Source of the DNA: Parcubacteria group bacterium Gr01-1014_20
GTDB taxonomy: Bacteria > Patescibacteriota > Minisyncoccia > UBA6257 > 2-01-FULL-56-20
Direction of reading: 5' to 3'
Assembly (NCBI GenBank): GCA_007376265.1
Contig: VMFW01000012.1
Span: 1 to 38,655, forward strand
DNA length: 38,655 nucleotides
In this document: positions 1-38,655 of the stretch, in pieces
How positions within the stretch are numbered: position 1 is the stretch's first letter
Layout of the letters: each line of letters begins with the position of its first letter
Translations under genes and position numbers: made by a program
The notes under the pieces: generated by a model
Databases searched by the model: none
What the model was told of the DNA's origin: nothing
What the model saw: only the letters and a program-made list of their open reading frames with translations

Positions 1-1
1 C

Positions 2-592
2 ATATTAGATCAAACCGCGATTGTCCTAAACACTGGTGCGATATTGAATGGTAGGGCGCTCGCGCAGACCGCCGTTACGCTCGACGCAAACACCGTTACG
101 GTGCCAGCTTCTGGAAATCAAACACCGAACCCAACTCCTGCAACTCCGGCAGTTCCAGCAATTCCGGCAATACCGCGATCAGGGACAGGCACCTCAGCCA
201 CTCCAGCGATTCCTGCTATACCAGCTAGTAAATCTGCTCAGGAGAGGGTGAACGAGTTGCTAGTGATATTACATTCACTACAGGCACAAGTACAAGCAGG
301 ACAGCCTATCGTGCAACAAGGTTCCGCTTCCGCCTTCGGTCAACAAGTTCGCGCTATTGCAGTGAATCTAGGAGAGGGTCGTCGCGGCAACGATGTGAAA
401 ATTCTCCAGCAATTCTTGACCTCTCAAGATAAAGGTCCAGCAGCACAAGCCCTAGCTAGGGTTGGTGCGACTGCTTACTTTGGTGGTCTGACTCGCGCAG
501 CATTGGCTGAATTTCAGGCGAACGTCGGGATTAGTCCGGCTTTAGGAAATTTCGGAGCGATCACTCGGGCTTACGTAAGTGCTCATTACTAA
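2..592 (+). CDS. C-terminal part of ice-binding-like (DUF3494) protein with Pro-rich linker and peptidoglycan-binding domain; truncated at window start
   Basis: Frame is open to the window edge (ILDQTAIVLNTGAILNGRALAQTAVTLDANTVTVP, typical DUF3494 C-terminus), then PAIPAIP repeats and a PG_binding_1-like domain (GRRGNDVKILQQFL...AYFGGLTRAALAEFQ). Confidence 0.75.
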   Translation: MLDQTAIVLNTGAILNGRALAQTAVTLDANTVTVPASGNQTPNPTPATPAVPAIPAIPRSGTGTSATPAIPAIPASKSAQERVNELLVILHSLQAQVQAGQPIVQQGSASAFGQQVRAIAVNLGEGRRGNDVKILQQFLTSQDKGPAAQALARVGATAYFGGLTRAALAEFQANVGISPALGNFGAITRAYVSAHY

Positions 593-610
593 ATTAACTA
601 AAAAAATTGC

Positions 611-859
611 ATGGGAATTATTTTGTGGATTATATTCGGAGCGTTAGTCGGTTGGATCGCCTCCTTGATTATGAAGACTGACGCCGAACAAGGAGCATTG
701 CTGAACATTATTGTTGGTGTGGTCGGCGCAGTTATAGGTGGTTGGTTAATGAGCGTTGTTGGAGAGAGCGGAGTGGGAGGATTTAACCTGTACAGTTTTC
801 TTGTCGCATTGCTTGGGGCGTGTGTCTTGATTGCGATCGTGCGAGCGTTGAGACGTTAG
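611..859 (+). CDS. GlsB/YeaQ/YmgE family (transglycosylase-associated) small membrane protein
   Basis: 82 aa, MGIILWIIFGALVGWIASLIMKTD...GA(V)IGGWLM pattern. Confidence 0.85.
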   Translation: MGIILWIIFGALVGWIASLIMKTDAEQGALLNIIVGVVGAVIGGWLMSVVGESGVGGFNLYSFLVALLGACVLIAIVRALRR

Positions 860-888
860 GGTAGCTATTTTTATCAATATTCACAATT

Positions 889-1242
889 ATGGACTCATAT
901 AACTCTCCGACAACTAAGTCTTTATTGAAAGGCACTCAGATTGTCTGGTATATTCTTTCGCTTCTCGAGGTACTGCTTGCTTTCCGCTTTGTGCTTAAAC
1001 TCACGGGAGCAAACCCTGAGGCGGGATTTTCAAGTTTTATCTACAGCATCACTTGGCCATTTGCCACTCCTTTTCTTGCGGTATTTCCAAGGACCGTAGT
1101 TCAGGGCAGTATTTTTGAATGGACCACTCTTTTGGCGATGTTAGTGTATTGGATGATTGCCATCGCAATCGTTCGATTGTTTCTGATGAGCAAAACCGTA
1201 TCAACACCAGAAGCCGCGGCCAAGCTGGAAAAACAGGAATAA
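889..1242 (+). CDS. YggT family membrane protein
   Basis: 117 aa; RFVLKLTGANPEAGFSSFIYSITWPFATPFLAVFP. Confidence 0.8.
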   Translation: MDSYNSPTTKSLLKGTQIVWYILSLLEVLLAFRFVLKLTGANPEAGFSSFIYSITWPFATPFLAVFPRTVVQGSIFEWTTLLAMLVYWMIAIAIVRLFLMSKTVSTPEAAAKLEKQE

Positions 1243-1370
1243 AGAGGCGGTAATGCCGCTGTAATAACCTGTAATATACCGCCCCTAGGAACGGCATCAT
1301 CCATAGAGAGATACATGTAGAGGGGTCGACTATATAAGTCTATAATCAATCAATTTTAACGTAAAAAACA

Positions 1371-2030
1371 ATGACTAAAAAAATAAACGTATCGAAGATC
1401 AGTTTTGTGTCAGTAGGAACTCTTTTAGCGCTCGTGTTGATTTTATCGGCAACTACGCAAAAGGCGCATGCGGCCATTACAAGTCAATTGGATCTTGGTT
1501 CGACTGTAAGCGACGTAGCGGAGCTTCAGCAATTCCTAGCCACGAATTCTTTCATCTATCCAGCAGGAATCGTTTCCGGGTACTTTGGTCCACTCACCCA
1601 GGCTGCCGTCGTGCAGTTCCAGGTTGCCTATGGCATCCCGCAAGTAGGACGGGTCGGCCCGATGACCATGGCGAAAATAAACAGCATCATGTCGTCCGGT
1701 TTCGGTCTTGATATTAGTGCTCCAATCAAGGCGAATGCCTCGGTACAGGCTAACCGTACCGACGCTACCATCGGTTGGACAACGAATGAGCTTGCTCGAG
1801 GTCAAGTGTATTACGACACATTACCTATTCGATCAGATGAAGCAACTGGCCACGCCCAACAGGCGTATGTGAGCGGCGTATTTGCTCCGAATAATACGAA
1901 TACTCAGAACTCACAGTCCGTGACCATTCAGGGCCTTCAGCCGAATACACTCTATTACTACCTTACCCGAGCAATAGATAATTCGGGGAATCTTAGTATG
2001 AGCGTACAGAACACATTCCGCACCAATTAG
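1371..2030 (+). CDS. Secreted peptidoglycan-binding domain protein with fibronectin-III-like C-terminal domain
   Basis: Signal peptide; SDVAELQQFLA...GYFGPLTQAAVVQFQ; FN3-like ATIGWTTNELARGQVYYD...LQPNTLYYYLTRAIDNSGN. Confidence 0.8.
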   Translation: MTKKINVSKISFVSVGTLLALVLILSATTQKAHAAITSQLDLGSTVSDVAELQQFLATNSFIYPAGIVSGYFGPLTQAAVVQFQVAYGIPQVGRVGPMTMAKINSIMSSGFGLDISAPIKANASVQANRTDATIGWTTNELARGQVYYDTLPIRSDEATGHAQQAYVSGVFAPNNTNTQNSQSVTIQGLQPNTLYYYLTRAIDNSGNLSMSVQNTFRTN

Positions 2031-2051
2031 TTGGGGGCGAGAAAGTGAGGC

Positions 2052-2085
2052 AAAAAATCACCGAGATTTACCCGGTGGTTTTTTG
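2052..2085 (+). terminator. Rho-independent terminator
   Basis: AAAAAATCACCG...CGGTGGTTTTTT hairpin with T tract. Confidence 0.75.
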
Positions 2086-2108
2086 TTATGGAGAATGCTG
2101 ATCCTGTG

Positions 2109-2191
2109 TGCCCGGGGTGGGAGTCGAACCCACAAACCCTTTCGGGTCAAGGATTTTAAGTCCTCTGCGTAAACCATTCCGCCACCCGGGC
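2109..2191 (-). tRNA. tRNA-Leu (anticodon TAA)
   Basis: Reverse complement GCCCGGGTGGCGGAATGG...CTTAAAA...GGGTTCGACTCCCACCCCGGGCA; 7-bp acceptor and long variable arm. Confidence 0.95.
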
Positions 2192-2223
2192 GTCATACAT
2201 AAATCTGGTTTTCTATGTACTTG

Positions 2224-2295
2224 AGGCCGCGGCGGGAATTGCACCCACGTATATCTCTTTTGCAGAGAGATGCCTTACTACTTGGCTACGCGGCC
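2224..2295 (-). tRNA. tRNA-Cys (anticodon GCA)
   Basis: GGCCGCG acceptor, anticodon loop CTGCAAA, U73 discriminator. Confidence 0.95.
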
Positions 2296-2302
2296 ATAAA
2301 GC

Positions 2303-2638
2303 CTACTTATTATTATCGTCTATTAGTAATTTTTCAACTACCGCCGCGTTTTCGGAGCCGTGGTCGATTTTGAAGTCAATCTGAGGCATGGTTTTCATCG
2401 TGACTTTTTTGGCGAGGGTTCGCCGAAGTTCAAATTTGTTTTCGTTTAATGTTTCTAGACTTTCCTCGGCTTTTTCGGATGGAAAAACGCTAAATCCGAT
2501 ATTGGCGTGCTCAAGTTTATCGCTAAACTGGACGCTCGTGATGGTTACAATCGCACCGGGGAATTCTAATTCTCTCTCGATGATTCTCGAAAGCTCCTCT
2601 TCGAAAACTTTGGTTAAGCGTTCGGATCGGTAATTCAT
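2303..2638 (-). CDS. rbfA: Ribosome-binding factor A
   Basis: MNYRSERLTKVFEEELSRIIERELEFPGAIVTITSVQFSDKLEHANIGFSVFP, KH-like RbfA fold, next to infB region. Confidence 0.85.
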   Translation of the reverse strand: MNYRSERLTKVFEEELSRIIERELEFPGAIVTITSVQFSDKLEHANIGFSVFPSEKAEESLETLNENKFELRRTLAKKVTMKTMPQIDFKIDHGSENAAVVEKLLIDDNNK

Positions 2639-2644
2639 TCAGCA

Positions 2645-2672
2645 ACTATAGCAGAAAAGAAAGGCCTTTCAA
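2645..2672 (-). promoter_or_regulatory. rbfA promoter (TTGAAA-16-TATAGT), leaderless configuration
   Basis: On minus strand -35 TTGAAA (2667-2672), -10 TATAGT (2645-2650), 6 nt to ATG at 2638; -35 lies in the 3' arm of the upstream terminator. Confidence 0.55.
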
Positions 2673-2689
2673 GTGATTTGAAAGGCCTT
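2661..2689 (-). terminator. Terminator of the 2704-3384 gene
   Basis: AAGGCCTTTCAAGTGATTTGAAAGGCCTT hairpin; T-rich downstream on minus strand. Confidence 0.7.
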
Positions 2690-2703
2690 AAATTTTTGAA
2701 AAG

Positions 2704-3384
2704 TTAGTCGGACTTAGTGGTAAGCTCGAAAGCGAACCAATGGTCGAAAGTCCAGTGTGTTTCGTAAGATGGCAGACGGGCTCCTTTTGAACGTGTTTCC
2801 AACCATAGTCCAGGCACTCTTATTGTATTCTCCAGGGGACAAGGAGTAAGGGTAACGATAATCATTCGCTTTAAGTAGAGGTCATCGGCAAGGCTACTAT
2901 ACTCTCTGCCGATAGCGAAACATGTGCGTGGAGTTGTAGGGCGCAAATTTTGTTGGTAGGCCCAACCCAGGACGTCGCTTGAATTTAAGTCACTTCCAAA
3001 GTTCACCAGAGTGATAACTTTGAAACTGCTTAGTGGTTCTGGCTTATAATGATCGCCAACTTTCCAGATCCATGACTCGCCCAGATAAGCCCGAGTATGG
3101 AGCGGGGTGTGACATTCTTTTAATGCACGGTCCCAGGGGGAAGATTCGTTTACCCAAATTGGAATACTCAAAACTACTCCTCCAGCAGGTGATGTGATGC
3201 CGGCGATGGAGTTTTTAATGACGAAACCGCCGCCGCCGAGAAATTTAGTAAACTGCTCACCCGCTCGCCTGGGATTATCGATAATGCGCTGTACTGTGCC
3301 AGGCGAAAGATCTGACCAGCTGGCGTTACTACTTAAAACGGACATCAACTGCAGGGCCTGCTCGCGGCTGACCACGCTACTCAT
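2704..3384 (-). CDS. Hypothetical protein (226 aa)
   Basis: Long ORF with terminator and Shine-Dalgarno-like sequence; no family recognised. Confidence 0.65.
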   Translation of the reverse strand: MSSVVSREQALQLMSVLSSNASWSDLSPGTVQRIIDNPRRAGEQFTKFLGGGGFVIKNSIAGITSPAGGVVLSIPIWVNESSPWDRALKECHTPLHTRAYLGESWIWKVGDHYKPEPLSSFKVITLVNFGSDLNSSDVLGWAYQQNLRPTTPRTCFAIGREYSSLADDLYLKRMIIVTLTPCPLENTIRVPGLWLETRSKGARLPSYETHWTFDHWFAFELTTKSD

Positions 3385-3503
3385 GGCTGACCGTCCTTTC
3401 TTATTTGTTGTGGCTGACCAAGCAACCTAGCCTTTGGTGCTCAGCTGACCGGGTTAAAAGTACTGGTTAGATTCTAAGACATTGAACCCTTTAGTCAATT
3501 TAG

Positions 3504-5003
3504 TTATTTAATTATAATATGATCCCCTTTCTGGATGGCCATACTCGAGTTCACGATGAAGCCGCACTCCTTGCCAGCTTCGACTTGGTTCACTTCAAGT
3601 TTGCCAGTTTGGAGACTCACAATTTTGCCGTGGCCGACGAGATGGGGGTCGGTGTCGACTGCCTTGGATGGGTCTGCATCGGGTGAAGGCGGAGTGACTC
3701 GGTGGATCTCGACGTTCGCGCGGTTTTTCATAACGCCATCAACGACCTTACCGCCAACTAACTGTTTTTGAAGTTTGGCTTGGCTGAAGACGGCGAGGAC
3801 CTCGAGCCGGCCAGTCACGGCGGCGGCTTCGGGTTTCATAAGAATCACTTCGATGTCCTTGATCAGATGATAGACGATGTCACCCACGAGGATTCTCACC
3901 TTTTGAATCTCGGCTAAATTTTTGGTGGATTTGGAAACTTTGTTTTTGAAACCGATGATAATGGCTTTCGAGGCAATGGCGTTTTTCACATCATTGTCGC
4001 CGATGTCCCCCACTGATTCGTCGAGGATCAAAACTGGTTTTTCGCAAGGGAGAGATTTCATAATGGCCGAGAGGGCTTCGAGAGAACCGGAGTCCGAGGC
4101 TTTCACAATAAACTTGATGGCGTTTTCATTTTGCGCGTTGGCTTGAGTGATGCCGCGATTCTCGGCCACAATAATTTTATTGACTGACTCGGTCGAAATA
4201 TTTTTACCAGCGGTAAATGCTTCGCCAACTTGCGGGAGACTTTCGAAGCCGATAATGAGCGCTGGGGAAGAAGGCAATAGTTCAGTGGCTTTTTGCCCTC
4301 TAAAGTTTTCCAAGATTTTCACTTTGCCCTTGGCGCTTGCGGTCACGATGTCGTCGCCCTGGCGAAGCGTGCCGTTTTTGACGATGGCGGTGACTTCCAT
4401 GCCACGACGAGGATCAACTTTAGCCTCAAGAATAAACCCGGTGGCTTCGGCTTCGGCGGAGTAGGTCAAACTTTCATAGTCGGCGGCGAGGAGAATTAGA
4501 TCGATAAGCTCGTTAACATTTTGACCCGTTTTGGCAGAGATGGGTTCAAAGCTCACGTGACCACCATAGCCCTCAAGAAGAACGCCTTCCCCGGTCAATT
4601 CATTTTTAACTTTTTCGATGTTGGCTTCGGGTTTATCAACTTTATTGATGGCGACTACAAAAGGAGTTTTGGTGTCGTTCAGGATTTTGATGACCTCTTT
4701 AGTTTGGGGTTTCAAACCTTCTTCGGCGGCAACCACGAGAATCGCCAAGTCAGCGATCGAGGCGCCGCGAGAACGCATTTTGGTAAAGGCTTCATGGCCG
4801 GGAGTATCGATAAAAGTGATCTTTCGGTCAGTGTGAACGATTTCGTAGGCACCAACGGATTGGGTGATGCCACCGGCTTCTTTGCCAGCGACATTAGATT
4901 TCCGAATATAATCCAGCAAAGTAGTTTTGCCGTGGTCAACATGGCCCATGACAACCACAATGGGTGGTCTGGGGGTTAGTTTTGGCTCGGAAGTCGCGCT
5001 CAT
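3504..5003 (-). CDS. infB: Translation initiation factor IF-2 (short form)
   Basis: PPIVVVMGHVDHGKTTLLDYIRKSNVAGKEAGGITQSVGAYEI, IDTPGHEAF, NKVDKP. Confidence 0.97.
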   Translation of the reverse strand: MSATSEPKLTPRPPIVVVMGHVDHGKTTLLDYIRKSNVAGKEAGGITQSVGAYEIVHTDRKITFIDTPGHEAFTKMRSRGASIADLAILVVAAEEGLKPQTKEVIKILNDTKTPFVVAINKVDKPEANIEKVKNELTGEGVLLEGYGGHVSFEPISAKTGQNVNELIDLILLAADYESLTYSAEAEATGFILEAKVDPRRGMEVTAIVKNGTLRQGDDIVTASAKGKVKILENFRGQKATELLPSSPALIIGFESLPQVGEAFTAGKNISTESVNKIIVAENRGITQANAQNENAIKFIVKASDSGSLEALSAIMKSLPCEKPVLILDESVGDIGDNDVKNAIASKAIIIGFKNKVSKSTKNLAEIQKVRILVGDIVYHLIKDIEVILMKPEAAAVTGRLEVLAVFSQAKLQKQLVGGKVVDGVMKNRANVEIHRVTPPSPDADPSKAVDTDPHLVGHGKIVSLQTGKLEVNQVEAGKECGFIVNSSMAIQKGDHIIIK

Positions 5004-5011
5004 AGGACTAA

Positions 5012-5040
5012 AGAATACAGAAAAAGGCCTGAAATTACAA
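5012..5040 (-). promoter_or_regulatory. infB promoter (TTGTAA-17-TATTCT)
   Basis: -35 at 5035-5040, -10 at 5012-5017, 8 nt to ATG at 5003. Confidence 0.5.
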
Positions 5041-5089
5041 GGTTTTGTTTGATAATTTGGTTTATTTCGTATATCTTAAATGAGCAAAC

Positions 5090-5176
5090 GGAGGCGTGGC
5101 CGAGCGGCTGAAGGCAGCATCCTGCTAAGATGTTAGGGGAGCAATCCCCTCGAAGGTTCGAATCCTTCCGCCTCCG
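5090..5176 (+). tRNA. tRNA-Ser (anticodon GCT)
   Basis: GGAGGCG acceptor, anticodon loop CTGCTAA, long variable arm GTTAGGGGAGCAATCCCCTC, TTCGAATCCTTCCGCCTCCG. Confidence 0.95.
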
Positions 5177-5229
5177 CAGTGACAAGTTTCTATCGGAGCA
5201 ACCCACATGGCTTGAATCCATGGATGGGT

Positions 5230-6786
5230 TTAATTTTCTTTCTCCTTTTCTGTGGCAGCAAGTTGTTCCATGTAGTTTTTCGCTTGAAGCTGCATATAAA
5301 TATCGCAGTATAACTTGATGCCGGCCACTTCGGTAAGAGTGATGTTCGGAACCTTGCCAGAAACGGGGTCTAAATCGATGCCCATTTGCATTACCTCGTC
5401 CAATTCCTTAAATTCTCCTATCTCTTTGAATCTCTTCAGTGCCGCTTCCTTGAAATCACCCTTTCCGTTCCAGTCGCCGAAAATGAGAAAGGCGGCTTTG
5501 AGAGTTTTGAAGAATTCATAGAACGCGGTGGCTTCCGCACGGAAATGAATGTCGATTTTGCAAAATACGGAGAGAGCGATCGCATAAGCCTCCAAAAAAG
5601 TTTTAAGCTTTTTACCCTCCCGCATAAAAAACGGATAGACCGCAAGTACCCGCCCCATCTGATTTTCGTCAAGGACCAATTTCATCTCATCCCAACCGAG
5701 GGCAAGCCTTTTCTCTGGCACCACCATCAATTTTGTGTTGCCAGTTTTATCCACTTCTAAATCGATAATTTCGTCATAGAATTTTTCTATGTTTTTTGGA
5801 ATGTACCACCAGAACAGGCCGCCTGTTGCGACGTTAAGTGCGTTGACGAATGTCTTTGCCATGAAAAAGCCATACTCCCAGAGATGTACCGACTGTAGCG
5901 CTTTCGAAACAGTAAGCTCCATGATCATTTCGCTTTTCGCGTAATGCTTAGTCTCCTTCCTATCAGATTTGTAGAGCTTAATATCTTTTATCCCCGCGTT
6001 CCATTTGTTGAAAGCGTTATTTCTGATGGAGTGGGACTGGCTCTGAATTCTTATCTTCATTTTATATTTTGGGATCTCGGCATCGCTGCCTTCTGGCCGT
6101 TGCCGGGTTAATTCCTTCTGCGTAAGCTCCCGCATCTGTTCATCATTTTTATCAAACGCTTCTTTCAGCCACTTCATCCAATCTTTGCCATTGCCCAATT
6201 CTTGAAATTTTTTCATCGAAGTGCCGCTGAAAATGGATTTGGCTTTATCCTCGTCTCGTATCGCGCTATAAAACCACGTAAGGGTTTTCACGTCTTCCTC
6301 GTCGAATTCGTCGACCATCTTTTTCATTTTTTCCAATTCGAGACGGGCGCGTGTCAGCTCAACCAGATTTTTGGCTTCGCCCTCTCTAATCTCGGATCGG
6401 CCGTCCACGGCACCACTGGGATCGGTATAGAGATATAAGAGTCTGCGCTCGTGAAGAGTTTTTGACATTTCTCTTGCTTGTTCAATTTCTTCCTTCGTGA
6501 AACCATTGCTTTTTGTGGACGCTCCCCAAAGTGCCCAAAAAAGTTTCTTTTCGTGATCGCCAAAATCATCACGAAAATTGCCGAGTTCTTTGTTGCCAAT
6601 GGAAACGGTAAGACTGATAGATACCATGATCGCCTTGCCGATCTCCTCCATCGCCAAGAGGGCGAGGTGAAAACAGACGTTGTCGACATTTTTGCCGAGT
6701 TCTCGTTCCGCAACGGAAAGAAGCCCCTCAGCATTCGAGAGGCAATTGTCTCTTACCTTTTGTGCCCCACTGGTATTTTCGCTCAT
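5230..6786 (-). CDS. AbiV-like (abortive infection) protein, extended 518-aa form
   Basis: N-terminus NCLSNAEGLLSVAERELGKNVDNVCFHLALLAMEEIGKAIMV...FRDDFGDHEKKLFWAL matches the AbiV pattern (A..lL.EElGKa...dH..Kl); C-terminal ~400 aa not recognised. Confidence 0.6.
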   Translation of the reverse strand: MSENTSGAQKVRDNCLSNAEGLLSVAERELGKNVDNVCFHLALLAMEEIGKAIMVSISLTVSIGNKELGNFRDDFGDHEKKLFWALWGASTKSNGFTKEEIEQAREMSKTLHERRLLYLYTDPSGAVDGRSEIREGEAKNLVELTRARLELEKMKKMVDEFDEEDVKTLTWFYSAIRDEDKAKSIFSGTSMKKFQELGNGKDWMKWLKEAFDKNDEQMRELTQKELTRQRPEGSDAEIPKYKMKIRIQSQSHSIRNNAFNKWNAGIKDIKLYKSDRKETKHYAKSEMIMELTVSKALQSVHLWEYGFFMAKTFVNALNVATGGLFWWYIPKNIEKFYDEIIDLEVDKTGNTKLMVVPEKRLALGWDEMKLVLDENQMGRVLAVYPFFMREGKKLKTFLEAYAIALSVFCKIDIHFRAEATAFYEFFKTLKAAFLIFGDWNGKGDFKEAALKRFKEIGEFKELDEVMQMGIDLDPVSGKVPNITLTEVAGIKLYCDIYMQLQAKNYMEQLAATEKEKEN

Positions 6787-6792
6787 GCGAGC

Positions 6793-6798
6793 ATTATA
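6793..6798 (-). promoter_or_regulatory. -10 element TATAAT of the AbiV-like gene
   Basis: TATAAT on minus strand, 6 nt to ATG at 6786 (leaderless spacing). Confidence 0.45.
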
Positions 6799-6870
6799 CC
6801 GCCGCCATAAAGAATGAAAATTGGCGCGGCTGGAAATTATCTGAAAAGCAGAAGGTCGTAATCCCCTATA

Positions 6871-8205
6871 TTATCCCTCCGCAAGCGTCAGTTCCTTGTT
6901 CTTATAAATCAGCCTGCTCCGTAGATTCGCCAGCAGCTCGCGTTTCTCCGATACGCTGCCTTCTCGTAGGAGATACTTCGCGTACTCTCTTATGTTGACA
7001 TCGTTTTCTTCAAGAGCCTGCTTCCCGTTATTCCGATTCATGAGCTTCTGTAGTTTGTTGAATCGTTTGATCTCGTCCTCCAGTTTCATCTTCATGCCGA
7101 GTTCGTTGATATTGACCTTATCGAGAATTTTGATGATCTGTTCAATCAATTCCTCCTCGCGGATGTATTTGTTCTTGCAGTTGCGATCGCGCGCCCGGGT
7201 GCATCCGTAGTAAACATACCGGTTCGTGCCACCATCTTTGAGCGGTTTGAATTTTTCCTCGGCACTGACGCCAGATCCGCAGAGGCCGCAGGTAAAAAGT
7301 TTTGTGAAGGAGAATTCCTTCGTTTCCCGGACAATTTGATCCCGTTTGAGCTGTGCCTGCACTTGCTGGAACAGCTCCTCAGTAATTAGCGGTTTATGCT
7401 TCCCCTGGTACCAGTTGCCGCTTTTTCTCGGATACTCGAACATTCCGTAATAGAACGGCATCGTGAGCATCCGGTAGGTACCACTCAAAGTCAGCGGCTT
7501 GTTGCCCCTTGTATGGAAATTCAGCTCAAACCTCAGCCAGTTATATATTTTCCTGCCGCTCCATTTTTCGTGAGCCATTTTTTCGAACATCTGCTTTACG
7601 ATGGGCGCCCGAGCCGTATCGACGATAAGCTGGCACTTCTTATCCATCATTTTCTGGTTCAGATAGCCGAGCGGGGCCATGCCCGGCCAGAGGCCCATTT
7701 CGACGCGCGTCCGCAGTCCGCGTTTCACATTCACGCCACGCGCATCGTTTTCAAGCTTTGCCTGCGAACCGAGAATCATAAGGAGGAATTTCTCGTTCGG
7801 TGAATCGGTGAAACGCTGGCCGTACGTCCTTATCTCGAGGAGTAATTTCTGGTCCATCAAATCCACGACCGCTCCCAGATCACCGGCGTTCCTCGCGATG
7901 CGGTCCGGCGCCCACGTGAGTATGCCGTTGAACTTGCCCGATCTGATATCCTTTAAAATTTCGTTGAACACGGGGCGCTGGCCAGTCGCTTTAGCCGAGT
8001 GGCTTTCTCTTCGGATCTCCGCGATCTCAAGTCCTTCACGTTCGGCGAGTTGCAACATTTCTTTTACCTGCGAATCAATAGAAAGGACTTGGCGCTCCTC
8101 CGATTCGCTGCTCTTTCTTGCATACAAGAGGTATCTGACCTTTGGCGGGAGCTGACTTGCTTGTTGGGTCCCAGCTCCCTTGGGCCCCATAGTTTGGTTA
8201 GTCAT
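6871..8205 (-). CDS. Large serine recombinase with recombinase and zinc-ribbon domains
   Basis: YLLYARKSSESEERQVLSIDSQ...WAPDRIARNAGDLGAVVDLMD; Recombinase domain; CGLCGSGVSAEE...YVYYGCTR zinc ribbon. Confidence 0.92.
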   Translation of the reverse strand: MTNQTMGPKGAGTQQASQLPPKVRYLLYARKSSESEERQVLSIDSQVKEMLQLAEREGLEIAEIRRESHSAKATGQRPVFNEILKDIRSGKFNGILTWAPDRIARNAGDLGAVVDLMDQKLLLEIRTYGQRFTDSPNEKFLLMILGSQAKLENDARGVNVKRGLRTRVEMGLWPGMAPLGYLNQKMMDKKCQLIVDTARAPIVKQMFEKMAHEKWSGRKIYNWLRFELNFHTRGNKPLTLSGTYRMLTMPFYYGMFEYPRKSGNWYQGKHKPLITEELFQQVQAQLKRDQIVRETKEFSFTKLFTCGLCGSGVSAEEKFKPLKDGGTNRYVYYGCTRARDRNCKNKYIREEELIEQIIKILDKVNINELGMKMKLEDEIKRFNKLQKLMNRNNGKQALEENDVNIREYAKYLLREGSVSEKRELLANLRSRLIYKNKELTLAEG

Positions 8206-8303
8206 ACCATAAGGGATGACGCAGACCCCTCAAGGAGTCCAGAGCGTCCCAAATAGATAGCTAAACCCCATAAAAGCCTTTATTTAGACTGTAAAATCGC
8301 CGC

Positions 8304-8323
8304 ATAACCTATGATAACCTATG
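8304..8323. repeat. Perfect 10-bp tandem repeat ATAACCTATG x2, candidate operator
   Basis: 8304-8313 and 8314-8323, just upstream of the -35 box. Confidence 0.6.
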
Positions 8324-8329
8324 AAGGTA

Positions 8330-8358
8330 TTGACTTTACAAAATGGATCGATTAGAAT
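8330..8358 (+). promoter_or_regulatory. hsdM promoter TTGACT-17-TAGAAT
   Basis: -35 at 8330-8335, -10 at 8353-8358, ATG at 8371; no SD visible. Confidence 0.65.
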
Positions 8359-8370
8359 AGGGTTAACGAT

Positions 8371-10053
8371 ATGCGTAAAGACATCCAAGCAAAACTTAAG
8401 GGAATGCCCGAATTACTCTCTATCAGCCAGGTAGCAGAGATTTTCAATATTCACCCTGACACCCTCCGGAACTGGGAAAAGGATGGCATTTTAGTACCTC
8501 TGCGAGCTGGTAAGCGTGGCGACCGCAAATACCGTCCACAGGACATTCAGGCCATCGTGGACAAGATGGGCAGCAAGCTCACCCTGCCCCAACTTGAGCA
8601 GTTCCTTTGGAAGAGCGCTGATATTCTCCGCGGCAAGATCGACAGTTCCGATTATAAAAAATATATATTCGGACTTCTTTTCTATAAACGCATCAGCGAT
8701 GTGTGGGACGAGGAATATAAGCGCGTGATGGATGAATATAAAGATGAAACAATTGCGAAAGCTGACTATAACCATCGCTTTCAAGTTCCACAGGATTGTC
8801 GGTGGTCTGTTATTGAGGAACAGGCGGAAAACATCGGCCCGAAGCTTAACGGAATCTTCGATAAACTCACGAACGCAAACAGCCCGAAACTCGACAAGAT
8901 TTTTGATGATCTTGATTTCGCTCATAAAGATAAATTCCCGAATGAAACCACGCAGCGTTTAATAAATCACTTCTCGCAATACAATTTTGGCGATACCTAC
9001 ATCAATTCTGACCTTCTCGGAGACGCGTATGAATACCTCATCAAGCAGTTCGCAGCCGATGCCGGGAAGAAAGGCGGCGAGTTCTACACCCCGCGTGAAG
9101 TTGAGCGCGTTATCATCCAAATTCTTAATCCTCACAAGAAAGATCACATATACGATCCCACCGTTGGGTCCGGCGGTTTTCTTCTTGAGGCCTACCACCA
9201 CCTAAAAGAAAAAGAGGGTGAGAAAATCGCTCGTACACTCTATCTCTATGGGCAAGAAATAAATATCGGAACATTTGCGATCGCTAAGATTAATATGTTT
9301 CTTCACGGTCTTGATGCGGCGGATATTCAACGGGGTGACACACTCACAAATCCTCAGTTCTTAAATCCCAATGGAACACTGAAAACATTCGATATCTGCG
9401 TGGCAAATCCCCCATACTCAATCAGTGATTGGGAAAGTGAAATGTTCAAAGAAAGATACGGTCGAATTGAAGGCTATGAAATGCCGCCAAAGAGTAATGC
9501 GGACTATGCCTTTGTTCTTCATATTCTCAAGTCTATGAATTCGAATGGCCGCGCCGGTATCGTGTTGCCACACGGTGTTCTGTTTCGTAGTGGCGTCGAG
9601 GGCCGTATTCGAGAGCGGATACTCAAAAATGATCTCATTGAGGCAGTAGTCGCTCTCCCATCCAAGCTTTTCTATGGCACGGGCATTCCGGCAGCAATTC
9701 TTATCTTCAATAAAAACAAGGCGGAAGGCCATAAAAACAAAGTGTTCATCATTGATGCCGAGAAAGATTTTTCTGAAGGTAAAAACCAGAACTCGCTTCG
9801 CGTCCAGGATATCGCGAAAATCGTGAAGGCATACGACAACTACAAGGATGTCGAGGGTTACGCTCGTGTCATTGATCTTAAAGAAGTCGAAAAGAACGAA
9901 TACAACCTCAATGTTCGTCGCTATATCGAAAACGGTAATAAAGAGGAGAATGTTGACGTGCCAACCGTCAAAAAAGAAATTGACGCCCTAGAGGCAGAAC
10001 GTGTGGAGGTTAATAAAAAGGTTGAGAGGTATTTAAAAGAACTGAAATATTAA
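8371..10053 (+). CDS. hsdM: Type I restriction-modification methyltransferase subunit with N-terminal MerR-type HTH
   Basis: LLSISQVAEIFNIHPDTLRNWEKDGILVPLRAGKRGDRKY then HsdM: GEFYTPREVERVIIQIL, DPTVGSGGFLLEA, VANPPYS. Confidence 0.93.
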   Translation: MRKDIQAKLKGMPELLSISQVAEIFNIHPDTLRNWEKDGILVPLRAGKRGDRKYRPQDIQAIVDKMGSKLTLPQLEQFLWKSADILRGKIDSSDYKKYIFGLLFYKRISDVWDEEYKRVMDEYKDETIAKADYNHRFQVPQDCRWSVIEEQAENIGPKLNGIFDKLTNANSPKLDKIFDDLDFAHKDKFPNETTQRLINHFSQYNFGDTYINSDLLGDAYEYLIKQFAADAGKKGGEFYTPREVERVIIQILNPHKKDHIYDPTVGSGGFLLEAYHHLKEKEGEKIARTLYLYGQEINIGTFAIAKINMFLHGLDAADIQRGDTLTNPQFLNPNGTLKTFDICVANPPYSISDWESEMFKERYGRIEGYEMPPKSNADYAFVLHILKSMNSNGRAGIVLPHGVLFRSGVEGRIRERILKNDLIEAVVALPSKLFYGTGIPAAILIFNKNKAEGHKNKVFIIDAEKDFSEGKNQNSLRVQDIAKIVKAYDNYKDVEGYARVIDLKEVEKNEYNLNVRRYIENGNKEENVDVPTVKKEIDALEAERVEVNKKVERYLKELKY

Positions 10054-10054
10054 A

Positions 10055-11254
10055 ATGATAACTTCGATGGAAAAAAGAAGCGTCCCAAAAGAATGGGAGA
10101 TCAAGAAACTCGACGATTATATCGTCGCTGGCGAAATTGAACTTAGCCGAGGGAACGTAATATCGAAAAAGGACATTGCTAACAATCCCGGCCCCAATCC
10201 GATTTACTCTTCTTCCATACATAACGATGCCCTTTTTGGGACATATGGTGACTATATGTTTGACGAAGAGCTGATCACCTGGTCAGTTGATGGCGGCGGA
10301 AACTTTTTTTATAGACCGAAACATAAATTCTCTGTTACGAACGTATCTGGCATCTTAAGAGCCAATACTAAAAAATTTAACTATCATTTCCTTGCGTATC
10401 TGCTTGAGTTGGAACATCGCAAGTTTCATTTTGATTATCAAACCAAAGCGCATCCAAGCGTGATTCGAAAACTTTACTTTATCACTAGACCACCACTTCT
10501 TGAGCAACAAAAAATTGCGGAGATTTTAGAGACGCTTGATAAGGAAATAGAACAAACGACTCAGATAATTGTCGCTACAGAAAAAATGCAAATGGGCTTG
10601 ATGCAACATCTTTTTACTCATGGCATCGGACACTTAAAATTTCAGAAGACAGAAATAGGCGAGATTCCGAAAGAATGGAAGGTGGAAAGGTTAGATAAGG
10701 TTGCCCGGGTAGAACGAGGAAAGTTTTCCAACAGGCCTCGTAATGACCCAAAGTTTTATGGCGGAGATATACCCTTTATTCAAACTGGGGATGTTGTTCG
10801 TTCTGGCGGCCGAATTAAAAAATATAGTCAGACTTTAAACGAAGACGGTCTTGCTATAAGCAGGAAATTTTCTAAAGGAACTATTGTTCTTACTATCGCC
10901 GCAAATATTGGTGATACCGGCATCCTAGAATTCGATTCTTGTTTTCCAGACAGTCTCGTCGGTATTACCGTAAACAATGATATGGATAATATATTTCTCG
11001 AATATTTTATGAGAACACGAAAGGTGTATCTAAATAGTATTGCTACGCAATCGGCGCAGAAAAACATCAACTTACAAAAATTAGAACCGATGCTCGTTGT
11101 AAAGCCCGGATTAAAAGAACAACGAGAGATTGCCGTCATTCTTACATCGGTTGACGAAAAAATTTCTGTTAACGAGAGATTAAAAGCTGGGCTGACTCTC
11201 CTTAAAAGAGGTCTTATGCAAGATCTTTTAAGTGGCAAAAAAAGAACCGTATGA
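10055..11254 (+). CDS. hsdS: Type I restriction-modification specificity subunit
   Basis: Two TRD-like halves, each followed by L.EQ(Q/R)(K/E)IA.IL coiled-coil (LLEQQKIAEILETLDKEIEQT; LKEQREIAVILTSVDEKIS). Confidence 0.92.
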   Translation: MITSMEKRSVPKEWEIKKLDDYIVAGEIELSRGNVISKKDIANNPGPNPIYSSSIHNDALFGTYGDYMFDEELITWSVDGGGNFFYRPKHKFSVTNVSGILRANTKKFNYHFLAYLLELEHRKFHFDYQTKAHPSVIRKLYFITRPPLLEQQKIAEILETLDKEIEQTTQIIVATEKMQMGLMQHLFTHGIGHLKFQKTEIGEIPKEWKVERLDKVARVERGKFSNRPRNDPKFYGGDIPFIQTGDVVRSGGRIKKYSQTLNEDGLAISRKFSKGTIVLTIAANIGDTGILEFDSCFPDSLVGITVNNDMDNIFLEYFMRTRKVYLNSIATQSAQKNINLQKLEPMLVVKPGLKEQREIAVILTSVDEKISVNERLKAGLTLLKRGLMQDLLSGKKRTV

Positions 11255-14163
11255 AATTCAACGAGCAATATACAATTGAAAATCATATCATCAAGTTCCT
11301 TAAGGAGGGGCTTGGTTATGAATACATAAAGCCGCAAGAGTTCGCAAAGCTGCGGGAATTTGAGAACGAATACATAATCATTTCGCTCCTTATTGCGGCC
11401 GTAAAGAAAATCAACGGAATCACCGACGAGACGGAGGCTCAAACGGTAGTGCGTGAAGTTAAAAAACTTGATTCAAATGAAGCATTTTTAAATGTTCTCC
11501 GAAACGGAATCAACTTGAAGGATCCCGAGACTGGGAAGATGCGCGACTATTTTATCGTTGATTATGACAAACCCGAGAATAACCATTTCGTTGTTACGAA
11601 CCAGTTTTATTTTGAAGGCAATTCCGAAAACATTCGTCCAGATGTGATGATATTCCTGAACGGCCTGCCGATAGCTGATATAGAAGCAAAGAGTCCAACT
11701 GCCGCGAGCAGCATTGATTACTCGAATGCTGTCGGTCAGATAAAACGATATGAGCGCAACGCCTTTAAGCTTTTCTGGCCCAACTGCTTCAATATTGCTT
11801 CTGATGGTCTGAAAACCGTATACGGGGCTACCTATGCCACAGCAGAATATTTCTTACAGTGGAGGGAGGAAGAATTGGATAAAAAATATGGCGAAGGGCT
11901 CGAAGTGACACTCGCCGCGCTTCTTTCGCATGATCGCCTGCTGGATATTATCGCGAATTTTATTCTCTTCGAGAAAGAGCAGGAAGGTACCGTGAAGAAG
12001 ATCACGCGCTACATGCAGTACCGAGCGACGAATAAGATTGTTGAGCGCGTACAGGAAGGGAAAGCGAAACGCGGCCTTATTTGGCATACACAAGGGTCCG
12101 GCAAATCTTTTACAATGTTTTTCACCGCGTGGAAATTGCGGTTTGATAAGAAGCTCAAAAATCCGAAGGTTTTTGTTTTGGTGGACAGAATTGATCTTGA
12201 TGACCAGCTCTATAATACTTTCTTGAATTGTGGTGGGCAAAATGTAGTCCGAGTAGAGTCGCGACGCGATCTTGAGCGCAAGATCCAATCTCCAGAACGC
12301 GGTATTTTCATTTCCACGATACAAAAATTTTCCGAGCTAGGAGATGAGATCAAGAATCTCGACGAAAATATTATCGTGCTTTCGGATGAAGCGCACCGGG
12401 ATAATGAAGGTATCTCGGCGATCAACTTACGCAGCGCCATGACGAACGCTTTCTTCTTTGGCTTTACTGGTACGCCGATTGATAGATTAACTCTCAATAC
12501 TCATAGAAATTTCGGCGAGGAGGGAGAACGCTATCTTGATTACTATTCTATTCAGCAAGCCATTGATGATGGCGCGACGTTGCCGGTTACCTACGAGGCG
12601 CGACTTTCTAAGTTTTTTATTGACGAAGAAGAGCTGGATAAACAGTTTGACGAGCTTACTGCGGGTTTGACCGAACAAGAAAAAGACCGGGTCTCAAAGA
12701 AATACGGCAAGAAAGAAGCAATCGTAAAGCTCGATAGGCGCATGGAAGCAATCGCTCGGGATATTGTGGAGCATTTCAAACTTTATGTTGAGCCAGCTGG
12801 TTTCAAAGCGCAGATCGTTTGCTATGACCGCGAAGCAACGGCGAAGTATAAAAAACTGCTTGATCAGCTGGTCCCGAAAAATTGGTCAGAGGTCATTTAC
12901 TCTCCCGGCGATGCTAATACCGATCCGGAAGAATTACGAACGTACAATACGACAAAGGCGAAGCGCGAGAAACTCATCAACGAATTCAAGGATCCAAATA
13001 GTCCTCTGAAGTTCCTGCTCGTCTGCGACATGCTTTTGACTGGCTTTGACGCACCAGTTGAGCAAGTGATGTATCTCGATAAGCCACTCTGGGACCATAA
13101 CTTGTTGCAAGCAATCGCACGCACAAACCGTATTTATCCAAATAAAGGGGCCGGAAAGGTTATTGATTACTATGGTATCACGAGGAGTCTTTACAAGGCG
13201 TTGAACTTCGACGAAAGCATTGTTGATTCCGCGATGATTAATATCGACAAGCTCAAGGAGGAATTCGAGGAGGTCTTGGGTGAGCTCAAGAATATTTTTG
13301 TCGGTATCAATATTGAAGATCCCTCCATTGAAAATCTTCGCCGCTGTCTCAAAATCTTTGCGGACAACATCGAAAAGCAAAAGTTCTTCCAAGAGAAATA
13401 CGCGCGTCTGAAGCTTCTCTTTGAAGTCTTGGCACCGGACCCATTCTTGAAGAAGCACATACGCGCCTTCGAATGGTTTACCAGCGTATTTATCGCTTTT
13501 GAGAAAGAATATGGCATGAAAGAATCCGACGTGGAGCTTCTCGCAAAATACGGAGAGAAGGTAAAGCAGCTTATACAACAGCGGGTTGATTACGAAGGCA
13601 TCACCAAGAACTTCCGCGAACTTAACGTGAATGATCTTTACCTGATGGAGCGGCTAAATAAGATGGATGACGAGGAAAAGGCACTTAACCTCGAGAAGAT
13701 GCTTAAGCAGGAAATCTCGATCAACGTAGACACAAATCCGGCATACAAGAAATTCAGCGAGCGGCTCTTGGCGATACGAAAAGAATTTGAGCAGCATCAG
13801 ATTGATCTTGCCGAGCGCATTAAACGTTACCAAGAGCTTCTGTCGGATATAAGGAAAAAAGGAGACGAGGCAAAAGAGTTGGGCTTCACGCTCAAAGAGT
13901 ACGGCTTATATGTAATCTCGGAGGAATTCATCGTCGATAGCGATAAAGCCGCAGTGCACGAGTTCGTTAAAGAAATGACGGGGCAACTAGAGGAAATGCT
14001 TGATGAAGGATGGCAAGAATCCTCCAAGCGAGAAGAGTTTTTAAAGGAAGCTAAGCGTATCATTCAGGAGCTTGTGCTCAAGGAATACAAAGAAAAGATC
14101 AAGGTCAACGACTTCCACAAGTATTTGAATCGGCTTATTGATATCGTAATTAGGAAGTTCTGA
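11251..14163 (+). CDS. hsdR: Type I restriction endonuclease subunit R
   Basis: RPDVMIFLNGLPIADIEAKSP nuclease motif, WHTQGSGKSFTM Walker A, SDEAHRDNEG; ATGA overlap with hsdS. Confidence 0.95.
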   Translation: MKFNEQYTIENHIIKFLKEGLGYEYIKPQEFAKLREFENEYIIISLLIAAVKKINGITDETEAQTVVREVKKLDSNEAFLNVLRNGINLKDPETGKMRDYFIVDYDKPENNHFVVTNQFYFEGNSENIRPDVMIFLNGLPIADIEAKSPTAASSIDYSNAVGQIKRYERNAFKLFWPNCFNIASDGLKTVYGATYATAEYFLQWREEELDKKYGEGLEVTLAALLSHDRLLDIIANFILFEKEQEGTVKKITRYMQYRATNKIVERVQEGKAKRGLIWHTQGSGKSFTMFFTAWKLRFDKKLKNPKVFVLVDRIDLDDQLYNTFLNCGGQNVVRVESRRDLERKIQSPERGIFISTIQKFSELGDEIKNLDENIIVLSDEAHRDNEGISAINLRSAMTNAFFFGFTGTPIDRLTLNTHRNFGEEGERYLDYYSIQQAIDDGATLPVTYEARLSKFFIDEEELDKQFDELTAGLTEQEKDRVSKKYGKKEAIVKLDRRMEAIARDIVEHFKLYVEPAGFKAQIVCYDREATAKYKKLLDQLVPKNWSEVIYSPGDANTDPEELRTYNTTKAKREKLINEFKDPNSPLKFLLVCDMLLTGFDAPVEQVMYLDKPLWDHNLLQAIARTNRIYPNKGAGKVIDYYGITRSLYKALNFDESIVDSAMINIDKLKEEFEEVLGELKNIFVGINIEDPSIENLRRCLKIFADNIEKQKFFQEKYARLKLLFEVLAPDPFLKKHIRAFEWFTSVFIAFEKEYGMKESDVELLAKYGEKVKQLIQQRVDYEGITKNFRELNVNDLYLMERLNKMDDEEKALNLEKMLKQEISINVDTNPAYKKFSERLLAIRKEFEQHQIDLAERIKRYQELLSDIRKKGDEAKELGFTLKEYGLYVISEEFIVDSDKAAVHEFVKEMTGQLEEMLDEGWQESSKREEFLKEAKRIIQELVLKEYKEKIKVNDFHKYLNRLIDIVIRKF

Positions 14164-14164
14164 C

Positions 14165-14734
14165 ATGCAAAAGCAGATCACATTACAAAACAAGAAAGTC
14201 GCCTATACCCTCCGGAAAAGCAAGCGGGCAAGGAGGATGCGCCTTGCGGTGTATTGCGATGGATCTGTCGTGGTGACGACGCCGCACGACCTTCAAGAAA
14301 CCATTGCCGAGAGATTTATCCGAGAGAAAACCGAGTGGCTATTTTCTAAGCTCGCCTTTTTCAAACAGTTTGAGGGCAAGCCGGTTGTTAGATACAGCCA
14401 CGACGATTATCTCAAGTATAAAGACGGCGCTCTCGCACTAATTCAGGAAAGGGTTAATCATTTTACCAACAAGCACGGATACCGATATAACAAGATCACT
14501 ATCAAAAATCAGAAGACGTGCTGGGGTAGTTGTTCCCGAAAGGCAAATCTAAATTTTAACTATAAGGTTCTATTCCTGCCGGAGAACATTCAAAACTACA
14601 TCGTTGCACACGAACTTTGCCATCTTAAAGAATTCAATCATTCGAAAAGATTCTGGAAATTGGTGGCTGGCGTGATACCGGAATATATGGAAATCCGCAG
14701 CCAGCTCAAAAAAAGCGGGGTGAGTTTTTATTGA
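14165..14734 (+). CDS. YgjP-like metal-dependent hydrolase (M48/DUF45)
   Basis: KTCWGSCSRKANLNFNYKVLFLPENIQNYIVAHELCHLKEFNHSKRFW. Confidence 0.9.
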   Translation: MQKQITLQNKKVAYTLRKSKRARRMRLAVYCDGSVVVTTPHDLQETIAERFIREKTEWLFSKLAFFKQFEGKPVVRYSHDDYLKYKDGALALIQERVNHFTNKHGYRYNKITIKNQKTCWGSCSRKANLNFNYKVLFLPENIQNYIVAHELCHLKEFNHSKRFWKLVAGVIPEYMEIRSQLKKSGVSFY

Positions 14735-14740
14735 AAACAA

Positions 14741-15700
14741 ATGAGTAAATTCAATAAGCAAAATCGATTAGACGAGAAGGCAATATCGACTATCAGTGAT
14801 TATTTCATGAATAAACATGGAGATAAATTTGATCTGCAATTTCATGGCATAAAAGATAATACACCAGATACGGATGGGTTTTTGCGATTAAGAGAGCCGC
14901 ACCAAGATAAACAAATGCAGGGGGAATATTTAAATCAAGTTGTCTTTTTTCAACTTAAAGGATATGAGAAGCCAATAATTGATAATACTTACAATTGTTC
15001 GCGTCGACTAATCGAGTTTTGTAAAGGAATAAATCTACCAACAATCTTATTTGTTGTAGCCAATGTTGGCAGTAAGCCGGAAAAACAAAATGATCCGCAA
15101 ATATACTGGTATCACTTTAGTAATGTAAATATTGAAATACTAAATAAAACAAACAAAGAAAAAAGTAAAAACATTCGTATTCCGAATCTTAATCCTTTGA
15201 GGGTTGGTAGAGGTGATTTTATTGACCAGTTTTATATCCACATAAAGAACCTAGCGAAGAAAAACGAGTTTCTAGATCTTCCGAAAGAGATACTAGACAT
15301 CGCTGTTAAGCTGAAAAATAATATACTTCTTGTTGCCAGTATTATATATCTAGCTGGCAGAGTCACGAAAGCAGAACGTAAAGCCATCGCAAAGATGTTA
15401 AAGGTGACTGACAGGCAGATGAGTGATATTTTATCTAGCTTGCACACTCAACAATTAATTTATAAGGACAAAAATATATACATTTTTAAACTAGCAAAAG
15501 ACGAAATTAAACGAGACGTCGGATTACTACTCTTGTACGAAACGATCAACAAAATTGATTTAGATAAATTATTTAGTTTATTTCCTAGCCACAAACAAAA
15601 ACTACAAATTTATAAAAATCTTGCCCAAGTTCGTCATCCAGTCGTTTTTGAGTATCTAGATAAAGAGGCGGGGAAATTACTTAAATATGCTAAAAAATAA
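14741..15700 (+). CDS. DUF4365-like PD-(D/E)XK-type protein with C-terminal winged-helix-like region
   Basis: N-term NRLDEKAISTI...DTDGFLRLRE...VVFFQLKG resembles E...D...QxK; YW.HFSN; C-term ERKAIAKMLKVTDRQMSDILSSLHTQQLI HTH-like. Confidence 0.55.
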   Translation: MSKFNKQNRLDEKAISTISDYFMNKHGDKFDLQFHGIKDNTPDTDGFLRLREPHQDKQMQGEYLNQVVFFQLKGYEKPIIDNTYNCSRRLIEFCKGINLPTILFVVANVGSKPEKQNDPQIYWYHFSNVNIEILNKTNKEKSKNIRIPNLNPLRVGRGDFIDQFYIHIKNLAKKNEFLDLPKEILDIAVKLKNNILLVASIIYLAGRVTKAERKAIAKMLKVTDRQMSDILSSLHTQQLIYKDKNIYIFKLAKDEIKRDVGLLLLYETINKIDLDKLFSLFPSHKQKLQIYKNLAQVRHPVVFEYLDKEAGKLLKYAKK

Positions 15701-17933
15701 CGACGAAATTTTCAATAATCTAGAACTTCTTGAGGAGTATGCCCACATCACCCCCGATAAGGCATTTCAAATAGTTCGGTCCATTGTAGACACAAAACGA
15801 CCGTTAAAAACCAAAGCCTATCGCTTGAAAGGACTAGCCGGGAAAGTTCACGGAAAATCTCATGAAGATCTTTTGTTGCGGGGCGTAAAAATATTGGACA
15901 AAATTAGATATCTAGAAACTAAAAAAGTTGTAAAGATACTTGAACGTTTACACCAACATAGTAGCCAGTCGATTAAATCCGAAGTTTCAAAAACCTTTGA
16001 GCGCCTATCTCAATATAATTTATTTGTTTTGCAACAGATAGAATATAAAACACAAAATTTAATATTGGATGAAGTAGAAAGTTGGAGTGATAAAAAACTA
16101 ATTAAAAACCTAGAGATAATATGTGTTATAGCGAAAGAGCTACTCACACCCACTTTCGAAGGACATTCGATGCCCGACTATAAGACTTTCACCTTACACT
16201 CCGGTCCTTTAGTTGTTTCAGACCACCTTAAGAATCTACGTAGGCGTTCCATCTCACTACTAAGAAAAATATATTTACTTTCTAGTGAATTGACGCAAAA
16301 AACAAAAATTCTTCAGACTTTACGAGAAGCCACTCAAACCCCACGTAGCCATCTTTATGGTGACGATATGGAGCAAATGGTATTGGAGAATACGAACAAT
16401 ATTATAGATTTTTATCTCGAGATTTTGCCCAACTCAGAAAATGAAATTATTCAAGATATCGAGGAACAAAAAATATGGTTTGTCAGAAGATTCGAAAAAA
16501 AACCTCCTAAAAAGATAAATAGACTAGATGAAGCTATCCGGTCAAACTCTGCCTACGGCATGTTTAGAGTTTTTGTCGGATACGACGGGCGTCTGGATCC
16601 GGATTATGACTTCAACAAGGATAGAGAAACTCGTTCTCAGAAAATTAACGAGTTTGTTTCAGATATAACCGAGACTAATTTTGAAGAGTGGCGACAAAAG
16701 ATTTTAGAAGTAATAAAGAATTATTCTGCTACAGAGCCGGGTAGCTACGGATATTTTGAAAAGTTTTTATCAGAACTCGGTAATAAAAAACCGAATCTTG
16801 GGATACGATTGGTTGAGAAAAACGAAAAAGAGCTCGCCCCTTTTCTAATAAATTTATTGTCTGGTATTTGGAGAAGTGATGCAAAGGAACACGCCAAAAA
16901 AATAATTTCTAGATGGGTAGACAAAGGAAAATACTTATATTCCTGGGCTTTTATATCTGTAATAGTAGATGATTTTGATGAGAAACTATTTAGAAAGGTT
17001 ATTGATAAAGCAAAAAAGCTCAAAGATATTCGTGCCCTAAATAATACTTTACGGTCAATTTTACACCATTATCCTAAGCGCAAGAGTCTTAAGTCTGTTT
17101 TTATTGAAATTCTAACTGAGCTAATAAAACACAAAAATACGTGGTGGGTTGAAAATCTATGGTTCAAGGGCGAACCAATTCTCTTAGATCTCACAGAAAA
17201 AGAGTTACACGTTATTTTAGATGGCTTATTACTACTTCCGAATGTTGATTATCGGGAAGAAGAAATACTAAAACCTATTGCTGAAAAATATCCCGAAAAA
17301 GTTATTAACTTTTTTCACGAAAGAGTTGAAATGAAATCTAAAAAGAAAAGAGGCATTGATGATCGTTATGATGGAGTCCCATTTAACTTCCATAAACTTG
17401 GAGAAACTTTGAGAAAACATGAGGAAGTAATAGTGCCAATGTTACTCAAATGGTATGGAGACGGAGGTAAAAATCATAATTGGCTGTTTAGCTGGGAAGC
17501 GAGTCATCTTTTTGAGGAGATCTTTCCTGGATTTAGCCCCATCCTTGAACAATCGTTAATTGACCTTATAAAAAAGGGTAGCAAGAATAGCAGAAATATC
17601 GTTTTTTCAGTTCTTAGTAAATACGAAGGAGGGAAGTTTTTATGGGGCATTGTGAAAGCTTTAGTTCGACAGTACGCCGATACTAAGGAATATGAAAGAG
17701 TCCGGGGCAATTTATTTGGATATTTATCACAAACAGGGGTCGTTTCTGGCGAAGATGGTTTTGTGAGGGCATATCAAGCGAAAAAGCAAGAAATCCAAGA
17801 ATTAGGAAAAGATTCAGATAAGCGAGTAAAGAGATTTGTTAGAGAATACGGGGATTATTTAGATAAACACATCGTCCATGAGCAGAAAAGGACAAATGAA
17901 CAGATTGAACTGATGAAACGCGGATTGGGGTAG
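15687..17933 (+). CDS. Hypothetical 748-aa alpha-helical (HEAT/ARM-like) protein
   Basis: Long ORF overlapping the upstream gene by 14 bp; repeated amphipathic helices, no recognised catalytic motif. Confidence 0.6.
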   Translation: MLKNNDEIFNNLELLEEYAHITPDKAFQIVRSIVDTKRPLKTKAYRLKGLAGKVHGKSHEDLLLRGVKILDKIRYLETKKVVKILERLHQHSSQSIKSEVSKTFERLSQYNLFVLQQIEYKTQNLILDEVESWSDKKLIKNLEIICVIAKELLTPTFEGHSMPDYKTFTLHSGPLVVSDHLKNLRRRSISLLRKIYLLSSELTQKTKILQTLREATQTPRSHLYGDDMEQMVLENTNNIIDFYLEILPNSENEIIQDIEEQKIWFVRRFEKKPPKKINRLDEAIRSNSAYGMFRVFVGYDGRLDPDYDFNKDRETRSQKINEFVSDITETNFEEWRQKILEVIKNYSATEPGSYGYFEKFLSELGNKKPNLGIRLVEKNEKELAPFLINLLSGIWRSDAKEHAKKIISRWVDKGKYLYSWAFISVIVDDFDEKLFRKVIDKAKKLKDIRALNNTLRSILHHYPKRKSLKSVFIEILTELIKHKNTWWVENLWFKGEPILLDLTEKELHVILDGLLLLPNVDYREEEILKPIAEKYPEKVINFFHERVEMKSKKKRGIDDRYDGVPFNFHKLGETLRKHEEVIVPMLLKWYGDGGKNHNWLFSWEASHLFEEIFPGFSPILEQSLIDLIKKGSKNSRNIVFSVLSKYEGGKFLWGIVKALVRQYADTKEYERVRGNLFGYLSQTGVVSGEDGFVRAYQAKKQEIQELGKDSDKRVKRFVREYGDYLDKHIVHEQKRTNEQIELMKRGLG

Positions 17934-17947
17934 TAGTTATAAACACC

Positions 17948-19045
17948 ATGCCATCTTCTGAGGCCACGATAAAATATCCCAGAGATTTGTATCTCGACGA
18001 ATACGATATGACATACACTTCTGCAAAAGCATATCAAGCGCAGCTCGTTAAAATACTGAAGGAGATTTTTGGAAATGACATGGTAAAAAGTGAATGGGAC
18101 TCGGTTACTTACGATGGACATACGACAAACCACAAACTTGTATATGCGCCTCGCGTTGACGTGGCCGTAGGCCCATTCAATTCATACGCGGATCTTGATA
18201 TCGGCAACGACCAGACGGCCATAATGAAAAATCATCTCCTCGTAAAAAGATTACAGGAGAGAACAGGAAATGCTGTCATTTGGAACGATTGCGCTCGCTG
18301 TTTTCTCGCTATCGAGATAGTGTTTAGCGGAACAGCTAAACACATATCGGGCGATTTTCTCAACGCTACAGCAACGGGCGCCATCGGATTCATTGTTGCC
18401 CATAGGAAAATAAGCGACAAAGTAAAGCGTACACTGAACTACTTTCATCGCTTGGAAGAATTCGAGCGATTACATGATAAGGGATTGCGCAATCTTATGG
18501 TTTTCCGTGACGATGAATTCCTTGAATTTTTGTGGGAGTTGAAAAATCCAGATAAGGTGCCGAAATTGAAGCTTAAAACTAATTACCGTATCCTGTTTAA
18601 AGATGGTTTTTGGCCAAAGATATTTTCAATATACACGCATACCATGAGGCACAAACCCGAGTTCAATCAAGACGAAATTACTCGGCTTGCGGTATATGAT
18701 TTTGACGTTGCCGAGGTAGTGGAAGAACACGATGTCGTTTTAATGACAACGAGGCACACGCAACCCAGTAGTGCATTTGTTTTTGAGGTAATTACCTCGT
18801 CTGGCGATCATGTCAGAATAATGGACATTATAGATATTGCAGTAAGAGCAAAATATAGAGATAAAGGTATCGGTACGCAAATGCTTAAAATCTTTGAAAA
18901 TATCGCTCGAGATAATGGATGCCAGTATGTCTGCGTTGCAATATGTCCAATATGGAAACCCAACCCCCGACCCACATGCCTCAAAATGACTTCTAGTCGG
19001 AGCCCCAAGAAGCGCTTATACTACTTGCATACCCGAGGTACTTAA
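17948..19045 (+). CDS. Restriction-endonuclease-like domain fused to GNAT acetyltransferase domain
   Basis: RVDVAVGPFN...FLAIEIVFSGTAKHISGDFLNATATGAIGFIVA (D...E...K); C-term DIAVRAKYRDKGIGTQMLKIFENIARDNG is GNAT motif A. Confidence 0.55.
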   Translation: MPSSEATIKYPRDLYLDEYDMTYTSAKAYQAQLVKILKEIFGNDMVKSEWDSVTYDGHTTNHKLVYAPRVDVAVGPFNSYADLDIGNDQTAIMKNHLLVKRLQERTGNAVIWNDCARCFLAIEIVFSGTAKHISGDFLNATATGAIGFIVAHRKISDKVKRTLNYFHRLEEFERLHDKGLRNLMVFRDDEFLEFLWELKNPDKVPKLKLKTNYRILFKDGFWPKIFSIYTHTMRHKPEFNQDEITRLAVYDFDVAEVVEEHDVVLMTTRHTQPSSAFVFEVITSSGDHVRIMDIIDIAVRAKYRDKGIGTQMLKIFENIARDNGCQYVCVAICPIWKPNPRPTCLKMTSSRSPKKRLYYLHTRGT

Positions 19046-19089
19046 CCCGAGTGTCCCGCAAAAATAATATTCTTTGGCGGTCTATCCAT

Positions 19090-19245
19090 ATGAAAGCCAA
19101 AAAAGGAGGACTGAAAATCTGCACTCGGGGGCACAAGTTTTATCGAAGCAGTGATTGCCCGGTGTGTCCGAAGTGTTGGCCGGGATATTATAAAAAACCC
19201 TCCTTCGCTAAAGCTTCGGACGGGCAAGCGCGTAAGAGAAAATGA
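19090..19245 (+). CDS. Small zinc-finger-like protein of the RNAP-alpha-subunit-domain-like family; ORF extends upstream to an alternative GTG at 19051
   Basis: MKAKKGGLKICTRGHKFYRSSDCPVCPKC; C-terminus PSFAKASDGQARKRK is repeat-derived. Confidence 0.6.
   Translation: MKAKKGGLKICTRGHKFYRSSDCPVCPKCWPGYYKKPSFAKASDGQARKRK
19202..19219. repeat. Copy 1 of dispersed small repeat CCTTCGCTAAAGCTTCGG
   Basis: Identical 18-mer to 21378-21395. Confidence 0.75.
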
Positions 19246-19409
19246 ACTCACTATTTAAAAAACCAAAATTCACAAACTTAGCGGTATTTGTAATATTTTT
19301 CGGAATCGCTTTAATTGAAGCTTTGCAGAAACAAAACTGGCTCGAGGCGGGACTTTTTTTGGCCTTAGGAGTAATTTCTCTTTTAGCAGACGTTAGGAGG
19401 GTCAGTTAA
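19242..19409 (+). CDS. Small two-TM membrane protein (55 aa)
   Basis: MNSLFKKPKFTNLAVFVIFFGIALIEALQKQNWLEAGLFLALGVISLLADVRRVS; ATGA overlap with the upstream gene. Confidence 0.6.
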   Translation: MNSLFKKPKFTNLAVFVIFFGIALIEALQKQNWLEAGLFLALGVISLLADVRRVS

Positions 19410-19411
19410 TG

Positions 19412-19620
19412 ATGAATTCACTTATAAGAAAGCCGAGCGCTTGGATTCCGATAGTAATTCCCATCTCTTTCAGCTGTGGCTCGTGATTGAGCCCTTTATA
19501 ATCGGGTTTTTTGCTGTAAAGTGGTGGTCACAAAATCCGAGGCAGACGCTTTTGATTTTAGCGCTTCAAGTGATAGCGGCGCTGTTGCCGATATCTGTTG
19601 TTTTCTACTTTAAGCTGTAG
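19412..19620 (+). pseudogene. Frameshifted/deleted small membrane protein
   Basis: MNSLIRKPSAWIPIVI in one frame; LFQLWLVIEPFIIGFFAVKWWSQNPRQTLLILALQVIAALLPISVVFYFKL* in another. Confidence 0.6.
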
Positions 19621-19653
19621 GCGTTTTAAAAATTGCTTTAGTATTTCTCTCCA

Positions 19654-19682
19654 TTGACTTTATATGGTAAATATTATATAAT
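19654..19682 (+). promoter_or_regulatory. Strong sigma70-like promoter TTGACT-17-TATAAT
   Basis: -35 19654-19659, -10 19677-19682, upstream of 19757 CDS. Confidence 0.65.
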
Positions 19683-19756
19683 CGAAGAACTATCGAAAAT
19701 CGGTAGCCATCACTCGCCTAACGCGATGGTGAACGCATCTTTACAAGGAGGGTTGC

Positions 19757-20311
19757 GTGAAGAAAGCACTTCTGTGGCCTGTAAAGTTCGTCGTTACTGT
19801 GTTCCTGATCGGGTTGCTGTTTCTGCACTACCTTGGCTTGATCTTCGCGGCGAGCTTGATTATCGCGGGTATCGTCGGATGGGGATTTGGCGTAACGACG
19901 GCCCTAGCGTATCTCTCGATCGCCTGGAAGGTCTACGCCGGAGTCGGAATATTTAATTTCGCCTTCATGACCACCTTTGCTCACCAACACTGTTGCGTTG
20001 GACTGAACACCTTCGGAGGCCACATTAGACATCGGGGGTGGCAAGGCGTTGGAGAGGATTTATTCGCTTCGATTGTTTGGCCTTGGCACTTCTACCAGTT
20101 TGATCGGTTTCTTAAGGGCTGGGGTTTGAGCCTTGCCGACGCAGTTTTAAACGCGATTCAGTACTGGTTGGTGGATAGTTGGCGAGGGACCATCTTTTCC
20201 AGCGTCAATTTTCAAACTGGTGAGGTGACTACTGGCCGGGTCAAAACCCCGGACGAAGCCCACGCCGCAATCGTGAGTGCAATCACCGAGCACCTACCGG
20301 ACGAAAAGTGA
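19757..20311 (+). CDS. Hypothetical membrane protein (184 aa)
   Basis: GTG start with AAGGAGG SD; several TM segments. Confidence 0.7.
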   Translation: MKKALLWPVKFVVTVFLIGLLFLHYLGLIFAASLIIAGIVGWGFGVTTALAYLSIAWKVYAGVGIFNFAFMTTFAHQHCCVGLNTFGGHIRHRGWQGVGEDLFASIVWPWHFYQFDRFLKGWGLSLADAVLNAIQYWLVDSWRGTIFSSVNFQTGEVTTGRVKTPDEAHAAIVSAITEHLPDEK

Positions 20312-20343
20312 CAGAGAAACGAAAAACTCCGTGTTTTCACTAT

Positions 20344-20374
20344 AAGCCGACCGTTCCAAACGGCGGCTTTTTAT
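20344..20374 (+). terminator. Rho-independent terminator
   Basis: AAGCCGACCGTTCCAAACGGCGGCTTTTT. Confidence 0.8.
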
Positions 20375-20498
20375 TTACACATAATGAAAATTTTCGTTAG
20401 AACTGGCTTTTCGATTATTTGCCAGGATTAACTTTTTATTTTATACTTCAGTCGGTTTTTTGAGGGGTTAAATAAATATAGGAAAGGAGGACGAGTCA

Positions 20499-20996
20499 GT
20501 GCTATTTGATCTGAATGACCCAACAGCGACAGAGGTGATTCAAACCTATCTTGAGTGTTCCAGAGAGAACGGGCGGACAGTGGGTCTGACCTCTGGGGCG
20601 TTTGATCTCATCCACTACCACCACGTTCTCTACTTTATTCGATGCCGACGAGAATGCGACATCCTTATTGTAGGGGTGGATTCCGACGAACTGGTGAGAA
20701 AACGGAAGGGTGAAGGACGACCGATTATTTATGATTCACGCAGAGTGACGATGGTGGATGCCCTGAAACCAGTGACTTTCGCTTTCATCATGAACAGCTT
20801 TGATGACTTCGGCCTGGTGGCAAAAATCACCGCGCCTGACTTTATTTTCAAAAGTGACGCCTATAAAGGGCATGAGCATGAGATCGCCGGCAAAGAACAT
20901 GCTAAAGAGGTCAGAATCGTCCGCGATGTAGTTGATCACGCCTCAACCACGCAAATTTTGGAAGAGGCGGCGAAAATCGTAGCAAAGAAGACTTAG
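20499..20996 (+). CDS. Cytidylyltransferase-like (HIGH-family/RfaE2-like) protein
   Basis: VGLTSGAFDLIHYHHVLYFIRCRRECDILIVGVDSD...STTQIL. Confidence 0.8.
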   Translation: MLFDLNDPTATEVIQTYLECSRENGRTVGLTSGAFDLIHYHHVLYFIRCRRECDILIVGVDSDELVRKRKGEGRPIIYDSRRVTMVDALKPVTFAFIMNSFDDFGLVAKITAPDFIFKSDAYKGHEHEIAGKEHAKEVRIVRDVVDHASTTQILEEAAKIVAKKT

Positions 20997-21009
20997 GGTA
21001 AGAATAGGT

Positions 21010-21040
21010 AGCCGCACAGTTTACGCTGGGCGGCTTTTTT
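21010..21040 (+). terminator. Rho-independent terminator
   Basis: AGCCGCACAGTTTACGCTGGGCGGCTTTTTT. Confidence 0.8.
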
Positions 21041-21148
21041 ATGGCCAGATTTGCTGACGGGACCCACAACCTGTAAAATGAACCGAGGTCGAATAAAAAA
21101 CGTAAAACCCTCCCAAATTTCTTAGAGACTTAGGAGGACAAACAAAAT

Positions 21149-21262
21149 ATGGCAAAAAGAGATTCAGGAATAGGCAAGCCGCAGAAATCGCATTCTCGCA
21201 AGACCAAGAAGCGGTTGGCGGCAAAAAGGTTGATGCTCGAAAAAAAGAAAAAGAGGCGGTAG
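21149..21262 (+). CDS. Small very basic protein (37 aa)
   Basis: MAKRDSGIGKPQKSHSRKTKKRLAAKRLMLEKKKKRR; SD TAGGAGG upstream; promoter-like TTGCTG-17-TAAAAT. Confidence 0.5.
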   Translation: MAKRDSGIGKPQKSHSRKTKKRLAAKRLMLEKKKKRR

Positions 21263-21352
21263 TAATTAGGTCCTTAGCAATACGAGCTTCAAGATATAAA
21301 TATAAAGCTTGTATTGCGAAGTGATTTTATTCGCTTCTCTACATAAAATCAC

Positions 21353-21763
21353 ATGACAAAAAACAAAACAAAAACCGCCTTCGCTAAAGCTTCGGCGGTC
21401 AAGTATGTAGATGGGTTTGTGCTTGTGGTTCCTAAAAAGAAAGTAACAGAATATCGTAAGATGGCGGAGGGGGCCGGCAAGATGTGGAAAAAATACGGCG
21501 CGCTTGATTATAAAGAATGTATTTTGAATCACATAAAACCCCAGCATGTTACTCTCACATTTCCTAAAATGATCAAAGCCAAACCAAACGAAACTGTCTG
21601 GTTCTCGTACATCACTTACAAATCTCGAGCCCATCGCGACCAGGTCAACAAAAAAGTAATGGCCGAGATGGATAAAATGGCAAAGAAATACAAAGATATG
21701 CCGATGCCTTTTGATATGAAAAGGTTGGCTTACGGTGGCTTCAAGGTTTTGGTCAGTAAATAA
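21353..21763 (+). CDS. DUF1428 family protein with repeat-derived N-terminal extension
   Basis: [39 protein letters not shown]. Confidence 0.85.
21378..21395. repeat. Copy 2 of dispersed small repeat CCTTCGCTAAAGCTTCGG within CCGCC...GGCGG hairpin
   Basis: Identical to 19202-19219; flanked by CCGCC/GGCGG. Confidence 0.75.
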
Positions 21764-21765
21764 AA

Positions 21766-21980
21766 ATGCAAAAAATAACACCTCATTTGTGGTTTGATAA
21801 AGAGGCCGAAGAGGCGGCTAATTTCTACGTTTCGGTTTTTTCGGGCGCTGGTCAACCTTCGAAAGTTTTGACGATCGCCCGCTACCCCAAAGCCGGCGAA
21901 GCGTAGAAAAAGGGATGGCAGCGTTTTTGAAGATGAAGAAAATTGATATGGAGGAGTTGCAAAAAGCGAGCGAGGGGTAA
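21766..21980 (+). pseudogene. PhnB/VOC-like protein remnant with large internal deletion
   Basis: [25 protein letters not shown] head in one frame; MAAFLKMKKIDMEELQKASEG tail in another. Confidence 0.6.
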
Positions 21981-21984
21981 ATTC

Positions 21985-21997
21985 ACCCCGTTAGATA
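21985..21997 (+). repeat. Left inverted repeat ACCCCGTTAGATA flanking GIY-YIG gene
   Basis: Reverse complement of 22240-22252. Confidence 0.8.
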
Positions 21998-22254
21998 TGG
22001 CCTACTTTACCTATATTCTACAAAGCAAAAAAGATGGTTGGTTTTACACCGGTTACACCAGTAACCTTGAGGAAAGATTAGTGTTACATAATAACGGTAA
22101 AGTAGAATCAACTATGTATCGTTTGCCCTTAAAGTTAGTGTATTATGAAGCTTGTCTGAACCAGCAAGACGCCACTCATAGAGAAAAGTATTTGAAAACT
22201 GCGTGGGGCAAACGATACATAAAAAGTCGACTAAAAAATTATCTAACGGGGTAA
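21997..22254 (+). CDS. GIY-YIG nuclease family protein
   Basis: MAYFTYILQSKKDGWFYTGYTSNLEERLVLHNNGKVESTMYRLPLKLVYYEAC. Confidence 0.93.
   Translation: MAYFTYILQSKKDGWFYTGYTSNLEERLVLHNNGKVESTMYRLPLKLVYYEACLNQQDATHREKYLKTAWGKRYIKSRLKNYLTG
22240..22252 (-). repeat. Right inverted repeat TATCTAACGGGGT flanking GIY-YIG gene
   Basis: Reverse complement of 21985-21997. Confidence 0.8.
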
Positions 22255-22656
22255 ATGAAAAATCGAGTGGTACATTTTGAAATTCAAGCGGAGGACATCG
22301 AGCGAGCAAAAAAGTTTTATGGGGAGGTTTTTGGTTGGGAGTTTCAGGGGTGGCCAATGGGGTCGGTAACTTACTGGGCCATCGTGACGGCACCGAAGGA
22401 AAGTAGTGAACCGGGTATCAACGGCGGATTCGTCCAAAGGCCGTGTCCCCCACCAAAACCCGAGCAGGGCACAAATGCTTTTACTTGCACTATTCAGGTA
22501 GAGAATTTTGATGAAATTGCGAAAAAGATTGAGGTGGCCGGCGGAAAGGTGGCAATGCCGAAGTTTGCACTGCCTGGCATGGCTTGGCAGGGATATTTCT
22601 TAGACACAGAAGGGAATACTTTTGGCTTGCACCAGGTGGACACAAACGCGAAGTAG
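22255..22656 (+). CDS. VOC family (glyoxalase-like) protein
   Basis: RVVHFEIQAEDIERAKKFYGEVFGWEFQ...FLDTEGNTFGLHQ. Confidence 0.9.
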   Translation: MKNRVVHFEIQAEDIERAKKFYGEVFGWEFQGWPMGSVTYWAIVTAPKESSEPGINGGFVQRPCPPPKPEQGTNAFTCTIQVENFDEIAKKIEVAGGKVAMPKFALPGMAWQGYFLDTEGNTFGLHQVDTNAK

Positions 22657-22685
22657 GTTTTTTTATTTCCTTGGACAATGTAAAA

Positions 22686-22712
22686 GACCCCGTCTCATAT
22701 GAGAGCGGGGTC
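22686..22712. terminator. Terminator hairpin between convergent genes
   Basis: GACCCCGTCTCATATGAGAGCGGGGTC. Confidence 0.7.
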
Positions 22713-22746
22713 CGTTGGTTTTTGGGTGAGGGTGAAATACGATGGA

Positions 22747-24048
22747 TCAGATCGGTTCAGACTGAGCAATCTGCTCGGCGATGTCGTCACGATAAGCTCG
22801 CCCTTCAAAATCAAGCAAGGCGATTCCGCCGTAGCTTTGTTCGCGGGCTGTTCGAAAATCTTTTCCGAGACCCACACACACAGCGATACGGCCGCCATCG
22901 GTGACCAGATTCCCTGAGGTGTCGAGTTTGGTGCCAGCGTGAAATACAAGAGATCCAGTTTTGCCAACATTGGTGACATCAACCGGAACACCGCGACTTG
23001 ATTTCCCCGGGTAACCTTCGTGGACGGCGACTACTCCAACCGCGACACCCTGCCATTTCAATTCGACGGTTTCGAGACCGCTATTAGCCTCCAAAGTCAG
23101 ACCGAGGAGGTCGACGAAATTCCAATCTTCCGTCAGAATCGGCAGAATGACCTCGGTCTCGGGATCACCAAATCGGCAGTTGTATTCGAGAACTTTCGGA
23201 CCATCTTCTGTCAACATTAGTCCGAAATAAAGAACGCCACGATAGGGATGACCTTCATAGGCCATACCACGGATTGTTGGATAGACGATATCGTCCATAA
23301 TCTCTTCGAGGAGATCAGGAGAGATGTCGGGGATGGGACAGAAACAACCCATACCGCCAGTATTGGGTCCTTTGTCTCCATCGAACCGACGTTTGAAATC
23401 CCTCGCCGCTGGGAATGGAATCGCGTTAACTCCGTCTGCTAGAACCAATAAGGAGCATTCCACTCCTTCCAGTTTCTTCTCGATGACAATACGATCTCCG
23501 GCCGGACCAAATCGCTTGTCGCGCATGATCTCGGCCACGGCCGCAAATTGGGAATCGAGAGAATGGGGAATGATAACCCCTTTGCCCCCACATAATCCAT
23601 CTGCCTTGATAACGACCGGGTTGTACGCGACGGATTCCAAATAACGTTCGGCGGAGTTGGGGTTATCAAAAACATGGAATGGGGCGGTGGGGATTCCATG
23701 TCGCCGCATGAAACGTTTGGCTCGAACTTTACTTCCCTCAAGAAAAGCGGCTGCAGCATTGGGGCCGACAACGCTAAGCGAAAGCTCGTCATCGAAACGA
23801 TCAACGATGCCGGCGACAAGCGGGGCTTCTGGTCCGACGATTGTAAGGTCGGGACGCAGGCTTTTCCCAAGAACACAGAGTGCGTCGAGGTCATCAGCTT
23901 TCACCGAATGACAAGCTGCGAACTCTGCAATGCCAGGATTCCCTGGAGTGGCGTGCAATTCAACGTCTGCACATGTCCTGTCGATGTGCCAAGCGATAGC
24001 GGCTTCCCGACCGCCTCCTCCGATCAAAAGGACCTTTCTTTTCTCCAT
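22747..24048 (-). CDS. purD: Phosphoribosylamine--glycine ligase
   Basis: VLLIGGGGREAAIAWHI...VIKADGLCGGKGV...EYNCRFGDPETEVILP. Confidence 0.96.
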   Translation of the reverse strand: MEKRKVLLIGGGGREAAIAWHIDRTCADVELHATPGNPGIAEFAACHSVKADDLDALCVLGKSLRPDLTIVGPEAPLVAGIVDRFDDELSLSVVGPNAAAAFLEGSKVRAKRFMRRHGIPTAPFHVFDNPNSAERYLESVAYNPVVIKADGLCGGKGVIIPHSLDSQFAAVAEIMRDKRFGPAGDRIVIEKKLEGVECSLLVLADGVNAIPFPAARDFKRRFDGDKGPNTGGMGCFCPIPDISPDLLEEIMDDIVYPTIRGMAYEGHPYRGVLYFGLMLTEDGPKVLEYNCRFGDPETEVILPILTEDWNFVDLLGLTLEANSGLETVELKWQGVAVGVVAVHEGYPGKSSRGVPVDVTNVGKTGSLVFHAGTKLDTSGNLVTDGGRIAVCVGLGKDFRTAREQSYGGIALLDFEGRAYRDDIAEQIAQSEPI

Positions 24049-24229
24049 GTCTTTCCCCTTCTCGAATATGGTGATATTGCTTTAAGCTCTCTCACTCTTT
24101 ACAACTTGCTGGGTATAAACTAACTCTAAGTAGGGTAAGGGTCAAGTTGCTGGTTTTTGAAAAGTTTAATAAAGTAGTTGGAAAGGTCGGCTTGAGATAA
24201 GAAGTTGTTTAAACAGTAAAAACAGAAAC

Positions 24230-24520
24230 ATGCTAATTATTAGAGAAGTATTTACAGCGAAACCAGGGCAGGCGTCGAAATTGGCAAAGTTATTTAAGAA
24301 AGGATTTGGTAGCGAACCAAATACGCGTGTCATGACGGACATGGTTGGAAACTATAATACAGTCGTTATGGAGATGCAGGTGAATAATTTGGTTGAATTT
24401 GAGAAACACATGGAGGAATACAAATCAGGGAAAATGGATCCTAAGGTAGCGGAGGAGATGTCGAAATATACAGAAATGTATCTAACCGGCAAGAGAGAGA
24501 TTTTTCAGATCGTCGAGTAA
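24230..24520 (+). CDS. Hypothetical dimeric alpha-beta-barrel-like protein
   Basis: 96 aa; MLIIREVFTAKPGQASKLAKLFKK... Confidence 0.6.
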   Translation: MLIIREVFTAKPGQASKLAKLFKKGFGSEPNTRVMTDMVGNYNTVVMEMQVNNLVEFEKHMEEYKSGKMDPKVAEEMSKYTEMYLTGKREIFQIVE

Positions 24521-24524
24521 CAAA

Positions 24525-24564
24525 AAATCCCCGGCTACTTTATTTGGTGGAGCGGCTGGGGATT
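24525..24564. terminator. Bidirectional terminator hairpin
   Basis: AATCCCCGGCTACT...AGCGGCTGGGGATT between convergent genes. Confidence 0.6.
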
Positions 24565-24952
24565 ATTTTGCGAATATTTGACGAGAGAGGATGTAGCTTA
24601 CGGTCGTCAGTAAAGTGGTGATCATGACTTGAGCGACGAAGTAATGAATGTGAGCGTACTCTACGAGGACATATAGTAAGGTCAGATTGGCTACGAAAAG
24701 ACCTCCAAACATGATGGCGTATCTACCCGCTTGTCCTAGGATGTTTTCTCTGCTTTTGTTTTCGAAGGTCCAAAACTTCTGAAGTACGAAGTTGGAGACG
24801 TAGTTCACAATAGACGCGACTACGGCGGAAAACATGTACCACAGACCCATGACATCAGTCAGGAGATACAATATCAGATAGTACAGAAAAATGCCGAAAC
24901 TGCCGGCACCTAAGAATCGGAGCAACTTCGGTAATCGGTACGGAGGGGACAT
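24563..24952 (-). CDS. GtrA family membrane protein
   Basis: KLLRFLGAGSFGIFLYYLILYLLTDVMGLWYMFSAVVASIVNYVSNFVLQKFWTF. Confidence 0.88.
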   Translation of the reverse strand: MSPPYRLPKLLRFLGAGSFGIFLYYLILYLLTDVMGLWYMFSAVVASIVNYVSNFVLQKFWTFENKSRENILGQAGRYAIMFGGLFVANLTLLYVLVEYAHIHYFVAQVMITTLLTTVSYILSRQIFAK

Positions 24953-24987
24953 GTCCCATCTCCTTTCTTGGGCGGGGGCGAAGAAAA

Positions 24988-25587
24988 CTATTCAATGAGG
25001 TTTTCAAAAAAGGCGCGGGCTTGGCGGAAGGCCTGGCCCCGGTGAGAGATGCGGTTTTCATACTCTATAGTCATTTCAGCCCAAACCTGATGTTCTCCCT
25101 CGGGAACAAAAATACCACTGTAGGGCATTTTGGGTTGCGGAGGAACTCTCGGCGAGGCGAGAATCTGCCCGGTGACTTTTCCAGTGAAGAAATGTTCTTG
25201 ACCAGAAGGTGAGACAATCGCGACCACGGTTTCGAAGGTGGCTGATCGATCGAGTTGGTTCTTGAGGAGTTCAAGGGTGTGGGCAGTGATTTCGTTCGTA
25301 GTGGCTTTTTCCCCGGCCCACCTGGCCGCCCAGATACCGGGGGCGCCACCAAGGGCGTTAATGAAAAAGCCAGTGTCTTCAGCCATAGCCCAACATCCAT
25401 GTGGTGTGTTTTCGTGAGCAAAAAGAGCCTTCTTGAAGGCGTTGTCTTTTAGAGTAGCGCCGTCTTCGATAGCATCGCCTTCTACTCCGGCCTCGCTAAG
25501 GGTCGTTACCCGAAGGGGTAAACCTTTGAACATGGCCTTGATCTGTTCGGCCTTGCTTGGGTTTCGAGTTCCTAAGATGATATCCAT
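24988..25587 (-). CDS. rdgB: Non-canonical purine NTP pyrophosphatase (RdgB/HAM1-like)
   Basis: MDIILGTRNPSKAEQIKAMF...AEDTGFFINALGGAPGIWAARWAG...ISHRGQAF; start placed at SD-preceded ATG 25587. Confidence 0.88.
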   Translation of the reverse strand: MDIILGTRNPSKAEQIKAMFKGLPLRVTTLSEAGVEGDAIEDGATLKDNAFKKALFAHENTPHGCWAMAEDTGFFINALGGAPGIWAARWAGEKATTNEITAHTLELLKNQLDRSATFETVVAIVSPSGQEHFFTGKVTGQILASPRVPPQPKMPYSGIFVPEGEHQVWAEMTIEYENRISHRGQAFRQARAFFENLIE

Positions 25588-25825
25588 GAATTCTCCTCTC
25601 GTAACTATATATGACACGCTAACAAGTGTGAATGTTCTGCTCGCATCTTATGAGCAATGGACAAGGAATGCAAGACATATCGACTCGGCTGCCTTGAAAA
25701 TAATCCTTCGGGATGATAAGTTGGGGGAGTGGAGGGAAATGCGAACAGGCTTGGATTTTTCTAGGCTCGCGCCTCTATTTTTTAAAAAAATTAGAAAAAA
25801 CTTCTTGATTTGGTAGAATAGATCT

Positions 25826-26260
25826 ATGTACGCAACTATAGTTTATACCCTAGGGTCACTGACGGTTTTCAATATTTTTGCTCTAAACCTTGAGTGGTAT
25901 CACACCGAACCTTGGGTGGATATTCCAGCCCATATGTTGTTCGGAGTCCTTATCGGCTTGCTTTTCCTCCGTTCAACAGTAGGGCGAGCTGGAAAGTCTG
26001 AGAAAAGACTGTTAACTAGCCTAACAACGCTTTTTGCATTGACACTTTTTTTGGGTATAGGTTGGGAGTCGATTGAGTTTCTTCGAGACAGGCTCTATGC
26101 GATTCCACGGGGGGTTTTGACGGCTCAGCAGGGAGTTTTGGACACCGTAGGTGATCTTTCGAACAATATCCTCGGATCAATGATGGTTATATTCGTCTAC
26201 GGTTTTGTTTTAAAAAAATGGAGGGCTCTTAAGACCGAAAGGGCGGGGGTTGCGAGGTAG
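25826..26260 (+). CDS. Hypothetical membrane protein
   Basis: Four predicted TM segments; TAGAAT 6 nt upstream of ATG. Confidence 0.65.
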   Translation: MYATIVYTLGSLTVFNIFALNLEWYHTEPWVDIPAHMLFGVLIGLLFLRSTVGRAGKSEKRLLTSLTTLFALTLFLGIGWESIEFLRDRLYAIPRGVLTAQQGVLDTVGDLSNNILGSMMVIFVYGFVLKKWRALKTERAGVAR

Positions 26261-26286
26261 CTTCGCGGGGTTTGGATAAAAAGAAA

Positions 26287-26312
26287 GGGACTCGTTGTTA
26301 CGAGCCCCTTTT
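26287..26312. terminator. Terminator hairpin
   Basis: GGGACTCGTTGTTACGAGCCCCTTTT. Confidence 0.7.
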
Positions 26313-26331
26313 GGGTTTTGCGATTTTACAC

Positions 26332-26694
26332 TTACGCTCCGGCGGGGGTATTTGCCTTGGGAGCGGTCGTCGCTTCGACTTCCTTCTCGATTACGACCTT
26401 TAGATCGTAACGCATGCTGGCAGCGAGCCCGAGGGCCACGCCGATGGCCAAAATGACTGGGATCAGGGCGATCGTGAGCGCCAGGCCGACCAGACCAGCG
26501 TTTAGGGTAAACGACTCAAGAACGGTGCCGTCGCTCTTTTTGATCACGACCTTGCGAATGCGACCTTCTTTTAGAAGCTCGCTGACTGCCTCCTTGAAAT
26601 CCCTTACGGCGTTCTCGAGATCCTTTTTCAGGGTCGCACCGTTAAAAACAAACTCTTCAGTGCGGGGTCTTCCCGTTCCCGTTTCGGTTGACAT
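26332..26694 (-). CDS. DUF4342-like membrane-associated protein
   Basis: VSELLKEGRIRKVVIKKSDGTVLESFTLNAGLVGLALTIALIPVILAIG. Confidence 0.65.
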   Translation of the reverse strand: MSTETGTGRPRTEEFVFNGATLKKDLENAVRDFKEAVSELLKEGRIRKVVIKKSDGTVLESFTLNAGLVGLALTIALIPVILAIGVALGLAASMRYDLKVVIEKEVEATTAPKANTPAGA

Positions 26695-27007
26695 AGTGCT
26701 TACTTCCTACCTTTCTTTGCGGTTTTGGGTTCAAGACTCTCTTTACTCGAGGATCGGTTTTCGGAAGAATGGTGGCGATAGAATGATGCGATCGGTTGTA
26801 GACAACAGGTAAAACTCGATTCTCGTACCGGACAAGATAAATGGCCACGTTGTTTGTGTGACGGGTAATCTTGATGGCGTGACCCATCCTTATTCGGGAA
26901 ACAATGTTTTCCAAATCATTGTTTGAAAGATCCGCACAGAATCTTTCCCAACCTCTCTTTTTCGAGTGGAGCCGCTGTGAGTTAGTCTTGCCTTTCAAGC
27001 ACGCCAC
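26657..27007 (-). CDS. Hypothetical protein (116 aa)
   Basis: Overlaps next gene by 38 bp; GHAIKITRHTNNVAIYLVRYENRVLPVVYNRSHHSIATILP. Confidence 0.5.
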   Translation of the reverse strand: MACLKGKTNSQRLHSKKRGWERFCADLSNNDLENIVSRIRMGHAIKITRHTNNVAIYLVRYENRVLPVVYNRSHHSIATILPKTDPRVKRVLNPKPQRKVGSKHYVNRNGNGKTPH

Positions 27008-27073
27008 CTCCTAGGTTGAAGTTGTGAATTAACCAAAAACATCATAAATCAACTCTTGTTTGATGTCAACAAC

Positions 27074-28822
27074 CTAAACATCTTTCTCTCCGCTCTGCTC
27101 GCGCCAGAGGGCGGCGTAGAGCCCCTTGAGGCGAAGGAGCTTGGCGTGATTACCCTCTTCGACGACTTCGCCTTTTTCAAGGACAAAGATTTTATTGGCG
27201 TGAGAGACGGTTGAGAGGCGGTGAGCCACCAAGACAGTGATGAGGTTCGGCCTGATTTTACTGATTTTTTTGATGGTCTCGGTGATGGACTTTTCAGTTA
27301 TCGAATCGAGGCTACTCGTGGCTTCATCAAAAATAAGAATTTCTGGGTTGCGCAGAAGCGCCCGAGCGATAGCGAGCCGTTGACGCTCACCACCGGAAAT
27401 CTTGATGCCGCCCTCCCCGATTTTGGTATCTAACCCTTTGTCGCCCCGCTCGATGATAGATATGGCCGCAGCGGCTTTTAGCGCCTGCTTGCACTCTTCG
27501 TCGGTAGCAGAAGGGTTTACAAAGATCAGATTGTCACGAATAGTGCCGGCGAAAAGCTGGGTTTCTTGAGCTACGTAGCCGATCTTCGAGCGTAATTCCT
27601 TGGGGTTAACCTCGGTTAAGTTGATGTCGTTCACGAGCAGCCTCCCTCTAGTAGGTTTGTACAGGCCAACCATCATTTTAATTAGAGTGCTTTTACCAGA
27701 GCCGGAAGGGCCAACAAAAGCAATGGTTTCGCCGGAGTTAATTTTGAGGTTTATGGAGTCTATCGAATGAATCTGGTCTTGGTTGTAGGAAAAGTTTAAT
27801 TTGTCGAAAGTAATGCTTTTTATTGAATTGATAGCTTTAGGATTGACTGGCACGGGCTCGGGCTTGATTTTCAGAACTTCTTGTAGGGCTTCACTGGAGG
27901 CTTTCGATTCCTGGAACTGGGCGGCGACGTTCCCAAGTTCACCCAACGGGTTAAAAACGTAGAAGGAGTAGAAGAGGATGCTGAAAAATTCTCCGAGAGT
28001 TAGCACTTGTTTAAATATCAAGTAGAGCATGAGAAATAAAATCCCAGAGCGAAGGGCGTTGACTAGCGTCCCCTGAATAAAACTTAGCTTCCGGATTAAG
28101 CGAACTTTTTTGAGTTCCAAGCTTAAAATCTTTTCGTTTACATTGTTGAGGCGTTCGGTTTCCTGACTTTCAAGCCCAAGACTTTTGACGAGTTCTACAT
28201 TACGGATGGTTTCGGTGGTTGAACCAGCCAGCTCGGCAGTTTCTAAAACGATCTTTTTTTGAGCGTCTTTCACGCGGCGACTGATGAAGTAAGTGGTAAC
28301 GCCCATGATAGGAATGACAGAAAAGTAGGCTAGGCCTAGCGACCAATGAACGAAAAAGGCGTAGGAGAGAACGAAAACGATGCTGATTAAAGAAAGAAAG
28401 AGAATATTGATCGAACTTGTGATAAAGGCCTGGGCATCAATTCTGGCTTTTTGAAGTTTCTGAAGCAGTTCGCCGGAACGTTGGTCCTCAAAAACCGCGT
28501 ACGGTAGCGAGAAGGAGTGAGCGACGCTTTCCCCGTACATTCTTGCCCCAACCCGCTGGGTGATGACGTTCACGTAGTAGTCTTGAAAATTTTTGGCGAC
28601 TCGAGAAACGAAGGCTACGCCGATTGAAGCCAGAAGCAATAGGATGACTCCGTTGAAAAAATCGCTGGACGGAATTTTGGAAAACTGAGTGGCGTAGTTA
28701 TCGATGATGAGCCTGAAAATCTGAGGATCGAGCAGAGAAAAAACCTGGTTGATAGTACCCAAAAAAAGAGCTCCGAAGAGAAGCTTTTTGTTTTGTTTAA
28801 GATATTTTATAATCAGGGACAT
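27074..28822 (-). CDS. ABC transporter, fused permease/ATP-binding exporter
   Basis: GPSGSGKSTLIKMM Walker A, ISGGERQRLAIARALLRNPEILIFDEATSSLD. Confidence 0.96.
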   Translation of the reverse strand: MSLIIKYLKQNKKLLFGALFLGTINQVFSLLDPQIFRLIIDNYATQFSKIPSSDFFNGVILLLLASIGVAFVSRVAKNFQDYYVNVITQRVGARMYGESVAHSFSLPYAVFEDQRSGELLQKLQKARIDAQAFITSSINILFLSLISIVFVLSYAFFVHWSLGLAYFSVIPIMGVTTYFISRRVKDAQKKIVLETAELAGSTTETIRNVELVKSLGLESQETERLNNVNEKILSLELKKVRLIRKLSFIQGTLVNALRSGILFLMLYLIFKQVLTLGEFFSILFYSFYVFNPLGELGNVAAQFQESKASSEALQEVLKIKPEPVPVNPKAINSIKSITFDKLNFSYNQDQIHSIDSINLKINSGETIAFVGPSGSGKSTLIKMMVGLYKPTRGRLLVNDINLTEVNPKELRSKIGYVAQETQLFAGTIRDNLIFVNPSATDEECKQALKAAAAISIIERGDKGLDTKIGEGGIKISGGERQRLAIARALLRNPEILIFDEATSSLDSITEKSITETIKKISKIRPNLITVLVAHRLSTVSHANKIFVLEKGEVVEEGNHAKLLRLKGLYAALWREQSGEKDV

Positions 28823-28850
28823 TGTGTTTTTAGCTCTTGATTATACCATA

Positions 28851-28883
28851 AAGAAAAACGACCCCGGTGGGGTCGTTTTTCTT
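28851..28883. terminator. Strong terminator hairpin
   Basis: AAGAAAAACGACCCCGGTGGGGTCGTTTTTCTT. Confidence 0.85.
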
Positions 28884-28897
28884 GAATGCAAACTGAT

Positions 28898-29215
28898 TTA
28901 CCAGTTGTCTCGCTGACCACCGCGACCGCCGCGGTTGAAGCCGCCATCCCGTCTTGGGGGGCGAGCCTCCATTGGTCTGGCTTCATTCACAGTCAATGGG
29001 CGACCTTCAAACTCCTTGCCATTCCACATCTCGATAGCTTTATTGGCTTCATCGTCGTTAGACATCTCAACGAAACCAAAGCCCTTGGATCGGCCGGTCA
29101 TTTTATCTTTAATGATCGTGGCTGATTCAACGCTGCCAGCTTGGGCAAAAGCATCTCGAAGACTATCTTCGGTAGTGGAGTATGGAAGACCACCAACGTA
29201 TAACTTCTTTGCCAT
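28898..29215 (-). CDS. RRM-domain RNA-binding protein
   Basis: KLYVGGLPYSTTEDSLRDAF...KGFGFVEM, Gly/Arg-rich tail. Confidence 0.95.
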   Translation of the reverse strand: MAKKLYVGGLPYSTTEDSLRDAFAQAGSVESATIIKDKMTGRSKGFGFVEMSNDDEANKAIEMWNGKEFEGRPLTVNEARPMEARPPRRDGGFNRGGRGGQRDNW

Positions 29216-29393
29216 TTTACTTATTATTTTTGTAAGGCGACCTATTCTCGCTTAGCTTCTTACTTGGCCAAGATTTTGGTCTCGGCGCTCGCCCCACCTA
29301 AATAAGTAAAGGGAAAGAAAACTTGCGAAGAAAACTTACGGTTCCGAGTATACAACAGACTCTATAAAAAAGCAATAGAGGTGGGGGGTTAGG

Positions 29394-29678
29394 CTACAGG
29401 AAAAGGGTGAGCAAAAGTATGGAGCCGAGAAATCCAACCCAGCTGAAAATCTTTCTGGTGATTTCGGTTAGTTTCTCAAAGAAAATGGGGTTGTCGCTCT
29501 GGGGATGGTAGTTGTCCATGATGAGGTACATAGAACCAAAAATTATCCAGCTCAAAGCGGATATGTGGTTCCCCCCATACAACTCAATAAGGCCAGAGAT
29601 CATGAGGAGTAAGCCAGTTACGAAATTAATGATTTCGTATTTACGTTGAATAGACTTAACTCTCTTTAGATTCAACAT
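29394..29678 (-). CDS. Hypothetical membrane protein
   Basis: MLNLKRVKSIQRKYEIINFVTGLLLMISG; ORF extends to 29735 with alternative start. Confidence 0.5.
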   Translation of the reverse strand: MLNLKRVKSIQRKYEIINFVTGLLLMISGLIELYGGNHISALSWIIFGSMYLIMDNYHPQSDNPIFFEKLTEITRKIFSWVGFLGSILLLTLFL

Positions 29679-29934
29679 CTTTTCTTTTTCGCCACCAACT
29701 GGGATACTCCCCCATTCGGAAACATAAGAGATCAAATATTAAAAGGATGGCGATAGCATAGGGCGCAAAGTTAATAAGGGTGTCACTTACGGAATGGGAA
29801 TTTTGGTCGACTTTTTGAAAAAAGAAAATTAAGAGAGCGACAAGGGTAAACGTAATAGACCAACCCAAAATAGTAGCGGGATAGTAAATGGCAAAGATGC
29901 CGAGACGGGCGGGCTTGAAATGATGATGCCGCAT
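29656..29934 (-). CDS. Hypothetical membrane protein
   Basis: Two TM segments; adjacent to DUF1648/SdpI gene. Confidence 0.5.
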   Translation of the reverse strand: MRHHHFKPARLGIFAIYYPATILGWSITFTLVALLIFFFQKVDQNSHSVSDTLINFAPYAIAILLIFDLLCFRMGEYPSWWRKRKDVESKES

Positions 29935-30578
29935 TACTTAGGATTATCCTTTTTGTACTCGATGTAGGAGTAGATGACGAGGAAAAGCGCTACAGCGAGA
30001 AGTGGAACGACAACAAACCAAATGGCGCAAAGCGGAAAGAAGATACCGATTAGCATAACTAGGGAGGCAATTTTAAAAAGCTTTCCGCCGAGATCATGGG
30101 TTTTTTTCCAGACTTTGTCGCTCGAGAGAGTCCACGGGGTACGAATACCGATGGTCCAGTTGGGCTCGGCATTGGCAACGAGATAACCGGTGACGAAAAA
30201 CAAAACCGCTAGGCCTGGAAGCATGAACTGGCCAAGATCAAAAACGTAGCCACTGTTCCAGGCTAGGGTCAAAATATAGATGTAAAGCAAGAAACAAAAG
30301 AGGGCGACAATAAAAAGATCGAAGTAATTTCTGAATTTTTCGATGTTCTTGTGTTTAGGATCTATTCTAGGAAGTATGAGGAATAAGATGAAGAGGAAAA
30401 TCGATATTATAGGCATTAGGAAGGCCCCCCAGAAGCGATCGAGGTAGCCGTCAACCTCGCTTCTCGTATTCCAGTGACTGGCTACTTTTTCCGGTAAGGA
30501 TGGGTAAAAGTAGGCGCCGATAGAAAACGACGCAATGATGATGGCTACAATCGCAAACTCGCTGGCTCGCAATTTCAT
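29934..30578 (-). CDS. SdpI/DUF1648 family membrane protein
   Basis: LPEKVASHWNTRSEVDGYLDRFWGAFLMP...NWTIGIRTPWTLSSDKVWKKTHDLGGKLF. Confidence 0.9.
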   Translation of the reverse strand: MKLRASEFAIVAIIIASFSIGAYFYPSLPEKVASHWNTRSEVDGYLDRFWGAFLMPIISIFLFILFLILPRIDPKHKNIEKFRNYFDLFIVALFCFLLYIYILTLAWNSGYVFDLGQFMLPGLAVLFFVTGYLVANAEPNWTIGIRTPWTLSSDKVWKKTHDLGGKLFKIASLVMLIGIFFPLCAIWFVVVPLLAVALFLVIYSYIEYKKDNPK

Positions 30579-30585
30579 AGTTTAA

Positions 30586-32226
30586 TTATACAACCTTTTT
30601 CAGTTCTTTGTACCTAAAACAGGTTACTAGATGGTCATTTACAAGCCCCGCGGCTTGCATGAAGGCGTAACAGATAGTGGAGCCAACAAACTTAAATCCC
30701 CTCTTTTTTAAGTCTTCGCTCATGGTGTCAGATTCTTTAGTTTTAGCTGGAATCTGTTTGTTGCTTTTCCATTTGTTGACTTTGGGTTTACCGCCCACAA
30801 ATTGCCAAATATATTTATGGAAGCTGCCAAACTCTTTTTGAATTTTCAGAAATTGATTCGCGTTTTCAATAGTGGCGTTGATTTTCTGGCGATTGCGGAT
30901 GATGGACTCGTCTTTAAGGAGCCGGACGATTTTTTTATTATCAAATTTGGCCACCTTTCTGGGATCAAACTTGGCGAAAGCTTTCTCAAAACCTCGGCGC
31001 TTTTTAAGGACGATGGCCCAACTTAAACCAGCCTGAAAAGCGTCCAGGGTGATGAACTCGAAAAGTTTCTGATCGTTTCGCAAAGGTACGCCCCATTCGC
31101 GGTCGTGATAGTCGATCATTAGCTGGTTGCTTCCTGGCCAAGCGCATCGTTTCATTTTTCCTCCCGAAACTATGTTGGAATAACTAGGAGTCCGGGGCAG
31201 ATAATTATTACAGGCTTGGTTAAAATCTCTCGGTACTATGTAGAGTGGGCTACCAATTCGACCGATACCAAAAACATAATTCTGCCCCAGAGTAATTTCT
31301 GCGGCGCTATCGAGATCCCCCGAGAGCCAGCCTTCGACACCATTGGGATCGGTACCGTTACCATTCATAATTGCTGTTCCCACCTTGATGTAACTGGTAT
31401 CGTTTCCGGCATAGATAGCCACTTCTATTTTTTCTCCCAATCCCAAAAGGTCGTCGCTACCGCTATAGTTTTTTTGCCAGTACCATAGCTTGGTAACCGT
31501 GACCTTGCCGGTTCCGGGAATTTTCCATTTACTATAAAACTCCGAGCCGGGACCGTTTACTCCGGATCCTAACTGAACGCAGGTAGTTGGAACTTTTTGC
31601 TCGGCGAAGGGGCTGAGACTAAGGTCGGAGCCGGCTTCGAATAAGAAGTAATTCGGGCCACCGTCTCTGCTTTCGATATCCTTTGTCCCGGAATTAGAAA
31701 ACGATTTTGAATTCATGTCGCTTGAAAACTTCCACGTTTGACGGCTTGAGTTAGTGATGTAGGTGTAATAAAGACCCTTATCTGGATTATTTATGGAATC
31801 TACGGGTAGGGTTTCAAGGGGTTGTATAGCTAAGGAGCCTAAATCGACAGGAACCCAACCGGCTCCACTGACTGTACGAAAATTGGCTTGGGGGGCGCAG
31901 GAGTAGGACCAACCGGCCGGAAGAATTGGTAAGACGGGGGTGATGGTCGTGTAGGTGTAACAGGTAGGCGAGGTGTCGGGGAGTGAGGTGTAAATAACAG
32001 AAGACGAACCTAGATAGATGTTGGAATTTTGAGCAACAGCAAAAGCGATGGCTTTGTCGAGGGATTTTAGTTCGGCGGCTCGTGTAGAATCACGGGCTTG
32101 ATTAATCAGCTCGATAGGGTTGAGGGACAGAAGAACAACTGCCGCTAAGATAGCCAAGATGCCAACGACAATTAAGAGCTCTATGAGGGTAAAGGCTGTG
32201 CGATTCACCTGTTTATTATAACTCAT
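30586..32226 (-). CDS. Type IV pilin-like protein fused in frame to DNA-3-methyladenine glycosylase I (TAG domain, internal ATG at 31155)
   Basis: N-term FTLIELLIVVGILAILAAVVLLSLNP; C-term MKRCAWPGSNQLMIDYHDREWGVPLRNDQKLFEFITLDAFQAGLSW...FVGSTICYAFMQAAGLVNDH. Confidence 0.85.
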   Translation of the reverse strand: MSYNKQVNRTAFTLIELLIVVGILAILAAVVLLSLNPIELINQARDSTRAAELKSLDKAIAFAVAQNSNIYLGSSSVIYTSLPDTSPTCYTYTTITPVLPILPAGWSYSCAPQANFRTVSGAGWVPVDLGSLAIQPLETLPVDSINNPDKGLYYTYITNSSRQTWKFSSDMNSKSFSNSGTKDIESRDGGPNYFLFEAGSDLSLSPFAEQKVPTTCVQLGSGVNGPGSEFYSKWKIPGTGKVTVTKLWYWQKNYSGSDDLLGLGEKIEVAIYAGNDTSYIKVGTAIMNGNGTDPNGVEGWLSGDLDSAAEITLGQNYVFGIGRIGSPLYIVPRDFNQACNNYLPRTPSYSNIVSGGKMKRCAWPGSNQLMIDYHDREWGVPLRNDQKLFEFITLDAFQAGLSWAIVLKKRRGFEKAFAKFDPRKVAKFDNKKIVRLLKDESIIRNRQKINATIENANQFLKIQKEFGSFHKYIWQFVGGKPKVNKWKSNKQIPAKTKESDTMSEDLKKRGFKFVGSTICYAFMQAAGLVNDHLVTCFRYKELKKVV

Positions 32227-32331
32227 AGGAAGTAGCGAATCGGAGACTCAGCTTTGTTCGACATTTAAATCTCGCTTGTGTTTTTCTACGGGGTAGATAG
32301 GATGAGAATCGTTGGTCTGCTGTGCTGAACC

Positions 32332-32370
32332 AAAAAACCCGCTTCTTGTTGTCAAAGAGCGGGGTTTTTT
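32332..32370. terminator. Terminator hairpin
   Basis: AAAAAACCCGCTTCTT...AAAGAGCGGGGTTTTTT. Confidence 0.75.
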
Positions 32371-32396
32371 GATTGCGGCTCGAATCGGAATTACTT

Positions 32397-33188
32397 TTAC
32401 TTTGCCCAAAGAACGAAGGTGAATACCTTGTCGTTGTTCCCAAGATCACGGAGATAGAGTGAGGCTTTCCCGTCACCAGAGTGCTTGATGGCTTTACCCC
32501 ATTCGGCGCTATTCTCGAAGTCGATTGGCGCTTTGCTATTCCCGTTCCCCCTTGGAAGAGCTTGGCCAACGGTGGTTGAAGAATCGAGGTGGGCGTAGAT
32601 TGTCTCGAGCATGCTGTAGTCGTGGGAGTTCGGGTGTTCGTTCGAAGGTGGACCATCGGGGTCGTTCGTGTAATCCATGCAGGTACCAAGATTCGAGTTC
32701 GAGAAGTTTTCGTCTTGGTGATCGAGCCCAAAGGTGTGGGCAACCTCCTGACACATTACAAGACGACGCCAGGCAGGAGTGTTGTAGGTCGGAGTATTGA
32801 AGTAGGTGTCGTTCATCTTGGCTGTCCCCTGAGTAATGTGACTGCCGCTTGCCCAGATCGAAGCTATGCCTAGCCAACCATTGTTGCCATAAGTGGCGTT
32901 GCAAACTTCGACTCGGCCGACGGTCGCGCGACACTTCCTGGGAGTGGTGTTGCCAGCGACTATGGTGGTGTTTAGCACGCTTGATTGACTCCAATCGCTT
33001 GAGGCTCCAGCAAGATAGGCATCCCAAGCTGAAGAAACATTGTCGCCCAATTTTAAGGTGAACGGGTTTGAGGTCCGAGCCCAGTGGTAGGAGCCCCAGG
33101 AATGAGTGGCATAAACCACCGTTCCTAAAGCCACAATCGCGACGAAGGCAAAGAGGCTTGCGACTATGATGTAAGATTTTGAAAACAT
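32397..33188 (-). CDS. Secreted metzincin-like protein with QEVAHTFGLDH motif; ORF extends upstream to 33254
   Basis: Signal/TM N-term MFSKSYIIVASLFAFVAIVALG; CQEVAHTFGLDHQDENFSNSNLGTCMDY. Confidence 0.65.
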   Translation of the reverse strand: MFSKSYIIVASLFAFVAIVALGTVVYATHSWGSYHWARTSNPFTLKLGDNVSSAWDAYLAGASSDWSQSSVLNTTIVAGNTTPRKCRATVGRVEVCNATYGNNGWLGIASIWASGSHITQGTAKMNDTYFNTPTYNTPAWRRLVMCQEVAHTFGLDHQDENFSNSNLGTCMDYTNDPDGPPSNEHPNSHDYSMLETIYAHLDSSTTVGQALPRGNGNSKAPIDFENSAEWGKAIKHSGDGKASLYLRDLGNNDKVFTFVLWAK

Positions 33189-33396
33189 GTTTAAAAGTAG
33201 TAGGAATTTTCTTTCTCGACCTTTCTGGTCAGTATAACAAACTGGTTTGACCAATGGAAATCTGAGGCGGAGGGTGAGAGAGTCGAACGTCGCTCATATC
33301 CACTCGCTCCCAATAGGGCTTCCGCCCTCTTGTCCTCGCTTACGCTCGGTCACCCCAACGGGGAAACACTAGCGTTTTTCCCCGACCCCCTTTCGT

Positions 33397-33410
33397 GTTC
33401 GAATCTCACC
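33397..33410 (+). repeat. Inverted copy of tRNA-Ser 3' segment (GTTCGAATCTCACC)
   Basis: Exact reverse complement of 33458-33471 in the tRNA. Confidence 0.75.
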
Positions 33411-33450
33411 AAAAATATTTTCACTACCGCGAGGGTAGAAAAAATATTTG

Positions 33451-33535
33451 CGGAGGCGGTGAGATTCGAACTCACGATACCTTGCGGTATGCCATCTTTC
33501 CAAGATGGTGGAATAAACCACTATCCGACGCCTCC
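33451..33535 (-). tRNA. tRNA-Ser (anticodon GGA)
   Basis: GGAGGCGTCGGATAGTGG...CTTGGAAAGA...GTTCGAATCTCACCGCCTCCG. Confidence 0.94.
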
Positions 33536-33579
33536 AAAATTCTTATGTATTGTGCCTGGAAAGCTCTGGGATTTCAAGG

Positions 33580-34113
33580 TTAGGATTGGTCTTCGGCTAC
33601 CACCTCACTTTGGTGAGTGGACATGATGAGCTTTTTCACATGCTCGGGGTTTTTGATGCCGCGAATGATAATCTCCTTGTCACCGCCGGCGGTTTGAAGG
33701 TGAAGGTTCCCAAAGTTAAACATGGTGGCAACGATGCCTAGGATTTCAATTTTAACGTCTTGAATGCTACCGAGTGGAGCCGTGGCGATGTCCCTAGCGA
33801 ACATCCCTTTTTGCTCGACGTCAATGATGCGCTGGTTGGTAACGATTAAAATATCTAGGTAGTAGTCGGTAAAAACTAAAAAGAAGATGATCCAGATGAT
33901 GAGAATCCAGGCAGTGGAGATGAAGGTAATCGTCGAGGCGACTTGGGCTTCGCTCAGATACTCTCGGGCATACTCAAAGATTTGGGCGGAGAAAAGAATT
34001 GGCACCACGATGAGGAGAGTAGCAATCGCAAGTGGTAGGATTTCACCGATGAAAACCAACCAGTGACGACGGATGATTAAGATAATTTTTTCTTCTGGAT
34101 GGAGATCGATCAT
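33580..34113 (-). CDS. PH-domain-like (bPH2/DUF304) membrane protein
   Basis: DYYLDILIVTNQRIIDVEQKGMFARDIATAPLGSIQDVKIE. Confidence 0.8.
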   Translation of the reverse strand: MIDLHPEEKIILIIRRHWLVFIGEILPLAIATLLIVVPILFSAQIFEYAREYLSEAQVASTITFISTAWILIIWIIFFLVFTDYYLDILIVTNQRIIDVEQKGMFARDIATAPLGSIQDVKIEILGIVATMFNFGNLHLQTAGGDKEIIIRGIKNPEHVKKLIMSTHQSEVVAEDQS

Positions 34114-34346
34114 GTTTGATAGGTAAATACCGAAAAAGCTATAACTCCTAGTAATACGATCCCACCAATCAAATATATAGCCATTAAAATGGCGGCTCTG
34201 GGCTTCGAGACGCCATAGCGCCGCCAGTGATAGCTTAAAACTATAGCGACCACAAAAAACAGAACGGAAAAACCAATAGCGACAATCGGCATGATAAATC
34301 CAATGAGGTGAGGGATTTCCTTCACGACAGATATATCTTCTAGCAT
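34110..34346 (-). CDS. Hypothetical small membrane protein
   Basis: 78 aa, two TM; overlaps next gene by 4 bp. Confidence 0.6.
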   Translation of the reverse strand: MLEDISVVKEIPHLIGFIMPIVAIGFSVLFFVVAIVLSYHWRRYGVSKPRAAILMAIYLIGGIVLLGVIAFSVFTYQT

Positions 34347-34350
34347 GTTT

Positions 34351-35076
34351 TTATATTATAACGGTTCCTTTAAATTCTTTCCCCTTCAAAAGATTTTCGA
34401 AGTTTTTCAGGTCTTTGCCGTTTATAACAACGGCTTTAACTTTTTCTTTGGCGGCCAGGCGGGCGGCCACCGGATCAACCGGGGCGTGAAAACCGGGCTG
34501 CCATTTTTTAGGAACTAGAGTTCGGTATTCCCTCCAAGTGATCTTGTCGTAGGGTTTAGTTTTGGGATTATGACTCGGGTTTTCTCTGTAAACAAAAGCG
34601 GGCTTCCCAGCCACGATGACCTCCTCGGCTTTAAAGTCGTAGGCTAGGGCGGTTGCAACGTAATCGGTGGACCAGCCTGGACGCCAGCCGGAGGCGACGG
34701 TGATGGGGTATTTTAGTTTATTGGTCTTGTGACGACAGTCGAAGATGACCGGATCACAAACATCTCGGAAAATCGAGCCGAGAAGCTGGGCGTTCAGACG
34801 GGTAGCGTGGATGCCGATCCAGTCTTTGTCGATGTCAGAAACTTTGGAGAGGAGCGCGGCAGCTTCTTGGAGAATCCGTGCGGGCCGGCCGCCGCCGACA
34901 ACCACAATAAATTTGGTCCCCTTTTTTAAAAACTTTCTTAGGAATTTATTGAAACTCTCTAGGAATCTTAAGTCGAGCTCGGAGTGGGTAAGATGTTTTG
35001 ATTTTGATTTGACGGGATGATAGATGATGGAACCCCCGAGGGCGATAACCACCACCCTGCCAAATTTGTACTTCAT
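34351..35076 (-). CDS. pyrH: UMP kinase, archaeal-like amino acid kinase family
   Basis: VVVIALGGSIIY...FIVVVGGGRPARILQEAA...WRPGWSTDYVATALA. Confidence 0.82.
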   Translation of the reverse strand: MKYKFGRVVVIALGGSIIYHPVKSKSKHLTHSELDLRFLESFNKFLRKFLKKGTKFIVVVGGGRPARILQEAAALLSKVSDIDKDWIGIHATRLNAQLLGSIFRDVCDPVIFDCRHKTNKLKYPITVASGWRPGWSTDYVATALAYDFKAEEVIVAGKPAFVYRENPSHNPKTKPYDKITWREYRTLVPKKWQPGFHAPVDPVAARLAAKEKVKAVVINGKDLKNFENLLKGKEFKGTVII

Positions 35077-35933
35077 TAGCTTATCGATTGGGCTGGCTTT
35101 TGGTCCTTAAAGATGTTGACCCAGGCGATCAGACCAGAGAGAATAATAAAGAGAAAGACATTGGAGCCAACTTTTGGGAAAAACAAGTAGCCAGCAAAAC
35201 TAATAAGAATGGGGAGGCTAATGGCGTGAATGGCGAACTGATAGGATTTTTTGAATCGGATGGGCACTTTCTTGATTTTTCCAAAGATAAAAATGACAAA
35301 GGCCACAGCCAGGGCGTAGGCGAGGTTGACCATAAAAACAGCAAAGATGCCCAGGAACATAACGACAATCACGATTGGGGAGAGCCACTTCAGAAAAACT
35401 GGCACCTTGTTTAAAAGGGACGCAAGGAAGGGTTTGGTGATAGTTTGGTCGCCAAGACTATCTAGTTTTATGACCTGAATTTCGTTTTCTTCACCTCTCA
35501 CGAAAGTGTCGCTAGCCAGAAGCAAGAGGGTGTCGTAGCTATCGAATTTATCTGACTCAAACGGGCTTTGGGTGTTCACAACAAGAAGATTTGTGGGAAT
35601 TTCGATACCAAGTTCCTCTTGGGTTGATAAGAAACTGGGAGGCATGGGGATGGAAAAGGGCTCGACTAAATTTGAGGTGGCCCGGCCACCGGTGATTTTT
35701 ACCTCGACATCTTCGGGTATGCTTGAGAGAAGCTCGGGTCCGAGTTTGTTTAGGAAAAAGTTAACGCGAGGGATGAGTTCAAAGGAAATGATGGTGGTGA
35801 GAACGATGACAAAAACTAGGGCTAGCTTGAAAAAATACTTAACCGAGAATGAAATGGGCTTGGATTCCAGGCTTCGGTAGAACTCCGGAGAGTAAACGCT
35901 GTTTTTGAAGTTATCTATCAGCTGAAGTTTCAC
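35076..35933 (-). CDS. Hypothetical multi-pass membrane protein (DUF1189-like)
   Basis: IDNFKNSVYSPEFYRSLESKPISFSVKYFFKLALV. Confidence 0.65.
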   Translation of the reverse strand: MKLQLIDNFKNSVYSPEFYRSLESKPISFSVKYFFKLALVFVIVLTTIISFELIPRVNFFLNKLGPELLSSIPEDVEVKITGGRATSNLVEPFSIPMPPSFLSTQEELGIEIPTNLLVVNTQSPFESDKFDSYDTLLLLASDTFVRGEENEIQVIKLDSLGDQTITKPFLASLLNKVPVFLKWLSPIVIVVMFLGIFAVFMVNLAYALAVAFVIFIFGKIKKVPIRFKKSYQFAIHAISLPILISFAGYLFFPKVGSNVFLFIILSGLIAWVNIFKDQKPAQSIS

Positions 35934-35959
35934 TTCTAGTATTATATCAAAGATTCATG

Positions 35960-36010
35960 CCTCAGAGAATTTTGACCCACCAAAATTTTGTTGCTCAAAA
36001 CTCAGGCGGG
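35960..36010. repeat. Intergenic imperfect inverted repeat with central CAAAATTTTG palindrome
   Basis: CCTCAGAGAATTTTGACCCACCAAAATTTTGTTGCTCAAAACTCAGG. Confidence 0.5.
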
Positions 36011-36019
36011 CAAGTGCGT

Positions 36020-36925
36020 TTAGATCGACATACCCCTTAAGATTTTGATTCTTTCCTCTATGGGAGGGTGAGTCTGAAACAACTTATGAAACCAAGAGGT
36101 GCGGGACTTGCCGGGAAAAGGATCGTCGATCCAAAGATGAGAGGTGGAGTTTTGGGCGGCACGCATGGGAGTGACATCGGTAGCGATTTTTTGAAGCGCG
36201 TTCGCGAGGCCCTCGGGGTAACGAGTTAAAAGAGCGCCGGAGGTGTCGGCCAAAAACTCTCTCTTTCTCGAGATCGCAAGCTGGATTAGGGTGGCGGAGA
36301 TGGGCGCGAGAATGGAGAGGGCAATGCCAATGATGAATATGATGGCGCCAGCCTGACCACCGCCACTATCCCGCCGCCGTCCTCCGCCCCAAAACATAGA
36401 GCGCAAAAATATGTCAGCGAGGATGGAAATAAAGCCGACCAAAACGACAGCGATGGTGCTAATCAAAATATCGCGGTTACCGATGTGGGAGAGTTCGTGG
36501 GCTAAAACGCCCTCGAGTTCGGTTTTATTCAATTTTTCCAAGAGGCCGCGAGTGACGCAGATAACTGCGTGATTAGGGTCTCGGCCGGTCGCAAAGGCGT
36601 TTAAAGCTGGCTCATTCACAATATAAATTTTTGGCACGGGCAAGCCAGCGGTGATCGAAAGATTTTCGACAATGTTGTAGAGTTCGCGGTTGGTGTTGCG
36701 GTCAACCGGATGAGCGCCGGCCATTTTCAAAACTATTTTGTCGGAGTACCAATAGCTAATAAAGCTCATGCCACAAGAGAAGAGGACGGCGATATAAAGT
36801 ATGTTGGCGTTGCCGTAGATTTGGGTGAAGATAAAGCCGATCGCAATAATGACGATAAAGAAGAGAATAAAGAGTAGCCAGGTTTTGCGAACGTTTGAAG
36901 ATTGGTGGGTGTAGAGGGTAGCCAC
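36020..36925 (-). CDS. htpX: M48 family zinc metalloprotease HtpX
   Basis: VLAHELSHIGNRDILI; HPVDRNTNRELYNIVENLSITAGLPVPKIY; GTG start. Confidence 0.94.
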   Translation of the reverse strand: MATLYTHQSSNVRKTWLLFILFFIVIIAIGFIFTQIYGNANILYIAVLFSCGMSFISYWYSDKIVLKMAGAHPVDRNTNRELYNIVENLSITAGLPVPKIYIVNEPALNAFATGRDPNHAVICVTRGLLEKLNKTELEGVLAHELSHIGNRDILISTIAVVLVGFISILADIFLRSMFWGGGRRRDSGGGQAGAIIFIIGIALSILAPISATLIQLAISRKREFLADTSGALLTRYPEGLANALQKIATDVTPMRAAQNSTSHLWIDDPFPGKSRTSWFHKLFQTHPPIEERIKILRGMSI

Positions 36926-36953
36926 TTAATTAAATAAGTAATAGGGCATAGCG

Positions 36954-37358
36954 TTATCCGAAATACCAAAATATGAGAGCAATTAATACTAGCGGGAGGG
37001 CTAGAGTAGATAGGAAAATCCAGAAACCCAATCGAGGAGACTTTGGATTTTGCGCGGAAGGCAAAAGGACTTTTTTGTTTTTGAACCTGAGAAGTAAGTA
37101 AATAATTAGGGGAATTAGAATAATCATTACTCCCCAAAATTTACCCTGGAAAAAGTCGGGGAAATTAAGAGCATACTCTTTTTTAAGTTCTCCGCTTGAA
37201 GATGAAGCTGAAAATGAAATAGTGGGAATTTCGAGAATGTAACTAATAACCAAGAAGATTGTGCTCTGTATGCCGGGGTCAACATTTGAACCTTTTTTGC
37301 GCAATCTTCTTGCGTCAAAATAAAGTATGACAGCAAATAAATACTGGATTATAAGCAT
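36954..37358 (-). CDS. Hypothetical membrane protein
   Basis: Three TM segments between lemA and htpX. Confidence 0.6.
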   Translation of the reverse strand: MLIIQYLFAVILYFDARRLRKKGSNVDPGIQSTIFLVISYILEIPTISFSASSSSGELKKEYALNFPDFFQGKFWGVMIILIPLIIYLLLRFKNKKVLLPSAQNPKSPRLGFWIFLSTLALPLVLIALIFWYFG

Positions 37359-37359
37359 C

Positions 37360-37917
37360 TTAGAACTTCACTTGCACGGGTTGGCCTTCGGGGCCTTTTT
37401 CGTCGATGTCGAAGAATTCTTTGGTGGTGAAGTGGAACATGCCGGCAATTAGGTTGGACGGGAAGGTTTCCACTTTGGTATTGAAGTCGCGGACATTGCC
37501 GTTGTAAAACCGGCGCGAGGCTTGGATTTTGTTTTCGGTGTCGGAGAGTTCATCTTGGAGTTTCTGGAAGTTTTCGGTGGCGCGGAGGGAGGGGTAGTTT
37601 TCGGAGACGGCAAACAAAGTTTTCAAAGCGCCAGAGAGCATGTTTTCGGCTTGAGCGATAGCTTTGGGGTCGCCGCTAGCATCCGCATTCATAGCGCGAG
37701 TGCGGGCTTCGGTGACTTTTTCGAAAACCCCTTTTTCGTGACCGGCATAACCTTTAACGGATTCGACTATGTTGGGAATCAGGTCGTAGCGACGCTTTAG
37801 TTGAACCTCGATGTCTGACCAGGCCTCCTTGACGCGGTTGTTAAGCCTTACAAAACCGTTGTAGGCTAAAATCAGCCAGATAATCACTACGGCGAGAACT
37901 ATGAGAAAATAAGTCAT
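37360..37917 (-). CDS. lemA: LemA family protein
   Basis: [43 protein letters not shown]. Confidence 0.95.
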
Positions 37918-37980
37918 GGTTTTTTAGGTATTTAATCGACTTTTTGTTTTTTAGATTATAGCTTAATTTTACGATAAGAT

Positions 37981-38655
37981 CTAGCTTCGATTTTTTAGCT
38001 TTTCAACAAGGGATTCCTCTTTTCTCTTTATGCCCTCCTCCGTTCCCCGGCGGGCGATGGCGTAGTCGGCCATATCTACCAGCATATACTTGGAGATGAG
38101 TGGGAATTTTTCTTTTATCAGTTCGTACTTTTTCTGTTCGATGTAGCGGTAGTCGGGGTGACCTTGAGAGATGGTGCGAAGTTCGGTTTCCCAAAAAGCC
38201 TGCCGGAGGTTTTGATATTGGTAGAAACGCATGCGGTAAGCCAAGGGAACGACGTACTGGGCGAGCTCGGGATCTGCGACTTCGATTTTGTCGAAGAGAA
38301 CTTTGGTTTGATCGAGGACAACTTTGAATTTTTCAGTGAGGCCAGATTCTTCAAGTTCCTTCGGAACATTGTAGCCGTGGTGAGTGGAAAACGTTTGGCG
38401 ATCTTGAGTCATGATACGGTGGCGATGGAGATCACGGTAGGCGCCGATGTCCATCACAATTTCGAACTTAACGTAGGAATTTTCTAAAGCGCGGCCGACT
38501 TTGTACCATCGAGCTTTTCTGCCGCCGATGTAGTTTTCTAAAACCTCAGCTTTTTCGGTTTCGGACATTTTTTTCACACGCTCGTGAATCTTTTCGTAGG
38601 ATTCGTGGGTTTCGGGAAAAATAACGCTTTCGATGATTTTGTTTTCAGCTTCGGG
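37981..38655 (-). CDS. thyX: FAD-dependent thymidylate synthase-like (ThyX) protein, partial
   Basis: YRDLHRHRIMTQDRQTFSTHHGY; LAYRMRFYQYQNLRQAFWETELRT; frame open to window edge. Confidence 0.8.
   Translation of the reverse strand, partial: PEAENKIIESVIFPETHESYEKIHERVKKMSETEKAEVLENYIGGRKARWYKVGRALENSYVKFEIVMDIGAYRDLHRHRIMTQDRQTFSTHHGYNVPKELEESGLTEKFKVVLDQTKVLFDKIEVADPELAQYVVPLAYRMRFYQYQNLRQAFWETELRTISQGHPDYRYIEQKKYELIKEKFPLISKYMLVDMADYAIARRGTEEGIKRKEESLVEKLKNRS

Follow-up and report, generated by a model that had tools for sequence, protein, structure and literature searches.

A DUF4365 nuclease and a HEAT-type solenoid in a Parcubacteria genome: candidate member of an undescribed modular immune-receptor family

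STAND receptors bear sensor repeats after an NTPase. Two other described defence systems bear on the locus presented here. The activity of DSR2 is switched on by a phage tail tube protein, and the HEAT region is among the parts with which this protein makes contact (PMC11263360). In SPARDA, the nuclease DREN, which is equivalent to DUF4365, adopts a PD-(D/E)XK fold with catalytic residues D41, Q60 and K62 (PMC12205087). The D/Q/K set of the NbaSPARDA DREN is needed for collateral cleavage, and mutation of D41 also abolishes defence (PMC12205087). RelA/SpoT-type toxins act in phage defence as well (toxSAS literature). The locus described below couples a predicted DUF4365 nuclease (P1) to a HEAT-type solenoid (P2).

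Gene order and composition of the locus

The window, meaning the whole stretch of 38,655 nucleotides that was analysed (contig VMFW01000012.1 of Parcubacteria group bacterium Gr01-1014_20), holds an island beside infB composed of AbiV, serine recombinase, restriction-modification (RM) and P1-P2 genes:
3504-5003, infB
5230-6786, minus strand, HEPN_AbiV gene (E 4.6e-12)
6871-8205, minus strand, serine recombinase gene
8371-14163, plus strand, type I RM genes hsdM, hsdS and hsdR, with starts at 8371, 10055 and 11251 (Pfam and PADLOC)
14165-14734, plus strand, gene for a YgjP-like metallopeptidase, lying between hsdR and P1 (PF01863, E 1.1e-42)
14741-15700, plus strand, P1 open reading frame, 319 aa
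15687-17933, plus strand, P2 open reading frame, 748 aa

A preliminary description of this DNA had reported two reading frames overlapping by 14 bp (15687-15700), located downstream of type I RM genes and near AbiV-like and recombinase genes, and the annotation agrees on each point. The genes hsdM-hsdS-hsdR-ygjP-P1-P2 form a compact run with successive junctions of +1, -4, +1, +6 and -14 bp. The pair was also said to be more AT-rich than hsdMSR, which is borne out by GC contents of 0.324 (P1) and 0.356 (P2) versus 0.446, 0.392 and 0.442 for hsdM, hsdS and hsdR; the corresponding GC3 values are 0.30 for P1 and 0.32 for P2. Two further genes of the locus deserve mention. The ygjP gene, separated from hsdR and P1 by 1 and 6 bp, possibly belongs either to the RM system or to the new module. 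Just after P2 lies a 365-aa reading frame (17948-19045) whose C-terminus matches GNAT acetyltransferases and whose N-terminal part matched no family.

One explanation suggested by this gene order is that P1-P2 keeps watch over the RM genes of its own operon or serves as their back-up. The window pair lies directly after hsdMSR and ygjP, and the pair at a related locus, L003, lies directly behind genes for an AlwI-type REase and a DNA methylase. However, most other solenoid loci lack recognised adjacent RM genes, and the sharp difference in GC content suggests that P1 and P2 probably did not arrive together with hsdMSR. For these reasons, we consider an RM accessory role very unlikely.

An infB-adjacent recombinase is also present in a congener (L183) and in a member of the same taxonomic family (L187), at 38-39% identity, and no match to the RM or P1/P2 genes was obtained at infB of either genome. 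The occurrence of the recombinase upstream of infB in all three, each time with differing cargo, makes this position a likely integration hot spot. The source genome measures 0.91 Mb in 20 contigs, is 99% complete and contains P1 and P2 in single copy. This size, matched by the small genomes of related bacteria, suggests an organism of the CPR/Patescibacteria type, a tiny bacterium that probably depends on a host.

Domain make-up of the two proteins and the boundary between them

The features resolved within the two proteins are as follows:
14741-15220, plus strand, DUF4365/DREN nuclease domain of P1, residues 1-160 (PF14280, E 1.5e-5)
14873-14875, 14951-14953 and 14957-14959, plus strand, predicted catalytic residues D45, Q71 and K73 of P1
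15323-15505, plus strand, winged-HTH-like segment of P1, residues ~195-255, linking effector and solenoid (weak Crp-HTH match)
15593-15697, plus strand, P1 C-terminus, residues 285-319, with homology to the first helix or helices of P2-family solenoids
15687-15700, plus strand, 14-bp P1/P2 overlap, GCTAAAAAATAA, with an A6 run at 15692-15697; apparent split point of an ancestral fusion
17733-17759, plus strand, TGVVSGEDG, the best-conserved motif of P2, residues 683-691 near the C-terminus (13-row alignment)

Residues 60-151 of P1 match DUF4365 with 25.5 bits against a Pfam cut-off of 24.3, and the fused relative L034 scores higher at 39.1 bits. The residues D45, Q71 and K73 are common to P1, L034 and L125, a viral-contig protein that is an unambiguous member of the family (PF14280, E 2.3e-30). 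On the family match and these catalytic residues, P1 is assigned as a DUF4365 nuclease (DREN) of the predicted PD-(D/E)XK type. The nuclease-like E...D...QxK core and HTH tail proposed earlier from the letters alone are thereby retained, the tail as a weak Crp-like match. Comparison of the winged-HTH segment with the tail of the L003 partner gave an hhalign probability of 76 (E 2.2e-5), and comparison with the tails of PIN partners gave 29 (E 5.8e-4); the winged HTH and its kinship with the PIN tails are weak assignments. The AlphaFold model of P1 was of low confidence (pLDDT 41.7), from an alignment only three sequences deep even with the viral DUF4365 protein included. Searches with P1 alone brought up no relative among viral contigs, among plasmids or in 60 other related genomes, and the nuclease domain of L034 matched nothing in plasmids or phages. 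A DUF4365 DNA pattern run over viral contigs yielded mostly chance matches and one genuine DUF4365 protein, and a family search of 145 CPR genomes, which returned no matches, is uninformative because it missed P1 itself.

P2 was modelled from an 8-row alignment as a confident all-helical superhelix (pLDDT 83.9, pTM 0.63). Foldseek related this model to the HEAT solenoids CAND1, importin-beta, SF3B1 and PP2A-PR65 with E values down to 4.4e-6 and low TM-scores, which are usual for long solenoids that differ in curvature, and in a PDB sequence search the profile matched designed armadillo repeats weakly. The predicted structure thus upholds the HEAT/ARM-like appearance first noted for P2, which we class as a HEAT-type alpha-solenoid and regard as a candidate sensor. 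Pfam, PADLOC (2023), NCBIfam and PHROGs gave no family match to P2. Within the motif, of general form TGVVSGExG, residues T683, G684, G688 and G691 are invariant across the 13-row alignment.

Where does P1 end and P2 begin? A profile of other P2 N-termini scored 13.4 bits against P1 residues 285-314, a value reached by 0 of 2000 shuffles of P1, and P2 homologues in two-gene loci start ~40 residues earlier than P2, with a stretch that corresponds to the P1 end. By this comparison the last ~35 residues of P1 are assigned to the solenoid. The preliminary description had treated P1 and P2 as two separate proteins; the reading frames are real, but the boundary between them falls inside the solenoid domain. 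In L034, a relative from the same class, P1 and P2 are one continuous 1,000-aa reading frame, and since L034 reads through both, the two separate genes in the window seem to derive from a single fused protein that was split. A programmed -1 frameshift was considered and rejected, as P2 occupies the +1/-2 frame relative to P1, and reading on in the -1 frame quickly leads to a stop.

The split may have arisen by an indel, and one explanation is that such an event, real or in the assembly, near the A6 run divided the 1,000-aa fusion and left a broken gene whose two-gene form is non-functional. On the solenoid tree the window pair has a fused relative on either side, L034 and L047, P2 lies one frame off P1 beside the A6 run such that the frames join with no homologous sequence lost, the spacing between the purine-rich stretch and the P2 ATG is long, and other broken or truncated solenoid copies are known (L006, L037 and L005/L007). 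However, apart from the split neither half is damaged over their 1,067 codons, dozens more A/T runs of at least 6 occur in the window, about ten of them in P2 (including one of 8), without breaking a gene, and the P2 ATG precedes the P1 stop by 14 bp in the pattern of coupled genes. On these grounds the split may instead be natural, and a natural two-gene form exists in other members of the solenoid family. A broken copy is in our judgement a serious explanation, though less likely than not, and one that would be compatible with an immune-receptor function for the solenoid family as a whole. Were the split natural, one would expect the last part of P1 to dock onto the solenoid of P2, a contact that would in itself keep the pair together.

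Distribution, effector partners and proposed function

Homologues of P2 occur sporadically, in ~0.3-3% of sampled genomes, among CPR bacteria, Cyanobacteria, Pseudomonadota, Nitrospirota and Bacteroidota. Most are collinear with P2 at 21-29% identity, and the closest, L034, is 41% identical. Plasmid-borne copies were found in Pseudanabaena, Legionella, Rhizobium, Sphingobium and Aulosira, and genomic copies in Pseudanabaena, Legionella, Pelomonas, Pseudomonas, Nitrospira, a Bacteroidota MAG and scattered CPR genomes. P2-like proteins were detected in 5/380 genomes of the host's own phylum, 2/384 of its class, 3/399 and 1/292 in samples centred on the Legionella and Pseudanabaena hits, and 5/150 and 3/152 in another two sets of CPR genomes, where the samples overlap and the query or centre genome is counted within them. 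A search with a 4-row P2 alignment retrieved 8 loci in genomes and none in viral contigs. Some copies are decaying: L005/L007 (G133:C17) and L006 (G158:C15) are cut by a contig end, lie in two frames or contain stops. L037:5404-6504 from Nitrospira joins a PilZ-looking N-terminus to the last ~200 solenoid residues and represents either a remnant or a new fusion.

The co-occurrence check proposed at the outset gave a uniform answer. Every complete solenoid locus has its solenoid fused to, or directly 3' of, an effector or effector candidate, and effector-solenoid gaps in two-gene loci range from -14 to +11 bp. The partners are:
DUF4365 nuclease: the window pair; L034 (fusion)
RelA/SpoT synthetase fusions: L004, L010, L011, L024, L035, L047 and L050 (contig end cuts L050)
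PIN_12 partner genes: L008/L017, L009, L018/L023, L019, L020, L021 and L022
STAND, L012: EAD10-like (sub-threshold) and NTPase
STAND, L036: XRE, Mrr and nSTAND5
STAND, L051: weak Mrr and nSTAND5
Mrr-like nuclease, L049: DGGIDAEY...FPIQIKW, recognised by eye, without Pfam match
Partners without family match: L003 and L048, 28% identical to each other

Several of these loci merit a separate remark. A family of 440-450 aa partners without convincing Pfam match lies upstream of two CPR solenoids (L048:5257-6615 and L013:5862-7187). On a Rhizobium plasmid, L010:4993-8925 combines RelA/SpoT, solenoid and a C-terminal poly-gamma-glutamate hydrolase in one chain, with a SIR2 protein gene nearby. L018 (a Bacteroidota MAG contig) and L023 (a Smithella contig) carry the same PIN-solenoid genes, and the host of one or the other is uncertain.

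A tree of the solenoid was built from 20 rows, several of them long. L034 groups with the window pair (92/90), and the two then join a RelA/SpoT fusion of the same class (93/95), both supports being below the strictest cut-off. The tree carries five changes among six effector labels; the RelA/SpoT label requires 3 changes, at least 2 of which are forced by strongly supported branches, and it sits in at least 2 separate places. These label changes support the exchange of effectors on a constant solenoid. The earlier proposal of a two-gene module is upheld insofar as P1 and P2 belong together, as their fusion in L034 indicates, but the two are probably not a fixed pair, the nuclease being one of several interchangeable effectors.

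How would such a pair act? The DSR2-like domain order, together with the occurrence of the solenoid in the sensor position of STAND proteins, leads us to infer that P2 is the part that detects infection and that it governs P1. We hypothesize that the P2 solenoid would recognise a sign of infection, either a phage protein or some disturbance of a host process, that recognition would alter the assembly of the solenoid and free the attached DUF4365 nuclease, and that P1 would then cut nucleic acid non-specifically, such that phage growth is halted and the cell is sacrificed. We favour, as slightly more likely than not, P1-P2 as the DUF4365 version of an undescribed modular immune-receptor family of effector, winged HTH and HEAT solenoid in one chain or two coupled chains, for which sensing, activation through assembly, collateral cleavage and defence are the predicted parts. 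The wider proposition, on which our judgement is evenly balanced, is that this mostly NTPase-free family spans at least 5 phyla including CPR, that one HEAT solenoid has been combined time and again with effectors of unrelated kinds (nucleases of the DUF4365 and Mrr-like types, PIN RNases, RelA/SpoT synthetases and STAND modules), and that it senses infection directly. Established here are the domain make-up, the intact catalytic residues, full-length solenoid homology across phyla, effector swapping, the P1-P2 fusion in a relative, a sporadic distribution and the island context. Several observations count against an immune receptor: the structure model of P1 is of low confidence, its winged HTH and the kinship of this segment with the PIN tails are weak, no record in the phage collection matched, many copies lie outside obvious defence islands, and effector swapping is also known among toxin-antitoxin systems, whose constant part is an inhibitor.

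The last of these leads to an alternative hypothesis, a toxin-antitoxin-like or fused toxin-inhibitor module in which DUF4365, PIN or RelA/SpoT is the toxin, the solenoid neutralises it in cis or trans, and the main purpose is element maintenance, with release by phage perhaps secondary as in CapRel. PIN and RelA/SpoT are classic toxins of such systems (toxSAS literature), effector and solenoid are fused or tightly coupled, solenoid loci occur on plasmids, and Panacea offers the precedent of a single neutraliser domain with many toxins (PMC8832971). However, a HEAT solenoid of 750-800 aa is very large for an antitoxin, the effector comes first in gene order and often shares one chain with the solenoid, and the solenoid also follows STAND NTPases (L012, L036 and L051), where a neutraliser is implausible. 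We judge the toxin-inhibitor hypothesis unlikely.

Should the immune-receptor reading be true, a single receptor family would take in proteins whose present labels are 'hypothetical', 'PIN domain' or 'RelA/SpoT domain', and their common solenoid with interchangeable effectors would provide a handle on many unannotated genes together. Because the effectors vary while the sensor is constant, the trigger of the solenoid could be approached via RelA/SpoT or PIN members from cultivable hosts. The ultra-small CPR bacteria, about whose immunity little is known, would also gain an abortive nuclease system.

Comparison with described systems

The pair had been put forward as lacking a match to any described system, and this holds within the libraries searched. 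Among the closest known systems is DSR2, which shares with it the order effector, HTH, HEAT solenoid and C-terminal domain over ~1,000 aa (PMC11263360). Neither has an NTPase, and in the window pair the solenoid is expected to sense. The DSR2 effector is a SIR2 NADase, whereas the window pair has a DUF4365 nuclease and its relatives have other effectors; membership in DSR2 was rejected on this difference. No DSR2 sequence match to the pair was obtained in the PDB sequence search, nor among the Foldseek matches listed, and we regard the likeness as a resemblance of domain order that does not imply homology. SPARDA (short pAgo with DREN/DUF4365-APAZ) has the nuclease family and the D/Q/K set in common with P1 but pairs with an Argonaute, whereas the partner of P1 is a HEAT solenoid. 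Membership in SPARDA was rejected because no Argonaute gene was found among the scanned window neighbours, P2 is the partner, and the PADLOC Aga_REase model matches only its nuclease part in P1 (protein residues 22-136, E 0.0015).

With STAND/Avs-type receptors the likeness lies in relatives L012, L036 and L051, in which the solenoid follows a STAND NTPase and so takes the sensor position; P1 and P2 gave no match to an NTPase domain, and most relatives are likewise without one. CapRel/toxSAS shares the RelA/SpoT-type effector of several relatives and the logic of a fused effector and sensor, but differs from the window pair in that the regulatory part here is a 750-aa HEAT solenoid and the effector a nuclease. 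Finally, the L008 solenoid (L008:5854-8262) matches the PADLOC model of Olokun OloA over 270 residues (28 bits, E 3e-7), L018 matches it at 0.021, and the remaining scanned solenoid members gave no match to it. A distant kinship of L008 with OloA is possible from this alignment, and the match may also be explained by a helical-repeat make-up in common. The principle of an effector joined to a solenoid sensor is already known, and no description of this solenoid with these effectors was found in the open-access papers or libraries searched (PADLOC 2023).
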